This document shows, one piece after another, positions 1 to 64,000 of a stretch of 64,000 nucleotides of DNA; position 1 is the stretch's first letter; each line of letters begins with the position of its first letter. Source of the DNA: Pseudomonas sp. B21-040 (GTDB taxonomy: Bacteria > Pseudomonadota > Gammaproteobacteria > Pseudomonadales > Pseudomonadaceae); the NCBI RefSeq assembly GCF_024748695.1, contig NZ_CP087176.1:5883501-5947500 (forward strand). Reading direction: 5' to 3'. The notes under the pieces were generated by a model. The model worked only from the letters and a program-made list of their open reading frames with translations. It had not been told where the DNA came from and made no database searches. The translations under genes and the position numbers were made by a program.

Positions 1-232
1 CGAACTGCGCGATGACGATCATCGACACCAGGCCGATGCCGAACGAAGTGGCTTGCTTGGCCAGCAGGTCCCAGCTTTTTCCGCTGGCCGAATACAGCAC
101 GAACAGACTGCCGGCGGCGAGGGTCAGCAGCAGAATCAACAAAGGGCCATCGATGTGCAGGCGCTGCAACAGCGTCGCACGGCGACGCATCACATCCTCG
201 CTGGAGAGCATGCGGTCGAAATTATTCTTCAC
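1..232 (-). CDS. rodA: RodA, peptidoglycan polymerase of the elongasome (5' part only)
   Basis: Only the first 77 codons lie in the window; the rest runs off the left edge. The GTG start overlaps the end of mrdA by 11 bases, the usual mrdA-rodA arrangement. The reading begins MKNNFDRMLSSEDVMRRR and goes into a first hydrophobic helix (LLILLLTLAAGSLFVLYSAS) and the start of a second. RodA is a SEDS-family inner-membrane glycosyltransferase that polymerises lipid II and works with PBP2 during cell elongation. The product is inferred from this N-terminus plus the position directly after mrdA. An in-frame ATG seven codons downstream is an alternative start. Confidence 0.85.
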   Translation of the reverse strand, partial: MKNNFDRMLSSEDVMRRRATLLQRLHIDGPLLILLLTLAAGSLFVLYSASGKSWDLLAKQATSFGIGLVSMIVIAQF

Positions 233-2117
233 GGGCCGTAGCCTCCGCACTGATAGGGCTGGCGTACTCGGCTTTGAGATGGCCGTCCTGGTCCAGGAGC
301 CAGGCATCCATGACTTGACGCACTACAGGCGCGGCGACCCCGGAACCGGACTCGCCGTTCTCGACCATGACCGACACCACGATTTGCGGGTTGTCGGCCG
401 GCGCAAAGCCGACAAACAAGGCGTGGTCACGGTGGCGTTCTTGCACTTTGGAGCGGTCGTACTTCTCGCCCTGCTTGATCGCGACCACCTGGGCCGTACC
501 ACTTTTGCCGGCGATCCGGTATTGCGCGCCGATCGAGGCCTTGCGCGCCGTACCGCGAGCGCCGTGCATCACTTGCTGCATACCGTGGTTGACCTTGGTC
601 CAGTCGGACGGATCGCGCAGGACGATGTCCGGCATCGGGTTTTCATCCTTGGGCTTCACGCCCTCAACCGTCTTGGCCAGGTGCGGCCGGTTCCACACGC
701 CTTTGTTGGCCACCAGCGCAGTGGCCTGGGCCAGCTGCAATGGCGTGGATTGCATGTAGCCCTGCCCGATCCCCAGAATCAGGGTTTCACCCGGGAACCA
801 CGCCTGGCGCCGGGTCGCACGTTTCCATTCACGGGACGGCATCAGGCCCGGCGACTCTTCGAACATGTCCAGCGAGACCTTTTGGCCAATGCCGAATTTG
901 CCCAGGTACGACGACAACCGGTCGATCCCCAGCTTGTGGGCCAGATCATAGAAGTAGGTGTCGTTGGACCGCATGATTGCCGTGTCCAGATCCACGTAAC
1001 CATCACCCGTACGGTTCCAGTTACGGTATTTGTGATCGTAGTTGGGCAGCATGTAGTAACCGGGGTCGAAGACTCGGGTCGACGCGGTGACCACCCCCGA
1101 ATCCAGACCGGCAATCGCCACCGCCGGCTTGATGGTCGAACCCGGCGGGTACAGGCCGCGCAACACGCGGTTGAACAGCGGCCGGTCGATGGAGTCGCGC
1201 AGCTCGGAATAGGCCTTGGAGCTGATGCCGGTGACGAACAGGTTCGGATCGAAACTCGGCTGACTGACCATCGCCAGCACTTCACCGGTTTTTGGGTCCA
1301 GTGCCACGACGGCACCACGACGTCCGCCAAGTGCGGTCTCGGCGGCTTCCTGCAATTTGATGTCCAGGCTCAGGACGATGTCCTTGCCAGGAATCGGATC
1401 GGTACGCTTGAGCACGCGCAATACGCGGCCCCGAGCGTTGGTTTCGACTTCCTCGTAACCGACCTGACCGTGCAGCTCGGGTTCGTAGAAGCGTTCGATG
1501 CCGGTTTTGCCAATTTGATGGGTGCCGCTGTAACTCACCGGATCCAGAGACTTGAGCTCTTTCTCGTTGATCCGCCCCATATAACCTACCGAGTGCGCAA
1601 AATGCGCACCCTGCGGATAGTGACGAACCAGCTGCGCGACCACTTCCACGCCCGGCAGACGGAACTGATTCACCGCGATACGGGCGATCTGTTCTTCGGT
1701 CAGCTCGAACAGGATCGGTACTGGCTCGAACGGCCGGCGCCCCTGCCGCATGCGCTTCTCGAAAATCATCCGATCCTCTGGAGTCAACTCCAGCACCTGG
1801 ACGATCACGTCGAGCACTTGTTGCCATTCACCAGAGCGTTCGCGGGTCATGCTCAGGCTGAAGCTGGGTCGGTTGTCGGCGATTACCACGCCATTGCGGT
1901 CGAAGATCAACCCGCGCGTGGGCGGAATCGGCTGCACATGGACGCGGTTGTTTTCCGAGAGGGTCGAGTGGTACTCGTACTGGATCACCTGAAGGAAATA
2001 CAGCCGCGCAATCAGTACGCAGATCAGCGTTACGACCGCAATTGCCCCGAACACGACGCGACCACGCACCAGACGGGCGTCTTTTTCGTGGTCCTTGATG
2101 CGAATCGGCTGAGACAT
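222..2117 (-). CDS. mrdA: Penicillin-binding protein 2, elongation transpeptidase
   Basis: This 631-residue class B PBP crosslinks peptidoglycan during lateral growth as the partner of RodA. One membrane helix lies near residues 20-42, followed by the PBP dimerisation domain. The transpeptidase motifs are all visible: PGSTIKP with nucleophile Ser at about residue 327, the SND triad in IMRSNDTYF, and KSGTAQV. The chosen ATG (MSQPIRIKDHEKDAR) is 10 bases after the rlmH stop; an upstream extension to 2168 would overlap rlmH and adds a non-homologous leader. It sits in a tight minus-strand cluster with rlmH upstream and rodA downstream, probably cotranscribed. Confidence 0.95.
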   Translation of the reverse strand: MSQPIRIKDHEKDARLVRGRVVFGAIAVVTLICVLIARLYFLQVIQYEYHSTLSENNRVHVQPIPPTRGLIFDRNGVVIADNRPSFSLSMTRERSGEWQQVLDVIVQVLELTPEDRMIFEKRMRQGRRPFEPVPILFELTEEQIARIAVNQFRLPGVEVVAQLVRHYPQGAHFAHSVGYMGRINEKELKSLDPVSYSGTHQIGKTGIERFYEPELHGQVGYEEVETNARGRVLRVLKRTDPIPGKDIVLSLDIKLQEAAETALGGRRGAVVALDPKTGEVLAMVSQPSFDPNLFVTGISSKAYSELRDSIDRPLFNRVLRGLYPPGSTIKPAVAIAGLDSGVVTASTRVFDPGYYMLPNYDHKYRNWNRTGDGYVDLDTAIMRSNDTYFYDLAHKLGIDRLSSYLGKFGIGQKVSLDMFEESPGLMPSREWKRATRRQAWFPGETLILGIGQGYMQSTPLQLAQATALVANKGVWNRPHLAKTVEGVKPKDENPMPDIVLRDPSDWTKVNHGMQQVMHGARGTARKASIGAQYRIAGKSGTAQVVAIKQGEKYDRSKVQERHRDHALFVGFAPADNPQIVVSVMVENGESGSGVAAPVVRQVMDAWLLDQDGHLKAEYASPISAEATAREE

Positions 2118-2127
2118 GAGGGCAGAA

Positions 2128-2595
2128 CTACTTGTGGTATGGGTGGCCGGACAGGACTGTCCAGGCACGGTACAGCTGTTCGCCGATCAGAATTCGCACC
2201 AATGGGTGCGGCAACGTCAACGGCGACAATGACCAGCGCTGATCGGCTCGGGCACAGACTTCCGGCGCCAGCCCTTCGGGGCCGCCGACCATGAAGTTGA
2301 CCGTGCGCGAGTCCAGGCGCCAGCGATCGAGTTCGACCGCCAGCTGCTCAGTGCTCCAGGGTTTGCCGTGGACTTCGAGAGTGACAATACGCTCGTTCGG
2401 CCCGACTTTGGCCAGCATGGCTTCGCCTTCCTGACGGATGAAGCGCGCCACGTCGGCGTTCTTGCCACGGGTATTGAGCGGTATTTCCACCAGTTCCAGC
2501 GCCAGCTCGGACGGAAGACGCTTGGCATATTCATGCCAGCCTTCTTCCACCCACTTGGGCATCCGTGAACCGACGGCGATCAGTCGCAGTCGCAC
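2128..2595 (-). CDS. rlmH: 23S rRNA (pseudouridine(1915)-N3)-methyltransferase RlmH
   Basis: 155 residues, the normal length for the family. RlmH is a small SPOUT methyltransferase that methylates pseudouridine 1915 in helix 69 of 23S rRNA on assembled ribosomes. Family signatures seen are the start [16 protein letters not shown], the SAM-binding knot segment [13 protein letters not shown], and the C-terminal [18 protein letters not shown] followed by a short GHPYHK tail. It begins 9 bases after the rsfS stop and ends 10 bases before mrdA, so it lies inside one transcription unit. Confidence 0.96.
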
Positions 2596-2604
2596 AGCGG
2601 GCCC

Positions 2605-3099
2605 TTATTGCTGGTCTTTGTTGAGCTTGATGAAATGCTCGTGGGTGTTTTCCGGGCTGTGGTGGGCCGCGTTCAGAGCACGGCTCTGCTCTGCGCCGGA
2701 CCACAGACGCTCCAGGTCGTAGAACTGGCGAGCCGAGGCGGTCATCATGTGAACGATGACATCGTCCATGTCCAGCAGGACCCAGTCGCTGTCGCCCTTG
2801 CCTTCTTCACCCAGCGGCTTGACACCCTGAGCCTTGACCGCTTCGCGGACCTTGTCCAGCATCGCGCCGATCTGGCGGTTGGAGGTACCGGTAGCGATGA
2901 TCATGAAGTCAGTGATGCTCTGCTTTTCACGAACGTCGATCGCCTGAATGTCCTGGGCCTTGACGTCTTCCAGGGCCGCTACGGCAACCTTGACCAGCTC
3001 TTCGCCAGCGAGTGGTGCGCCGGTTGGAACTACTTCTGGCAGCGGGGCGCTCTTGAATGTGCCTTTGCGCTTTACTTTAGCTACGTCTTTGTCAGTCAT
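2605..3099 (-). CDS. rsfS: Ribosomal silencing factor RsfS
   Basis: 164 residues. RsfS binds uL14 on the 50S subunit and blocks joining with 30S when nutrients are scarce. The core is the DUF143/Iojap fold: DVREKQSITDFMIIATGTSNRQ, then EGKGDSDWVLLDMDDVIVHMM and ARQFYDLERLW. Pseudomonas versions carry a lysine-rich N-terminal extension, seen here as KVKRKGTFKSAPLPEV. I chose the ATG at 3099 (MTDKDVAKV) over a longer frame from 3141, because the latter enters the nadD end without a ribosome site. Located between nadD and rlmH as in most gammaproteobacteria. Confidence 0.95.
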   Translation of the reverse strand: MTDKDVAKVKRKGTFKSAPLPEVVPTGAPLAGEELVKVAVAALEDVKAQDIQAIDVREKQSITDFMIIATGTSNRQIGAMLDKVREAVKAQGVKPLGEEGKGDSDWVLLDMDDVIVHMMTASARQFYDLERLWSGAEQSRALNAAHHSPENTHEHFIKLNKDQQ

Positions 3100-3171
3100 A
3101 TAAAACTCGTTTTGCTCGTATGTTCGGGGGCTTCGATACACGTGGTCACGTGCCTTGAAGCGCGCCTCTTT

Positions 3172-3861
3172 TCAGTTCGACGCACGGTAAAGTCCGTGCG
3201 CATCGATGTAGGCCAGGACCGCGTCGGGCACCAGGAAACGTACCGACTTACCGCTGGCCAGCAGTTGACGGATCTGGGTGGCGGATACCGCGAGCGGTGT
3301 CTGCCAGACGAATGCAATCTGTCCGCTCGGCCCATTGAGGGCCAGCGGGTCGCTCACCGAGCGCGCTGCCAGCAGGTTGCGCAAGGCATCCGGCGGTTCG
3401 CTGTCGGCATCCGGGCGTTGCAGCACCAGGATGTGGCAATGCTGGAGCAACTCTTCCCAGCGGTGCCAAGTGGGCAGGCCGCAAAATGCGTCCCAGCCCA
3501 GAAGTAGAAATACCTGGTCCTGCGCGGCCAGTTCGGCACGCATCAATTCCAGGGTATCGATAGTGTAGGACGGTTTGTCCCGCTGCAATTCGCGGGCGTC
3601 CACCACCAACGGCGCCACACCGGCCACCGCGCACTCGACCATCGCCAGACGGTCTTTTGCCGACACTTGCGGCGTATCACGATGCGGAGGCCTGGCACTG
3701 GGTGTCAGACGCAACTCATCGAGCGCCAGCGACTCGGCGACTTCCAGCGCACTGCGCAAATGGCCGATGTGCACCGGGTCGAACGTGCCGCCCAGCATGC
3801 CAATGCGCCGAGGTTGAGGCGTGTCGGCGGTGGCTGGGGTTGTCGGGGCGAGGTCGCTCAA
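3172..3861 (-). CDS. nadD: Nicotinate-nucleotide adenylyltransferase
   Basis: Adenylates nicotinate mononucleotide to deamido-NAD in the common NAD route. The nucleotidyltransferase signature [15 protein letters not shown] is near the N-terminus, and [23 protein letters not shown] carries the second nucleotide-binding motif close to the C-terminus. The start is uncertain. The first in-frame ATG is at 3897, inside proA; a TTG at 3861 lies one base beyond the proA stop and gives a 229-residue protein starting [14 protein letters not shown] list the TTG because it fits the gene junction and leaves a short leader before RRIGMLGG. Function is certain; the exact N-terminus is not. Confidence 0.92.
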
Positions 3862-3862
3862 G

Positions 3863-5134
3863 TCAGACCGACGCCTGGCCGCGCAACTGGCCATCACCGA
3901 CCACGATGTACTTCTCGCACGTCAAACCTTCGAGGCCCACCGGGCCGCGGGCGTGCAGCTTATCAGTAGAAATGCCAATCTCGGCACCCAATCCGTATTC
4001 AAAGCCATCGGCGAAGCATGTCGGCGTGTTGATCATGACCGACGATGAATCGACTTGCGCCACAAAACGCCGGGTATCAGCGAGGTTTTCGCTGACGATC
4101 GAGTCGGTGTGATGGGAGCCGTACCGATTGATGTGGTCGATGGCCTGATCGAGGCCGTCGACCACGCGGATCGACAGAATCGGTGCCAGGTATTCGGTGG
4201 TCCAGTCGTCTTCGGTCGCCGCCGCAGCATCGATAATCGCCCGCGTGCGCTCGCAACCGCGCAGCTCGACGCCTTTTTCGCGGAACTGGGCAGCCATCGA
4301 TGGCAGGAAATCTTTGGCAACGCTTTGATCGACCAATAGCGTTTCCATCGCGCCGCAAATGCCATAACGGTAGGTCTTGGCGTTGAACGCAATGCGCTGG
4401 GCTTTCGCCAGATCGGCGTGAGGGCTGACGTAGACGTGACAAATACCATCCAGGTGCTTGATGACAGGCACGCGGGCGTCACGACTGACGCGCTCGATCA
4501 GGCCACGGCCACCACGGGGCACGATGACATCGACGTATTCCGGCATGGTAATCAGCGCGCCAACGGCGGCACGATCGGTGGTTTCGACCACTTGCACCAC
4601 AGCGCCAGGCAGTTCGGCTTCAGCCAGGCCGCGCTGGATGCAGGCGGCGATGGCGCGATTGGAGTGGATCGCCTCGGAACCGCCACGCAGGATGGTTGCA
4701 TTGCCGGATTTGAGGCACAGGCTGGCGGCATCGATGGTCACGTTGGGACGGGATTCGTAGATGATCCCGATCACGCCCAGCGGCACGCGCATTTTTCCAA
4801 CCTGGATGCCCGACGGACGGAAACTCATGTCGCGGATCGCGCCTACCGGGTCCGGCAATGCAGCTACCTGGCGCAAACCGACGATCATGCCGTCGATGCG
4901 TTCCGGGGTCAGCGCCAGACGCTCCAGCAGGGCCGGTTCAAGACCATTGGCCCGACCAGCGGCCAAATCCAGTTCATTGGCCGCCGTCAACTCGGCGCGT
5001 GCAGCGTCCAGCGCATCAGCGGCGGCTTGCAAGGCGCGGTTTTTCTGCGCGGTGCTGGCACAGCCGATGACGCGAGCGGCTTCGCGAGCAGCGCGGCCCA
5101 GGCGGGTCATGTAGTCAAGAACGGACTCAGTCAT
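3863..5134 (-). CDS. proA: Gamma-glutamyl phosphate reductase
   Basis: 423 residues, full length. Catalyses the NADPH-dependent second step of proline synthesis, turning glutamyl-5-phosphate into glutamate semialdehyde. It belongs to the aldehyde dehydrogenase superfamily: the catalytic cysteine is in [10 protein letters not shown] (Cys232), and [20 protein letters not shown] and [13 protein letters not shown] are conserved proA blocks. First gene of the minus-strand cluster proA-nadD-rsfS-rlmH-mrdA-rodA. The 189-base gap upstream, shared with the divergent DNA glycosylase, should carry promoters for both directions; I could not pick a convincing -10/-35 pair. Confidence 0.97.
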
Positions 5135-5323
5135 GGTCTGGAGTGGTCTTTGCTAAGGTCTTGGTAAAGAGTAAAGCGGCAGATTATAGCTGTCGCGTCC
5201 CCCGACTAACAGCGGTGACGGGCGGATGGTCGAAATCAAGAGCAATTTGCCGACGTTCAGCCGTGATTAAGCTGCAAATTGTTATCATCACCGCTCTATC
5301 AGCCCTGATAAACGCCGTTCATC

Positions 5324-6022
5324 ATGTCCAACCTGACTGTTCGAGCGTCCGCTGCGAGCCGGCCCATCGGGCTCCCGGATGCGTTTTTCGACCGCGACGC
5401 GCAAACGCTGGCCCAGGATCTACTCGGTAAAGTCATCCGCCATCGAGTGGGCGACCTGTGGTTCAGCGCCCGAATTATCGAAACCGAAGCCTATTACTTC
5501 GAAGAAAAAGGCAGTCACGCCTCCCTTGGCTACACAGAAAAGCGTAAGGCTTTGTTTCTGGATGGCGGCCACATCTATATGTATTACGCCCGCGGCGGCG
5601 ATTCCCTGAACTTCAGCGCCCAAGGCCCCGGCAACGCGGTGCTGATCAAATCGGCCTATCCATGGGTCGATGAATTGAGCGGGCCGGCGAGTCTGGCGCA
5701 AATGCTGCTGAACAACCCCGATGCACAGGGCCGCCCTCGTCCCTCGCAAAAGCTGTGTGCCGGGCAAACATTGCTCTGCAAGTCGCTGGGTTTGAAGGTG
5801 CCGGTCTGGGACGCCAAGCGCTTCGACCACGACGTGCTGCTGGTCGAAGACATCGGCCCGGCGCCCACCCACATCATCCAGACCACGCGCCTGGGCATCC
5901 CTCACGGACGCGATGAACACTTGATGTACCGCTTTGTCGATGCGGCCTACGCGCCGTATTGCACACGCAACCCTCTGCGCCGGGGACAGGTCGAAGGTCG
6001 CGATTATTTTTTGCTGCCATGA
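5324..6022 (+). CDS. DNA-3-methyladenine glycosylase, AAG/MPG family
   Basis: 232 residues. Removes alkylated purines (3-methyladenine, hypoxanthine and similar) in base-excision repair. Unlike the HhH glycosylases Tag and AlkA, it matches the eukaryote-type AAG fold: DLLGKVIRH, ARIIETEAYYFEEKGSHAS with the conserved glutamate-tyrosine pair, GHIYMYYARGGDSLNF, and the C-terminal FVDAAYAPYCTRNPLRRG. The ATG follows a 189-base spacer opposite proA. It appears monocistronic; the next gene starts 108 bases later and is unrelated. In PAO1 the homologue is, from memory, PA4010. Confidence 0.92.
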   Translation: MSNLTVRASAASRPIGLPDAFFDRDAQTLAQDLLGKVIRHRVGDLWFSARIIETEAYYFEEKGSHASLGYTEKRKALFLDGGHIYMYYARGGDSLNFSAQGPGNAVLIKSAYPWVDELSGPASLAQMLLNNPDAQGRPRPSQKLCAGQTLLCKSLGLKVPVWDAKRFDHDVLLVEDIGPAPTHIIQTTRLGIPHGRDEHLMYRFVDAAYAPYCTRNPLRRGQVEGRDYFLLP

Positions 6023-6130
6023 CAGTAGCGAAATCTTGATGCAAAGCAGTTCCCACAGGGATTCTGTGGTGTTGCTTAAATTGTATTTGCCCACCTGTGG
6101 CCAATTGAACGTTCGATGGAGTTGTTTTTT

Positions 6131-7447
6131 ATGGGCCCATGGCTCGATAGCGTGACCGGCTGGTTGGCGGCTAATCCGCAATGGCTGGCTGCAGCAGTGT
6201 TCATCGTGGCTTTTGTGGAATGCCTGGCGATTGCCGGACTGATCGTACCCGGCACAGTGTTGCTGTTTGCTGTGGCGGTATTGGCCGGGAGCGGTGCGTT
6301 GTCACTGAGTGAAACGCTGTTGCTGGGGTTCGTTGCCGGTGTGCTGGGTGACATTGTTTCGTACTTCGTCGGCCGGCACTTCCACCAGAATATCCGTCGT
6401 TTGCCGGGGTTGCGTCATCACCCCGAGTGGATCGCCGGCGCCGAGTCCTATTTCCAACGCTATGGCATCGCCAGCCTGCTGGTCGGGCGCTTCATCGGGC
6501 CGTTGCGACCGATGCTGCCGATGGTCGCCGGGATGTTCGACATGCCGTTTCCGCGCTTTGCCGCAGTCAGCGTGTTGGCCGCCGCTGGCTGGAGTGTTGC
6601 CTATTTGCTACCCGGTTGGGCCACAGGGGCGGCGATTCGCCTGCCACTGCCGGAAGGTTTCTGGCCTGAAGCCGGGATCGTCGCAGGCAGTATTGCCGTC
6701 TTGGTGGGCTTGAGCGTCACCAGCAGTCTGCGCCGCCATCGCCAGGCGACGACGCTGATTGCCGGCATGAGTTTTCTGATTCTGGTGGGACTGTTTATCG
6801 GCTACCCGCACCTGACCGCACTCGATCAAGGCGTAATGACCCTGGTGCAGGAACACCGCGGCCCGATGCTCGACGAAGTCGCCGTCGTCTTCACACTGAT
6901 TGGCGAATTTCGCAACATGCTGGTATTCAGCGCGCTGCTGACCGGCCTTTTGCTGATTGCGCGGCAATGGCGCCAGGCGATTTTCGCCGGCAGCACCCTG
7001 CTCTGCACCGCGCTGGCCAACACCGCAACCAAACACTTTTTCGCCCGCCTGCGCCCGGAAGTGTTGAGTGATCCATTGACCAGTTACAGCATGCCCAGCG
7101 GTCACGCCTCCGGCTCATTCGCGCTGTTCCTGACCCTCGCCGTACTGGCGGGCCGAGGGCAACCGCCACGGATGCGCCTGACCTGGTTGCTGCTGGGCTG
7201 CTTGCCCGCGCTGGCAATTTCCCTGTCGCGGGTGTATCTGGGCGCGCATTGGCCGACGGATGTACTGGCGGGTGCGGTGCTGGCGGCGGCCGTGTGTGCG
7301 GCGAGCTTGTGGCTGACTCAGCGCAAGGCGCCACTCAATGCCATGCCACCCAAGGTCTGGTGGCTGGTGCTGCCAGTACTGGTGGCGTTGTTCGGGTTCT
7401 TTGTGTTGCGGCATTTGCCACATACGTTGTTGCGGTATGCCTACTGA
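6131..7447 (+). CDS. DedA (SNARE-associated)-PAP2 phosphatase fusion membrane protein
   Basis: 438 residues in two halves. Residues 1-200 are a DedA/VTT domain: ECLAIAGLIVPGTVLL, a GDIVSYFVGR segment and LLVGRFIGPLRPMLPMVAG. Residues 205-435 are a PAP2 acid phosphatase domain with all three motifs: KHFFARLRP, PSGHASGS and SRVYLGAHWPTD. At least ten hydrophobic helices are visible. The family is thought to handle lipid pyrophosphates or phosphatidate in the inner membrane; the substrate here is unknown. I chose ATG 6131 because GGAG lies nine bases before it, while an in-frame ATG at 6116 has no ribosome site. Its stop abuts the stop of the convergent next gene. Confidence 0.88.
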   Translation: MGPWLDSVTGWLAANPQWLAAAVFIVAFVECLAIAGLIVPGTVLLFAVAVLAGSGALSLSETLLLGFVAGVLGDIVSYFVGRHFHQNIRRLPGLRHHPEWIAGAESYFQRYGIASLLVGRFIGPLRPMLPMVAGMFDMPFPRFAAVSVLAAAGWSVAYLLPGWATGAAIRLPLPEGFWPEAGIVAGSIAVLVGLSVTSSLRRHRQATTLIAGMSFLILVGLFIGYPHLTALDQGVMTLVQEHRGPMLDEVAVVFTLIGEFRNMLVFSALLTGLLLIARQWRQAIFAGSTLLCTALANTATKHFFARLRPEVLSDPLTSYSMPSGHASGSFALFLTLAVLAGRGQPPRMRLTWLLLGCLPALAISLSRVYLGAHWPTDVLAGAVLAAAVCAASLWLTQRKAPLNAMPPKVWWLVLPVLVALFGFFVLRHLPHTLLRYAY

Positions 7448-8038
7448 TCAGGCAAACAACTCACCCTGCAACTCATCCAGCAACGCCTGAATCGCATCCA
7501 GCCGTTGCTGCGGATCGTCGAGTTGCAGCAGGTCTATCTTGTCGACCTCGGCAAATGGCAGCAGGTACGCCAGTTGATTGGCCAGCGACTGCTGCCCGGT
7601 TGCCTCGGTCCCCATGTTCAGGGCCTCGACCATCGGGTGTTCGGCCAAGGCCTTGAGCAACGCAACCAGGTCGGCGTCCTCGTCCTGCAAGGGTTGCTCG
7701 GGTTCGTCTTCCAGCCATTCGACTTCAGCGACGGTCAACTGATCACGCTGAACCTCGGTGCGCAAAACCTGGAAACGGCGCCCGCCCTGCACCCGAATAC
7801 CCAGCAAGCCGTTGTCCTGCTGTTTGAAATCGGTGATCCGCGCTTCGCACCCCACCAAGGCATACCCTGCCGGCGCGATGCCGACTTCTTCGCCGTCGAG
7901 GATGCACACCACACCGAAGCCGCCGCCCTGTTTCATGCAGCGGCCGATCATGTCCAGGTAGCGCGCTTCGAAGATCTGCAAGTCGAGGATGCAGCCAGGA
8001 AACAGCACCGTGTTCAGCGGGAAAAGCGGTAAGTTCAT
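7448..8038 (-). CDS. LON N-terminal-like (substrate-binding) domain protein
   Basis: 196 residues resembling only the N-terminal substrate-binding domain of Lon protease: MNLPLFPLNTVLFPGCILDLQIFEARYLDMI, then GFGVVCILDGEEVG and GRRFQVL. There is no AAA+ module and no serine-lysine protease domain, so it is not a peptidase. Stand-alone LON-domain proteins are widespread in proteobacteria and their role is poorly defined. AAGGA placed seven bases upstream supports the ATG at 8038; an ATG six bases earlier sits too close to it. It starts 11 bases after lrgB ends and is probably cotranscribed with lrgAB. It converges tail to tail with the DedA-PAP2 gene. Confidence 0.85.
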   Translation of the reverse strand: MNLPLFPLNTVLFPGCILDLQIFEARYLDMIGRCMKQGGGFGVVCILDGEEVGIAPAGYALVGCEARITDFKQQDNGLLGIRVQGGRRFQVLRTEVQRDQLTVAEVEWLEDEPEQPLQDEDADLVALLKALAEHPMVEALNMGTEATGQQSLANQLAYLLPFAEVDKIDLLQLDDPQQRLDAIQALLDELQGELFA

Positions 8039-8048
8039 AGACATTTCC

Positions 8049-8765
8049 TTACACCACCATCGACACCGCCAACGGCAGGAACACCGCTGTGGCCACACCC
8101 ATCAGACTCATCGCCAGCGCCGCAAAGGCGCCGCACTCTTCACTTTCCTGCAGGGCTACCGAAGTGCCGACCGCATGGGCCGTCATTCCCAATGCCATGC
8201 CGCGCGCTTCCGGGCTGCGCACACCGAGCCGCGTCAACAGACCAGGGCCGAAGATCGCACCGATCACGCCAGTGATCAACACGAACACCGCCGCCAGCGC
8301 CGCGACACCACCGATCTGCTCGGCCACCAGCATGGCAATCGGCGACGTTACCGACTTCGGCGCCATGGTCATCAGGATCATGTGCTCGGCACCGAACCAC
8401 CACCCCAGCAACACGCCCATGCCCGTGGCCACCACGCCACCTATCACCAGCGTAGTAAATATCGGCCAGAACAACTGCCGAATCCTTCGCAGATTGAGGT
8501 ACAGCGGCACGGCCAGTGCAACCGTTGCGGGTCCGAGCAGGATGCTGAGGATCTCGGTGCTCTTGCGGTACTCCGCGTAGGTCAGGCCGCAGGTCAGCAG
8601 GACACCGATCACCACCAACATGGAGACCAGCACTGGCTGCAAAAAGATCCAGCGGGTTTTCTCAAAAGCCGCCAGCACCAGTTGATAAGCACCCAATGTA
8701 ATACCGATGCCGAACAGCGGATGATGGATCACCGAGTCGAGTGCGCCGTGCCAATCAAGGGTCAT
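8049..8765 (-). CDS. LrgB/CidB family membrane protein
   Basis: 238 residues with about six to seven hydrophobic helices. The LrgB signature appears as PKSVTSPIAMLVAEQIGG followed by RLGVRSPEARGMALGMTAHAVGTS, the best conserved block of the family. LrgA/LrgB-type pairs are linked to control of murein hydrolase activity and, in several bacteria, to export of small carboxylates at the end of growth. It overlaps lrgA by four bases (ATGA), so the two are translationally coupled. Whether this pair acts on autolysis or as a transporter cannot be told from sequence. Confidence 0.88.
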   Translation of the reverse strand: MTLDWHGALDSVIHHPLFGIGITLGAYQLVLAAFEKTRWIFLQPVLVSMLVVIGVLLTCGLTYAEYRKSTEILSILLGPATVALAVPLYLNLRRIRQLFWPIFTTLVIGGVVATGMGVLLGWWFGAEHMILMTMAPKSVTSPIAMLVAEQIGGVAALAAVFVLITGVIGAIFGPGLLTRLGVRSPEARGMALGMTAHAVGTSVALQESEECGAFAALAMSLMGVATAVFLPLAVSMVV

Positions 8766-9124
8766 TGGTCATCTCCGCGATGGGCATGGCGCTTGACCAT
8801 GCGTTGCATCAGCACCCCGGCAAACGCCATGGACAGCAGCAGCGACAACACCAACGCACCGACGATGGCCCAGAAATCGGCGGCAATATCCTTGGCATAC
8901 ACCATCACGCCCACGGCCGGCGGCACCAGCAGCAACGGCAAGTACCGCAGCAGGCTGCTGGCCGCCAGGCTCAGCGGTTCGCCGACTTGCCCGCGTGAAA
9001 TCAGATACACCAGCAACAGCAGTAAGCCGACAATCGGCCCCGGCAGCACCGGTAAAAACAAGTGGTTGATGGCTGTGCCCAGCAATTGGAACAGCACCAG
9101 CCAGGTCAGGCCACGTAACAACAT
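8762..9124 (-). CDS. LrgA/CidA family holin-like membrane protein
   Basis: 120 residues with four hydrophobic helices, the normal size for CidA/LrgA. The family block LPGPIVGLLLLL is present near residue 28, followed by LRYLPLLLVPPAVGVMVY. These proteins are holin-like partners of LrgB. First gene of the minus-strand lrgA-lrgB-LON-domain set. The 196-base gap to the divergent MaoC gene should contain its promoter; a LysR-type CidR regulator, often found next to such pairs, is not adjacent here. Confidence 0.85.
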   Translation of the reverse strand: MLLRGLTWLVLFQLLGTAINHLFLPVLPGPIVGLLLLLVYLISRGQVGEPLSLAASSLLRYLPLLLVPPAVGVMVYAKDIAADFWAIVGALVLSLLLSMAFAGVLMQRMVKRHAHRGDDQ

Positions 9125-9320
9125 CCGGCATCTCCCGCGCTCGCCCCACCCAAAAAGGGGCCGCGTATTATAAGCACGTCAACGCTATGGATCGGCATTC
9201 GCCAAAAGCATGGTCAGTTGACCGGAGCAATCGGCCATGTTGATCTACAGTGGTTCGCAGGGAGGTCAAATCCCCCCACCCGAAAAACTATAAATCCGAT
9301 GAAACACAAGGAGAGTCTCA

Positions 9321-9776
9321 ATGCCCCAGGTTCCCGTTGCAGAGCTCAAAGATTATGTCGGCAAGGAACTCGGACGTTCCGAATGGCTCACCATCGATCA
9401 GGAGCGGATCAACCTGTTCGCAGAAGCCACAGGTGACTATCAGTTTATTCATGTCGACCCGGTCAAAGCCGCGCAAACGCCATTTGGCAGCACCATCGCA
9501 CATGGATTCCTGTCGCTGTCACTGATCCCGAAGTTGATGGAAGACATCCTCGTCATGCCCGAAGGCGTGAAGATGGTGGTCAACTACGGCCTCGACAGCG
9601 TGCGTTTTATTCAACCGGTCAAGGTCAATTCGAAAGTGCGCCTCAAAGTTGATTTGACCGACGTCATCGAGAAAAAACCCGGTCAATGGCTGCTCAAAGC
9701 AACTACCACCCTTGAGATAGAAGGCTCGGACAAACCGGCCTATATCGCAGAACCCCTGTCCCTCTGTTTCGTGTAA
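9321..9776 (+). CDS. MaoC-type (R)-specific enoyl-CoA hydratase-like protein
   Basis: 151 residues, single hot-dog fold. The MaoC/NodN hydratase motif is intact: FAEATGDYQFIHVDP carries the catalytic aspartate and histidine, followed by GSTIAHGFLSLSL. The family hydrates trans-2-enoyl-CoA esters, often feeding (R)-3-hydroxyacyl-CoA to polyhydroxyalkanoate or lipid synthesis; the actual substrate is unknown. AAGGAGAG about nine bases upstream supports the ATG. The gene stands alone between the divergent lrgA and a lipoprotein gene. Confidence 0.88.
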   Translation: MPQVPVAELKDYVGKELGRSEWLTIDQERINLFAEATGDYQFIHVDPVKAAQTPFGSTIAHGFLSLSLIPKLMEDILVMPEGVKMVVNYGLDSVRFIQPVKVNSKVRLKVDLTDVIEKKPGQWLLKATTTLEIEGSDKPAYIAEPLSLCFV

Positions 9777-9786
9777 CCCTCGCGGA

Positions 9787-9812
9787 TGCGAAGCAGCTCA
9801 CGCTGTTTCGCA
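9787..9812 (+). terminator. Hairpin after the MaoC gene, possible terminator
   Basis: TGCGAAGCAG and CTGTTTCGCA pair across a six-base loop, with one G-U pair in RNA. A C/T-rich run follows but no clean T-tract, so termination here is weakly supported. Confidence 0.35.
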
Positions 9813-9877
9813 CCCCTCTCTATATATACGACACATAGCTGCGGCATACTCGCTCGCCTAATTGCCCGGATCCCGCT

Positions 9878-11596
9878 ATGCGCTCACTTGCACTCCTTGC
9901 CCTGACCCTTTTGCTCACTGCTTGCGGCGACGGCGAATCGCTGTTGCCCCCGGATGCCCGCCTGCCGGATGGCGGGCGCTATCGCGGTGATCTGGTCAAT
10001 GGTTTGCTGCAAGGCCAGGGCCGCATCGACTATCCAAATGGCAGCTGGTACGCCGGCGAGTTCGACAAGGGGCAATGGCACGGCCAGGGCGAATGGCATG
10101 GCAGCAATGGCGAGGTCTATCGCGGGCTGTTCAATCAGGGCCTGTTCGACGGCCAGGGCTCGCTGACCACACCGGCCAGCAGCTACACCGGCGGTTTCAA
10201 ACTCGGCCGGCGCGAGGGTGAAGGCACGCTCAAAGAAAACGGCATGAGCTATCGCGGCGAATTCAAGGCCGATCAATATTCAGGGCTCGGTCGTCTCGAA
10301 CTCGATGACGGCAGCTCGTACCAGGGTCAGTTCGCCCACGGCAAACCCAACGGGGAAGGCCAGCGCGGCGACGCCAGCGGCAATCAATTCACCGGGCACT
10401 TTGTCAACGGTCAGCTGGAAGGCAACGGGACTTTCAACAGCGCCGACGGCGACATCTATGTCGGCGGTTTCAAGAACAATCAACTGCACGGCAAGGGCCG
10501 CTACGAAAATGCCGACGGCGATGTCTGGCTCGGTCAATTCAAGGAAGGATCCCTGAACGGCAAGGGCGAGTTGATCGGCTCCGACAGCAGCCATTACACC
10601 GGCCAGTTCAGTGATTGGCGCTTCACCGGCCAAGGTCGATTAAACCTGCCGGACGGCAGCTTCTACACCGGTCAATTTGACAGTGACAGTTACTCGGGAC
10701 GCGGCACGCTGGTGCTCACCGACGGCACCGTGCAAAGCGGCACATGGCTCAATGGCCAGCGCGTACGTGACGCCGACGGCAAGCTGCTGCCTGACAGCCT
10801 GGAGCTCGGCTTGCTGGCTCAAGGCCGCTTGCTCGAGGACGCCCTGCTCAACGTGCCGGCCTCGACTCCAGCCGTCGAGTTGTACACCCTGACCCTGGGC
10901 GGCGACGGCAAGCAAAGCGTGTTCCTGCGCGAATCCGATTACGTCAGCAACATGCTCAGCAGCCGCTTCGGCGCGTTCGGGCAAATCCGCCTGGTAAATC
11001 ACCGCGACCACCTAATGGACCGCCCGATGGCTACCCGGGAAAACCTGCGCCGCGCTGCCGCTACCCTGGCTGAGCGCAGCGGCCCGGAAGACTTGATTTT
11101 CATTTACCTGACCAGCCACGGCACCAGCGAACATCAACTGGTGCTCGATCAACCGCGCATGGAGCTGGCCGACCTGCCGGCCGACGAACTCGCCGCAGTG
11201 CTTGCTCCCTTGAAAAATCGCGACAAGATCATTGTGATTTCGTCCTGCTATTCCGGCGGTTTCATTCCCGCCCTCAAGGACGAGCGCACCCTGATCATGA
11301 CCGCGTCGCGGGCAGACCGTGTGTCCTTCGGCTGCGCCGAAGAAGCCAATTTCACCTACTTCGGCGACGCACTGTTCGCCCAGGCATTGAACCAGACCGA
11401 TGACCTGGAGCAAGCCTTCAAACTGGCCAAGGCCACCGTCGCCGAGCGCGAACTGGCCGACAGCTTCGAAGCCTCCGAGCCACAGATCTGGGCGCCGAAA
11501 ACCGTCCTCTCCCACTGGCAGTTGTTACGCAAGCAGCAGGCACGAAAAGCACTACAAAGTGTCTCTATCGACAGCAAGGATACAAAGAGCAACTAA
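9878..11596 (+). CDS. MORN-repeat lipoprotein with C13/caspase-like cysteine peptidase domain
   Basis: 572 residues. A lipobox signal peptide ends LLLTACGDG, putting the lipidated cysteine at residue 16. Residues 30-300 are about twelve tandem MORN-type units of roughly 23 residues (pattern Y-x-G-x-F/W ... G-x-G). Residues 330-550 are a caspase-fold C13 peptidase domain: the catalytic histidine is in YLTSHGTSEH (His414) and the cysteine in VISSCYSGGF (Cys457). It is probably anchored in the envelope facing the periplasm. The C13 family includes legumain and the GPI-transamidase subunit; bacterial members have no assigned substrate. It precedes an NAD-binding gene by 27 bases, so the two may be cotranscribed. 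Confidence 0.88.
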   Translation: MRSLALLALTLLLTACGDGESLLPPDARLPDGGRYRGDLVNGLLQGQGRIDYPNGSWYAGEFDKGQWHGQGEWHGSNGEVYRGLFNQGLFDGQGSLTTPASSYTGGFKLGRREGEGTLKENGMSYRGEFKADQYSGLGRLELDDGSSYQGQFAHGKPNGEGQRGDASGNQFTGHFVNGQLEGNGTFNSADGDIYVGGFKNNQLHGKGRYENADGDVWLGQFKEGSLNGKGELIGSDSSHYTGQFSDWRFTGQGRLNLPDGSFYTGQFDSDSYSGRGTLVLTDGTVQSGTWLNGQRVRDADGKLLPDSLELGLLAQGRLLEDALLNVPASTPAVELYTLTLGGDGKQSVFLRESDYVSNMLSSRFGAFGQIRLVNHRDHLMDRPMATRENLRRAAATLAERSGPEDLIFIYLTSHGTSEHQLVLDQPRMELADLPADELAAVLAPLKNRDKIIVISSCYSGGFIPALKDERTLIMTASRADRVSFGCAEEANFTYFGDALFAQALNQTDDLEQAFKLAKATVAERELADSFEASEPQIWAPKTVLSHWQLLRKQQARKALQSVSIDSKDTKSN

Positions 11597-11623
11597 GCTG
11601 AACAGTATCAAGGGAGAAACACT

Positions 11624-12265
11624 ATGTACTTGACGCCTCAGCATGTCTTGATTGCCGGAGCTACCGGGCTGACCGGTGAACATCTGCTGGATCGCCTGCT
11701 CAATGAGCCAACGATCTCAAGGGTTTTGGCCCCTTCACGCCGTCCACTCGCCAAACACCCGCACCTGGAAAACCCTGTCGGCGATCCGGAGGTGTTTCTT
11801 CCACAGCTGCAAGGTCGCGTCGACATTGCCTACTGCTGCCTCGGCACTACCATCAAGCAGGCTGGCTCGGAACCCGCGTTTCGTGCGGTTGACCTGGACA
11901 TGGTCGTGGCGTTTGCCAAGCGTGCGCGGGAAATGGGCGCACGCCACCTGATCGTGATCAGCGCCTTGGGCGCCGATCGTAGATCCTCGGTTTTCTACAA
12001 CCGGGTCAAAGGCGAGATGGAACACGCATTGCGTGCGCAGGACTGGCCGCAACTGACCATTTGCCGCCCTTCTCTGCTGCTGGGTGATCGTGTCGCGCCA
12101 CGCCTGGGCGAGAAAATCGCCGGTCCGCTGTCACGCCTGATCCCCGGCAAATACCACGGTATCGAAGCCTGCCAACTGGCGCGCGCGATGTGGCGATTGG
12201 CGCTGGAAGAGCAGGATGGAGTGCGGATTGTGGAGTCGGATGAGTTGCGCAAGCTCGGTAAATAA
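11624..12265 (+). CDS. Atypical SDR / NAD(P)-binding protein of the TIP30 (HTATIP2) type
   Basis: 213 residues with an N-terminal Rossmann motif [19 protein letters not shown]. The middle has [30 protein letters not shown] and the active-site region [13 protein letters not shown] with a Y-x3-K arrangement, then ICRPSLLLG. It resembles short atypical SDR proteins often annotated as oxidoreductases; no substrate can be named. AGGGAG lies about eight bases upstream of the ATG. It follows the MORN-peptidase gene closely and ends before a strong hairpin that separates it from the convergent yceK. Confidence 0.82.
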
Positions 12266-12278
12266 TCCGCAAATCTGC

Positions 12279-12302
12279 GGCGAGGGAGCTTGCTCCCTCG
12301 CC
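12279..12302. repeat. Perfect REP-like hairpin between convergent genes
   Basis: GGCGAGGGAGC and GCTCCCTCGCC form a perfect 11-base inverted repeat with a two-base centre. This is one of the common short palindromes of fluorescent pseudomonads. Its place between two convergent genes would allow it to act as a bidirectional transcript end. Confidence 0.6.
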
Positions 12303-12316
12303 ACAATAGCCTCTAG

Positions 12317-12601
12317 CTACAACCCGCCCGTTGCCTGAAAACTCACCCCGATCACCGTCAGCACCGACAACGGCAACAGCAGCGTGTCGAGCAACGCGCT
12401 GGCCGGCAGGTCAACGCCGGGATAGCTCGGCGCGTCTGCACCAAAGCGGTCCTTGGCGCAGCATCCGCCGTTCATGGCGTACAAATCCAGACGCGTCCCC
12501 GCATACACCAGGGGTGCTCCGGGTTTGGCCGCATCAAGGGTGCGCGCGGTGGCGCAGCCCGTCAGTTGCAATGCCAGCAGAATGATCAGCAGCTTATTCA
12601 T
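12317..12601 (-). CDS. YceK/YidQ family small lipoprotein
   Basis: 94 residues. The N-terminal [16 protein letters not shown] is a lipoprotein signal with cysteine 16, followed by [26 protein letters not shown], which matches the YceK/YidQ family (small outer-membrane lipoproteins of unknown role). A hydrophobic C-terminal stretch [13 protein letters not shown] follows [12 protein letters not shown]. The start overlaps the 3' end of ubiX by eight bases, so it is the last gene of the mpl-ubiX-yceK set. Confidence 0.82.
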
Positions 12602-13226
12602 CGCTGCTCAAATGGTGTTCGCCCCAGCGTGGCAGCATGTCTTGCGGGATGTTCAACAGATTGAGAATCCGCGCCACGACAAAATCGATCAGGTCATCAA
12701 TCGTCTGTGGCTGGTGATAGAAGCCTGGCGAGGCCGGCAATATCGTCACGCCCATGTTCGACAGCTTGAGCATGTGCTCCAGATGGATGCTCGAATACGG
12801 CGCCTCACGCGGAACCAGAATCAACTGGCGACGCTCTTTCAGGGTCACGTCGGCGGCACGCTCGATCAGGTTGTTGCAGGCACCGGTCGCAATGGCCGAC
12901 AGCGTCCCCGTGGAGCACGGCACCACCACCATTGCCGCAGGCGCGCCGGAGCCCGAAGCCACCGGCGACATCCAGTCTTCCTTGCCATAGACCTTGATTT
13001 GCCCGGCCGCTGCACCGGTGTACTCAGTGAGGAAGGCTTGCATCATCTGCGGTTTGGCCGGCAGCGTAACGTCGGTTTCCGTGGCCATCACCAGTTGCGC
13101 TGCCTTGGAAATCAGGAAGTGCACTTCGCGGTCTTCACGAATCAGACAATCGAGCAAACGCAAACCGTACTGAGCGCCGGAAGCGCCGGTCATGGCCAGC
13201 GTGACGCGATCCGGACCACTGCTCAT
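12594..13226 (-). CDS. ubiX: Flavin prenyltransferase UbiX
   Basis: 210 residues. UbiX attaches a dimethylallyl unit to FMN to make prenylated FMN, the cofactor of the UbiD decarboxylase in ubiquinone synthesis. The FMN-binding start [19 protein letters not shown] and the central [27 protein letters not shown] are diagnostic. It overlaps mpl by four bases (ATGA) and is followed by yceK. Confidence 0.95.
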
Positions 13227-14572
13227 CGCAGGGCCTCGGCGAGTTTGCCGTGCAGGCCGCCGAAGCCGCCGTTGCTCATGATCACGACGTGAGTACCGGG
13301 CTGCGCCTGGCTTTTCACGCGCTCAATGATGCCTTCCAGCGAGTCGCTGACAATCGATGGCACGGTGCACAGCGCGGCGGTGCCGGCCAGGTCCCAACCG
13401 AGGTTGGCGGGTGCGTACCAGATCACTTGATCGGCATCGACCACGCTTTCCGGCAAACCGTCTCGGTGCGCGCCCAGCTTCATCGAGTTGGAGCGCGGCT
13501 CGATGATCGCGATCAACGGCGCGTCGCCGATGCGTTTGCGCAGGCCATCAAGGGTGGTGGCGATAGCGGTCGGATGGTGGGCGAAATCGTCGTAGATGGT
13601 GATCCCGCGCACTTCGGCGACTTTTTCCATGCGGCGCTTGACGCTTTTGAACGCGCTCAATGCAGCAATGCCCATCGATGGCACCACGCCGACGTGACGC
13701 GCCGCCGCCAACGTAGCCAATGCGTTAGCGACGTTGTGCTGGCCGGTCATGTCCCACTCGACCACACCTTGGGCGACGCCTTCGAACATCACTTCAAACT
13801 TCGAACCGTCTTCGCTGAGCAGCTTGACCTGCCATTGGCCGCCCGCGCCGGTGGTTTGCACCGGGGTCCAGCAGCCCATGTCGATGACACGTTGCAACGC
13901 CGGTTCGGTGGTCGGATGGATCACCAGGCCTTCGCTTGGAATGGTCCGCACCAGATGGTGGAACTGTCGCTCGATAGCCGGCAGGTCGGGGAAGATATCT
14001 GCATGATCGAACTCAAGGTTGTTCAGGATCGCCGTGCGCGGGCGGTAGTGAACAAACTTGGAACGCTTGTCGAAGAATGCACTGTCATATTCGTCGGCTT
14101 CGATCACAAAGAACGGCGTACCGCCCAAACGCGCCGACACCGAAAAATTCTGCGGAACACCGCCGATCAGGAAGCCGGGGCTCATGCCCGCGTGCTCCAG
14201 CACCCAGGCGAGCATGCTGCTAGTGGTGGTTTTGCCGTGAGTACCGGCAACGGCCAGCACCCAACGACCTTGCAGCACGTGATCGGCCAGCCACTGCGGG
14301 CCGGAAACGTAAGGAAGGCCTTTGTTCAGTACGTACTCGACGGCCGGGTTGCCGCGTGACATGGCGTTGCCGATCACCACCAGATCCGGAGCCGGATCGA
14401 GCTGGGAAGGATCGTAGCCTTGGGTCAACTCAATGCCTTGAGCTTCAAGCTGTGTGCTCATCGGCGGATAGACGTTGGCATCGGAGCCGGTGACGTGATG
14501 GCCCAGTTCCTTGGCCAGAACCGCCATCGAACCCATGAAGGTGCCGCAGATACCCAGAATATGAATGTGCAT
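13223..14572 (-). CDS. mpl: UDP-N-acetylmuramate:L-alanyl-gamma-D-glutamyl-meso-diaminopimelate ligase
   Basis: 449 residues. Mpl is a Mur-ligase relative that joins recovered murein tripeptide to UDP-MurNAc in peptidoglycan recycling. Seen: the N-terminal [17 protein letters not shown], the ATP loop [34 protein letters not shown] with [12 protein letters not shown], and the C-terminal [14 protein letters not shown]. The ATG at 14572 is where homology begins; the 34-codon upstream extension is arginine-rich noise through a REP element. It heads the mpl-ubiX-yceK operon. Confidence 0.96.
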
Positions 14573-14649
14573 AGTCGACCTCGTAAAACATGGCCGCAGG
14601 TTAGCGTAGGGAGGGAAAAATCGCACCTTGTGTTTCGGTCTCACAGACG

Positions 14650-14716
14650 CCATCGCGGGCAAGCCCACCCCCACAGGTCACCGAAAATCCTGTGGAAGCG
14701 GGCTTACCCTCGATGG
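14650..14716. repeat. REPIN-like inverted repeat
   Basis: Two REP-like arms (CCATCGCGGGCAAGCCCAC and a diverged inverted copy GCGGGCTTACCCTCGATGG) face each other between mpl and eatR. The arms are imperfect. Confidence 0.6.
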
Positions 14717-14729
14717 GGGGCGACGCGAT

Positions 14730-16643
14730 TTAGCGGGCGATGCCGTGTTTACGCAGCTTTCTATAAAGCGTATTTCGGCTGACCCCCAACTGCTCGGCGG
14801 TATGCGTCATGTGCCAACGCGTGTGTTCCAGCGCATTCAACAACGCCACCCGTTCGGCATCGTCCAGCGGATGATCCGACGATGCTTCAACAGTCATCAC
14901 CGGCGCCGGCCGCGCCTGTCGAATCATCGCTGGCAAATCCTCCCACCCGATCTTCCCGTTCTCACACAGCGCGGCCAGTGTGCGCAACACGTTACGCAAT
15001 TGCCGCACATTCCCCGGCCAGTTGAAGCCCAGCAACGCCTGACGCGCTGCCGCATCGATCTGCACCGCTTCACCGCCCGTCTCTTGTTCCAGCAAGAAGT
15101 CGAGCAATTGGGATTTATCACTGCGATCCCTTAGCGCCGGTAACGCAACTTCCAGCCCATTGAGCCGGTAATACAAATCCTCACGAAAGCCGCCGTCCTG
15201 CACCCGTTCCAACAGATTACGGTGCGTAGCACTGATGATTCGTACGTTGACCGCCTCCGGCTCCCCGCCAATCGGCACCACCTGTCGATCCTCCAACACC
15301 CTCAATAGCCGAGTCTGCAGGGCCAGGGGCATGTCGCCGATTTCGTCGAGGAACAGTGTTCCGCCATCGGCCTGCTGCAACTTGCCACGCATGCCTTCCT
15401 TGCGCGCACCGGTGAAACTGCCACCGCGATAGCCAAACAACTCACTCTCGATCAGGCTTTCAGGAATGGCCGCGCAGTTAAGGGCGACGAAGGCTTTTTC
15501 TGAGCGCTGACTGGCCTGGTGCACGGCTTTGGCGAATGCCTCTTTGCCGGAACCGGTTTCGCCGTTGATCAGCAGCGGCACGTCGCGCTCGAACACCCTC
15601 AGTGACTTGCGAAAATCCTCTTGCAACGCCGTATCACCGAGACAGATGCCTGATAGCGGCGCACGTTCGGCAAGTACCGGGCTTTGCACAACAGGCACCG
15701 GAATGCTGCGTGGCTGCCCGCGCAAAACGGCAAACAGACTTCGCCCGTCTCGGGTGCGCAACGGCCAACTGGCACTGGCGTTGACACTCGCGCGGCCGAG
15801 CAGCTCATCCAGCGAACAGTCGAAAAACGCCTCTACCGGCTTACCCAGCAAGCCGCCGCGAATATGCCCCAGCAAGTTCAGCGCGCTCTGGTTGACTGCA
15901 CTGATCCGCCCTTCTCCGTCGAACGCCAGCAGCCCTTCGCTGAACAGCCCGACGGATTCGGCCTGCAAATGAAAGCGCAACAACCATTGATTGTCGAAGT
16001 AGCGCAGGAAATAGCAGCTCTCGATCATCTTCGCCGACAGATTGACCAGGGCCATGGTGTGAAACTGGCTTTGCCGGGAGACATCGTGGCGCGCCGAAGA
16101 CACGTCGAGCACCGCCAGCAGTTCGCCATGGGGATCGAACACCGGGCTCGCCGAACAGGTCAGGCCGGTATGGCGTCCGCGAAAATGTTCGTCCTGATGG
16201 ATGGTCAGCGACTGCCGCTCCACCAGGCAGGTGCCGATGCCGTTGGTGCCTTCGCAGGCTTCACTCCAGTCGGCGCCGAGCCACAGGCCGGCGCGCTCGA
16301 AAATCTTGCGCTCGGCGGGCGCGGTGACGCAATTGAGGATCACGCCACGGGCGTCGGTCAGCAACACGGCATGGCCAGCGCCGGAAAGCTGTTGGTGGAG
16401 GCTGGTCATTTCATTGCCGGCGATGTGCAGCACTTGCTGCAAGCGTTCACGGCTTTCCAGCACTCGACCGTGTTCCAGCACCGTCGGCGCCATGGTCAAG
16501 GCCGGGTCGAGGTGATAGTCCTCAAGACAACGCAGCCAGGAACGGGCAATGGACGGATCGCTGCCGGGACCGCGCAGGTGCGATTTGCCCTGGGTAACGG
16601 TCAAGACTTGCTGGGCATGGCGACTCAAATGATTGTCGTGCAT
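14730..16643 (-). CDS. eatR: Sigma-54-dependent activator of ethanolamine catabolism (AcoR/EatR type)
   Basis: 637 residues. Order: AcoR-type GAF sensor region (about 20-200, with EGTNGIGTCLVERQSL), a PAS-like segment (210-310), the AAA+ sigma-54 interaction domain (about 325-550) and a Fis-type HTH ending LGVSRNTLYRKLRKHGI. Walker A is GETGSGKEAFAK and Walker B GTLFLDEIGD. The sigma-54 contact loop reads GSFTGA rather than the usual GAFTGA. It is transcribed away from the aldehyde dehydrogenase, permease and eutBC genes, which carry -24/-12 promoters. PAO1 PA4021 (EatR) has the same context, so ethanolamine or its aldehyde is the likely inducer. Confidence 0.85.
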   Translation of the reverse strand: MHDNHLSRHAQQVLTVTQGKSHLRGPGSDPSIARSWLRCLEDYHLDPALTMAPTVLEHGRVLESRERLQQVLHIAGNEMTSLHQQLSGAGHAVLLTDARGVILNCVTAPAERKIFERAGLWLGADWSEACEGTNGIGTCLVERQSLTIHQDEHFRGRHTGLTCSASPVFDPHGELLAVLDVSSARHDVSRQSQFHTMALVNLSAKMIESCYFLRYFDNQWLLRFHLQAESVGLFSEGLLAFDGEGRISAVNQSALNLLGHIRGGLLGKPVEAFFDCSLDELLGRASVNASASWPLRTRDGRSLFAVLRGQPRSIPVPVVQSPVLAERAPLSGICLGDTALQEDFRKSLRVFERDVPLLINGETGSGKEAFAKAVHQASQRSEKAFVALNCAAIPESLIESELFGYRGGSFTGARKEGMRGKLQQADGGTLFLDEIGDMPLALQTRLLRVLEDRQVVPIGGEPEAVNVRIISATHRNLLERVQDGGFREDLYYRLNGLEVALPALRDRSDKSQLLDFLLEQETGGEAVQIDAAARQALLGFNWPGNVRQLRNVLRTLAALCENGKIGWEDLPAMIRQARPAPVMTVEASSDHPLDDAERVALLNALEHTRWHMTHTAEQLGVSRNTLYRKLRKHGIAR

Positions 16644-16680
16644 TTCTTATTATTCTCCCCGCAGGGTCTGGCTCGCCCCG

Positions 16681-16800
16681 TGTAGCAGCTGCCGAAGGCT
16701 GCGTCCGGCCGCGAAGCGGTCGTAAACCGGTATCCCGTATTTCAGTGCCAAACCCAAGAGAGCGCTTCGCACTCTGACGCAGCCTTCGGCAGCTGCTACA
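16681..16800. repeat. REPIN-type inverted repeat between eatR and the aldehyde dehydrogenase gene
   Basis: Arms beginning TGTAGCAGCTGCCGAAGG and ending in its inverted copy (CCTTCGGCAGCTGCTACA) enclose about 80 bases. Same family as the elements at 26478 and 47358. Confidence 0.75.
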
Positions 16801-16871
16801 GAGTGCGCGAGTCCGAGCATCCTCCAGCCTAGCCTGCATTGCAATGCTGGCAAGACCCGTCAGTCACAGGC

Positions 16872-16911
16872 TGTGCCACTAGCGGTACAAAGTGTCACGC
16901 ACGCTGTACCG
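16872..16911 (+). promoter_or_regulatory. Candidate EatR enhancer site (UAS)
   Basis: The segment contains CGGTACA (16883-16889) and its exact inverse TGTACCG (16905-16911), 15 bases apart, plus a further partial half-site TGTGCC at 16872-16877. It lies about 75-115 bases upstream of the -24 element, the normal distance for an enhancer bound by a sigma-54 activator. Assignment to EatR is an inference from position. Confidence 0.5.
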
Positions 16912-16985
16912 AAACCGTCACAGGCGCCGCCCGCCTGTCCGACAAAAACCGCGCAAGGCCTTGATTTGCCTGACATGCAAGGCGC

Positions 16986-17001
16986 TGGCCCGACCCTTGC
17001 T
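16986..17001 (+). promoter_or_regulatory. Sigma-54 (-24/-12) promoter of the aldehyde dehydrogenase gene
   Basis: TGGCCCG-N4-TTGCT matches the RpoN consensus TGGCAC-N5-TTGCW with the GG and GC doublets at exact spacing. It sits 65 bases before the ATG of the aldehyde dehydrogenase gene, downstream of the candidate EatR site. Confidence 0.82.
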
Positions 17002-17065
17002 CTACGCTTAAAGCAAGCGCACATGCGCCTCTTCTTATAAATACAAAAGCCAAGGAGACAACATC

Positions 17066-18586
17066 ATGCGTTACGCTCACCCCGGTACTGAAGGCGCTAT
17101 CGTTTCGTTCAAGGCCAAATACGGTAACTACATCGGCGGCGAGTTCGTCGCGCCTGTCAAAGGTCAGTACTTCACCAACACCTCGCCAGTGAATGGCCAA
17201 CCGATTGCCGAATTCCCACGTTCCACCGCCGAAGACATCGACAAGGCCCTGGACGCTGCACATGCCGCCGCCGATGCCTGGGGCGCCACGTCCGCCCAGG
17301 CGCGCTCGCTGGTGCTGCTGAAAATCGCCGACCGCATCGAGCAAAACCTGGAACTGCTGGCAATCACCGAATCCTGGGACAACGGCAAAGCCGTTCGCGA
17401 AACCCTCAACGCCGACATCCCACTGGCTGCCGACCACTTCCGCTACTTCGCCGGTTGCATCCGCGCCCAAGAAGGCAGCGCCGCCGAGATCGACGGCAAC
17501 ACCGTGGCCTATCACATCCATGAACCGCTGGGCGTAGTCGGGCAGATCATCCCGTGGAACTTCCCGATCCTGATGGCCGCCTGGAAACTCGCCCCGGCCC
17601 TGGCCGCCGGTAACTGCGTAGTGCTCAAGCCTGCCGAGCAGACTCCGCTGGGCATTACCGTGCTGGTCGAGCTGATCGGCGACCTGCTGCCACCCGGCGT
17701 ATTGAACATCGTGCAAGGCTTCGGCAAAGAGGCCGGCGAAGCGCTGGCCACCAGCAAGCGCATCGCCAAGATCGCGTTCACCGGCTCGACCCCGGTCGGC
17801 TCGCACATCATGAAATGCGCTGCCGAAAACATCATTCCGTCCACCGTGGAACTGGGCGGCAAATCGCCGAACATCTTCTTCGAAGACATCATGAAGGCCG
17901 AACCGTCCTTCATCGAAAAAGCCGCTGAGGGCCTGGTGCTCGCCTTCTTCAACCAAGGCGAAGTCTGTACCTGCCCGTCCCGCGCGCTGGTGCAAGAGTC
18001 GATCTACGACGACTTCATGAAAGTCGTGATGAAAAAAGTCCTGTCGATCAAACGTGGCGACCCGCTGGACACCGACACCATGGTCGGCGCCCAGGCATCC
18101 GAGCAGCAATTCGACAAAATTCTTTCGTACCTGGAAATCGCCAAGGGCGAAGGCGCCGAGCTGCTGACCGGCGGCAAGATAGAAAAACTCGAGGGCAGCC
18201 TGGCGACCGGGTATTACATCCAGCCGACCCTGCTCAAGGGCACCAACAAAATGCGCGTGTTCCAGGAAGAAATCTTTGGCCCGGTGGTGAGCATCACCAC
18301 CTTCAAGGACGAAGCCGAAGCCTTGGCCATCGCCAACGACACCGAGTTCGGCCTGGGGGCCGGCCTCTGGACCCGCGACATCAACCGCGCCTACCGCATG
18401 GGCCGCGCCATCAAGGCCGGTCGTGTGTGGACCAACTGCTACCACCTGTACCCGGCGCATGCCGCGTTCGGTGGCTACAAAAAGTCCGGCGTCGGCCGTG
18501 AAACCCACAAGATGATGCTTGATCACTATCAGCAGACCAAAAACCTGCTGGTGAGCTACGACATCAATCCGCTGGGCTTCTTCTAA
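17066..18586 (+). CDS. NAD-dependent aldehyde dehydrogenase (ExaC/AcoD type), acetaldehyde oxidation
   Basis: 506 residues. Oxidises acetaldehyde to acetate; in this locus the acetaldehyde comes from ethanolamine cleavage by EutBC. Visible motifs: [29 protein letters not shown], nucleotide-binding FTGSTPVG, the general base in [14 protein letters not shown], and the catalytic cysteine in [11 protein letters not shown] (Cys301). The C-terminal [21 protein letters not shown] is typical of the AcoD/ExaC group. AAGGAG lies nine bases before the ATG. Expression should depend on RpoN and EatR through the promoter at 16986. PAO1 PA4022 is the syntenic counterpart. Confidence 0.93.
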
Positions 18587-18608
18587 CCCGGCGCGATATC
18601 GCGTAACG

Positions 18609-18660
18609 GCCATCGCGAGCAAGCTCGGCTCCTACAGGAGCATGGCTTGCCAGCGATGGC
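18609..18660. repeat. REP-type inverted repeat
   Basis: GCCATCGCGAGCAAGCTCGG and a diverged inverted copy ending GCCAGCGATGGC, spaced by CTCCTACAGGAG. It lies between the aldehyde dehydrogenase stop and the second sigma-54 promoter. Confidence 0.65.
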
Positions 18661-18697
18661 GTCCTCAATAACACACCGAACATTGCCCTGGCCGCTC

Positions 18698-18713
18698 TGG
18701 CACGGGCTTTGCG
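18698..18713 (+). promoter_or_regulatory. Second sigma-54 (-24/-12) promoter, for the ethanolamine permease
   Basis: TGGCACG-N4-TTGCG is a near-perfect RpoN site, 72 bases before the permease ATG. It gives the permease and probably eutBC their own EatR/RpoN-dependent start, separate from the aldehyde dehydrogenase promoter. Confidence 0.82.
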
Positions 18714-18785
18714 TGCCCGCTTCTCACCTGAAACGTCGTACCGCAAGTCCAAAAGATCAAACAATAAAAAAGACAGCGAGGACTT

Positions 18786-20156
18786 ATGACTTCTTCTACA
18801 CAGCTCAAACCCACACTCGGCACCCTGCATCTATGGGGCATTGCCGTCGGCCTGGTGATTTCCGGCGAGTACTTCGGCTGGAGTTACGGCTGGGGCACCG
18901 CAGGAACACTGGGGTTTCTCGTCACCGCCCTGATGGTGGCGACGATGTACACCTGCTTTATCTTCAGTTTCACTGAACTGACGACCGCAATTCCCCACGC
19001 TGGCGGGCCCTTTGCCTACAGCCGGCGGGCGTTTGGTGAGAAAGGCGGATTGATCGCCGGCATCGCCACCCTGATTGAATTCGTCTTTGCGCCACCGGCC
19101 ATTGCCATGGCCATCGGCGCCTACCTCAACGTGCAATACCCGGAACTTGATCCGAAAATCGCGGCGGTTGGTGCGTATTTCGTGTTCATGGGCCTGAACA
19201 TCCTCGGGGTCAGCATCGCTGCGACCTTCGAACTGGTGGTCACCGTGCTGGCGGTCGCCGAACTGCTGGTGTTCATGGGCGTGGTGGCGCCGGGTTTCAG
19301 CTTCAGTAACTTTGTGCTCAATGGCTGGTCAGGGTCCAACGAGTTCACGATCGCGTCCATTCCCGGCATCTTCGCCGCCATTCCCTTCGCGATCTGGTTT
19401 TTCCTCGCAATTGAAGGCGCGGCAATGGCAGCCGAAGAGGCCAAGGACCCGAAACGCACGATTCCCAAGGCTTACGTCAGCGGCATTCTGACCCTGGTGT
19501 TCCTGGCCATCGGCGTGATGGTCATGGCCGGCGGCGTCGGCGACTGGCGCCAACTGTCGAACATCAACGACCCGCTGCCGCAGGCGATGAAAGCCGTGGT
19601 CGGCAACAACTCCACGTGGATGCACATGCTGGTCTGGATTGGCCTGTTCGGCCTGGTGGCGAGCTTCCACGGGATCATCCTCGGTTACTCCCGTCAGTTC
19701 TTCGCCCTGGCGCGTGCCGGTTATCTGCCAAGCAGCCTGGCCAAACTCTCGCGTTTCCAGACCCCGCACCGGGCCATTTTGGCCGGCGGCGTGATCGGTA
19801 TTGCGGCGATTTACAGCGATGGCCTGGTCAACCTGCAAGGCATGACCCTGACGGCGGCGATGATCACCATGTCGGTATTCGGTGCCATTGTGATGTACAT
19901 CATCAGTATGCTGAGCCTGTTCAAACTGCGTAAAACCGAACCGAACCTGGAGCGCACCTTCCGCGCGCCGGGCTATCCGATCGTGCCGGGGATTGCGCTG
20001 TTTCTGGCGGTGGTGTGCCTGGTAGCGATGGCCTGGTTCAACACGCTGATCGGGTGTGTGTTTCTCGGCTTCATGGCGGCCGGCTACCTGTATTTCCAAT
20101 TGACCGCCAGGCAACGCGCCGATGCGCCAGCCGACGCGATGCTCGAAGGTATTTGA
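18786..20156 (+). CDS. eat: Ethanolamine permease (APC superfamily)
   Basis: 456 residues with about twelve hydrophobic helices. It is an amino acid/polyamine/organocation transporter: the first helix WGIAVGLVISGEYFGWSYGWGTAG, then AIPHAGGPFAYSRRAFG and EGAAMAAEEAKDPKRTIPKAY are typical of the ethanolamine permease group. It imports ethanolamine across the inner membrane for EutBC. GAGGA lies just upstream of the ATG. It is followed by a REPIN and then eutBC; whether readthrough reaches eutBC cannot be told. Confidence 0.9.
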   Translation: MTSSTQLKPTLGTLHLWGIAVGLVISGEYFGWSYGWGTAGTLGFLVTALMVATMYTCFIFSFTELTTAIPHAGGPFAYSRRAFGEKGGLIAGIATLIEFVFAPPAIAMAIGAYLNVQYPELDPKIAAVGAYFVFMGLNILGVSIAATFELVVTVLAVAELLVFMGVVAPGFSFSNFVLNGWSGSNEFTIASIPGIFAAIPFAIWFFLAIEGAAMAAEEAKDPKRTIPKAYVSGILTLVFLAIGVMVMAGGVGDWRQLSNINDPLPQAMKAVVGNNSTWMHMLVWIGLFGLVASFHGIILGYSRQFFALARAGYLPSSLAKLSRFQTPHRAILAGGVIGIAAIYSDGLVNLQGMTLTAAMITMSVFGAIVMYIISMLSLFKLRKTEPNLERTFRAPGYPIVPGIALFLAVVCLVAMAWFNTLIGCVFLGFMAAGYLYFQLTARQRADAPADAMLEGI

Positions 20157-20216
20157 GATGCACCGGCGCCGGGCCAATCCCCCGGCGCCTGCCCTATTTG
20201 GGGTCGACAACCCTGC

Positions 20217-20309
20217 CCTGTAGGAGCAAGGCTTGCCCGAGAGGGCATCACTGCGATCGGACAGCTACACCGCGGTGATGCCATCGCGGGCAAGCCTTGC
20301 TCCTACAGG
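20217..20309. repeat. REPIN with perfect 23-base arms between eat and eutB
   Basis: The left arm begins CCTGTAGGAGCAAGG and the right arm is its exact inverse ending CCTTGCTCCTACAGG, separated by 47 bases. It occupies most of the 185-base spacer between the permease and eutB. A related copy is at 57536. Confidence 0.85.
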
Positions 20310-20341
20310 TCATCATTTCAGAATCAGGAGGACACTGTCCC

Positions 20342-21736
20342 ATGGCCGCATTTGCCCACTCCATCGGCGCTCTGACCTATCGCTTCGAGAGCCTCAAGGA
20401 CGTCATGGCCAAGGCCAGCCCGGCGCGCTCCGGTGATTTCCTGGCGGGCGTCGCTGCGCTCAATGATGGCGAGCGGGTGGCTGCGCAGATGGCCCTGGCT
20501 GACATCCCGCTGACGCATTTCCTGCAGGAAGTACTGATTCCCTACGAGGCCGATGAAGTCACCCGACTGATCATCGACACTCACGACACACACGCCTTCG
20601 CCGTGGTCAGCCACCTCACTGTCGGCGGTTTTCGCGACTGGCTGCTCAGCGACGCTGCCGATGAACTGAGCCTGCGTGCACTCGCCCCCGGCCTGACGCC
20701 GGAAATGGTGGCCGCCGTGTCGAAAATCATGCGCGTCCAGGACCTGGTCCTGGTGGCACAGAAGATCCGCGTGGTCACGAAGTTTCGCGGCACCCTGGGT
20801 TTGCGTGGCCGGTTATCCACCCGCTTGCAACCCAACCACCCCACCGATGAGCCCGCCGGTATTGCCGCGAGCATTCTCGACGGCCTGCTGTATGGCAACG
20901 GCGACGCGATGATCGGCATCAACCCGGCCACCGACAGCATCGCCTCGATCTGCGCCATGCTGGAAATGCTCGACGCGATCATCCAGCGCTACGAAATCCC
21001 GACCCAGGCCTGCGTGCTGACCCATGTCACCACGTCGATCGAGGCGATCAATCGCGGTGTTCCGCTGGACCTGGTGTTCCAGTCGATCGCCGGCACCGAA
21101 GCGGCGAACGCCAGTTTTGGCATCAATCTGAACGTTTTACGCGAAGGCTATGACGCCGGCTTGAGCCTTAATCGCGGCACACTGGGCCAGAACCTGATGT
21201 ATTTCGAAACCGGGCAGGGCAGCGCGCTGTCAGCCAACGCCCACCACGGTATCGACCAGCAAACCTGTGAAACCCGCGCCTACGCGGTGGCACGACATTT
21301 CAAGCCATTCCTGGTGAACACGGTTGTAGGATTTATCGGCCCGGAATACCTCTACAACGGCAAACAGATCATTCGTGCCGGCCTCGAAGACCACTTCTGC
21401 GGCAAGCTGTTGGGCGTGCCGATGGGTTGCGATATCTGTTACACCAACCACGCCGAGGCCGACCAGGACGACATGGACACCCTGCTGACCCTGCTGGGTG
21501 TGGCCGGGATCAACTTCATCATGGGCATCCCCGGCTCCGACGACATCATGCTCAACTACCAGACCACCTCGTTCCACGATGCCCTCTACGCCCGCCAGAC
21601 GCTGGGACTGAAACCAGCACCGGAATTCGAACAGTGGCTGGCAAAAATGGGCATTTTTACCCAGGCCGACGGCAAGATTCACTTCGGCGACAGCCTGCCA
21701 CCGGCCTTCCGCCAAGCGATGGCGCAACTGGGATGA
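20342..21736 (+). CDS. eutB: Ethanolamine ammonia-lyase large subunit
   Basis: 464 residues. With EutC it forms the adenosylcobalamin-dependent lyase that converts ethanolamine to acetaldehyde and ammonia. It carries the TIM-barrel active site: [57 protein letters not shown] and [16 protein letters not shown]. The ATG at 20342 ([15 protein letters not shown]) follows AGGAGG by ten bases; the frame stays open upstream only through the REPIN. The start of eutC overlaps its last codons. It needs B12, which may connect with the btuB and btuF genes further along. Confidence 0.96.
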
Positions 21737-22569
21737 GTGCTTTTATGGATAAGCCAACTGTTGATCCACAAAACCCGTTGCTGGAGTTGCGCCGCCTGAC
21801 ACCGGCGCGCATTGCCTTGGGCCGCACTGGCACGAGCATGCCGACCAGCGCTCAACTGGATTTCCAGTACGCCCATGCGCAGGCGCGGGACGCGGTGCAT
21901 TTGCCGTTCGACCACGCGGGGCTCAGCACGCAATTGGCTGAGATCGGACGCGCCAGTGTGTTGCTGCACAGCGCCGCCGCAGACCGCAACAGCTATTTGC
22001 AACGCCCTGATTTGGGCCGAAAACTGAGTGATCCGTCGGCGCAGACGCTACGCAATTATGCGGCGGCCAATCCCGGCGGGGTCGATCTGGTCATCGTGGT
22101 GGCCGATGGGCTGTCGGCACTGGCCGTTCATCGCCATACCCTGCCGTTTCTGCAGCGCCTGGAGGAACAGGTGCTGGCCGAAGGCTGGTCCGTATCGCCG
22201 GTGATGCTGGTGGAACAGGGCCGCGTCGCGGTGGCCGACGAAATCGGTGAGCTGATGGGGGCGAAAATGACGGTGATCCTGATCGGCGAACGCCCTGGAC
22301 TCAGCTCGCCAGACAGCCTGGGTTTATATTTCACCTACAATCCAAAGGTCGGGCTGACGGATGCTTTTCGCAATTGCATCTCCAACGTCCGGCTCGAAGG
22401 GCTGAGTTATGGCATGGCCGCTCACCGCTTGGTGTATTTGATGCGCGAGGCCTGTCGCAGACAGTTGTCGGGGGTCAATTTAAAGGATGAAGCGCAACTC
22501 CAGACCTTGGATTCGGACACCCGCGCGGACCTGAAACGAAACTTCCTGTTGGGTCAGCCTGATGCCTGA
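21733..22569 (+). CDS. eutC: Ethanolamine ammonia-lyase small subunit
   Basis: 278 residues. The small subunit contributes to the cobalamin pocket of the EutBC complex. Family blocks seen: [85 protein letters not shown] and [20 protein letters not shown]. The ATG overlaps the eutB stop by four bases (ATGA), giving translational coupling; a second ATG 12 bases on is also possible. No microcompartment shell genes are present, so this is the short, shell-free ethanolamine pathway. Confidence 0.95.
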
Positions 22570-22682
22570 ACCGTTTCCGCATTGCGTTTGCGCGCCGGTT
22601 TCAGGCAGGATCGACGAACGGCCGCCCGGGTTTCCCATCGCCGTCATCAACGTAAGACAGCCATTTGAAGACGAGACCTACC

Positions 22683-23144
22683 ATGCGGATTATTCAAGCG
22701 ACCCTTGAGCACCTGGACCTTCTGGCCCCACTGTTCGTGAAGTATCGTGAGTTTTATGGATCCCTGCCTTACCCGGACTCGTCGCGTGCCTTTCTCGAAA
22801 AGCGCCTGCGTCGCAAGGAATCGGTGATTTATCTCGCGCTGTCCGATGACGACAGCAACAAACTGATGGGTTTCTGTCAGCTGTATCCGAGTTTTTCGTC
22901 CCTTTCGCTTAAACGCGTGTGGATCCTCAACGACATCTATGTCGCCGAAGATGCCCGCCGCCAGTTGGTGGCCGATAACCTGATCCGCACCGCGAAGAAG
23001 ATGGCCAAGGAAACCAATGCCGTACGCATGCGTGTTTCCACCAGCAGCCACAACGAAGTCGCGCGCAAAACCTATGAATCCATCGGATTCAAGGAAGACA
23101 CCGAGTTCAAGAACTACGTGCTGCCGATCAGCGACGAACTCTGA
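22683..23144 (+). CDS. GNAT family N-acetyltransferase
   Basis: 153 residues, one acetyltransferase domain. The acetyl-CoA-binding region runs WILNDIYVAEDARRQLVADNLIRTAKKMAKE, with the late motif NEVARKTYESIGFKEDTEFKNYVLPI typical of GNAT proteins that act on small amines or protein termini. The substrate is unknown. I start at MRIIQATLEHLDLL; six extra in-frame codons upstream lack a ribosome site. A counterpart sits next to the ethanolamine genes in PAO1 (PA4026, from memory), so it belongs to the conserved backbone. Confidence 0.85.
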   Translation: MRIIQATLEHLDLLAPLFVKYREFYGSLPYPDSSRAFLEKRLRRKESVIYLALSDDDSNKLMGFCQLYPSFSSLSLKRVWILNDIYVAEDARRQLVADNLIRTAKKMAKETNAVRMRVSTSSHNEVARKTYESIGFKEDTEFKNYVLPISDEL

Positions 23145-23159
23145 CCGCACCGATCGACT

Positions 23160-23183
23160 GTGGGAGCCCTCCCTGGCTCCCAC
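23160..23183. repeat. Hairpin after the acetyltransferase gene
   Basis: GTGGGAGCC and GGCTCCCAC form a perfect nine-base stem with a six-base loop. A-runs rather than T-runs follow on the plus strand, so it looks like a REP-derived palindrome more than a classical terminator. Confidence 0.5.
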
Positions 23184-23371
23184 AAAAAATCCGCATCAAC
23201 CATCCATCCCCCCGCGACATCCCTCGCTACAAACTGAACGCTCTTTTCACTTTTCAGTCCGTATAATCGCGACCTTTCCGGCTTGTAAGAAAAACTACAT
23301 CTACCAGTAGTCTAAATACCAAGTCATCCGCACAGGCCTGCAGAGCCGGGCCATCACCACAGGTGCTTTAT

Positions 23372-24028
23372 ATGGATTTCAACCCGATCGACATCGTGCT
23401 GCATCTCGACGTTTACCTCGACATGCTGGTGAGCAACTACGGGGCCTGGATCTACGCCATTCTCTTTTTGGTGATTTTCTGTGAAACCGGCCTGGTGGTG
23501 ATGCCGTTCTTGCCAGGCGACTCTCTGCTATTTATCGCGGGTGCTGTTGCAGCCGGTGGCGGCATGGACCCTGTATTGCTCGGCGGCCTGCTGATGCTGG
23601 CGGCGATTCTCGGTGACAGCACCAACTACCTCATCGGTCGAACGGCAGGCGAAAAGCTGTTCAGTAACCCGAACTCGAAAATTTTCCGCCGCGATTACCT
23701 GCAACAAACCCACGAGTTCTATGACAAGCACGGCGGCAAAACCGTAACGATGGCGCGCTTCCTGCCGATCATCCGCACCTTTGCACCGTTCGTCGCCGGT
23801 GTCGGGAAAATGCCTTACCCGCGTTTCTTTTTCTTCAGCGTCTTCGGCACGATCCTGTGGGTCGGCGGCCTGGTGACCCTCGGTTACTTCTTCGGCAACG
23901 TACCGTTCATCAAGAAAAACCTGTCGCTCCTGGTGGTGGGCATCATCCTGCTGTCGCTGGTTCCAATGATCATCGGCATGGTCCGCAGCCGCCTCGCCAA
24001 CGCCGCGTCCAAAGCCCAATCGCGCTGA
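23372..24028 (+). CDS. DedA family inner-membrane protein
   Basis: 218 residues with about five hydrophobic segments. The DedA/VTT core is clear: IFCETGLVVMPFLPGDSLLFIAGAVAA, ILGDSTNYLIGRTAGEKLF, and MARFLPIIRTFAPFVAGVGKMPYPRFFFF. Some DedA proteins flip or recycle polyprenyl phosphate or phosphatidylethanolamine and support membrane energetics. ATG 23372 (MDFNPIDIVLHLDVYL) is preceded by AGGTG at six bases, better than the frame's first start at 23363. It is followed six bases later by the MtfA gene, so the two are likely cotranscribed. A second DedA domain in this window is fused to PAP2 at 6131. Confidence 0.92.
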   Translation: MDFNPIDIVLHLDVYLDMLVSNYGAWIYAILFLVIFCETGLVVMPFLPGDSLLFIAGAVAAGGGMDPVLLGGLLMLAAILGDSTNYLIGRTAGEKLFSNPNSKIFRRDYLQQTHEFYDKHGGKTVTMARFLPIIRTFAPFVAGVGKMPYPRFFFFSVFGTILWVGGLVTLGYFFGNVPFIKKNLSLLVVGIILLSLVPMIIGMVRSRLANAASKAQSR

Positions 24029-24034
24029 ACTGCG

Positions 24035-24847
24035 ATGTGGTCGCTTAGCGCCTGGCGCCGCCAGCGCACCTTGGCCAAGCACCCGATTGCCGACGACATG
24101 TGGCAGCGGGTGCGCCAGCACTTGAGCTTCCTCGATGGCATCAGCGCCACTGAAGACCAGTGGTTGCGCGAAGCCTGCGTGCTGTTCCTCGAAGACAAAC
24201 ACCTGACCGCCCTGCCCGGCGTCGAACTGCACCAGGAGCAACGCCTGTTGCTGGCAGCGCAAGCGCAATTGCCGCTGCTGAATCTGGGCGACTTGAACTG
24301 GTATCAAGGTTTTCACGAAATCATCCTCTACCCCGATGACTTCCTCAGCCCCCAGCGCCATCGCGATGCCAGCGGCGTGGAGCATGAGTGGGACGGCGAA
24401 CACAGTGGCGAGGCGTGGCAGCAAGGGCCGATCATTCTCGCCTGGCCTGGCGTAATGGCCAGTGGTGGCTGGGAAGGCTACAACCTGGTGATCCACGAAC
24501 TGGCGCACAAACTCGACATGCTCAACGGCGTCGCCAACGGCCTGCCGCCGCTGCACCCCGACATGCGGGTCAGCGAATGGGCCAAGGTGATGCAAGAGGC
24601 CTACAATGACCTCGACGGGCAACTGGAGCGCAACCCGGATGCCGAAACCGCCATCGACCCGTACGCGGCAGAAAACCCCGCCGAGTTTTTTGCCGTCACC
24701 AGTGAATACTTCTTCAGCGCCCCGGATTTGCTGCACGAGACTTATCCACAGGTGTATGAACAACTGAAGCTTTTCTACCGGCAGGATCCGCTGAGCCGGT
24801 TACGGCAACTTCTGGCTGAAGATCCGGTCTACCGGGACCACGACTAA
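24035..24847 (+). CDS. MtfA-type zinc metallopeptidase (M90)
   Basis: 270 residues, similar in length to E. coli MtfA. The zinc-binding HEXXH is in VIHELAHKLD (His154 to His158), with the distal glutamate region NPAEFFAVTSEYFF. Other family blocks are LPLLNLGDLNWYQGFHEIILYPDDF and GPIILAWPGVMASGGWEGYN. In E. coli MtfA binds the Mlc repressor and has aminopeptidase activity; no Mlc gene is near, so the role here is open. The gene follows dedA by six bases and precedes ppa. Confidence 0.9.
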   Translation: MWSLSAWRRQRTLAKHPIADDMWQRVRQHLSFLDGISATEDQWLREACVLFLEDKHLTALPGVELHQEQRLLLAAQAQLPLLNLGDLNWYQGFHEIILYPDDFLSPQRHRDASGVEHEWDGEHSGEAWQQGPIILAWPGVMASGGWEGYNLVIHELAHKLDMLNGVANGLPPLHPDMRVSEWAKVMQEAYNDLDGQLERNPDAETAIDPYAAENPAEFFAVTSEYFFSAPDLLHETYPQVYEQLKLFYRQDPLSRLRQLLAEDPVYRDHD

Positions 24848-24892
24848 GGTCTACACGACCTCTGGTACATAGCGTCATCGGCGGAATATGCC

Positions 24893-24898
24893 TATAAT
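24893..24898 (+). promoter_or_regulatory. Probable -10 element of the ppa promoter
   Basis: A perfect TATAAT lies 63 bases before the ppa ATG, in a short A/T-rich patch of an otherwise GC-rich spacer. The -35 region is weak, with no good match at 17 bases upstream. Confidence 0.5.
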
Positions 24899-24960
24899 CG
24901 CCGCCACTTTTTGGTCAATCCGGCCAAGTATTTCTGGTCAACTAACGGGGGCAACGCCCA

Positions 24961-25488
24961 ATGAGCTACAGCAAGATTCCGGCTGGCAAAGACCTGCCGA
25001 ACGACATCTATGTCGCGATCGAGATTCCGGCCAACCACGCGCCGATCAAATACGAAATCGACAAAGACAGCGATTGCCTGTTCGTTGACCGTTTCATGGC
25101 CACCCCAATGTTCTACCCGGCCAACTACGGTTACATCCCGAACACCCTGGCTGACGACGGCGATCCCCTCGACGTGCTGGTCGTGACCCCTTACCCGGTT
25201 GCTCCAGGTTCGGTAATCCGCGCCCGTCCGGTCGGCATCCTGAACATGACCGACGACGGCGGCGGCGATGCCAAAGTTATCGCAGTTCCGCACGACAAGC
25301 TGTCCCAGCTGTACGTCGATGTGAAGGAATACACCGATCTGCCGCCGCTGCTGATCCAGCAGATCGAGCACTTCTTCGCGAACTACAAAGATCTCGAAAA
25401 AGGCAAATGGGTGAAGATCGAAGGCTGGGCTGGCGCAGACGCCGCTCGTGACGCGATCACCAAGTCGGTTGCAGCCTACAAAGGCTAA
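24961..25488 (+). CDS. ppa: Inorganic pyrophosphatase, family I
   Basis: 175 residues, the standard length. Hydrolyses pyrophosphate released in biosynthesis, driving those reactions forward; cytoplasmic and Mg-dependent. Conserved metal and phosphate ligands are visible in [34 protein letters not shown], with [10 protein letters not shown] and the C-terminal [20 protein letters not shown]. It has its own promoter candidate and a strong terminator right after the stop, so it is a single-gene unit. Confidence 0.97.
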
Positions 25489-25520
25489 GACGCCTTTGGC
25501 CTTGCGCCACTGACGACTAG

Positions 25521-25549
25521 AAAAAACCCCGGTTGATCCGGGGTTTTTT
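25521..25549 (+). terminator. Rho-independent terminator of ppa
   Basis: AACCCCGG, a five-base loop (TTGAT) and CCGGGGTT followed by a T-run, 33 bases after the ppa stop. The A-run on the left flank makes it a possible bidirectional terminator. Confidence 0.9.
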
Positions 25550-25668
25550 GTGCGCGCTCACAAAGTGGTTTTTAAACAGGACGTTTATCTCGCGCTCGCC
25601 ACGGTTTTTTCTTGTTTAATTTGTTCAAAATACGTCTTACATCCGGTCGTAAATTTCCCTCGAAATTT

Positions 25669-25690
25669 GAACGGTTCGTTTATTCAAACG
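25669..25690 (+). promoter_or_regulatory. Candidate autoregulatory operator of the S24-type repressor
   Basis: The unusually A/T-rich upstream region holds two short palindromes, GAAC-G-GTTC (25669-25677) and CGTTT-ATTC-AAACG (25677-25690), 29-50 bases before the repressor ATG. Position and symmetry suggest a repressor site; binding is inferred. Confidence 0.4.
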
Positions 25691-25718
25691 CCCACCCTGC
25701 GCCCGTAGACTCGTGTTT

Positions 25719-26465
25719 ATGAAAAAGAACACTAGCGGCCCACGGTTTAAAGCGCTCCTCGAAAAAGCGAACATAACGACGACAGGATTTGCCGCTTTCT
25801 TCGACACGGAAGCGCAAAACATCCACAACTGGTACACCCGCGGCGTGCCCGCCTACCGCATGGAAGAGGTGTCCAGACTGCTGTCGGTCAACAGCGACTG
25901 GCTCAAGACCGGTGAGGGTCCACAAGACTCCAAACACCTGCGCCTGCTCGACGAGTCAGGCAACACCTTCGACGCCCAGGCGATTCGTGGCATCTACACG
26001 GTCATCGAGCCGAGCGACGTCGAACTGCCCCTCTACAAAGAATCCCCCATCGCCCCGGGGTCTCACAAAACCCACATCGTGGAAGACACCGGCCAATTTA
26101 TCCGCCTGCCCAAAAGCCACCTCGACTCCCTGGAAATCAACCATGCTGACGCGATCGGCATTCACATGCTCGGTAATAGCATGGGCGCGAGGATTGAGGA
26201 CGGCTCCACCCTCGCCATCGACCGTGGGCTGACCAAGGTGATTGATGGGGAAATTTACGCCCTCGACCATGACGGGATGCTGCGCATCAAATACCTGCAC
26301 CGCATGCCCGGGAATGCGCTGCGATTGCGCAGCTACAACAAAACCGAGCACCCGGATGAGATTTTCAGCGCCGAGCAGATTGATAAGCAGAACATCAGGG
26401 TGTTGGGGTGGGTGTTTTGGTGGTCGACGCTGAACAAACGTCGACCGACGGTGCCGTTCCTGTAA
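25719..26465 (+). CDS. LexA/CI-like (XRE-S24) transcriptional regulator, orphan
   Basis: 248 residues. The N-terminal 65 form an unusual HTH (FKALLEKANITTTGFAAFFDTEAQNIHNWYTRGVPAYRMEEVSRLL) like PrtR-type phage and pyocin repressors. The C-terminal half is an S24 peptidase fold with Ser154 (MLGNSMG) and Lys191 (LRIKYLH), 37 residues apart as in LexA. The linker KESPIAPGSHKTH has no Ala-Gly or Cys-Gly pair, so self-cleavage on RecA activation is doubtful. The ATG follows a GTG-TTT pair also in frame. There are no phage genes beside it; it sits alone between ppa and a REPIN. It probably represses itself and unknown distant targets. Confidence 0.8.
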   Translation: MKKNTSGPRFKALLEKANITTTGFAAFFDTEAQNIHNWYTRGVPAYRMEEVSRLLSVNSDWLKTGEGPQDSKHLRLLDESGNTFDAQAIRGIYTVIEPSDVELPLYKESPIAPGSHKTHIVEDTGQFIRLPKSHLDSLEINHADAIGIHMLGNSMGARIEDGSTLAIDRGLTKVIDGEIYALDHDGMLRIKYLHRMPGNALRLRSYNKTEHPDEIFSAEQIDKQNIRVLGWVFWWSTLNKRRPTVPFL

Positions 26466-26477
26466 ACACACAACCCC

Positions 26478-26609
26478 TGTAGCAGCTGGCGAAGCCTGCG
26501 TCCGGCTGCGCAGCAGTCGTACAACCATTCACCCCGATGTTTCAGGTTCACCGCGGGTATCGATTTACGACTGCTGCGCAGTCGGACGCAGGCTTCGCCA
26601 GCTGCTACA
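26478..26609. repeat. REPIN of the GTAGCAGCTGGCGAAGCC family
   Basis: Left arm TGTAGCAGCTGGCGAAGCC and its inverted copy GGCTTCGCCAGCTGCTACA enclose two further paired segments around GTCCGGCTGCGCAGCAGTCG. It lies directly after the S24-type regulator gene. Confidence 0.85.
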
Positions 26610-26666
26610 CATCACCGCAATCGCTCTACCCCGCACACCACACTGGGAATTTCCCCAAAAAATCAG

Positions 26667-26852
26667 TATGCTGCGCCCCACATTTGCGCATCAACCCGCC
26701 CCGCGGCTCTGATCGCACCGACACGGCAGATGACTTTCTCGCCAAGTCCCACAGCCGGACGCAAGATCCGGGTGTACGTTTTGAAGGCTGGCGCGGTTTA
26801 CCAAAAATGATCCAAGCCAGTCCCCGAGAAGCCGGCCACAAGCCGGCTTTTT
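26667..26852 (+). ncRNA. Possible small RNA or short-ORF transcript ending in a strong terminator
   Basis: A -10-like TATGCT (26667-26672) precedes about 180 bases that end in a textbook intrinsic terminator, although no recognisable gene lies between the REPIN and that terminator. Within it a 26-codon frame runs from ATG 26730 to TGA 26810, ending RKIRVYVLKAGAVYQK; no homologue is known to me. The unit could be a small RNA, a microprotein gene or the decayed end of a lost gene. Confidence 0.3.
26829..26852 (+). terminator. Rho-independent terminator with no annotated gene upstream
   Basis: AGCCGGC, a five-base loop and GCCGGCT followed by TTTTT. It is as strong as the ppa terminator and belongs to the small transcription unit before it. 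Confidence 0.8.
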
Positions 26853-27156
26853 AATGCCTGTAGAAAAACTCTTATCCAGCGTCAGCAGTGCTGGCACTCT
26901 TTTCCAGCAGGCGATAGAGGGTTAATAAGCAAGCAGCTTTCTATCGAAGGAAACATCCGGAAAATCCAACCTGCTTGCGCCGGATAATTGCGCTGACTTA
27001 TCTTCGACCGTCCCTGCCAAACCAGCATTGGATTCACCATCCCACCGGTTGAGTCGGACAGATTGCTCCCCATTCGCATGCGCTTTTTTTATGGTTCTTC
27101 ACGGAATCCCGGCAAACGCAACGAAATCGCGCCAAAAAAGCCACGAGGAACAACGC
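26853..27156 (+). other. 304-base non-coding stretch before the DUF1016 nuclease gene
   Basis: No credible frame, RNA gene or long repeat seen. A T-run after CGCATGCGC (near 27077-27092) is too short-stemmed to call a terminator. The promoter and ribosome site (GAGG at 27145) of the next gene must lie here. Confidence 0.5.
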
Positions 27157-28248
27157 ATGAGCGACACCCCTGTCAGCCTGAGCATGCCACCCGAAGGTTA
27201 TGGCGATTGGCTGAGCGAGCTCAAAGGTCGCATCCATAGTGCCCAACAACGCGCCACTCTTGCGGTGAACCGTGAACTGGTGCTGCTCTATTGGCAGATC
27301 GGTCAAGGTATTTTGTCCCGGCAAGCACAACAAGGTTGGGGAGCCAAGGTGATCGACCGCTTGGCTCAGGATTTGCGCACAGCCTTTCCTGATATGAAAG
27401 GTTTTCCCCCTCGCAACCTCAAGTACATGCGCGCGTTTGCTGAAGCCTGGCCGGACGCCAAATTTGTGCAAGAGGTGCTTGCACAATTGCCTTGGTATCA
27501 CCAGTTAGCGCTGCTGGACAAATTGCCCAGCCCAGAAACCCGCTGCTGGTATGCAGCCCAAGCCATCGAGCACAACTGGTCGCGCAACATTTTGGTGATG
27601 CAGATAGAGACCCGTCTGCTGGAGCGTAGCGGCAAGGCAGTCAGTAACTTCGATAGCCACCTGCCCAAACCGCAGTCCGATCTGGCCCGCGAGTCGCTGA
27701 AGGATCCTTACCGCTTCGACTTCCTCGGCCTGACTCTTGATGCTCAGGAGCGCGAGATTGAAAACGCTCTAGTCAAGCATGTCACCGAGTTCTTACTGGA
27801 GCTAGGCGCGGGCTTTGCCTTCGTCGGCCAGCAAGTGCTGCTGGATGTCGGCGGTGACGAATTCTTTATCGACCTGCTGTTTTATCACCTAAAACTTCGT
27901 TGCTATGTGGTGATCGAACTCAAGGCTGGCAAGTTCAAGCCAGAGCATTTGGGGCAACTGAGTTTTTACCTCACTACAGTGGATGCTCAGTTCAAGCACC
28001 CACAGGATGGCCCGACCATCGGCCTTTTGCTATGCAAGAGCAAGAACAAGAACAAGAACAAGAACAAGAACAAGAACAAGATAGTGGCCGAATATGCCTT
28101 GCGCGATAACGCTCGCCCTATCGGCGTGGCCGAATACCAATTAGTGGAGTCTCTGCCGACGGAACTGCAAACGAGCCTGCCCAGCATCGAACAGATTGAG
28201 CGCGAATTGGCCAGTGATGACGCATCTATGAAGGACGACGCGCAATGA
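27157..28248 (+). CDS. DUF1016/YhcG-type PD-(D/E)XK nuclease
   Basis: 363 residues. The N-terminal DUF1016 region (about 15-170) has WQIGQGILSRQAQQGWGAKVIDRLAQDL and LPWYHQLALLDKL. The C-terminal nuclease core is GDEFFIDLLFYH with Asp239 and VVIELKAGKFKPEHLGQLSFYL with Glu254 and Lys256, a complete PD-(D/E)XK set. Members often sit in defence or restriction islands and are presumed nucleases of unknown target. GAGG eight bases before the ATG fixes the start. Residues 296-308 are a Lys-Asn dipeptide run encoded by a hexanucleotide tandem repeat. The gene is alone, without methylase or toxin partner, and converges with the mag operon. Confidence 0.85.
   Translation: MSDTPVSLSMPPEGYGDWLSELKGRIHSAQQRATLAVNRELVLLYWQIGQGILSRQAQQGWGAKVIDRLAQDLRTAFPDMKGFPPRNLKYMRAFAEAWPDAKFVQEVLAQLPWYHQLALLDKLPSPETRCWYAAQAIEHNWSRNILVMQIETRLLERSGKAVSNFDSHLPKPQSDLARESLKDPYRFDFLGLTLDAQEREIENALVKHVTEFLLELGAGFAFVGQQVLLDVGGDEFFIDLLFYHLKLRCYVVIELKAGKFKPEHLGQLSFYLTTVDAQFKHPQDGPTIGLLLCKSKNKNKNKNKNKNKIVAEYALRDNARPIGVAEYQLVESLPTELQTSLPSIEQIERELASDDASMKDDAQ
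28036..28080 (+). repeat. Hexanucleotide (AAGAAC) tandem repeat inside the nuclease gene
   Basis: One degenerate AAGAGC unit followed by six perfect AAGAAC units and a final AAG. Because the unit is six bases, gain or loss of copies keeps the frame and only changes the number of Lys-Asn pairs. Confidence 0.95.
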
Positions 28249-28326
28249 CGGAACAGGCCTGAAAACCCCACTAATGGACTGGCTTGTAGTTCTACCAAGG
28301 ACGCTATGCAATGCTCAATTACCCCC

Positions 28327-29136
28327 TCACGGATAACTAAACGACTTCACCAACGTCAACTCCCCCACCGCCCGCATCGGCACCAGAAACGTCTCCATCT
28401 TCTCGCTCGGCGTCCCCTCCTCCGTAATCACCGTCACCTGCGCAGTCGTCAGCGGCTGAACCGCATCTTCTTCCCCCTCTTCATCACTGCGATACCCGCC
28501 GCCAAAGTAATTCACATACACCAGATACTGCCCCTTGATCGGTGCCGGCATGGCAAAGATTTCCGGGCCGTAGCCGGTGGTCACGTCAACATCCAGCGCA
28601 GCGCCGTTAGGTGCGACCCGGTCGCCGTACCAGATGTGCGCGCCATCCGGGGTGATGAGGTGCAAGTCCAGGTCGGTGCCGTCGCTGTCCCACGACAACA
28701 ACACCCGCAACTTGGCCGGTGTTGCGCCACCACTGGCATTGAGAAACTGCGTGCGATGCCGCTGCTGCCCATCAGGGCTGCGCACTTCAACGCTGTTGCT
28801 GCCGTTCGGAAACGAGAACGGGCGATCGAAGCGGCCCGTCGGGTCGATTTTCAGCGGCATGCTCACGCCATTGACGATCAATCGGCCAGGCTCCGCAGAC
28901 TTGGGCGTGGCTTTGATCTGGCCGCTGATGCGCGCGGTGTTGGCCTGGCCTACGGGGGTGTTCACCGACGAAGCGGGATAGTTGACGGTCTGGCGGAAGT
29001 TTTCACCTTCGCCTTCAACCGCGCCTGTGCGCCAACCTCCGACGGGAGTGTCAAGGTTGACGGCGGCCGCGAAAATCGTCGGCAGTACGCCAAAAGAACA
29101 AAGGAACAGGAGGACCTGTGGATAACGGAGTTTCAT
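28327..29136 (-). CDS. MagF-like secreted YfaP/DUF2135 protein
   Basis: 269 residues with a signal peptide (LLFLCSFGVLPTIFAAA). DUF2135 block: LRVLLSWDSDGTDLDLHLITPDGAHIWYGDR, then YLVYVNYFGGG and the C-terminal ETFLVPMRAVGELTLVKSFSYP. It is the last gene of the six-gene alpha-2-macroglobulin operon and a clear paralogue of the first gene (magA at 37722); the two C-termini align closely. E. coli YfaP is the equivalent. Presumed periplasmic; the role in the A2M complex is unknown. Confidence 0.82.
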   Translation of the reverse strand: MKLRYPQVLLFLCSFGVLPTIFAAAVNLDTPVGGWRTGAVEGEGENFRQTVNYPASSVNTPVGQANTARISGQIKATPKSAEPGRLIVNGVSMPLKIDPTGRFDRPFSFPNGSNSVEVRSPDGQQRHRTQFLNASGGATPAKLRVLLSWDSDGTDLDLHLITPDGAHIWYGDRVAPNGAALDVDVTTGYGPEIFAMPAPIKGQYLVYVNYFGGGYRSDEEGEEDAVQPLTTAQVTVITEEGTPSEKMETFLVPMRAVGELTLVKSFSYP

Positions 29137-29139
29137 GGC

Positions 29140-30759
29140 CTATTCCAGCAAGAGGTGGCGGGCGAGCCCTTCGATGTAGGTTTCATCCTGGCCGTTGGGG
29201 TGTGCTTCGAAGGCCAGGTGCAGGTATTCGTGAGTCAGGTCGAGGCGGTCTTGCAGCGACAGCACGCCGCGCACGTAAATGCGCTGGCGTTCGCGGTCGA
29301 CATAGGGCCGGCCGAAGGCCAGGCGACAGACGGCGAAGGTGCTGACTTCGTTGTAGCCGACTTCGCTTTCGAGGCGCAGGCGCCAGCCGCGACGCTGCTT
29401 TTGCAGCCAGTCTTGCGCGGCGGGCAGCGCTTCGCAGGAGGCGACGGGGTTGTCCCAGCGGCTGAGACTGGCGCGTGGGTAGGCGTGCAGCAAAATGGCG
29501 TCGAAGCGTTGGCCGGCGTTGGCTTGCTCGACGGCGTGTGTCCAGGAGAGTTTGTCCGGACCGGGTTGGTCGGAGTGGTAGGTGACGGTGCTGCCGGCCA
29601 GCACCAGATCGCTGGTCCAGGCGGCGATGTGGCGCGATTCGGCGGTGGCTGGTCGCGGGGCGACGCGTTGACGGCTGCTGCTGTCGTCGATACTCAGGCA
29701 GTCGCCGTTGCGGGTGGCGTTTTGCAGCAAGTAGGTGCGGATGGCAATGGCCAGGGCTTTGGCGGCTTCGAGGGGTTCCGGTTTGGCTTCACGCTGAAGG
29801 ACACGAGCGACGTACTCTTCACGATCCAGACGGGCGACGAGCTTGTCCTTGAGCAGAAACAGTTCGCCGTCGCTGTGAATATCGAGTTGGTTGCCGTTGC
29901 TGAATTCAACGCGATAGTCGCCCTGCAATGGCCCCGAATCAACAACACGATCACCCGCCAGAACGCGCCCGATCGGGTAGCGAGAAAATAGCCCGACTTC
30001 AACGCAGCGCCCCGCCTCCAGGGGCCAATCAACCGGCAACACCGACGACAACGCCTGACCGTAATGGCGCAGCACCATTTGACTGGTCCCGCGCCCACCG
30101 GCCCAGATCGGCGCGCCAGCAGCGGTCCAACCGGCAAACCCGCCCTGACGCGACGACGGGTCCTGATCGCCCAACCAGCTCCAGGTTTTCACCCGCAAGC
30201 GGCCCCCGAGTTCCCCCACGACATTGCCATCAGCGGCATTGAGCACCACGTCCAGCAACACTCGCCGCGCCTGATCCTGCGCCGGCATCACGGCCAGCAC
30301 CTTGAGCAATTCAGCGACGGAAACTCGCGTGGAAGGCTTTAACGATGGCAAGTCCAGTAGCCACTCCGGTGCTTGTCGGTTTTGCCAATACTGGCGCCAA
30401 TCAGCAGAAACAATGCCCAGACGCGCCGGCTCAAAGTACAAGCCGCAGGATTTGACCAACGCCTGATCGCGCTCAATTTTTCCGCCGGCCGTGCAGCAAT
30501 ACACTTCGTCCTTCGACTGGCCGTGACACTCATAAGGCGATTCATGGGCGCCGGTATCCACCAGCCAGCCATAAACGAACAACTTCCACAGACTGCCCAG
30601 CGGCGCTTGAAAATCAGCGGGCATGGGCTCGCGGGCTATCACCTGAGTCCGGCTCAGCGACAGCAATTCACCGTTAAAGCCCAGCCGCAATAGTTCGTCC
30701 TGCGCTGTCGCCAGCGCAGGGATCAAACACAGCAGTAACCAGACCAGAGGTCGGGTCAT
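29140..30759 (-). CDS. MagE-like periplasmic protein (YfaQ, DUF2300)
   Basis: 539 residues, signal peptide MTRPLVWLLLCLIPALATAQ. It resembles E. coli YfaQ: an N-terminal region with GSLWKLFVYGWLVDTG and a SpoIID-like segment REEYVARVLQREAKPEPLEAAKALAIAIRTYLLQNA, and near the end LTHEYLHLAFEAHPNGQDETYIEGLARHLL. The HEYLH hint is suggestive of a metal site but not proof of peptidase activity. The ATG at 30759 lies one base from the magD stop. Fifth gene of the mag-type operon. Confidence 0.8.
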   Translation of the reverse strand: MTRPLVWLLLCLIPALATAQDELLRLGFNGELLSLSRTQVIAREPMPADFQAPLGSLWKLFVYGWLVDTGAHESPYECHGQSKDEVYCCTAGGKIERDQALVKSCGLYFEPARLGIVSADWRQYWQNRQAPEWLLDLPSLKPSTRVSVAELLKVLAVMPAQDQARRVLLDVVLNAADGNVVGELGGRLRVKTWSWLGDQDPSSRQGGFAGWTAAGAPIWAGGRGTSQMVLRHYGQALSSVLPVDWPLEAGRCVEVGLFSRYPIGRVLAGDRVVDSGPLQGDYRVEFSNGNQLDIHSDGELFLLKDKLVARLDREEYVARVLQREAKPEPLEAAKALAIAIRTYLLQNATRNGDCLSIDDSSSRQRVAPRPATAESRHIAAWTSDLVLAGSTVTYHSDQPGPDKLSWTHAVEQANAGQRFDAILLHAYPRASLSRWDNPVASCEALPAAQDWLQKQRRGWRLRLESEVGYNEVSTFAVCRLAFGRPYVDRERQRIYVRGVLSLQDRLDLTHEYLHLAFEAHPNGQDETYIEGLARHLLLE

Positions 30760-30760
30760 G

Positions 30761-33700
30761 TCAGTTGACCGTGACCTGGCCCAGGGCCGGTTTCTGCTCC
30801 TGCGCTTGATGTTGCGGCGCGTAGACCTGAGTGAAACGCACCGGCGGCAGGTTGAACTGGCCTTTCTGCGAGAAACGCACCAGATGCCGCAGGCGCAACT
30901 CACCGCTCAAGGCATCCACCGGAATGGCATAGGCCATTTGCCCCGGTTCAAAACGCGCTTTTTCCAGCGAAGTCGGTTCGGTACCCGCCTTGCCCATCAG
31001 CTTGATGCCCCACGTCGTGCGCTCTACATCGGCACCCGGCGGCAACGGCACTTCGAGCATGCCGTAACGCAGCGGTTTGGCGGCTTTGCTGGTAACGATG
31101 ACTTCGTCCAGGTACAGACTGTCACTGGACAACGGCTGGGAGCCGACCGCTTCGAGTTTGAAGGTGAAGGCTTCGTCACCCGGCACCAGACGCGACAGGC
31201 GACGGGTGATGGTCACGGCCATCGGATCAACCGCAGGTTGCCTGGTCTGGAAGCTCAGCGCGGCACGCAAGGGACGCTCTTGCTCCCCACTCAACGACAA
31301 CACCGCCGGCACAGGCGTAGCGCCCTGCCACGTCCAGTACATCTCACCGGTATCACCGTAGTTTTTCTTCCAGCCTTCGCCCGGTGCCAGGGCGATGGTC
31401 GGCGACGCCTGCTCGATGCTGCGTTGCAACCAGGTCAGCGCCAGGGCGCGCTCCAGCGTCGATTGCTGTGGCAGCAACCGTTGCAACAGCGCTGTCGCGT
31501 GAGCCTGATCGAAGGCTTGCAGCGACAGGTTCAGCGCTTCGGCAAATGGCTGGGAACTGACCGCCAACCGTTGCTGCGCAGCCGCCAGTTGCCGATTGAA
31601 CGCGTCCGGCAGAGCGACCTTCGACTGCTTGGCCAACGAGGCGGTCAAGGTACGTGCTGCGGCCAGGCCCAGCGCCGAATCCGGATCACTCATGACGAGG
31701 CTGTCTTCGCCGTCCTCCATCAGGTTGGCGGCATTGCCCTCGCCGGCTTTCGCCAGATCGTCCATCAAGCCGCTGAGCAAGGTGTTCACCGGCAATTGCA
31801 TTTGTTTGGCGAACGACAGGATCAGCGCGCGCTGCAACAGCGGCGTGTTCTTGGCTTGCTTGGCATAGACCTCCAGCACCCGCTGCCAATGCTCCGGCGG
31901 CAGGCTCAGATCCAGCACTTTGCTGGCATTCCAGTCGGCGTAGTAGGCGTAAGCGGTGAGGAAGGCATCCGGTTCGCCGTCCATGCCCCACCAGGTGAAG
32001 CTCGCGGATGGCCCGGCCATTTGCACCAGACGCAGACGGCTGTTCTGCATGATCAAACGCAAGCGATCACGGATTTGCGGATTCGACGACAAGGTCGGGT
32101 AAGCGATGCTCAGCGGCAACAACTGGCTGGACGTCTGTTCGACGCCACCGTACGGGTAGCTCAACAGATCATCCAGCGCCGAACGGAACAGCGCTTGCGG
32201 GCTGTCATCCAGACGCAGGCGAATGTCGCTGGCGTCTGCCGGCAATGTCAGCGGCGTATTGCCACTGGCCACGTCCAGGCTTTGGCTTTGTGTGACCTGC
32301 CAACCTTCGCCGGTCGCGGTCAGACGCACAGCCAAAGCGTCGGCGGTTTTGCCGTCCTGTACCAGCTCAGCGGTCCACTCACCGTTAGCCAAGGCGAACG
32401 CGGGCAGTGCGATGTAGTTGATGCCGTTGTTCAGCGTCACCGGCACGCGTTGTTCGGTGCCTGCGAAGTGAATCACCAGCTCAGCCTTGACCGGCTTTTC
32501 TGCCTGGCTGAAGGCGAAAACACCGAGCGAAGGCTGGTCGCCGCTACGGAATTTGGTCGGGCCGCTCCACTTCAGATACAGCGGTTTTTCCGAGCGCACG
32601 AACTGTTTCTTCTGCCCGACCTGACCGTCATCGGCGATGGCCCGGGCGGTAATGCGCCAGCGAGTCAGCGAGTCCGGCATCTTGAAGGTGAAGCGGGTTT
32701 TGCCGTTGGCATCGGTCAGCAGTTCCGGCTGCCACGCGGCGGTATCGACGTCTTCACGACGCGGCCGCTCCAGCACTTTCACCCCGCGCTCACTGCGGTT
32801 GGCTTTGCCCGGTGCGCCCGGGCTGCCCGGCAGTGCAACGTCGTAGCTGATGAACGACAGGCTGGCGCTGGTGCGCACGTTGTTACGACGCGGGTGATAG
32901 AAGAACTGGTCGATGGTCGGCGCGACTTCCGGTTGCAGCGCGTAGACCATTTCGTCGACCACGCTGACGGTCAGGTGCGCCGGAATCGGCTTGCCGGCGA
33001 ACTGCGTGGTCAGGTCGACCGACACGGTATCGCCGGGCTGATACGTCTCTTTATCGGTGGCGATGGCCACGTCGATTTGCGGTGCAATCACTTTGATGCC
33101 GGCGTTCTGGAAGCTGTACTGGCCGCCCTTGGTGTACAGCACGGAGAAGGTCAGGTTCGGCGCAAAACTGTCCTTCACCGGGATGCGCGCGCGGTACTGG
33201 GTGTCGCTGAGTTTTTCCATCTTCAACCAGTCACCGCCCTTGGACAGCAACGCCGTGGCCTCGACCTTGTCGCGCTCCAGTGACAGCAGCGCATCGCTGA
33301 TCGGCTCCGGGAACGTGATCAATGCCAGGGCTTCGTCGCCGGCCTTGTACTCGGGTTTATCGAGGACGATTTCCACGGTGCCCGGCACGGCTTTGACGCC
33401 GTCGCCGGTGACCGAATGACCGGTCGCGCCAATCACGCGGCCATGCTCATCCTTCAACGTCAGGTTGTAAGTGCCCGGACGGTCGAAGGCCAGAGTGAAG
33501 CTTTTATCGGTGGCCGCGAGTTTGCCCTCGCCAGTGGTCTGGTCCTCCAGACGCACCCAGCTGTAGCTGCTCGGCGTCACCGCTTTGCTCTGCTCGTTGG
33601 CGCCTTCATTGACGTAGCTGAAAGCAACCTTGTCGCCTACCGCGCTGAAGCGACGCGGCGCACTCAGGCTGAAGCTTGCCGCGCCACGGTCGATGAGGAT

Positions 33701-35326
33701 TTCCTTGGTGGTCTTGACCCGATACGCAGCGCCATCGCTGGCGAAAACGGTGAGCATGTAGCGGCTCGGCTTCTCGGCGGCCGGCAGGTCGAGGGTCGCG
33801 TTGCCCTTGGCGTCGGTGGTCAGTTCGGTGCTGGTCAACTCAACCGGGAATTGCCCGAGGTATTGCAGCTCGTTGTCGACCATCGACAATTGCTGGGCAC
33901 GCAGGCTGAGGCTCAATTTGGCATTGGCCACCGGTTTGCCGTCCGGGTACAACAACACCAGGCTGCCCTTGACCGGTTCGCCGGTGCGGTAATCCTGTTT
34001 GGCCAGGTTCAGCGAAATCTCGAAGTGCGGCTTGATGTATTCGGCGACCCGGAACGCGCTGCTGTAAGCCTGATCCTTGTAGCTGAAACGCAGCTCATAA
34101 CCGCCCGCCACCGCGTTGTCCGGCAACTGGAAGCGACCTTGTGTGCCGGACTTGGAATCGAGTTTCAGCGCCAGCGATTGCAGCGCCGTGCCAGTGGCAT
34201 CGAGCACGGTCACGTTGACGTCGGCAGCGCTCGGTGCCACTGAATCCCGGGCATTCTTGAACTCGCGCCCGACGATTTTCAGCGACACCCAATCCCCCGG
34301 CCGATACAGCGGCCGGTCGGTGAAGGCGTAGAGTTTAGTGTCGTAGATTTCGCTGTCGTAGTAGAAGTTCTCGGAGACAAACACCCCGCCCTCTTCGTCC
34401 TCGCCAATCACGAACGAACGCTCGGGACTGACGTGTTTCAGACGCAGCAAACCATCGGCATCGGTGGCGCCGCTGCTCATTACGCCGAGGCCATCGGTCC
34501 ACAGCACATTGACCTTGGGCACCGAACTGCCTTCGTGTTTGCGCGCGGCCCAGACCAGCAGTTCATCACCGGCAATCTTGCTCACGGCCACGGTGTTCGA
34601 GACAAACACCATGGTCGTCGCACGGTATTTGCCGATCAACGCTTCCACCAGATACAGACCCGGTTTCAGGTTGCCCAACGGGATGTACACATTGCCCGGT
34701 GCAACGCTGACGAACTCACTGGAAGAGCCGGCCAGGTTCACCCCGGTCGGTGGCTGGATCGGTTTGGCTTGCCACAGCGGATAGCGGAATTGACTGACCA
34801 CCGGCAGGCCCGGGATCAGGGCGAATTGTGGCTGAGCGTCGTAGGGCGTTGGCGCCGACATCGCATTGCCCATCTTCAGTTCCGGCACTTCCTCGGTGAC
34901 CTGTTGACGCGACTCGTAGGAGAACGCCCGCTGCATCACGCGACGGGATTTTCGGTACCAGTTGTCCCACAGGTACGCGAGGGTATTCGACAGGCCTTCA
35001 CCCTTGAACTGACCATCGCTGACCACGCGGTGCAGGTTCTTCTGGCGCTTGAGAAAATCCAGCGGTTTGTCGATGCGGTACACGCGAATGTCGGCGCCGC
35101 CATAAGGCTCCATGCGGAACCGACGGTAATCGCGACCCGGCGCTTCGAGGCGCACCATGGCCTGTTCGTCACTGGCGAAACTGCTGTCGGCCAGCAGGAA
35201 AAAGCTTTCGCCGGCCACCGGCGTATAGCCGCTCGGCTCGACGGTGTCTTCGGCATTGACCGCCGAAAAAGGCAGCACTAATACCAACAGTAGAGGCAGA
35301 AAACGCAGCATGCGGGCACCGGTCAT
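30761..35326 (-). CDS. Bacterial alpha-2-macroglobulin, YfaS/MagD type (no thioester)
   Basis: 1521 residues, signal peptide [22 protein letters not shown]-domain repeats fill most of the length (for example [18 protein letters not shown] and [15 protein letters not shown]), then the A2M family signature [34 protein letters not shown] and an alpha-toroid TED domain. The thioester position reads YPYGGVEQ, with Gly1061 where thioester A2Ms have cysteine (CXEQ), so it cannot trap proteases covalently. Bacterial A2Ms are periplasmic protease inhibitors linked to peptidoglycan synthases; MagD of P. aeruginosa is the model for this operon type. The ATG overlaps the magC stop (ATGA). Confidence 0.92.
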
Positions 35327-35961
35327 TGGGAGAGAAAGTTCAGTCGATAGACGCCGATGAAGTTGGGGTTGGCTGCGTCGGGTATCCATCGGGTGTCCTT
35401 CCATGTCATGAGTTGCTGCAGGCTTGCCGAACGCATGCCGTTGTCAGTGGGGGTGGTGGTGCCGGTGTGATAGGCGATGTAGCGGCCCATCCAGATCATC
35501 AGGTGCTGGTCGTCGCCCTGATCGAAAAACATCAGGTCGCCGGGCCGGGCTTGCGCCACGTCACGGCCCACCAGATGACTGTTGAACTGAATCAGTTTGA
35601 TCGCGTTGACGTACGGCCCGACCTTGCCACCGCCCTGCTGCCATTGCTGGGCGAGGCCGCGCTGGGCCTCGCTCAATTGCAGCTCTGGCGGCAGATAGCG
35701 ATTGGACAAGCCGTTGCTGCGCAGCCATTTATCGTCGTGGACTTTCAGCGCTTCGTTGGCCGCGAAACGCACCAGCCCGGCACAGTCCTGCTGATACCAG
35801 CGCGGGCTTGGGCCTTGGGTCAGTTGCTCCTGGGCGATGCGCACAAACCAGGCGCGAAACACCTGGGACTGCTGCGGGTCCAGCGGCGCCGCCTCAGTGG
35901 CAAAGGCGCGACTGCCCAGCAACATCGCCAGCAAGCCGAGGCCTCGGATGAGTGCGGTCAC
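35323..35961 (-). CDS. MagC-like protein (YfaT, DUF1175)
   Basis: 212 residues from a GTG that overlaps the magB stop (GTGA), the same coupling style as the next junction. The N-terminal [18 protein letters not shown] is a signal peptide. DUF1175 features: [20 protein letters not shown] and [31 protein letters not shown]. The Cys plus His-containing layout recalls NlpC/P60-type amidase folds, which I infer only weakly. An ATG 27 bases upstream is in frame but inside magB. Third gene of the operon. Confidence 0.82.
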
Positions 35962-37682
35962 AGGGCTTTCCACTCCAGCGGCAGCCATTGCCAGTGGCCG
36001 TCGGGCTCGCTGCCTTCAGGCAAGGTCAGGGCGTACTTGCCATAACCACCGAGCTTGCGCAGTTTCGGGATCAGGTAGGTTTGCGCGGCGTTGTAAAACA
36101 CCGGCTCCATGTCTTGCGGCAGGCTGTCGAGGGTTTCCTGTTGCATCAGTTGCGCCATGGAATCCGGACCGAAGTACATCGGCATCAGCAGGTCTTTGGG
36201 CACCACGTCGGCCATCGGCGGGAAGCGCTTGTCGAGGGTGCCGAGGGCCTTGTCGACGAGTTTGTCGTCGAGGGAGAACAGCAGCGTCGAGCCGTGACGC
36301 GCGAGGCTGACTTTCATGAAAGCCTTGCCGGAGATCGCTTCCGGGTCTTGCGCCTCCTTGGCTTTATAAGGACCGAAGTTGGAGCTGACCTGACGCAGCC
36401 ATTGATGAGTTTGGTCGGTCTGTTTCTCGACCACCGGGAAGGCGTGTTCTTCAACGTTGGGTTCAAAGGCACCGACCATCGAGCCGAACAAAGTGCCCAG
36501 GTCCGCATCGAGTTTAGCGCTGCCCTTGTCGTTCAGGCTGGCCACCAGCAACGGTGTGTAGAGACGAGAATCGGCGTACCAGCACAGGCCCGCCGCGCCG
36601 GCCATGTGTTCGGTCAGGGCCTCGGCCACCGGTTCTTCGGCGCCGAGTTTCACCAGCAACGGTTTCTGTTGTTCGGCGGCGAGCGGCAAAGCCACGCAGG
36701 CACTGGCGCCCATCGGCATGGCTTGCCAGATCGGCTTGAAGTCGAAGTCCGGCTGATCCTCCAGTTCATCCAGGGCGAGGAAGCTGTGCCAGCCCTTGTC
36801 GTCCATGTCGAAACGGACGCCGGCGAAGTTCGGGATGAAGCGCTGATACCCCATGGCCAGGACGCTGGAATTGACCGACAGGCGTTGCTTCACTTCCGGT
36901 GCGCGCGGTGGCAGGCCGAACGCCTCCGGGAACAGTTTGTCGCCATTGAGCAATGCCGCCAGCGCCAGGGTCGAGACACTGCCCGGCTCTTCACTCGGAC
37001 CATTGGCCGGGTCATAGAGTTTGGCGGGATTGGACAGCACCACCAGTTTGTCGCCATGGGAGGCGAACACCAGCGCTTTGCTGTTGTTGTAGGTGAGCTG
37101 GTACAGCGCCACCTCGTCGGTGCCGACTTTCACCTCGCCAAGCGTTGTCAGTTGCGCATCGTCCAGCGCCACTTTGGCCAGCGGTTCCAGCACCTTGGCC
37201 AGACCGCCGCGATCCATCACCAGCAGGAAATCCTTGAGCCGGCCATCCGCCCCGCGCCACAGCGCCACGTCGGCCGGTTGATCGAACAGTTGCTCGATCA
37301 GGCTGTCCTGCAATTTGAGGTCATGCTCGTAGATTATCCGCCGCAGGCTGCCGATTAACCCCAGGCGATCCGCATGCGCTTCGTAATAGAAGACGAAATC
37401 TTCGGTCAGGGTTTCCTTGAGGAACGGCACCGCCAGCAAGTCCTTGGGCAATTGGCTCAAGGAGCGGGTTTCGAGCAGGCCGTCCGGCCGACTCATGCCC
37501 AGTTTGTCACTGGCCAGCGCCGCCACCGGCAACTTGGGTTTGTGCATGAACCAGCCCAGACCGCCCGCCACGCCCGCCACCAGGCACAGCCCGACCAGCA
37601 GCGCCGGCCAGCGGCGAGGAGTTTTGGCAGCAGGCGTTTCAGCGGCCGGGGAAACAGTCTTTTCGCTCATGTTTACGCTCAT
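35958..37682 (-). CDS. MagB-like membrane-anchored protein (YfaA, DUF2138)
   Basis: 574 residues. After a short cytoplasmic head ([19 protein letters not shown]) a single membrane helix [20 protein letters not shown] anchors it; the rest should be periplasmic. The DUF2138 body includes [35 protein letters not shown] and [13 protein letters not shown]. It corresponds to E. coli YfaA. The start is uncertain among TTG 37700, ATG 37682 and ATG 37670; I list the middle one. Function unknown beyond membership in the A2M operon. Confidence 0.8.
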
Positions 37683-37721
37683 GTTCCCAAAGTTCAGCAA
37701 TTCATCCGTGGAGCGGGATGC

Positions 37722-38513
37722 TTAATAGTTGAAAGTCTTGACCAGCAGCAGGTCACCGATGGCCCGCAGGGGCACGATGAAGGTCTCGCGTTTTTCGTCG
37801 ACGGTGTTTTCGTTGAGCACCAGGTTGATCTGCGAGGTAATCACCTCGTTCTGGTTGCTGGTCTCATCGAAGTTATAGCCGCCGTTGCCGAAGTTGCCCC
37901 AATAGTTCACGTAAACCAGATAGGTGCCACGCAGCGGCGCGGTCATGGTGAACATTTCCGGACCGGGGCCGTCGACACCGTCCGGGTCCAGGCCGCCGCC
38001 ATTGGTCAATGCCGGATGAGCCCAGAACGCATGCTGACCGTCGGGGGTGACAATGTGCAGGTCGAGTTCGGCTTTCGGATCATCCCAACCCAACACCACA
38101 CGAATCCGTGCCGGGGTGCGCAGGTTGTTGGCTTCATAGAATTGAACGCGCTTGAGCGACTGACCTTCGGCACTGCGCACTTCGACGCTGTTGGAACCGG
38201 CGCCGAACGCATACGGCCGGGCAAACCGCCCCTGCTCGTCGGTGTACAGATTCAAAGGATTGCCATTGACCGCCAACGTGTGCGGCCCGCGCTGAGTGCC
38301 CAAGGCCTTGAGCTGGCCTTCGATCATCGTGCGATTGCGCTGCACCCCTCGGTCGATGGGTGGCGTGGGGTAGGCGACTTGAGGATTTTCGCTGCGGTCG
38401 AGCAGGCCGTTGAAGCGCCAGCCACCGACCGGCTCCGACAGCACGGCCGCAGGCTCGGCCAAGGCCGCGCTCGCGCAGACCAGCCCTATCAGCAGCAAAA
38501 GAAGTGAACGCAT
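37722..38513 (-). CDS. MagA-like secreted DUF2135 protein, first gene of the A2M operon
   Basis: 263 residues, signal peptide MRSLLLLLIGLVCASAALA. DUF2135 core: RIRVVLGWDDPKAELDLHIVTPDGQHAFW and YLVYVNYWGNFGNGGYNFDE, ending ETFIVPLRAIGDLLLVKTFNY. AGGAGG lies eight bases before ATG 38513, which decides the start over an ATG at 38534. It is a paralogue of the operon's last gene. The operon promoter should lie in the 273-base gap shared with the divergent Fic gene. Confidence 0.83.
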   Translation of the reverse strand: MRSLLLLLIGLVCASAALAEPAAVLSEPVGGWRFNGLLDRSENPQVAYPTPPIDRGVQRNRTMIEGQLKALGTQRGPHTLAVNGNPLNLYTDEQGRFARPYAFGAGSNSVEVRSAEGQSLKRVQFYEANNLRTPARIRVVLGWDDPKAELDLHIVTPDGQHAFWAHPALTNGGGLDPDGVDGPGPEMFTMTAPLRGTYLVYVNYWGNFGNGGYNFDETSNQNEVITSQINLVLNENTVDEKRETFIVPLRAIGDLLLVKTFNY

Positions 38514-38705
38514 GTGACGCCTCCTGCCATGCATAACGAAACCTTGCGCCCGATCCTCGGCGCGTTACAGATCCAAATACTGCGTTTCGTCAAAAAGACC
38601 CGTGACTATTGGGTCGTAGTTGGCGCGAAGGTTAGCGATTCGGCAGTTTTTTAACAATCAGATACATCTTGATTTGTTGTAGCCATCACGAAGAAGTTTG
38701 GGGCG

Positions 38706-38734
38706 TGAGCCGAATAGCGATCTTATTCGGCTCA
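38706..38734 (+). promoter_or_regulatory. Palindrome 1 upstream of the Fic gene
   Basis: TGAGCCGAATA-N7-TATTCGGCTCA, a perfect 11-base inverted repeat, spacer GCGATCT. The second identical palindrome starts 34 bases later. The site is A/T-richer than its surroundings and non-coding; a repressor operator is the simplest reading. Confidence 0.85.
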
Positions 38735-38739
38735 CAACA

Positions 38740-38768
38740 TGAGCCGAATAAGACTATTATTCGGCTCA
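38740..38768 (+). promoter_or_regulatory. Palindrome 2 upstream of the Fic gene
   Basis: TGAGCCGAATA-N7-TATTCGGCTCA again, spacer AGACTAT, ending eight bases before the GGAG ribosome site of the Fic gene. In RNA the arms would form a stable hairpin next to the ribosome site, so control could be at DNA or RNA level. Confidence 0.85.
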
Positions 38769-38786
38769 TTCACTCTGGAGTTACCC

Positions 38787-39935
38787 GTGGTCATGGCACC
38801 TCACTGGATTTGGCAACAGCCCGAATGGCCGAATTTCACTTGGCAATCCGAACGCCTGACGCCGCTATTGCGTGAGTGCGTGCAGGCGCAAGGTCAGTTG
38901 ATGGGCATGGCCAGTTCCGTAGATAGCTCACTCAGCGCACAGAACGAACTGGATGCGCTGTTACAAAACATCGTGACGTCTTCAGCCATTGAGGGCGAAC
39001 AGCTCAATGTGGGCTCGGTCCGCTCATCGCTGGCGCGGCGCCTGGGTCTGGAGGTGGTCAATGGCGATAAAGTCAGCCAACGCAGCGAAGGGCTGGCGCA
39101 GTTAATGCTCGATGCCACTCAGCACTTTGCGCAACCGCTGACACTGCCGCGGTTACTGGAATGGCATACATGGCTGTTTCCGGATCAGGACATGAACTTC
39201 GCCGCCCGGGCGATCCGAATCGGCGAACTGCGCGGCGATGAACCGATGCAGGTGGTGTCCGGGCGACTGGACAAACCGACCATTCACTTCGAAGCACCGC
39301 CACGGCCTGGGCTTGAACAGCAGCTCGATACGTTTCTTGCCTGGTTTGAAGCCAGCCAGAAGCAGAACGGGCTCGATCCATTGCTGCGGGCCGGCATCGC
39401 GCACTTCTGGTTCGTCACCTTGCACCCCTTTGACGATGGCAATGGTCGCCTCACGCGAACCATTACCGATCTCGCCCTGGCTCAGGGAGAGGCGCAGGCG
39501 ATCCGGTTCTACGCCATGTCGGCGAGCATCCTGGAGGACCGCTCCAGCTATTACCGAGTGCTGGAAACCAGCCAGAAAAGCTCCACGGACATTACCGAGT
39601 GGCTGCAATGGTTTCTGCAAACACTGCTGCGCAGCTTGCAGCAGGCCATGACGCGAATCGAAGCGGTACTGGGCAAGGCGCGCTTCTGGCAGGCGCATCG
39701 GGACTCAAAATTGTCAGCCGAGCAGATTAAGGTACTGAATCGCTTGCTGGACGGTGGTGAGCGAGGCTTCGAGGACGGGATCAGTGCGGCTCAATATCAA
39801 GCTGTGGCGAAAGTATCGAAAGCCACCGCGACCCGTCATTTGGCTGAGTTGCTGGAGAAGGGTTGCCTGCAACGCCTGCCCGGCGGTGGGCGTAGTACCC
39901 GCTATCAAGTCCACTATCCGGATGACTCAACATAA
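38787..39935 (+). CDS. Fic-domain AMPylase-type protein with DUF4172 and C-terminal HTH
   Basis: 382 residues. Start region DUF4172 (HWIWQQPEWPNFTWQSE), then the inhibitory-helix motif SSAIEGE (class II, within the same chain), the Fic core with HPFDDGNGRLTR (about residues 210-221), and a C-terminal winged HTH (ISAAQYQAVAKVSKATATRHLAELLEKGC with the wing GGGRSTRYQV). Fic enzymes usually transfer AMP to protein hydroxyls; the target is unknown. The HTH suggests it also binds DNA, probably the twin palindromes just upstream. GGAG is six bases before GTG 38787; ATG 38793 is the alternative. An in-frame ATG at 38739 inside palindrome 2 seems too early. Confidence 0.9.
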   Translation: MVMAPHWIWQQPEWPNFTWQSERLTPLLRECVQAQGQLMGMASSVDSSLSAQNELDALLQNIVTSSAIEGEQLNVGSVRSSLARRLGLEVVNGDKVSQRSEGLAQLMLDATQHFAQPLTLPRLLEWHTWLFPDQDMNFAARAIRIGELRGDEPMQVVSGRLDKPTIHFEAPPRPGLEQQLDTFLAWFEASQKQNGLDPLLRAGIAHFWFVTLHPFDDGNGRLTRTITDLALAQGEAQAIRFYAMSASILEDRSSYYRVLETSQKSSTDITEWLQWFLQTLLRSLQQAMTRIEAVLGKARFWQAHRDSKLSAEQIKVLNRLLDGGERGFEDGISAAQYQAVAKVSKATATRHLAELLEKGCLQRLPGGGRSTRYQVHYPDDST

Positions 39936-39952
39936 TTAAGCCATAAGGTGAC

Positions 39953-39982
39953 CTGTAGCAGCTGGCGAAGCCTGCGTCGCAG
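39953..39982. repeat. Single REP half-element
   Basis: CTGTAGCAGCTGGCGAAGCC followed by TGCGTCGCAG, a solitary arm of the same family as 26478 and 47358, without an inverted partner nearby. Confidence 0.6.
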
Positions 39983-40090
39983 TTGAAACGGTTGCCGCCG
40001 GCACTGTGGCAGAACTGCCCTGCTCATTTGCCCATAACCCCCATGTCTGCTAGTGTCGCGCCGGTTTAACGTCAACCGGAAATAGCCGCC

Positions 40091-40333
40091 ATGGCCCGCA
40101 AAAAAGCTGCACTGGATTTCGAACAATCTCTCGCTGACCTGCAAACGCTGGTGGAGCGTCTGGAGAACGGCGAATTGTCGCTGGAAGACTCGCTGACGGC
40201 TTTCGAGCAAGGCATCGGTCTGACTCGCGATTGCCAGGCGGCGCTGGCCCAGGCCGAGCAAAAGGTTCAAGTGCTGCTCGAGCGTGATGGCGAGTTGGCC
40301 GAGGAACCCTTCGACGCGGATCAGCCAGAATGA
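40091..40333 (+). CDS. xseB: Exodeoxyribonuclease VII small subunit
   Basis: 80 residues, standard size. XseB binds the coiled tail of XseA to form exonuclease VII, a single-strand-specific exonuclease. The whole protein is the family domain: [42 protein letters not shown]. Its stop overlaps the ispA start by four bases (ATGA), the conserved xseB-ispA-dxs layout. xseA is not in this window. Confidence 0.95.
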
Positions 40334-41217
40334 TTGCAGCGTACTCTGCGACCAGCCAGGCCCGGGTCAACGCGGCCCTGGAAACCCTGTTCAACGCGCC
40401 AGGCCCTGAACTCGCCCGCCTCTATGAAGCCATGCGCTATAGCGTGATGAATGGCGGCAAACGCGTACGCCCGCTGCTGGCCTATGCCGCCTGCGAAGCA
40501 TTGGGTGGCAAGGCCGAGCAAGCCAACGGTGCGGCCTGCGCGGTGGAGCTGATCCACGCGTATTCTCTGGTGCACGACGATTTGCCGGCCATGGACGATG
40601 ACGATCTGCGTCGCGGCCAGCCGACCACGCACAAGAAATTCGATGAAGCCTGCGCCATCCTCGCTGGCGACGGCTTGCAGAGCCTGGCCTTCAGCGCCCT
40701 GCTTGCCCCGCACCTGAACGAAGCTGACGCCGAGATCCGCCTGCAGATGGTCAGCGCACTGGCCGTCGCGGCAGGCCCGGCGGGCATGGTCGGCGGTCAA
40801 GCCATCGACCTCGGCTCGGTTGGCCTCAAGCTCGATCAAAAAGCCCTTGAGTACATGCACCGGCACAAGACCGGCGCGCTGATCGAAGTCAGCGTCAAAC
40901 TCGGCGCCCTGGCCAGCGGCCGCGCCGAGAAGGACGAACTCAAAGCGCTGCAAACGTATGCACAAGCCATCGGCCTGGCGTTTCAGGTCCAGGACGACAT
41001 TCTCGACGTCGAAAGCGATACCGAAACCCTCGGCAAGCGCCAGGGCGCTGACATCGCTCGCGACAAGCCGACCTACCCGGCGCTGCTCGGTCTTGACGCG
41101 GCCAAGGCCTACGCGCTGGAACTGCGCGACCAGGCCCTGCACGCGCTGCGACCGTTTGACGCGGCCGCCGAGCCCTTGCGCGATCTGGCCCGCTACATCG
41201 TCGAACGGCGTAGCTGA
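40330..41217 (+). CDS. ispA: Farnesyl diphosphate synthase
   Basis: 295 residues. Condenses isopentenyl diphosphate with dimethylallyl and geranyl diphosphates to farnesyl diphosphate, the precursor of quinone tails and undecaprenyl phosphate. Both aspartate-rich motifs are present: [17 protein letters not shown] and [25 protein letters not shown] is the IPP-binding segment. It sits between xseB (overlap) and dxs (92-base gap), so isoprenoid precursor and chain-length enzymes are linked. Confidence 0.95.
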
Positions 41218-41309
41218 CAGCGTATCGGCCAAGTTAAGACCAACGCGTGGGCAGGGGGCGAAGCATCAGGTAAACTGCCGCATCTTTTATACCTATAACG
41301 ATTCGCCTG

Positions 41310-43208
41310 ATGCCCACGACGTTTCATGAGATTCCCCGCAAACGCCCGACCACGCCCCTGCTCGACCGCGCCAACACGCCGGACGGCCTGCGCCGGTTAG
41401 GCGAAGCCGAGCTGGAAACCCTGGCCGATGAGTTGCGCCTGGAATTGCTCTACACGGTCGGTCAGACCGGCGGGCATTTCGGCGCCGGCCTGGGCGTCAT
41501 CGAGCTGACCATCGCGCTGCATTACGTCTTTGACACCCCGGACGACCGGTTGGTGTGGGACGTGGGTCATCAGGCTTATCCGCACAAAATCCTCACCGGC
41601 CGTCGCGAGCGCATGGGCACCCTGCGCCAGAAGGATGGCGTCGCCGCCTTCCCGCGTCGTTCCGAGAGCGAGTACGACACCTTTGGCGTCGGCCACTCCA
41701 GCACCTCGATCAGCGCTGCACTGGGCATGGCGATTGCCGCCCGTCTGCAAAACAGCGATCGCAAGGCGATTGCAGTGATTGGCGACGGCGCGTTGACCGC
41801 CGGCATGGCGTTCGAGGCGCTGAACCATGCGCCGGAAGTGGACGCCAACATGCTGGTGATCCTCAACGACAACGACATGTCGATCTCGCGCAACGTCGGC
41901 GGGCTGTCGAACTACCTGGCGAAAATTCTTTCCAGCCGCACTTATGCGAGCATGCGTGAGGGCAGCAAAAAAGTTCTCTCGCGTCTTCCAGGCGCCTGGG
42001 AAATCGCCCGTCGCACCGAAGAATACGCAAAAGGCATGCTGGTACCCGGCACGCTGTTCGAAGAGCTGGGCTGGAACTACATCGGCCCGATCGATGGCCA
42101 CGACCTGCCGACCCTGATCGCCACGTTGCGCAACATGCGCGACCTCAAGGGCCCGCAGTTCCTGCACGTCGTCACCAAGAAAGGCAAAGGCTTCGCCCCC
42201 GCTGAAGTCGACCCGATCGGTTACCACGCCATCACCAAACTCGAACCGCTGGACGCACCGGCCGCCGCGCCGAAGAAAGCCGGCGGGCCGAAGTATTCGG
42301 CGGTCTTTGGCGAATGGCTGTGCGACATGGCCGCGTCCGATCCACGCCTGGTCGGCATCACCCCGGCGATGAAAGAAGGCTCGGACCTGGTGGCGTTCAG
42401 CGAACGATTCCCGCTGCGCTACTTCGACGTGGCGATTGCCGAACAACACGCAGTAACCCTCGCCGCCGGCATGGCCTGCGAAGGCGCGAAACCGGTGGTG
42501 GCGATTTACTCGACCTTCCTGCAACGCGGCTACGACCAATTGATCCATGACGTCGCGGTGCAAAACCTCGACGTGCTGTTCGCCATCGACCGCGCCGGTC
42601 TGGTGGGCGAAGACGGCCCGACGCACGCCGGCAGCTTCGACCTGTCGTTCCTGCGCTGCATCCCCGGCATGCTGGTGATGACCCCGAGCGACGAAAACGA
42701 ATTGCGTAAAATGCTCACCACCGGCCACCTCTACAACGGCCCGGCGGCAGTGCGCTATCCGCGCGGTTCGGGGCCGAACGCGCCCATCGAGAAGGACCTG
42801 CAACCGATCGAAATCGGCAAAGGCATCGTTCGTCGTCAGGGCAACAAAGCCGCCCTGCTGGTGTTCGGCGTGCAACTGGCCGAGGCGCTGAAAGTCGCCG
42901 AGACGCTGGATGCGACCGTGGTCGACATGCGTTTCGTCAAACCGCTGGATGAAGCGCTGGTTCGTGACATCGCCGCCAGCCATGAGCTGCTGGTGACCAT
43001 CGAAGAAAACGCGATCATGGGCGGTGCCGGTGCCGCGGTCAGTGAATTCCTGGCGCGCGAGAACATCCTCAAGTCGGTGCTGCACCTGGGCTTGCCGGAC
43101 CTCTACGTCGAACACGCCAAGCCTGCGCAGATGCTGGCCGAGTGCGGGCTGGACGAGGCCGGGATCGAAGCTTCGATCCGCGAACGCCTGCAACTGCTGA
43201 ACCGCTAA
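41310..43208 (+). CDS. dxs: 1-deoxy-D-xylulose-5-phosphate synthase
   Basis: 632 residues. Thiamine-diphosphate enzyme joining pyruvate and glyceraldehyde-3-phosphate, the entry step of the MEP isoprenoid pathway. TPP motif [37 protein letters not shown] and the transketolase-like second half [34 protein letters not shown] with [15 protein letters not shown] are intact. The frame's first ATG 41310 is kept, since [21 protein letters not shown] is the usual N-terminus. Followed by a REPIN, so probably the end of the unit. Confidence 0.97.
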
Positions 43209-43220
43209 ATACACTCTCCC

Positions 43221-43340
43221 TGTGGGAGCAGCGGTGCGGCGATCCGACTTGCCCGCGAAAAGGCCGGCACATCCAACTTCAATGTTGATCGTGCCGACGC
43301 CTTCGCGGGCAAGTCGGATCGCCGCACCGCCGCTCCCACA
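43221..43340. repeat. REPIN of the CTGTGGGAGCAGCGG family between dxs and btuB
   Basis: A left arm beginning TGTGGGAGCAGCGGTGCGG (through CCCGCGA) meets an inverted copy ending CCGCACCGCCGCTCCCACA. It fills 120 of the 187 bases between the two genes. Confidence 0.8.
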
Positions 43341-43395
43341 GTGTTTTGTGGACCTATCAAAATTGTGTTCGCTAGAACGAGCCAACGGATTGCCA

Positions 43396-45279
43396 ATGAA
43401 ACTCTCCCCCCTCGCCCTGACGCTGACCCTGCTGCCGGCCGGCCAGCTGCTGGCCGATACCTTCGAACGCGATCAAGCCCTGAAGCTGCCGGACGTTCTG
43501 ATCACTGCCAACCGTCAGGTTGAAGCGCGCAACGACAGCAGCGCCGCCAACACGGTATTCACCCGCGAAGACATCGACCGCCTGCAGCCGAACAGCATCA
43601 CCGACCTGCTCAGCCGGGTGCCGGGTGTGCAAGTTACGCAAACCGGCGGGCGCGGCAGTCTGCCGGGGGTTTACATTCGCGGCACTCAGTCGGCGCAAAG
43701 TCTGGTGCTGGTGGACGGTCAGCGCATCGGCAATTCGACGTCGGGCGACAGCAACCTGCAGCACATCAACATCGAACAGGTCGAGCGCGTGGAAGTGCTG
43801 CGCGGCTCCCGTTCGGTGATTTATGGCAGCGACGCTATCGGCGGGGTGATTCAGATCTTCACCCGCCGTGGTGACGAGCAAGGCCTGCAACCGCGGATGC
43901 ACGTGGGATTTGGCAGTTACCAGACCTGGGAACGCAGCCTCGGGCTGTCCGGCGGCGATGAGAAAACCCGCTTCAATCTCGGTGCCAGCCTCAATGAAAC
44001 CGCCGGGATCAATCGCACGCAGCAGTCGTTTCCCAGTGATGGCGATCACGATGAGTACCGCAATCAATCGGTCAGTTTCAGCGTGAGCCACGCGCTCACC
44101 GACGATCTCGAAATCGGCGCCAACGTCTTGGATAACCGGGGCAAAAGCGAGTTCGACAACCCGTTTGGCCGCTTCGACACCACCACTTTCGAGTCGGTCC
44201 AGCAGCAGCCTTCCAGCGATTTCGCCGTGAGCAGCGTCAGCAGTTACGTCGATGCACGGGTCAACGACGCCTGGAAAACCCGCCTCGAATTCGGCCATAG
44301 CGAAAACCGCGAGAAAACCTCAGACAAGCTCAGCGATGAACGCAGCGTATTCAACACCTACCGCGACTCGGTGAACTGGCAGAACGACCTGACGCTCAAC
44401 GACCGTAACAACCTGCTCCTGGGCGGCGACTGGTACGAAGACAGGGTCAACAGCAGCACGGCCTTCGATGAAGACAGTCGCTGGAACCGCGCGGCATTTT
44501 TCCAGCATCACTACCGTGCGGACAGTTTTTCCACTGAGCTGGGCCTGCGCCACGACGAGAACCAGCAGTTTGGGAGTCAGAACAGCTGGAGCGGCACCTT
44601 CACTTTGCCGCTGAACCCGGACAACGACGTACTGCTGAGCTACAGCGAAGGCTTTCGTGCGCCGACGTTCAATGACTTGTACTACCCGGATTTCAGCAAC
44701 CCGGACCTGAAACCTGAAACGTCGAAAAGCTATGAACTGCAATGGCGCAGCCAGTTGACTGAAACCAGTCGACTGGAAGCGTCGCTATACCGCACGGACC
44801 TCGAAGACGCGATTATTTTCGGCAGCAACTCTCGGCCAGAGAACGTCGCTTCAGCACGGATCAACGGGTTTGAAGCTGCGTTGAAACAGGAGTTGTTCGG
44901 CTGGCAGAGCAACCTTGGCGTCGCAATCATCGACCCTCGCGATCGCGACACCGGCCACACCTTGGCTCGCCGGGCACGACGGACGTTGAGTCTGGACCTG
45001 GATCGACAGTTTGATCGCCTCGGTCTCGGTGCCAGTTGGCAAGCCGTCAGCAGCAGCTACGACGACTTGAACAATGAGCAGCCGTTGGGTGGGTATGCGT
45101 TGCTCGGATTGCGCAGCAGTTGGGAACTCGATCGTGAGATCAAGCTTGAGCTGAAGGTCGATAACCTGCTGGACAAAGGCTACAGCCGGGCCTTGTACAG
45201 CCACGACAGCAATCAGTATGGGTACCGCGAAGAAGGTCGGGCATTGATGTTCGGGGTGACCTGGACACCGACAATTTAA
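43396..45279 (+). CDS. btuB: TonB-dependent outer-membrane receptor, BtuB type
   Basis: 627 residues. Signal peptide MKLSPLALTLTLLPAGQLLA; TonB box region LPDVLITA; plug domain IDRLQPNSITDLLSRVPGVQVTQTGGRGSLPGVYIRGTQSAQSLVLVDGQRIG with SRSVIYGSDAIGGVIQIFTRR; then a 22-strand barrel ending in WTPTI (terminal residue not aromatic, while BtuB proteins often end in Phe). Imports vitamin B12 using TonB energy. The ATG at 43396 begins the signal peptide; the frame upstream is REPIN sequence. The BtuF gene converges with it. No cobalamin riboswitch fits in the leader. Confidence 0.9.
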   Translation: MKLSPLALTLTLLPAGQLLADTFERDQALKLPDVLITANRQVEARNDSSAANTVFTREDIDRLQPNSITDLLSRVPGVQVTQTGGRGSLPGVYIRGTQSAQSLVLVDGQRIGNSTSGDSNLQHINIEQVERVEVLRGSRSVIYGSDAIGGVIQIFTRRGDEQGLQPRMHVGFGSYQTWERSLGLSGGDEKTRFNLGASLNETAGINRTQQSFPSDGDHDEYRNQSVSFSVSHALTDDLEIGANVLDNRGKSEFDNPFGRFDTTTFESVQQQPSSDFAVSSVSSYVDARVNDAWKTRLEFGHSENREKTSDKLSDERSVFNTYRDSVNWQNDLTLNDRNNLLLGGDWYEDRVNSSTAFDEDSRWNRAAFFQHHYRADSFSTELGLRHDENQQFGSQNSWSGTFTLPLNPDNDVLLSYSEGFRAPTFNDLYYPDFSNPDLKPETSKSYELQWRSQLTETSRLEASLYRTDLEDAIIFGSNSRPENVASARINGFEAALKQELFGWQSNLGVAIIDPRDRDTGHTLARRARRTLSLDLDRQFDRLGLGASWQAVSSSYDDLNNEQPLGGYALLGLRSSWELDREIKLELKVDNLLDKGYSRALYSHDSNQYGYREEGRALMFGVTWTPTI

Positions 45280-45290
45280 CTTGATCACCT

Positions 45291-45381
45291 GATCGTTCCC
45301 ACGCTCCGCGTGGGAATACATCCCGTGGCGGCATTCCCACGCAGAGCGTGGGAACGATCAACGCAGAACGCGGGAACGATC
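45291..45381. repeat. GATCGTTCCCACGC-family repeat cluster between convergent btuB and btuF
   Basis: One copy of GATCGTTCCCACGCTCCGCG, an inverted copy GCGTGGGAACGATC, and a third partial copy GCGGGAACGATC. A lone relative lies at about 61070-61098 after oprG. Confidence 0.75.
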
Positions 45382-46180
45382 AGCGTGATGGTACGATCAA
45401 CTGGCACAGCTTGGCCGTCGCTTCGATCATTTGTCCACTCGGCCGCTCCAGGCCTTTGTCCGTTACCAGCAACAATTGCCCCTGCTTCACCGCCGCGACC
45501 TGCGACCACGCCTTCCACGCGTCCAACTGCGCCTGATCACTGGCCAGAATCACCTCGGGATCACGCTGCAACACCGCTTCGACACTGACCTGCGGTGCCG
45601 GCAATGTCAGGTCGGCAAACACGTTGCGGGCGCCGCAGACCGCCAACGCATCGCTGATAATCTGACCGCCACCAACGGTGTACAACGGCCGGTCCCACAC
45701 CTGATAGAACACCCGCAATGGCGTGTCTCGCCGATAGCGCAGACGCAATGTTTCCAGCCGCTGGTGCAAATCGGTAGCCAATGAACGTCCACGTTCCGGG
45801 CGGCCCAGTTGCATGGCAATGGCTTCAATCTGCGCCGTCAGTTGTTCCAGCGAATGCGGTTCGGCGACGTAGGTGGGGATGTTCAATCGCTTGAGCTGCT
45901 CGCGCTGGGCCGGGCCAACGCTGCCCGGCCAGAGCAACAGCAAATCGGGTTTGAGACTGAGCAAGCGCTCCATATCCAACTGACCGTAGCGGCCCACCGA
46001 AGGCAGGTCTTTGAGTTCAGCGGGACGCTCACCGGCATCCAGGACACCGACCAGCAGGTCGGCTGATCCCAGTTCGACAACGATTTCAGAGAGGGACGGC
46101 GCCAGACTGACGACTCGTTCGACGGCAGCCGCCGAACCGCTGACGGCCAGCAGCAAAACCGCCAGCCAATAGCGCAACAT
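45380..46180 (-). CDS. btuF: Cobalamin-binding periplasmic protein (BtuF type)
   Basis: 266 residues, signal peptide [19 protein letters not shown]. Cluster A-III substrate-binding protein: VERVVSLAPSLSEIVVELGSADLLVGVLDAGERPAELKDLPSVGRYGQLDMERLLSLKPDLLLLW, then VFYQVWDRPLYTVGGGQIISDALAVCGARNVF. It receives B12 after BtuB uptake. The btuCD transporter genes are not here. The ATG shares one base with the stop of the membrane protein upstream. The 3' end overlaps the repeat cluster by two bases. Confidence 0.85.
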   Translation of the reverse strand: MLRYWLAVLLLAVSGSAAAVERVVSLAPSLSEIVVELGSADLLVGVLDAGERPAELKDLPSVGRYGQLDMERLLSLKPDLLLLWPGSVGPAQREQLKRLNIPTYVAEPHSLEQLTAQIEAIAMQLGRPERGRSLATDLHQRLETLRLRYRRDTPLRVFYQVWDRPLYTVGGGQIISDALAVCGARNVFADLTLPAPQVSVEAVLQRDPEVILASDQAQLDAWKAWSQVAAVKQGQLLLVTDKGLERPSGQMIEATAKLCQLIVPSR

Positions 46181-46599
46181 CAGCCGAGTTGACGCGGAAT
46201 ACGGTAGAGGTAGAACAACACCGTGGTCGACAGTGCCAGCAACACCAATGGCACGGCTTCGAGGCCGACGAATACCGCCAGCGCGCCAATCCAGGCGGGC
46301 AATGCAGCCGCCAGGAACGCGGTACGCCGCTTGGCGGCCAGGGCGATCCAGGCAGCGGGCTCTTCAGGGGTGTCGAGGGCTTTTTGAGTGGCGATCAGCG
46401 CGTGCTTGTAGCCACCGAAAAACTTCAGGCTGACAAACATCGAGGCGACACCGGCGATGAACAATGGCATCGCCAGCACCGGCAGGATGGCCTCGCCCTG
46501 GCCAAACACACCGTTGATCACGAACAGCGGCAACAAGGCCAACGCCAGGTATTGCCACCAATTGAACGACAGTCGACGCCGAACCTGACCGCGGGTCAC
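46180..46599 (-). CDS. Uncharacterised four-helix membrane protein
   Basis: 139 residues, about four hydrophobic helices in two pairs ([68 protein letters not shown]) with a soluble lysine- and alanine-containing loop of about 35 residues between the pairs. I do not recognise the family by name. It is wedged between ribA (4-base overlap at its start) and btuF (1-base overlap at its end), so ribA, this gene and btuF are likely translated from one transcript. Confidence 0.7.
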
Positions 46600-47213
46600 G
46601 CCCGATCCGCCTCGCCCTGATGCTCGTTGCCCATCATGTGGTCGAGCTTGCTGGCCTTGGTGGCCAGGTAAAGTTTGTTGTGCGGGTTATGACCGGTGTG
46701 CAGCGGCACGCGCTCGGCAACCACGATGCCCATGTCGGTCAAGGCTTTGACCTTGCGTGGGTTGTTGGTCATCAGGCGCACGGACTTCACCCCCAGGTGC
46801 TCAAGCATCGGCAGGCACATGGCGTAGTCGCGCTGGTCGGCAGCAAAGCCCAGACGCTCGTTGGCTTCAACGGTGTCGGCACCGCCGTCCTGCAACTCAT
46901 AGGCGCGAATCTTGTTCAGCAGGCCAATGCCACGGCCTTCCTGGCGCAAATACAGCAATACGCCACGGCCTTCACGGGCGATGGCCTGCAAGGCGGCTTC
47001 AAGTTGCGAACCGCAGTCGCAACGCTGGCTGAACAAGGCATCGCCCGTCAGGCATTCGGAGTGCAGCCGGCCGAGTACCGGGGCACCGTCGGCGAAATCA
47101 CCCAGGCTCAGCACGACATGCTCGCGGCCAGTGGCTTCATCGAGAAAGCCATGCATGGTGAATTGCGCAAAAGGCGTTGGCAGCTTGGAAGCGGCGACAA
47201 AAACGACAGGCAC
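46596..47213 (-). CDS. ribA: GTP cyclohydrolase II
   Basis: 205 residues. Opens GTP to the pyrimidine precursor of riboflavin. The zinc site is complete: [25 protein letters not shown], and [29 protein letters not shown] and [16 protein letters not shown] follow. The GTG at 47213 ([18 protein letters not shown]) is preceded by AGGAG at seven bases, better than ATG 47231, which lies on the ribosome site itself. This stand-alone enzyme should supply the activity that the degraded domain of RibBA (50798) lacks. Confidence 0.93.
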
Positions 47214-47357
47214 CGGTGTGCTCCTGATCATAATTACTGGAGATTCGCAGACGCGGCATTGTAACAGCAGGTTCCTACAGACGCTTAGGCTGAATTATGG
47301 GACATAACGATCAAAATGTTAGATCTCAGACGCCTGACGCCCGGCGTGCAGATCCCC

Positions 47358-47490
47358 TGTAGCAGCTGGCGAAGCCTGCGTTCGGCGGCGCAGCCGTCGT
47401 GAAACCTGCACACTCGATCAGTCTGATACACCGCGCCACCTGAATTTACGACGGCTGCGCCGCCGAACGCAGGCTTCGCCAGCGGCTACA
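47358..47490. repeat. REPIN of the GTAGCAGCTGGCGAAGCC family
   Basis: Arms TGTAGCAGCTGGCGAAGCC and GGCTTCGCCAGCGGCTACA with paired inner segments CAGCCGTCGTGAAA / TTTACGACGGCTG. It lies in the 282-base gap between ribA and the periplasmic binding protein gene; nothing else is seen in that gap. Confidence 0.85.
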
Positions 47491-47495
47491 TGTGT

Positions 47496-48227
47496 TCAGT
47501 TCGCGTCAAAGGGGTAAGGCTGTTTCCAGCGCTCGAAGATCGGCTTCAACTGACCGCTTTTCACCAGCGTATCCATGCGCTGGTCAAACAACTCCATCAA
47601 CGTACGAGCCCTGGGCGTATTGGCGAAGCACAGGTAAAGCGGCAATTCTGCGATAGGCGTGCGACGGAACAGGGAGGGATCTTTGGCCCGCTTGAGGACG
47701 TAATCGATCTCGGTCAGCGCATCGATGTAAAAGTCGGCGCGGTCGTGAATCAGCATCGACAAAATGCCGGTGCGCCGAATGACCTCGTTATAGCGACGCA
47801 CGTTGGGCAGGTAATTCTGGTACTCGTAACCGCGGACCCAGGCCAGTCGATAGTTGCCGAGGGTCTGCGGGGTCGGCACCGGATGACTGGCCAGGCCCAG
47901 GGCATAGATGTGATCGGTATCGTAATTCCAGCGCGGATATAGCAGGTCGCTGACGTCATTGTGATACGCGCCGACACAGGCATCCACGTCACCGCGCTGG
48001 GTCAGGCCCACGGCGCGGGTATAAGGTTCAATGCGGATGTCCAGCTTGACCCCGGCCGGCTCGAAGATAGCCCGCAACACGTCCCAGCCAAGGCCATGCC
48101 CGTCAGCAGCGGTGTAGTCTTCCCATTCTTCGCTGGCCAGATGAATCACGGTCGGCGGCTCGTCCCCCGCCTGTGCAAGCGAGCAAAACAGGGCGAAAAA
48201 CATCACCACCAACCCGCGCAGAGCCAT
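47496..48227 (-). CDS. Periplasmic amino-acid-type binding protein (SBP_bac_3), solitary
   Basis: 243 residues, signal peptide MALRGLVVMFFALFCSLAQA. Family 3 solute-binding fold: VIHLASEEWEDYTAADGHGLGWDVLRAIFEPAGVKLDIRIEPYTRAVGLTQRGDVDACVGAYHND, which has the usual first lobe but lacks an obvious amino-acid carboxylate-binding Arg motif. No transporter subunits are adjacent, so it may be an orphan sensor-like protein. It begins 21 bases after pgpA and is probably the last gene of the nrdR-rib-nusB-thiL-pgpA run. Confidence 0.82.
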   Translation of the reverse strand: MALRGLVVMFFALFCSLAQAGDEPPTVIHLASEEWEDYTAADGHGLGWDVLRAIFEPAGVKLDIRIEPYTRAVGLTQRGDVDACVGAYHNDVSDLLYPRWNYDTDHIYALGLASHPVPTPQTLGNYRLAWVRGYEYQNYLPNVRRYNEVIRRTGILSMLIHDRADFYIDALTEIDYVLKRAKDPSLFRRTPIAELPLYLCFANTPRARTLMELFDQRMDTLVKSGQLKPIFERWKQPYPFDAN

Positions 48228-48248
48228 CCTGAACCCTCTCTTCGCCCA

Positions 48249-48752
48249 TCAGGCGAACATCCGTACCAGCCCTTGCATCGCCAACCAGGCAAATACGCCT
48301 GCCAACACGTCGTCGAGCATGATCCCGACGCCGCCATGCACATGCCGGTCGATCCAGCGAATCGGCCAGGGCTTGAGAATGTCGAAGAAGCGAAACATCA
48401 GGAAACCCGCCAGCAACCAGTACCAACCTTCCGGCACCAGCCACAGGGTGATCCACATCCCGACCATTTCGTCCCAGACGATGCCCTCGTGGTCGTGCAC
48501 TCGCAAATCGTCGGCTACTTTGCCGCACAGCCAGAAGCCGAACAGCATGGTGATGCCGAGCATCAGCCAGTAACCCCAATCGGGCAGCATCTGCCACAAC
48601 GGAATAAAAGGTAGCGCAACCAACGAACCCCAGGTGCCCGGTGCTTTTGGCAGGGTGCCCGAGCCGAAGCCGAACGCCAGGAAGTGCCAGGGATTGCGCC
48701 AGACCGATGGCGGTACGAACTCCGCCGGGACCTGTTTGGGATGATCTGTCAC
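48249..48752 (-). CDS. pgpA: Phosphatidylglycerophosphatase A
   Basis: 167 residues, several membrane helices. Dephosphorylates phosphatidylglycerophosphate to phosphatidylglycerol. Conserved blocks: FGFGSGTLPKAPGTWGSLVALP, HDHEGIVWDEMVGMWITL, FLMFRFFDILKPWPIRWIDRHVHGGVGIMLDDVLAG. It overlaps thiL by four bases, the usual thiL-pgpA pair. Confidence 0.95.
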   Translation of the reverse strand: MTDHPKQVPAEFVPPSVWRNPWHFLAFGFGSGTLPKAPGTWGSLVALPFIPLWQMLPDWGYWLMLGITMLFGFWLCGKVADDLRVHDHEGIVWDEMVGMWITLWLVPEGWYWLLAGFLMFRFFDILKPWPIRWIDRHVHGGVGIMLDDVLAGVFAWLAMQGLVRMFA

Positions 48753-49714
48753 GGTGTCTCCCGAAAATGTTGATAGCCCCGGGTTTGCGGGGTGATGTCT
48801 TGTCCTGCGGCGTCCAGCAGTTGCACGCCCTGCCCCGACACAACGCGCCCGATCACATGGATTGGCCAGCCATCGGTCAGCAAGGCAGGCAATTCGACGG
48901 ACGGCAGGGTAAAGGCCAGCACGTAATCGTCGCCGCCACTCAGGGCAGCCATTTCAGCATCGGACTGGCCGAGGAAGGCGACCAATGCCTTCGACAAAGG
49001 CAACTTACTACGCTCGACCTGAATGCCGACCTGCGAGGCGAGCGCAATATGCCCGCAATCGGCGAGCAAGCCGTCGGAGATATCGAGCGCCGATGTCGCC
49101 TTGCCACGCAACGCCTGGCCCAACGCGAGTTGCGGTTGTGGCGCCCAGTAGTGCGCCAGCAATGGCTCGGCAATGGCCGTCTCGGTCATCCGCTGGCCAA
49201 GCACCAGTGGAAGTGCCCCGGCCGCATTGCCCAACTCGCCACCGACGCACAACAAATCGCCCGGCTTCGCGCCACTGCGGGTCAGCGCCTGACCGACCGG
49301 CACACGGCCAAACACGGTCATGGTCAGGCTCAGCGGCCCACGGGTGGTATCGCCGCCCACCAGCGCCACGCCGCAGCCTTGCGCCATCAGGTTCAAACCA
49401 CGGGCATAGGCTTGCAGCCAATCGGCGGTCACCGTCGGCAAGGTCAGGGCAAGGGTAAAGGCAACGGGGGTGGCGCCCATGGCGGCCAGATCGCTGACCG
49501 CTACGGCCAGCGAGCGCTGACCGAGCAGAAACGGATCGCAAGGGTCGGCGAAATGTACACCGGCCACCAGCGTATCGGTAGAAATCGCCAACTGCTCCCC
49601 GGGGGGAACAGCCAGCAAGGCGCAGTCATCGCCGATTCCAAGGGCAACGCCTTCGCCGCCCTGCGCACAAGGCGCGGCGGCGAAGAAATTGCGGATCAGC
49701 TCAAACTCGCCCAT
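48749..49714 (-). CDS. thiL: Thiamine-monophosphate kinase
   Basis: 321 residues. ATP-dependent phosphorylation of thiamine monophosphate to the active pyrophosphate. Family motifs: MGEFELIRNFF, GIGDDCALL, STDTLVAGVHF, SLAVAVSDLAAMGATP, GGDTTRG, SALDISDGLLADCGHI. It begins 18 bases after nusB. The C-terminus IVSGQGVQLLDAAGQDITPQTRGYQHF is typical of Pseudomonas ThiL. Confidence 0.95.
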   Translation of the reverse strand: MGEFELIRNFFAAAPCAQGGEGVALGIGDDCALLAVPPGEQLAISTDTLVAGVHFADPCDPFLLGQRSLAVAVSDLAAMGATPVAFTLALTLPTVTADWLQAYARGLNLMAQGCGVALVGGDTTRGPLSLTMTVFGRVPVGQALTRSGAKPGDLLCVGGELGNAAGALPLVLGQRMTETAIAEPLLAHYWAPQPQLALGQALRGKATSALDISDGLLADCGHIALASQVGIQVERSKLPLSKALVAFLGQSDAEMAALSGGDDYVLAFTLPSVELPALLTDGWPIHVIGRVVSGQGVQLLDAAGQDITPQTRGYQHFRETP

Positions 49715-49732
49715 CGCAGACCCAAGCGCTAA

Positions 49733-50233
49733 TTAGCGCTTGAACGCCTTGACTTCAGCTTCACGCAGACGTGGGGCCAGCTTGTCGAGTACACCGTTGA
49801 CGAACTTGTGGCCGTCGGTGGAACCGAAGACTTTTGCCAGTTCGATACCTTCGTTGATCACAACGCGGTACGGCACGTCGACGCGCTCGAGCAGTTCCCA
49901 GGTGGACAGGCGCAATACCGCCAGTTCAACCGGGTCCAGTTCTTCGATGGTCAGGTCGAGGCAAGGCTTGAGCGCCGCATCGATCTTGTCCTTCTGTGCC
50001 GGAACCCCGTGGAGGATTTCACGGAAGTAGGCACCGTCGACATCACTGAAATCGTTATCGACCCGAAACTGCGCTTCGATCTCGTTCAACGACTGCTTGG
50101 CCATGTGCCATTGGTACAGCGCCTGAGTTGCGAGCTGACGGGCTTCGCGACGCTTGACGCTTTTCGATGGCTTGCCGGCATCCGCAGGCTTTGGATCGCG
50201 CGGGTTGAAACGATCGCTTTCGTCGCTAATCAC
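49733..50233 (-). CDS. nusB: Transcription antitermination factor NusB
   Basis: 166 residues from a GTG that overlaps the ribH stop (GTGA). NusB binds boxA RNA with S10 and keeps rRNA transcription processive. Core: [79 protein letters not shown]. The arginine-lysine-rich N-terminal extension (residues 1-30) is normal in pseudomonads. Position between ribH and thiL is widely conserved. Confidence 0.95.
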
Positions 50234-50706
50234 TTGGCCTCCAACTGCGCCAGCAGGCTGACCATTTCCAGAGCGGACAGGGCAGCTTCGGCACCTTTGT
50301 TACCGGCTTTGGTGCCGGAACGTTCGATGGCTTGTTCGATGGAATCAACGGTCAGCACGCCGAACGCGACTGGAACGCCAAATTCCATGGACACCTGGGC
50401 CAGGCCCTTGGTGCATTCGCCCGCCACGTATTCGAAGTGCGGAGTACCGCCACGAATGACCGCGCCCAGGGCGATGATTGCCGCGTATTCGCCCTTCTGA
50501 GCGACTTTCTGCGCAACCAGCGGAATTTCGAAGGCGCCAGGAGCGCGGATGATGGTGATGTCGCTTTCGCTTACGCCGTGGCGAACCAGGGCATCCACTG
50601 CACCGCTGACCAGACTTTCAACGACGAAGCTGTTGAAACGGCCCACTACCAAAGCGTAGCGGCCTTTAGGGGCGATGAAGGTACCTTCGATGGTCTTCAG
50701 GGTCAT
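50230..50706 (-). CDS. ribH: 6,7-dimethyl-8-ribityllumazine synthase
   Basis: 158 residues. Makes lumazine from the ribityl pyrimidine and the C4 sugar phosphate from RibB; forms icosahedral or decameric shells. Motifs: [77 protein letters not shown]. It lies after ribBA across a 91-base gap with a hairpin, and just before nusB. Confidence 0.96.
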
Positions 50707-50728
50707 TCGTTAGATCTCTTAAAGAGCC

Positions 50729-50751
50729 GGGACGCGTTTTCTACGCGTCCC
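50729..50751. terminator. Perfect hairpin between ribBA and ribH, possible attenuator
   Basis: GGGACGCGT and ACGCGTCCC, nine-base stem with a five-base loop, 22 bases upstream of the ribH start in the direction of transcription. No long T-run follows, so full termination is unlikely; it may trim expression or mark an mRNA processing site. Confidence 0.4.
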
Positions 50752-50797
50752 TCAGTGATGTGTTAACCGCGAATCAAGGACTGGAAATAACCGGTCA

Positions 50798-51889
50798 TTA
50801 TTCGGAGGGCACGTATTCTACAACTTCCAGATCGAAACCGGATATCGCATTAAATTTCATTGGCGCACTCATCAGACGCATTTTGCGCACGCCCAGGTCC
50901 CGAAGGATCTGCGAACCGGCACCGACGATGCTGTAGGTGGTCGGTTTTTTCACCGCCGCCTGGTCAGCGGTTTCGCGGATGTGCGCCAGCAACACGTCGC
51001 CATCCAGCGGGTGACCGAGCAACAGCACCACGCCGCTGCCAGCCTCGGCAACCGCGGCCATGGCGGCGCGCAGGCTCCAGCGGCCCGGCTGCTTGACCAT
51101 CAACAGGTCGCGCAGGGGGTCCATGTTGTGCACCCGAACCAGCGTTGGTTCTTCGGCGCAGACAGTGCCCAGGGTCAGTGCCATGTGCACGTCGCCTTCC
51201 ACGGAATCACGATAGGTCACCAGGTTGAATTGGCCCAGTTCGCTGTCCAGTGGCTGCTCGGCAATCCGCTGAACGGTACGTTCGTGGATCATCCGGTAGT
51301 GGATCAGGTCGGCGATGGTGCCGATCTTGATGTCGTGTTCAGCGGCGAACGCTTCCAGTTCAGCACGACGGGACATGGTGCCGTCGTCGTTCATCACTTC
51401 GCAGATCACGCCGCTCGGCTCGAAACCGGCCATGCGCGCCAGGTCACAGGCCGCTTCAGTGTGGCCTGCGCGAGCGAGGGTGCCGCCGGCCTGGGCCATC
51501 AGCGGGAAGATGTGACCCGGGCTGACGATGTCTTCAGCCTTGGCGTCTTTGGCGGCAGCGGCTTGCACGGTGCGCGCACGATCGGCAGCGGAGATGCCGG
51601 TGGTCACGCCTTCGGCGGCTTCGATGGAGACGGTGAACTTGGTGCCGAAACCGGAACCATTGCGTGGCGCCATCAGCGGCAGCTTCAGCAGCTCGCAACG
51701 CTCGCGGCTCATCGGCATGCAGATCAAGCCACGGGCGTGCTTGGCCATGAAATTGATGTGCTCGGGCTTGCAGCACTCGGCGGCCATGATCAGGTCGCCT
51801 TCGTTCTCGCGGTCTTCGTCATCCATGAGGATGACCATCTTGCCTTGGCGGATGTCTTCAACCAGTTCTTCGATGCTATTGAGCGCCAC
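50798..51889 (-). CDS. ribBA: 3,4-dihydroxy-2-butanone-4-phosphate synthase with degenerate GTP cyclohydrolase II domain
   Basis: 363 residues. The N-terminal half (1-200) is a functional-looking RibB: IRQGKMVILMDDEDRENEGDLI, FMAKHARGLICMPM, GISAADRARTVQ, HIFPLMAQAGGTLARAGHTEAACDLARMAG. The C-terminal half has the GCHII fold but not its zinc cysteines or the RQEGRGIGL loop, so GTP opening must come from RibA. It is the so-called RibBX-like form known from proteobacteria. It starts 16 bases after ribE and is followed by the ribH hairpin. Confidence 0.93.
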   Translation of the reverse strand: MALNSIEELVEDIRQGKMVILMDDEDRENEGDLIMAAECCKPEHINFMAKHARGLICMPMSRERCELLKLPLMAPRNGSGFGTKFTVSIEAAEGVTTGISAADRARTVQAAAAKDAKAEDIVSPGHIFPLMAQAGGTLARAGHTEAACDLARMAGFEPSGVICEVMNDDGTMSRRAELEAFAAEHDIKIGTIADLIHYRMIHERTVQRIAEQPLDSELGQFNLVTYRDSVEGDVHMALTLGTVCAEEPTLVRVHNMDPLRDLLMVKQPGRWSLRAAMAAVAEAGSGVVLLLGHPLDGDVLLAHIRETADQAAVKKPTTYSIVGAGSQILRDLGVRKMRLMSAPMKFNAISGFDLEVVEYVPSE

Positions 51890-51905
51890 AAGGCACCCCC
51901 TTGGG

Positions 51906-52583
51906 TCAGGATTTGAGGTAGCCGTTGGCGGCCAGAAAGCTTTCGGTAATGGTGCTGCCAGGCTTTTGCGAAGAGCTCGGCTCGGCGGCCTTGTCGCCCA
52001 ACAGCAGGCGCTCCAGGTAACGGGCCAGCAAGTCGACTTCCAGATTCACCCGGCGACCTGGCTGGTACGACGCCATGATGGTTTCGCTCAGGGTATGCGG
52101 GATGATCGTCAGCATAAATTCGGCGCCATCGACCGCGTTCACGGTCAGGCTGGTGCCGTCGACGGTGATCGAGCCTTTATGGGCGATGTACTTGGCCAGT
52201 TCTTTCGGCGCACGGATGCGGAATTCCACGGCACGCGCGTTTTCGGTGCGGGCAACCACTTCACCCACGCCATCGACGTGACCGCTGACCAGATGCCCGC
52301 CGAGGCGAGTGGTCGGGGTCAGGGCTTTTTCCAGGTTCACCGGGCTGCCGCTTTTGAGGTCGTTCATGGCGGTGCAGTCGAGGGTTTCGCGGCTGACGTC
52401 GGCGGCAAAGCCGTTGCCCGGCAGTTCAACCGCCGTCAGGCACACGCCGTTGACCGCGATGCTGTCACCCAGCTTGACGTCGCTCAGGTCGAGCTTGCCG
52501 GTTTCTACGTGGACCCGCACATCTCCGCCTTTTGGGGTCAATGCACGAATACTGCCGATGGATTCGATAATGCCGGTAAACAT
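51906..52583 (-). CDS. ribE: Riboflavin synthase alpha chain
   Basis: 225 residues. Dismutates two lumazines to riboflavin. Two repeated lumazine domains are visible: MFTGIIESIGSIRAL with VNGVCLTA, and LGGHLVSGHVDGVGEV with ITVDGTSLTVNAVDG. ATG 52583 (MFTGIIE) is the universal start; the longer open frame upstream runs into ribD. Separated from ribD by 46 bases. It is also called ribC in Pseudomonas lists. Confidence 0.95.
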   Translation of the reverse strand: MFTGIIESIGSIRALTPKGGDVRVHVETGKLDLSDVKLGDSIAVNGVCLTAVELPGNGFAADVSRETLDCTAMNDLKSGSPVNLEKALTPTTRLGGHLVSGHVDGVGEVVARTENARAVEFRIRAPKELAKYIAHKGSITVDGTSLTVNAVDGAEFMLTIIPHTLSETIMASYQPGRRVNLEVDLLARYLERLLLGDKAAEPSSSQKPGSTITESFLAANGYLKS

Positions 52584-52629
52584 GTGGTCCTCCTCGAGAA
52601 CAAAGCCGTCGCTAGGCTGCGGCCAGGAA

Positions 52630-53763
52630 TTATACGCTCGCGGCTGGCGAAGGAATGGCTGTGACCCGCCAGTCATCGCCAACCGCGCGAATTTCGGTGA
52701 TTTTAAGCTCGGGCGCATCCTTCATTTGCGCGAGCGGCCAGTCGAGCAGCGGTCGCGCCGAAGAACCCAGAAACTTGCCGGCGATGAAAATCTGGAACTC
52801 ATCCACCAGGCCTTGCTGAGCGAATGCGCCCGCCAGGCGCGGGCCGGCTTCGACCAACACCTCATTGACGCCACGGGCGGCGAGCTCGACCAGCAATTGC
52901 CGCAGATCGACCTGACCATCGTAGCCGGGCACGATCAGGCATTCCGGGCCGTTGGCGTACTGTTCTTCCACTGCCACGCAGGTGGCGACCAGCGCCGGGC
53001 CGGCCTTGAAGAACGGCGCATCCAGCGGCACCCGCAGGCGACCATCGATCAATACGCGCAGCGGCGGACGGCTCATGGCCAACGCGGTTTGCTGCGCATC
53101 CAGGCCCAACTCGTCAGCGCGCACGGTCAGACGGGCGTTGTCCGCCAGTACCGTGTCGGCGCCGGTCAGCACCACGCTGGCCTGGGCACGCAGCCGCTGC
53201 ACCGCCGAACGCGCGGCGGGGCCGGTGATCCACTGGCTCTCGCCGCTTTCCATCGCCGTGCGACCGTCCAGGCTCATGGCCAACTTGACCCGCACGAACG
53301 GCAAGCCGTGTTCCATGCGCTTAAGGAAGCCTTCGTTGAGCTTGCGCGCTTCGCCTTCCAGCACGCCGCTTTCGGCGGCGATACCGGCTTGGGCCAGACG
53401 TTGCAGACCGCGACCGGCGACGTCCGGGTTCGGGTCCTGCATCGCCGCGACCACACGGGCAACCCCGGCAGTCACCAGCGCATCGGCGCAGGGCGGCGTG
53501 CGGCCGTGATGGCTGCAAGGCTCAAGTGTCACGTAGGCCGTGGCGCCCCGGGCCAATTCACCGGCGGCGCGCAAGGCGTGGACTTCGGCGTGAGGCTCAC
53601 CGGCGCGCTCATGCCAGCCTTCACCGACAATCTGCCCGTCACGCACAATCACACAGCCGACCCGCGGGTTGGGATGCGTCGTGTAATGACCTTTGCGCGC
53701 CAGTTCCAGCGCGCGGGCCATGTAATGGGCGTCGAGGATGGCGAGTTCGGCGGGTGTGCTCAT
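52630..53763 (-). CDS. ribD: Bifunctional riboflavin-specific deaminase/reductase
   Basis: 377 residues. N-terminal deaminase (zinc motif [12 protein letters not shown] and [15 protein letters not shown]) and C-terminal reductase ([47 protein letters not shown]) catalyse steps 2 and 3 of riboflavin synthesis. The ATG overlaps the nrdR stop by four bases, tying deoxyribonucleotide regulation to the riboflavin operon, as in many gammaproteobacteria. Confidence 0.96.
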
Positions 53764-54224
53764 TCTTTCACCGGCTCACGGGCCAGGCGATCGATCTCTT
53801 CGCGGAACTCGTTGAGGTCCTGGAAGCGGCGATACACCGAAGCGAAGCGGATATAGGCGACTTCGTCGAGCTTTTGCAGCTCGGCCATCACCAGCTCACC
53901 GACCACGAGGGATTTGACCTCGCGTTCGCCAGTGGCGCGCAGTTTGTGTTTGATGTGCACCAGCGACGATTCGAGGCGCTCGACACTCACCGGGCGCTTC
54001 TCCAGCGCTCGCTGCATGCCGGCACGCAGTTTTTCTTCGTCGAACGGCTGGCGACTGCCGTCGGTTTTGATCAGGCGCGGCAACACCAGTTCGGCGGTCT
54101 CAAACGTCGTGAAACGCTCGCCGCAGGCCAGGCATTCACGCCGGCGGCGCACCTGTTCGCCCTCGGCGACCAGACGCGAGTCGATGACCTTGGTGTCGTT
54201 GGCACCGCAGAAGGGACAGTGCAT
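53760..54224 (-). CDS. nrdR: Transcriptional repressor NrdR
   Basis: 154 residues. Zinc-ribbon start [42 protein letters not shown] and an ATP-cone that senses ATP/dATP. Represses ribonucleotide reductase genes. ATG 54224 is the normal start; 19 further in-frame codons upstream are not conserved. First gene of the long minus-strand operon running to pgpA and beyond; its promoter lies in the 127-base gap to the divergent lipoprotein gene. Confidence 0.96.
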
Positions 54225-54351
54225 GGTGGCAGGCAACAAAAAAAGGGAGGGCCATGGTAGCGCATCCCGGTGGCAAGACAAGCCATAGGGTTTGCGGTAT
54301 ACAGTCGGCTATAGCGCTTGATCCGTGGATTTCATCTTGCTGGAGCCATAA

Positions 54352-54816
54352 ATGTCCTTAAGACCGCTCGTTTTGCTCAGTCTTTTCAGCCTGCTGGTGG
54401 CCTGCGGCAGCGATGCGCCCAAGCCCCAGCCACCGACACCCGGCCCGGCACCGCAAGCTGCGCAGAAAAAAGCGCAGGAGTCGGCCAACCTCGGACCGCT
54501 GCCGGCGTATCAACGTGAGTTGAGCGGCACCCTGCAAGGCGTGCCGGCCGGCGCCGAAGTCGAACTGGCGTTGCTGGTGATCGACGAGAAAGATCGCCCG
54601 CAGCAATTGCTCGCCAGTTCCAGCCTGATCGGCACCAATCAAGTGTTGCCGTTTCATCTACGCTTCAACCCGGACTCCTTCCCGAGCGGTGCTCGCGTTG
54701 AACTGCGCGGCCGCGCCAGCCAGTCCGGCCAGCTGATTTTGCATCTGCCGTCGCAGGTCATTTCGCAGCCAACGACACAGGCACTGGGTCAGCTGCAATT
54801 TGTCAAAGCACCATGA
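54352..54816 (+). CDS. YbaY/YscW-type lipoprotein
   Basis: 154 residues. Lipobox signal peptide MSLRPLVLLSLFSLLVAC puts the cysteine at 18. A proline-rich linker (PKPQPPTPGPAPQ) follows, then a lipoprotein domain of the YbaY/YscW family: LSGTLQGVPAGAEVELALLVIDEKDRPQQLLASSS and LPFHLRFNPDSFPSGARVELRGRASQSGQLI. The family is associated with outer-membrane lipoproteins of unclear role. GGAG nine bases before ATG; its stop overlaps the methyltransferase start (ATGA). Confidence 0.8.
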   Translation: MSLRPLVLLSLFSLLVACGSDAPKPQPPTPGPAPQAAQKKAQESANLGPLPAYQRELSGTLQGVPAGAEVELALLVIDEKDRPQQLLASSSLIGTNQVLPFHLRFNPDSFPSGARVELRGRASQSGQLILHLPSQVISQPTTQALGQLQFVKAP

Positions 54817-55469
54817 TTGCACCGCTCGACCTGCAACAGGCCTTGGGTGAACTGCTGGGTGATGCGCAGCTTGTCCCTGTTGCATTGCCCGATACCGACC
54901 TGAAGCTCTGGCTAATCGACGGCGACAACATGGACCGTGCGTTCAGCCCTGAAGAAACCCGACGGATTCTGCATGAGCCGCCGTACTGGAGTTTCTGCTG
55001 GGCCAGCGGCCTGGCGGTGGCGCGCTATCTCGTCGAATTCCCCGAGTGGGTCAAAGGCAAGCGGGTACTGGACTTCGGCGCGGGTTCGGGTATCGCGGGA
55101 ATTGCCGCGGTGAAAGCCGGCGCCCTCGAAGTTGTGGCCTGTGATCTCGATCCGCTGGCCATTGCCGCGTGCCGGGCGAATGCCGAACTCAATGACGTAC
55201 AGCTCAACTATTCGGCAGATTTTTTCGCCGAGGCCGACCGGTTCGATCTGATTCTGGTAGCGGACGTGCTGTACGACCGGGCGAATTTGCCCTTGCTCGA
55301 TGAGTTTTTAACGCGCGGCAATGAGGCGCTGGTGGCCGACTCGCGTGTCAGGGATTTCCGTCACCCGTTGTATCAACGCATCGAGATGCTGGAAGCGATG
55401 ACCCTGCCGGATCTGGCCGAACCCGAAGAGTTTCGGCATGTGAGCCTCTACCACGCGCGGCGTACCTAG
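54813..55469 (+). CDS. Class I SAM-dependent methyltransferase (PrmA/ETFB-lysine type)
   Basis: 218 residues. Motif I VLDFGAGSGIAGIAAVKAGALEVVACDLDPLA and motif II-like DLILVADVLYDRANLPLLDEF point to the PrmA/METTL20-like group that methylates protein lysines, such as ETF beta. The substrate is not predictable from the sequence. Overlaps the lipoprotein gene and is followed by cnoX after 39 bases. Confidence 0.82.
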   Translation: MIAPLDLQQALGELLGDAQLVPVALPDTDLKLWLIDGDNMDRAFSPEETRRILHEPPYWSFCWASGLAVARYLVEFPEWVKGKRVLDFGAGSGIAGIAAVKAGALEVVACDLDPLAIAACRANAELNDVQLNYSADFFAEADRFDLILVADVLYDRANLPLLDEFLTRGNEALVADSRVRDFRHPLYQRIEMLEAMTLPDLAEPEEFRHVSLYHARRT

Positions 55470-55508
55470 CCTTATAGTTGCCACATTCACGCTTTTACGA
55501 GATCCCCC

Positions 55509-56381
55509 ATGAGTCAGGAAACGCCGTACATCTTCGACGCCACGACTGCCGATTTCGACCAGTCGGTGATCGAGAACTCCTTCCACAAACCGGTGCTGGT
55601 GGATTTCTGGGCCGAATGGTGTGCGCCCTGCAAAGTGCTGATGCCGATGCTGCAGACCATCGCCGAAAGCTATCAGGGCGAGTTGCTGCTGGCCAAAGTC
55701 AACTGCGACCTGGAACAAGACATCGTTGCCCGTTTCGGTATTCGCAGCCTGCCGACCGTGGTGCTGTTCAAGGATGGCCAACCGGTTGACGGTTTTGCCG
55801 GTGCGCAACCGGAATCCGCCGTGCGCACGATGCTTGAGCCTCACGTACAAATGCCGCCTCCGGCCGCCTCCGACCCGTTCGAGCAGGCTCAGGCCTTGTT
55901 CGATGACAGTCGTTTCGCCGACGCCGAAGCCGTGCTCAAAGTGCTGCTGGGCGAAGACAACACCAATGCCAAAGCACTGATCCTCTACGCCCGCTGCCTC
56001 ACCGAGCGTGGCGAGTTGGGTGAAGCGCAAACCGTGCTCGACGCGGTCAAGAGCGATGAACATAAAGCGGCCCTGGCCGGCGCCAAGGCGCAGATCCAGT
56101 TTCTCGGCCAGGCCAAGGACCTGCCGGATGCGGCGGACCTGAAAGCACGGCTGGCGAAAAACCCGCTGGATGATGAAGCCGTGTATCAGCTGGCGGTTCA
56201 GCAATTGGCTCGCCAGCAGTACGAAGCGGCCCTGGATGCGTTGCTCAAGCTGTTCATCCGCAATCGCAGCTACAGCGAAGGCTTGCCGCACAAGACCTTG
56301 CTGCAAGTGTTCGAACTGCTGGGCAATGACCACCCGCTGGTGACTACGTACCGTCGCAAACTGTTTGCCGCGCTGTATTAA
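55509..56381 (+). CDS. cnoX: CnoX/YbbN-type thioredoxin-TPR co-chaperone with an intact CXXC
   Basis: 290 residues. Thioredoxin domain (1-110) with active site WCAPC (Cys38, Cys41), then TPR-like helices (about 120-290: FEQAQALFDDSRFADAEAVLKVLL and YEAALDALLKLF). CnoX protects substrates from oxidation and passes them to GroEL. E. coli CnoX lacks the CXXC motif (SQHC); this one retains it and may be redox active. Start is the plain ATG at 55509. It has its own gap after the methyltransferase gene but may be cotranscribed. Confidence 0.87.
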   Translation: MSQETPYIFDATTADFDQSVIENSFHKPVLVDFWAEWCAPCKVLMPMLQTIAESYQGELLLAKVNCDLEQDIVARFGIRSLPTVVLFKDGQPVDGFAGAQPESAVRTMLEPHVQMPPPAASDPFEQAQALFDDSRFADAEAVLKVLLGEDNTNAKALILYARCLTERGELGEAQTVLDAVKSDEHKAALAGAKAQIQFLGQAKDLPDAADLKARLAKNPLDDEAVYQLAVQQLARQQYEAALDALLKLFIRNRSYSEGLPHKTLLQVFELLGNDHPLVTTYRRKLFAALY

Positions 56382-56386
56382 GTCAC

Positions 56387-56456
56387 CTTGTAGGAGCACG
56401 GCTTGCCGGCGATGGCGTCCTAAAGATCGCCATCGCGAGCAAGCTCAGCTCCTACC
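56387..56456. repeat. REPIN that runs into the end of the neighbouring minus-strand gene
   Basis: Inverted arms CTTGTAGGAGCACGGCTTGCC and GAGCAAGCTCAGCTCCTAC. The last four residues and stop of the gene at 56445 lie within its right arm, so the repeat has replaced or supplies that 3' end. Confidence 0.75.
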
Positions 56457-56798
56457 TGGCGCTTGCCAGCTGTAGAGCGGCGTATCCCCGCCGCTCGACA
56501 CCTTCACATCGGCACTATGGCGCAAGCGCACCAACAGGCGTTTGCCCGACGCCGCACTACCGGTCAGCCCTTCCAGTTGCTCGAGCAAATCCGGCCCGCT
56601 CATTTGTCCGGCCTTGCGCAACAAGTCCTTGGCGATCTGCCACAGCGCATCATCCTGATTCAGTGGTTTGGCCGCAGCCGCGCTAGCCTCGGGCTTGCTC
56701 ACCTGCAACTGCGCACCGAGCCGCGCCCAATCACCGTCATCCATCTCCAGCGTCAAATCCACCGGCCAGTCGCCGATGCTTCCGCGTATTCGCAACAT
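56445..56798 (-). CDS. Uncharacterised protein, possible coiled regulator
   Basis: 117 residues. MLRIRGSIGDWPVDLTLEMDDGDWARLGAQL opens it, with DALWQIAKDLLRKAGQMSGPDLLEQLEGLTGSAASGKRLLVRLRHSADVKV in the second half. I do not recognise the family. AGGAG seven bases before ATG 56798 fixes the start; 13 extra codons upstream lack one. Opposite direction to the zinc operon; the gap between them is 134 bases and holds the Zur box. Confidence 0.65.
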   Translation of the reverse strand: MLRIRGSIGDWPVDLTLEMDDGDWARLGAQLQVSKPEASAAAAKPLNQDDALWQIAKDLLRKAGQMSGPDLLEQLEGLTGSAASGKRLLVRLRHSADVKVSSGGDTPLYSWQAPGRS

Positions 56799-56883
56799 GA
56801 GTCTGCTCCTGCACATTTCTGACTTGCATGCTCCCATGGGACTTGTGCAACGCCAAGCAGGCGGTCAAACTCTCCACGCTTAC

Positions 56884-56901
56884 GTTATAAGATTACATAA
56901 C
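56884..56901 (+). promoter_or_regulatory. Candidate Zur box of the zinc operon
   Basis: GTTAT-N8-ATAAC, a Zur-like A/T-rich inverted repeat, 31 bases before the zrgA ATG in a GC-rich genome. It agrees with the gammaproteobacterial Zur consensus GTTAT(A)...(T)ATAAC. Binding would block transcription when zinc is plentiful. Confidence 0.6.
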
Positions 56902-56932
56902 AAATTATTCATCTTACTGCCGGAGACCCACC

Positions 56933-57523
56933 ATGCACCGTCTGCTGCTCGCTTTGCCGTTTGCCTTGTTGCCATTGGCCGCCGCCCACGCCGCCGAGGA
57001 GCATGATCACGAGCACGGCAGCCTTGGCGCTCACGAACATGGTGTCGCGCGCTTGAACGCGGCGCTGGACGGCCAGACCCTGGAGCTTGAACTGGAGAGC
57101 CCGGCGATGAACCTGGTGGGCTTCGAACACGCGGCCACCACCGACGCCGATAAAGCCAAGGTCGCTGCGGCCCGGGCACAGTTGGAGAAACCGCTGGCGC
57201 TGTTCAATCTGCCGAAAGCCGCCGGTTGCGTAGTCGCCATGCAGGAACTGGAAAGCCCGTTGTTCGGCGACAAACCTGACGCCGATGATGATCACGACGA
57301 AGATGAAACGGACAAGGACGGTCATGAACATCATCACGACCACAGCGAGATCCACGCTCATTACCAATTCACCTGCGCAGCTCCGGGTGCACTGAAGAAC
57401 CTCGACCTGGCAACTATTTTCAACACGTTCCCGGCGACCCAGAAAATTCAGGTACAACTGATCAGCCCGAGCGGCCAGCAAGGCGTCGAAGTGACTGCGA
57501 AGACGGCGCCCCTGAAATTCTGA
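56933..57523 (+). CDS. zrgA: ZrgA-type zinc uptake protein (DUF2796)
   Basis: 196 residues, signal peptide MHRLLLALPFALLPLAAAHA. Very histidine- and aspartate-rich: EEHDHEHGSLGAHEHG near the N-terminus and DDDHDEDETDKDGHEHHHDH in the middle, a periplasmic zinc-binding store or carrier. Family DUF2796; Vibrio ZrgA and PAO1 PA4063 are relatives. Zur box upstream. A REPIN separates it from the ABC genes. Confidence 0.85.
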   Translation: MHRLLLALPFALLPLAAAHAAEEHDHEHGSLGAHEHGVARLNAALDGQTLELELESPAMNLVGFEHAATTDADKAKVAAARAQLEKPLALFNLPKAAGCVVAMQELESPLFGDKPDADDDHDEDETDKDGHEHHHDHSEIHAHYQFTCAAPGALKNLDLATIFNTFPATQKIQVQLISPSGQQGVEVTAKTAPLKF

Positions 57524-57535
57524 ATCCACCCCGAT

Positions 57536-57628
57536 CCTGTAGGAGCAAGGCTTGCCCGCGATAAAGACGTCGCAGGTTTCGATTAGACCGCGTCATCGTT
57601 CATCGCGGGCAAGCCATGCTCCTACAGG
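57536..57628. repeat. REPIN inside the zinc operon
   Basis: Left arm begins CCTGTAGGAGCAAGGCTTGC, right arm is its near-exact inverse ending CATGCTCCTACAGG. It lies between zrgA and the ATPase gene and could set the ratio between them by stabilising the upstream mRNA end. Confidence 0.8.
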
Positions 57629-57654
57629 TCATCAACACCCATGAAATCGGCGCT

Positions 57655-58365
57655 ATGACCCAAGCACTCATCGAACTGTCCGACCTGGGCTTCAGCTGGC
57701 CCGGTCACCCGCCGTTGCTGGACATCCCGGCGTTTCGCCTGGAGCCTGGCGAAACCCTGTTCCTCAAAGGCCCCAGCGGCAGTGGTAAAACCACCCTGCT
57801 CGGCCTGCTCGGCGGCGTGCAGAAACCTGATCGCGGGAGCATTCGGCTGCTCGGACAGGAATTGACCGAACTGGGTGCCGGCGCACGCGACCGTTTCCGC
57901 GTCGATCACACCGGGTACATCTTTCAGCAATTCAATTTGCTGCCCTTCCTGTCGGTTCGCGAAAACGTCGAACTGCCCTGCCACTTCTCCAGGTTGCGCG
58001 CCGAACGGGCGAAACAGCGCCACGGCAGTGTCGATCAGGCGGCGGCCACCCTGCTCGCCCATTTGGGTTTGAAGGACGAAAGCATCCTCAGCCGACGCGC
58101 CGATTCGCTGTCCATCGGCCAACAGCAACGAGTGGCCGCTGCACGAGCGCTGATCGGCCAGCCGGAACTGGTCATCGCCGACGAACCGACATCAGCCCTG
58201 GACTACGACGCTCGGGAAAACTTCATTCGCCTGTTGTTCGCCGAATGCCGTGAAGCCGGCTCTAGCCTGTTGTTTGTCAGCCACGACCAGAGCCTGGCGC
58301 CGCTGTTTGATCGCAACCTGTCGCTGGCCGAACTCAATCGCGCCGCCACGCCTGCAGAGGTCTGA
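57655..58365 (+). CDS. ABC transporter ATPase of the Zur-regulated zinc operon
   Basis: 236 residues, MacB/LolD-type ATPase. Walker A GPSGSGKTT, signature LSIGQQQRVAAARAL (Ile in place of the usual Gly of LSGGQ), Walker B LVIADEPTSALD, H-loop FVSHD. It energises the FtsX-like permease downstream. ATG 57655 (MTQALIELSDLGF); 13 upstream codons are REPIN. PAO1 PA4064 is the syntenic counterpart. Confidence 0.87.
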   Translation: MTQALIELSDLGFSWPGHPPLLDIPAFRLEPGETLFLKGPSGSGKTTLLGLLGGVQKPDRGSIRLLGQELTELGAGARDRFRVDHTGYIFQQFNLLPFLSVRENVELPCHFSRLRAERAKQRHGSVDQAAATLLAHLGLKDESILSRRADSLSIGQQQRVAAARALIGQPELVIADEPTSALDYDARENFIRLLFAECREAGSSLLFVSHDQSLAPLFDRNLSLAELNRAATPAEV

Positions 58366-58366
58366 G

Positions 58367-59632
58367 ATGTATTTGTTTCGTCTTGCCATGGCCAGTCTGG
58401 CTAACCGGCGCTTCACCGCGATACTCACCGCGTTCGCCATCGCCCTGTCGGTGTGCCTGCTGTTGGCCGTGGAGCGCGTGCGCACCGAAGCCAAAGCCAG
58501 TTTTGCCAGCACCATCAGCGGCACCGACCTGATCGTCGGCGCACGCTCCGGTTCGGTGAACCTGTTGCTCTACTCGGTGTTTCGCATCGGCAATGCCACC
58601 AACAATATTCGCTGGGACAGCTTCGAACACTTCGCCAACAACCCGAAAGTGAAGTGGGCGATTCCAATGTCCCTCGGCGACTCCCATCGCGGCTACCGGG
58701 TGATGGGCACCACCGAGGCGTACTTCGAGCATTACCAGTACGGCCATCAGCAACACCTGGAACTGGCCGACGGCCGCGCTTTCGCCACCGACCCGTTTGA
58801 AGTAGTACTCGGCGCCGAAGTCGCGGATGCTCTGCACTACAAACTCGGCGACAAACTGGTGTTGGCCCACGGCGTGGCGGTGATCAGCCTGGTCAAGCAC
58901 GACGACAAACCGTTCACCGTGGTCGGCATCCTCAAACGCACCGGCACGCCCGTGGACCGCACGTTGCACATCAGCCTTGGCGGCATGGAGGCGATCCATG
59001 TCGACTGGCACAACGGCGTGCCGGCACAAGGAAAAGGCCGAATCAGTGCCGATCAGGCACGCAACATGGACCTCACGCCGCAAGCGATCACCGCGTTCAT
59101 GCTCGGCCTCAACAGCAAGATTTCGACCTTTGCGTTGCAACGTGAAATCAACGAATTCCGTGGTGAACCGATGCTGGCGATCCTGCCCGGCGTGGCGCTT
59201 CAAGAGCTGTGGAGTTTGATGAGCACGGCGGAAAAAGCCTTGTTCGTGGTTTCACTGTTCGTGGTGCTGACCGGGTTGATCGGCATGCTCACGGCGATTC
59301 TCACCAGCCTGAATGAACGTCGCCGCGAGATGGCGATTCTGCGCTCGGTCGGCGCCCGGCCTTGGCACATCGCGACCTTGCTGGTGCTCGAGGCCTTTGC
59401 CTTGGCGCTGTCCGGGGTGATTGCCGGCGTGGCGCTGCTGTATGTGTGCATCGCCGCCGCCCAGGGTTACGTGCAAGCCAATTACGGTTTGTACCTGCCG
59501 CTGGCGTGGCCGAGCGAGTATGAATGGACGCTGCTCGGTGGCATCCTGATCGCCGCTTTGTTGATGGGCAGCGTGCCGGCCTGGCGCGCGTATCGCCAAT
59601 CGTTGGCCGATGGTCTGTCGATCCGACTATGA
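58367..59632 (+). CDS. FtsX/MacB-type ABC permease of the zinc operon
   Basis: 421 residues. One N-terminal helix (FTAILTAFAIALSVCLLLAVE), a large periplasmic MacB-PCD-like domain (about 45-290), then three C-terminal helices (LFVVSLFVVLTGLIGMLTAIL, LLVLEAFALALSGVIAGVALLYV, GGILIAALLMGSVPAW) with ILRSVGARPWHI, the usual FtsX-family coupling motif. Starts one base after the ATPase stop. Such pairs often act on envelope proteins or lipoproteins rather than import metal directly. Confidence 0.85.
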   Translation: MYLFRLAMASLANRRFTAILTAFAIALSVCLLLAVERVRTEAKASFASTISGTDLIVGARSGSVNLLLYSVFRIGNATNNIRWDSFEHFANNPKVKWAIPMSLGDSHRGYRVMGTTEAYFEHYQYGHQQHLELADGRAFATDPFEVVLGAEVADALHYKLGDKLVLAHGVAVISLVKHDDKPFTVVGILKRTGTPVDRTLHISLGGMEAIHVDWHNGVPAQGKGRISADQARNMDLTPQAITAFMLGLNSKISTFALQREINEFRGEPMLAILPGVALQELWSLMSTAEKALFVVSLFVVLTGLIGMLTAILTSLNERRREMAILRSVGARPWHIATLLVLEAFALALSGVIAGVALLYVCIAAAQGYVQANYGLYLPLAWPSEYEWTLLGGILIAALLMGSVPAWRAYRQSLADGLSIRL

Positions 59633-59643
59633 GGACGTTGAAC

Positions 59644-60162
59644 ATGCCCCGCGCCTTGCTTGCGCTGCTGATGCTGGTCGCCCTGCCCCTTTGGGCGGCC
59701 GAGCCGAAAGACCTGACCTGGTCGGAAATGATCCCGCCGGACGCCGCGCCGGAAGTGCCGAACATGACGCCGCTGCACGACTTGTCGCAGATGAGCAGCA
59801 CGCTGTCTGCCGAGTCAGCGCCCGCCGCCAAGCAGGACATGCCCAATGCGCCGGTGGTGAACAGCCTTGATGGCCAGAACATTCGCCTGCCGGGCTACAT
59901 CGTGCCGCTGGAAGTCGGTGAAGACGGGCGTACCACCGAGTTTTTGCTGGTGCCGTATTTCGGCGCCTGCATCCATGTGCCGCCACCACCGTCAAACCAG
60001 ATCGTGCATGTAAAAAGCGAAGTCGGCGTGAAGCTTGATGAGCTGTATCAGCCGTACTGGATCGAGGGCGCGATGCAGGTCAAGGCGTCGACCAGTGAGC
60101 TGGCGGATGCCGGGTATCAGATGGAAGCGGACAAGATTTATGTGTATGAATTGCCCGAATGA
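59644..60162 (+). CDS. DUF3299 periplasmic protein of the zinc operon
   Basis: 172 residues, signal peptide MPRALLALLMLVALPLWA. The DUF3299 block is LPGYIVPLEVGEDGRTTEFLLVPYFGACIHVPPPPSNQIVHV, with one Cys-His pair (GACIHV) that could bind metal. ATG 59644 is preceded by GAGGA; ATG 59629 overlaps the permease stop and is the alternative. Last gene of the operon. PAO1 PA4066 is the counterpart. Confidence 0.83.
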   Translation: MPRALLALLMLVALPLWAAEPKDLTWSEMIPPDAAPEVPNMTPLHDLSQMSSTLSAESAPAAKQDMPNAPVVNSLDGQNIRLPGYIVPLEVGEDGRTTEFLLVPYFGACIHVPPPPSNQIVHVKSEVGVKLDELYQPYWIEGAMQVKASTSELADAGYQMEADKIYVYELPE

Positions 60163-60259
60163 ATCCGGTAATTCTGAGTCACTCACAAGGGTGCGACGAT
60201 TCGACTTGACCGCGATGGGGCTATCAAATTCACCACAAAACCCGGTCATCACAGTTTCA

Positions 60260-60273
60260 TTGAGCTGAATCAA
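60260..60273 (+). promoter_or_regulatory. ANR/FNR-type box of oprG
   Basis: TTGAG-CTGA-ATCAA, one mismatch to the FNR/ANR consensus TTGAT-N4-ATCAA. A -10-like TACCAT lies at 60296-60301, which would put the box at about -41 from a start near 60308, the class II activator position. oprG of P. aeruginosa is known to be raised in low oxygen. Confidence 0.6.
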
Positions 60274-60339
60274 AAGACCGTATCAGGCAGCTTTGTACCA
60301 TTGGACATCAAAAATTTTTAACGTCCTTTGGAGCCTCCC

Positions 60340-61041
60340 ATGCACAAGTCTTTGCTCAGTGCCTCGCTGATTACCCTCGCGCTCGCCGCCCCGCTCGCCC
60401 ACGCCTTCGAGGCAGGCGATATCCTGATTCGTGCCGGTGCAATCACCGTCAACCCTAAAGCCGACAGCTCCAGCGTCAAGGTCGACCAGGGCCCGTTGGC
60501 CGGTACCAACCTGGGTGGCAAGGCCACCATGGACAGCGACACGCAACTGGGCCTGAACTTTGCCTACATGCTGGACAGCCACTGGGGGATCGAGCTGTTG
60601 GCGGCCACTCCGTTCGAGCATGACGTGAAACTCAAAGGCACTGCCCTGGGCTCAGCGGCCAACGGTAAACTCGGCACTCTGAAACACCTGCCACCGACCT
60701 TGAGCGTCGTGTACTACCCGCTGGACCCGAAGTCCGCTTTCCAGCCGTACCTCGGCGCCGGTATCAACTACACCGTGATCTACGACGAACACGTCGGCAG
60801 CGAAGCGCAGGCCAAGGGCTTCAGCAACTTCGAAGCGGATAACTCCTGGGGCATGGCGTTCCAGGTCGGCGCCGATTACATGATCACCGACAACATCTTG
60901 CTCAACGCCCAGGTGCGCTACATCGACATCGACACCACTGCGACCGTGGAAAACAACGGGATTGCGCCGGGCACTCGGGCCAAGGTCGACGTGGATGTAG
61001 ACCCGTTCGTCTACATGGTAGGCCTGGGCTACAAGTTCTAA
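60340..61041 (+). CDS. oprG: Outer-membrane protein OprG (OmpW family)
   Basis: 233 residues, signal peptide MHKSLLSASLITLALAAPLAHA. Eight-stranded OmpW barrel: AGDILIRAGAITVNPKADSSS, GLNFAYMLDSHWGIELLAATPFEHDV, LPPTLSVVYYPL, and a terminal VDPFVYMVGLGYKF. Lets small hydrophobic molecules cross the outer membrane. GGAG seven bases before ATG. Behind an ANR-type box and ended by a strong hairpin. Confidence 0.92.
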   Translation: MHKSLLSASLITLALAAPLAHAFEAGDILIRAGAITVNPKADSSSVKVDQGPLAGTNLGGKATMDSDTQLGLNFAYMLDSHWGIELLAATPFEHDVKLKGTALGSAANGKLGTLKHLPPTLSVVYYPLDPKSAFQPYLGAGINYTVIYDEHVGSEAQAKGFSNFEADNSWGMAFQVGADYMITDNILLNAQVRYIDIDTTATVENNGIAPGTRAKVDVDVDPFVYMVGLGYKF

Positions 61042-61108
61042 AGGTACATTCACGTGGTGGTGAATCGATCGCTCCCATGCTCTGCGTGGGAACGATCAGC
61101 AACAAAAA

Positions 61109-61131
61109 AGGCGCCTGAACAGGCGCCTTTT
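61109..61131 (+). terminator. Rho-independent terminator of oprG
   Basis: AGGCGCCT, a four-base loop and AGGCGCCT (self-complementary arms) with an A-run before and TTT after. It can also serve the convergent epimerase gene on the other strand. Confidence 0.88.
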
Positions 61132-61138
61132 CTATTGG

Positions 61139-62068
61139 CTATCGTCCCAGCAACCGGGCCAATCCAACACTCATCGGTGTTTGCCCGGGTACGACAAAAC
61201 GCTCCAGCAAACGCCGGTTACTCGCTCGCGAATGACGGATGTCACCGGAACGTGCCGGGCCAAAGCTCACGGGGGGCAGCTGGCCCACCACCGTCTCAAG
61301 GGCTTCGAGCATTTGCTTGAGACTGGTCGCCTGGTTCCAGCCGACATTCACCGCGCCGACTTCAACCTGCGGCATTTCGATGGCTTGCACCAGCAGGTCC
61401 ACCAGATCCTCGACGTAAACGAAATCACGCGTCTGCTCACCGTCACCGAAAACAGTGATCGGCAGGCCATTTTGCGCCCGCTCGCTGAAAATACTGATCA
61501 CCCCGGAATACGGCGAGGACGGGTCCTGACGCGGGCCGAAAATGTTGAAGAAGCGGAAAATCACCGGTTCCAGCGCATGCTGGCGGCGGTAGAAATCGAA
61601 GTAGTGCTCACTCGCCAACTTGTCCGACGCGTAGGGCGTCAAGGGCGCCTTGGGGGTGTCCTCATCGATCGATTCACCTTCGCCATTGTTGCCGTAGACC
61701 GCCGCGCTGGAAGCGAACAGCACGCGTTTGACGCCTGCCTGGCGCATGGCTTCGCAGACATTCAGCGAGCCGACGAAGTTGCTCTGATGAGTCTTCACCG
61801 GATCATCCACCGACGCTTGCACCGAGGCCACTGCCGCCAAGTGCGCCACCGCGCTGCAACCGACCATCGCCTGAGCCACGAGCGACGCATCGGCGACATC
61901 ACCGACAATCAATTCCAGGTTGGGGTTATCCATCGGCAGGTTGCTGCGTTTGCCGGTGGACAAGTCATCGAGAATGCGCACCGAATGCCCTTTGGCGAGC
62001 AAGGCATCGGTCAGGTGCGAACCGATAAAACCGGCGCCGCCGGTGATAAAAACAGGGCCGTCAGCCAT
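61139..62068 (-). CDS. NAD-dependent epimerase/dehydratase (extended SDR)
   Basis: 309 residues. Rossmann start FITGGAGFIGSHLTDALLAKGHSVRILDDLSTGK, active-site SSAAVYG and YASDKLASEHY (Tyr-x3-Lys), RFFNIFGPRQDPSSPYSGVI and FVYVEDLVDLL. Closest to UDP-glucose/UDP-GlcNAc 4-epimerases or GDP-mannose enzymes; substrate not assigned. ATG 62068; the longer frame runs into the gene upstream. It overlaps the sugar-nucleotide gene by eight bases. Confidence 0.87.
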   Translation of the reverse strand: MADGPVFITGGAGFIGSHLTDALLAKGHSVRILDDLSTGKRSNLPMDNPNLELIVGDVADASLVAQAMVGCSAVAHLAAVASVQASVDDPVKTHQSNFVGSLNVCEAMRQAGVKRVLFASSAAVYGNNGEGESIDEDTPKAPLTPYASDKLASEHYFDFYRRQHALEPVIFRFFNIFGPRQDPSSPYSGVISIFSERAQNGLPITVFGDGEQTRDFVYVEDLVDLLVQAIEMPQVEVGAVNVGWNQATSLKQMLEALETVVGQLPPVSFGPARSGDIRHSRASNRRLLERFVVPGQTPMSVGLARLLGR

Positions 62069-62945
62069 GGCGATAAAACCTGTCCAGTAAGCCCGGGAGT
62101 GCCGCGCGCCAGGCGCGGGGCTTGATCCCGAACGTGTGCAAAATTTTCTTGCAGGCCAGCACCGCGTGTTGTGGCTCTTCGGCGGCATCCGGTCGCGCGG
62201 CGTGAGCCTGGGCCGTCGGCGCTTCGATGGCCAACGGATGCAGGCTGCGTGCTTCAGTCAGGATGGCCTGCCCCAGCGCCAGCGGCGTGGTCGCCTCATG
62301 CCCGGCGTAATGATAGGTGCCCCACAGCGGCGCTGCACAATCGAGTTGTTTGAGCACCGAAATGATCACCCGGGCTGCATCGTCGACCGGAGTCGGGTTG
62401 CCCCGGCGGTCGTCGGCCAACAACAGTTCGTCAGGCGTTTCCGCTCGTGCAAGGAAGCGCCCGAGCGTGCCGTCAGGGCTGTCATCGAGCAACCAGCCAA
62501 AACGCAGCAGTACGTGCTGTGGACAGGTTGCGCGAACGCTTTGTTCGATGCGCCACAGTGACTGACCGCGTAGCCCCAGAGGAACCGGCTCATCTTTTTC
62601 GCTGTAGGCGGTGGCACGCGAGCCATCAAACACACGATAGCTCGAGGGTTGCAGCAGAACGATGTTGTGATGCTGGCACAGTTCGGCCAGACGCTCGATC
62701 GACCGCTCCTGCCCGGCCAGACGCATTTCGCTGACCGTCTCTGCCTGAAACCAGTCGAAGTAGTAGGCGAGGTTGATCAACGCGTCCGGACGGGTGTCGT
62801 CGAGCAGTTGCGTCAGGCTCGCGGCATCCCAGCCGTCTTGCGGGGGGCGGGGGGCGAGGAAACCGATGTCTTCCTCCGCACCGAGGCGAATCAGCGCCTG
62901 CCCAAGGGCATTTCCGCCGCCCAGTAACATAAGGCGCATTCGCAT
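62061..62945 (-). CDS. RmlD-like sugar-nucleotide-binding protein
   Basis: 294 residues. Rossmann motif LMLLGGGNALGQALIRLGA, then LINLAYYFDWFQAE and LLQPSSYRVFDGSRATAYSEKDEPVPLGLRGQSLWRIEQ in the RmlD style, but without the YGxxK active-site spacing, so it may bind rather than reduce. Coupled to the epimerase, suggesting a shared surface-polysaccharide task. PAO1 PA4069 is the likely counterpart. Confidence 0.8.
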   Translation of the reverse strand: MRMRLMLLGGGNALGQALIRLGAEEDIGFLAPRPPQDGWDAASLTQLLDDTRPDALINLAYYFDWFQAETVSEMRLAGQERSIERLAELCQHHNIVLLQPSSYRVFDGSRATAYSEKDEPVPLGLRGQSLWRIEQSVRATCPQHVLLRFGWLLDDSPDGTLGRFLARAETPDELLLADDRRGNPTPVDDAARVIISVLKQLDCAAPLWGTYHYAGHEATTPLALGQAILTEARSLHPLAIEAPTAQAHAARPDAAEEPQHAVLACKKILHTFGIKPRAWRAALPGLLDRFYRHG

Positions 62946-63098
62946 AGAGTCAGCAGGCCCAGTCTGATTGGAACGATGGCTTTATCGACAATGCCCGCAG
63001 GCAATGCCGTTGATAGTTGCCGGAATCGTTGCATTTTGCGGGTTTAGTGCGCAACCGTCATCCGTAAAGTGTAGATGCCCGGGATTTGTGCCGCCGGT

Positions 63099-63206
63099 GA
63101 TGGCCCCTTCGCGGGCAAGCCCGCTCCCACAGGGATCTCCTATGAATACAAAATTTATGAACAACAGAAACCACTGTGGGAGCGGGCTTGCCCGCGATGA
63201 GGCCCT
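63099..63206. repeat. REPIN before the Lhr-type helicase gene
   Basis: CGGGCAAGCCCGCTCCCACAG and CTGTGGGAGCGGGCTTGCCCG arms facing inward across 40 A/T-rich bases. It fills a third of the 325-base gap; the remainder shows no gene. Confidence 0.8.
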
Positions 63207-63270
63207 CAGGCTCGGCGAAGGGCTTGAATGGTACTTGCATCTGAACCACCCCACCCGCATAAATTACCCC

Positions 63271-64000
63271 ATGAATCTGCCCATTCCCACGGACGCTGCA
63301 CTGGCAGGCTTCCACCCCGCCGTCAGCGCCTGGTTCAGCAGTACCTTCCCGACGGTCACCGCCGCCCAGGCCCGGGCGTGGCCGTTGATTCGTCAGCGGC
63401 GCTCGACCCTGATCGCCGCGCCCACCGGGTCCGGCAAGACCCTCACCGCTTTCCTCGCGGTCATCGACGACCTGGTTCACCGGGGCCTGGAAACCGACGA
63501 CGGGCTGCCAGACGAAACCCTGGTGGTCTATGTCTCGCCGCTCAAGGCGTTGTCCAACGACATCCAGATCAACCTGCAAGACCCGCTCGCCGGGATCACC
63601 GAGCAATTGCGCGTGATGGGCCTGCCCCCATTACAGATCAACACCGCCGTGCGCACCGGCGATACACCGCAAAAAGATCGCTCGGCCATGCGCAAGACCG
63701 CACCGCACATTCTGGTGACCACGCCAGAATCCCTTTACGTGCTGCTCGGCTCCGATTCCGGCCGACAAATGCTCGGCACCACGCGCACGGTCATTGTCGA
63801 TGAAATTCACGCCATCGCCGCCAGTAAACGCGGCAGCCACCTGGCCTTGAGCCTTGAGCGATTGCAGGCGCTGTGCGCAGATCCGCTGGTGCGCATTGGT
63901 CTGTCAGCCACGCAAAAACCCATCGAAGCGGTGTCGCGTTTTCTGGTGGGCCGTGACCGCCCTTGCGAGATCGTCGACATCGGCCACGCCCGTCCACGGG
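63271..64000 (+). CDS. Lhr-type DEAD/DEAH helicase (5' part only)
   Basis: The frame is open from ATG 63271 to the right edge (243 codons). Walker A is [14 protein letters not shown], motif Ia [13 protein letters not shown], motif Ib TPESLY, DEIHAI as motif II and LSATQKP as motif III, in the order of superfamily 2 helicases of the Lhr (large helicase-related) group. Lhr proteins unwind RNA-DNA hybrids and act in DNA repair. The remainder, including motifs IV-VI, is outside the window. Confidence 0.88.

Follow-up and report, generated by a model that had tools for sequence, protein, structure and literature searches.

Autoregulated operators of toxin-antitoxin systems consist of tandem palindromes that precede a toxin-like gene and that are bound by its own product. 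The locus described in this study differs from such systems in that the enzyme and the likely DNA reader are combined in one protein, a Fic protein with a C-terminal winged helix-turn-helix domain (wHTH), which is encoded in a 64,000-nucleotide stretch of DNA from Pseudomonas sp. B21-040 whose full length is referred to as the window. A described counterpart is CccR from Yersinia pseudotuberculosis (Nat Commun 2022), a Fic protein with a C-terminal HTH, whose dimer was reported to bind inverted repeats near the -35 and -10 elements of its own promoter and to repress itself, as shown by footprinting, EMSA, ITC and reporters, and for which export by a T6SS and FtsZ as target were described (PMC9755527). 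Whereas the operator of CccR is given as one pair, AGATAATCAT-N26-ATGATAATCT (PMC9755527), the window contains two 11-7-11 palindromes in tandem whose half-site is a different one, and neither the letters nor the N26 spacing of the CccR operator are matched (TGAGCCGAATA-N7 arms versus AGATAATCAT-N26). As judged from sequence, both would have in common that the promoter region of the gene contains inverted repeats tied to its HTH. Since the operators differ, we consider the gene in the window to work like CccR but not to be CccR. The earlier note on this DNA had known of no described system with this operator; its principle has a precedent, with another operator, in the published account of CccR (PMC9755527). 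In a literature search with the operator letters, none of the matches listed deals with this operator by its title.

The best solved relative of the Fic protein is CbFic2 (PDB 8cil, E 4.9e-101), with which it shares the DUF4172 domain with a class II inhibitory motif, the HPFDDGNGR core and the C-terminal wHTH. CbFic2 was described to dimerize via a DUF4172 helix and to change its activity upon DNA binding, which its authors propose to favour a deAMPylating dimer; in their assays the protein bound random DNA, with the specific site left open, and histone targets in host cells were reported (PMC10628234). The family-wide code described below suggests that CbFic2-like proteins may recognize specific DNA sites. 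A further resemblance concerns Sofic or SoFic, anti-phage Fic proteins for which the accessible part of the account describes no operator (PMC12249575). The PADLOC SoFic profile covers most of the protein in the window (E 2.4e-41), and its score of 62.5 in the SoFic equivalog of NCBIfam lies far below the cut-off of 550.

The domain organization is reflected in Pfam scores of 109.4 bits for DUF4172 (cut-off 25) and 46.9 bits for the Fic domain (cut-off 24). The HTH match in Pfam (DIP2311-like_C) by itself stays below its cut-off with 22.3 versus 27, and the winged HTH is instead defined by the alignment of residues 5-377 with 8cil, whose authors assign a C-terminal wHTH to this structure (PMC10628234). 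DUF4172, an inhibitory helix (TSSAIEGE), an intact HPFxxGNGR core and a winged HTH, as the earlier note had listed them, are thus all found in the protein (Table 1). Its start is likely the GTG at 38787 or else the ATG at 38793; a longer start proposed by the ORF tool (ATG 38739) overlaps the edge of the second palindrome and is unlikely. The nearest Fic loci belong to named Pseudomonas species and share 94% identity. Outside the window, the same genome encodes a second, distant Fic (G000:C1:1190157-1190960, about 24% identity), and the short stretch that was read ahead of the match is free of such repeats.

Upstream of the gene, TGAGCCGAATA-N7-TATTCGGCTCA is present twice (38706-38734 and 38740-38768), in each case with perfect 11-bp arms and a 7-nt spacer, whose letters differ between the two copies. 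With a linker of 5 nt, the period amounts to 34 bp and the centres of successive half-sites are 18, 16 and 18 bp apart. Eight bases separate the end of the second palindrome (38768) from the GGAG at 38777-38780. The window thus confirms what the earlier note had described as two identical palindromes with perfect arms, different spacers and a 34-base period that end eight bases before the Fic ribosome site. When the window was shuffled 100 times with its dinucleotides preserved, no palindrome match with up to 3 mismatches was obtained, and at the same tolerance the own genome, a single contig of 6,753,303 bases, holds no match beyond these two sites. With two sites in 6.75 Mb and 0-2 exact sites per genome in 298 genomes, the copy number is too low for a REP-like or mobile repeat, and this assignment was rejected. 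A terminator was rejected as well, the single match of a scan of 38500-38900 being the repeat itself (0.4 expected). The weak match to a sigma-70 promoter sits within the operator, with about 0.5 such matches expected in shuffles.

Table 1. Features of the Fic gene and of its upstream region in the window.
Feature	Position	Strand	Basis or remark
Half-site 1, left arm of palindrome 1, TGAGCCGAATA	38706..38716	+	1.88 of 2 bits, 76 aligned loci
Spacer of palindrome 1, 7 nt, variable	38717..38723	.	0.72 bits versus 1.84-1.97 in arms
Half-site 2, right arm of palindrome 1	38724..38734	-	sequence and alignment
Weak sigma-70-like promoter, CTCACA-N18-TATTAT	38731..38760	+	consensus match only, 9/12
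Linker between palindromes, 5 nt, sets 34-bp period	38735..38739	.	locus comparison
Half-site 3, left arm of palindrome 2	38740..38750	+	last half-site present in 17 Fic-less loci
Spacer of palindrome 2, 7 nt	38751..38757	.	locus alignment
Half-site 4, right arm of palindrome 2	38758..38768	-	sequence and alignment
Shine-Dalgarno-like GGAG	38777..38780	+	by eye
Fic gene, 382 aa, DUF4172 - Fic - winged HTH	38787..39935	+	GTG start, predicted
DUF4172 domain	38805..39050	+	Pfam; contains inhibitory motif TSSAIEGE
Inhibitory motif TSSAIEGE (class II, pattern [ST]xxxE[GN])	38976-38999	+	intact
Fic catalytic motif HPFDDGNGR (pattern HPFxxGNGR)	39423..39449	+	intact
Recognition-helix residues SKATATR, tracking half-site positions 3-6	39816..39836	+	protein/operator comparison
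Wing residues GGGRSTRY, paired with inner half-site GAWTA	39882..39905	+	by eye, few contrasts

The conservation of this arrangement was investigated in 80 Fic loci of named genomes, which represent the 80 best out of 431 relatives and in which palindromes were counted at up to 5 mismatches each. Both palindromes, with starts 34 bp apart, are found in all 79 loci with enough upstream sequence, and their spacers measure 7 nt except in L027, L049 and L056. A family search, for which 30 loci were fetched including that of the window itself, revealed two palindromes in each of the other 29, with a period of 34 in 28 cases and of 35 in L127. In an alignment of 76 loci, which excludes L018 (without upstream sequence) and the three loci with deviating spacers, the information content reaches 1.84-1.97 of 2 bits in the arms, compared to 0.72-0.77 in the spacers, 0.98 in the linker and 0.43 and 0.32 in the flanks, and exact core half-sites account for 292 of 304. 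Where the arms deviate from the palindrome, the pairing is lost in 63 cases, kept with a change on one side in 9 and restored by compensation in 2, and position 9 of the half-site is either A or T with its pairing partner not following. Because changes in the arms mostly break the pairing, we regard the unit as a DNA half-site rather than an RNA stem, and the comparison of loci shows that these half-sites are under selection. The argument that conserved arms with free spacers reflect recognition by protein or RNA is thus retained for protein, in light of half-sites that follow the HTH, and is contradicted for RNA by the broken pairing. In L336, with a Fic of 34% identity, the half-site is kept and the period is 44 bp, corresponding to one more helical turn.

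Several loci depart from this arrangement. L335 contains a double palindrome with a 44-bp period, and the 3 kb fetched for this locus include no Fic. The Fic genes of L343, L344 and L345 carry large internal deletions behind intact double operators, and two of them retain just about the last 33 codons. In L084 and L085, a complete Fic gene is accompanied at a distance of about 2.3 kb, with two other genes in between, by a palindrome that precedes a short Fic-like start.

The identity of the likely reader emerges from more diverged relatives. At the level of orders, the half-sites conform by eye to a frame TG-NNNN-GAWTA, with NNNN being AGCC, ATNN, CRGW, GCGT or others. The variable letters are paired with distinct recognition helices: KATATR with TGAGCCGAWTA (in proteins of 34-94% identity), KPTA with TGATNNGAWTA, S.DTA.R with TGCNGNGAWTA (NNNN = CRGW) and PNRTASR with TGGCGTGAWTA, while GERK-type and EGVGRG-type wings are paired with half-sites ending in ...AAA. 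These classes were drawn by eye prior to an automatic count, in which 62 loci yielded 50 classifiable proteins (34-73% identity), besides eight unclassified and four that were too short. At least one exact half-site of their own class is located within about 190 bp upstream in 45 of the 50, and at least two in 41, compared to a mean of 21.2 and a maximum of 33 in 2000 shuffles of the class labels; a single site of another class is additionally found in 6 of the 50 upstream regions. The five proteins without an exact own-class site include L352, L358 and L359, which have a different wing and by eye TGAGCCGYAAA sites, and L148 and L365, where own-class sites are degenerate. The survey of upstream regions that the earlier note had suggested thus revealed the repeats in all close relatives (79/79 and 29/29), none of which is an HTH-bearing relative without repeats of the kind that this note had regarded as evidence against its reading. 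In the diverged set, an exact own-class site is lacking upstream of these five proteins, and no repeat of the TG-NNNN-GAWTA type is apparent by eye in L368.

The 50 relatives are not independent draws, and contrasts within one genome therefore carry more weight. The two Fics of genome G444 have two operators (TGAGCCGAATA at L168 versus TGAGYTATAAA at L353), those of genome G563 (L149 versus L352) have operators that differ at the inner end of the half-site, and in genus g44 operators of the ATNN as well as of the AGCC type are found, accompanied in each case by the corresponding helix (L154, L156 and L354 versus L355-L357). Across the sequences compared, the class of an operator goes with the Fic that it precedes rather than with the host. 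Operators and recognition helices co-vary between distantly related bacteria, which points to the Fic protein as the likely binder, and the proposal that its own winged HTH would act as reader is well supported by this co-variation and by the contrasts within genomes. The code allows the likely operator to be read from the protein sequence and it names the residues that track its letters.

A prediction rule with its criterion, two own-class half-sites within 250 bp, was fixed before held-out loci were fetched. These comprised 15 plasmid loci, picked from the 60 listed of 430 records, and two from Pantoea, which had been fetched earlier with their sites unread before the rule was fixed, adding up to 17. 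The written rule assigned a class to 11 of them, of which 7 have two own-class sites, 10 have one or more exact sites of the class that was predicted and none has a site of another class. With inclusion of L651 from Vibrio scophthalmi, where the helix is one residue off the KPTA rule and three sites of that class are present, these numbers change to 8, 11 and 0 of 12. Three loci (L649, L650 and L655) have one exact site each, the Persicobacter locus L663 is a complete miss, and in Hymenobacter, a member of the Bacteroidota, TGCGGCGAATA is present as predicted. In the five held-out loci left unclassified, inspection by eye revealed TGAGTTATAGA-like repeats in L658 and L659, TGATTGATAGA-like repeats in L661 and L662 and no clear repeat in L660.

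In light of these properties, the four half-sites very probably constitute a DNA operator that is read by the C-terminal wHTH of the adjacent Fic protein, which would thereby lower its own synthesis. Binding and control of its own gene by the Fic-HTH protein is the simplest reading and is well supported by the comparisons. One dimer would probably be bound on each palindrome, whose half-site centres are 18 bp apart, and the period of 34 bp, or 44 bp in L336, would suit dimers located along one face of the helix. The two dimers would reside side by side over 63 bp and cover the region just 5' of the ribosome site, and for this reason the bound protein would be expected to lower its own synthesis. 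Repression rather than activation appears likely since the weak promoter match is contained within the operator, and autorepression would have CccR as its one proven precedent. A link between DNA binding and AMPylation is also conceivable. What is new here is a variant of the CccR principle with a different operator and a family-wide recognition code. Fic-HTH proteins are widespread, and these AMPylators gain a candidate control circuit. Evidence against a self-operator comes from the five of 50 proteins and the one held-out miss, from solo sites and from the binding of random DNA described for CbFic2 (PMC10628234).

Such solo sites were encountered in a survey of 298 Pseudomonas genomes, in which the presence of Fic was defined by a family match at E 1e-40. 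Fic is found in 137 and the exact palindrome in 147 of these genomes, with 100 containing both, 47 the palindrome alone, 37 Fic alone and 114 neither. An N13 core pattern is matched in 45 of the 47 palindrome-only genomes, and in 80 genomes taken of the 114 with neither, a site with up to 3 mismatches is present in 28, 15 of which have a site that differs at the tolerated position 9 only (counted by eye). Of the 30 solo loci that were read, each from one of the 47 genomes, 24 adjoin xseB: 17 of them with three half-sites, four with all four and three without the third at the expected place, including L099, where a further, degenerate palindrome is located on the opposite side. The search had imposed the first two arms but not the third half-site, which is perfect in 21 of the 24 loci, absent in 3 and partly decayed in none. 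In the 17 loci with three half-sites, spacers and linkers differ at 0.41 per site compared to 0.09 in xseB. Fic-less loci of the form A-N7-A'-N5-A with diverged flanks and spacers are L095, L104, L105, L109, L110, L312-L317, L319, L320, L324 and L329-L331, flanked by genes that we take to be yfaP-like and xseB-like.

A Fic-like stretch adjoins only 1 of the 30 solo loci. Given this rarity and a third half-site that is never partly decayed, relics of a lost Fic, of which L343, L344 and L345 and the remnant beside L084 and L085 are real examples, were rejected as the sole reason for solo sites; recent and repeated loss of Fic is possible. A search for relatives of the HTH in 17 Fic-less genomes gave an E-value of 0.0265 at best, and the HTH matches L600, L608 and L611 contain no KATATR at residue level. 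The solo palindromes of L321, L327 and L337 are located upstream of a gene that presumably encodes a NERD-like protein, in relatives without a close Fic. In one Fic-less genome (G176:C1:4608309-4608521) the double operator is repeated 150 bp on, with core changes in each copy.

Equivalent sites are found in viral contigs. IMG/VR contains 110 stretches with the TGAGCCGA palindrome of the AGCC class (half-site TGAGCCGAWTA), compared to 2 for a reversed-arm control, and at least 120 with TGCGGWGAWTA-N7-TAWTCWCCGCA of another Fic class, compared to 0 for a scrambled control, counts that include near-identical contigs and thus do not represent independent events. The class TGGCGTGAWTA, which was expected to be rare, gave 0 matches, and viral sites are therefore known for two classes only. 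Fic stands alongside 3 of 80 fetched loci per class (L201-L280 and L412-L491), leaving 77 of 80 in both without it in the fetched stretch, and the contigs of the TGAGCCGA-bearing loci L201-L280 range from 28 to 66% in G+C. No Fic or clear wHTH relative was found among neighbours in the fetched loci beyond those bearing Fic, and no Fic-like stretch beside the solo loci (0/77 and 0/77). Viral operator sites avoid genes: fractions of 15/77 and 32/80 are located inside an ORF of at least 100 codons, where 0.78 and 0.80 are expected. A further half-site with at least 8 of 11 letters is present in the same 34-bp register in 13 of 77 loci, whereas no other offset gives more than 3 in 154 orientations. 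Between full arms N7 is common and N8 occurs; the core-arm pattern, which with 16 fixed bases is looser than the full pattern of 18, was found with N14-N18 in 67 stretches, 39 of them with N14. A class mutated at one position gave 23 stretches, which may reflect decay or chance.

The dispersed sites bear on the question of who reads the operator. They could belong to another host regulator, with Fic being one gene of a small regulon and the solo sites its other members, and this would account for exact palindromes in 47 of 298 Pseudomonas genomes that lack this Fic at E 1e-40, for a third half-site at the 24 xseB loci that is either perfect (21) or absent (3) without partial decay, and for the 77 of 80 fetched viral loci without Fic. 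We nevertheless consider it quite unlikely, in view of the genomes and the genus with more than one Fic, where the operators differ and each matches the helix or wing of the Fic it belongs to, and of the absence of any further site within 3 mismatches in the own genome. For the solo sites, a non-Fic binder unrelated to this HTH is still conceivable.

That the arms would instead form alternative hairpins in the fic leader, as part of an attenuator or stability element, is highly improbable: the + strand folds with -49.2 kcal/mol (z -6.4), as is expected of any perfect repeat pair, but departures in 76 loci break the pairing 63 times and compensate twice, position 9 alternates between A and T with an unchanged partner, Rfam offers no family, with one match at chance level (E 0.19), and it is the arm sequence itself and not mere complementarity that is kept and that follows the HTH. 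We also see very little chance for a recombination or attachment site that moves a fic cassette, despite the resemblance of the 11-7-11 arrangement to the core of tyrosine recombinase sites. Fic-plus and Fic-less alleles do exist at one locus, between what are presumably yfaP-like and xseB-like genes, where 17 Fic-less alleles end after half-site 3, and fic with its operator also occurs with other neighbours, the fetched flanks of 24 of 29 family loci being without the reference neighbours; however, no matching site was seen by eye after the gene in the window, the half-sites change along with the HTH of Fic, and the spacers within a locus are not identical, as would be required if crossover took place between them.

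With recognition by the adjacent Fic protein as the preferred reading, the palindromes that persist without this Fic illustrate that binding by a neighbouring Fic is not their only use. The earlier note had assumed a self-contained circuit, a view that fails since the palindromes also occur without Fic, both in 47 of the 298 Pseudomonas genomes and in phages. It had also named palindromes scattered without Fic genes as evidence against its proposal: these are found in the same 47 genomes and in 77/80 and 77/80 viral loci, but not elsewhere in the own genome. We tentatively suggest, as the less probable outcome, that the operator might be a shared address, where solo copies in phages and Fic-less bacteria would be selected because a Fic-HTH protein acts in trans, as captured control sites or DNA antidotes. 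The acting protein could in this case originate from the host, from a neighbour or from another replicon, and as an antidote the solo site would hold an AMPylating toxin in a DNA-bound, harmless form. Provided that the solo sites have a function, mere DNA sites may play a role in conflicts that involve phages, bacteria and a toxin-like enzyme, of which the titles and passages retrieved in a literature search contain no account. The dispersal of the operator is possibly more important than the self-operator itself.

One group of viral sites precedes a holin, assigned by DNA likeness to annotated phages, across from a gene that we take to resemble a Q antiterminator. Four named lambdoid phages that match the holin region (L664-L667) do not contain such a palindrome, and the site is thus accessory in phages. 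In L277 and L257, the phage palindrome is located in the region before the holin near genes that are presumably HicA-like and PemK-like.
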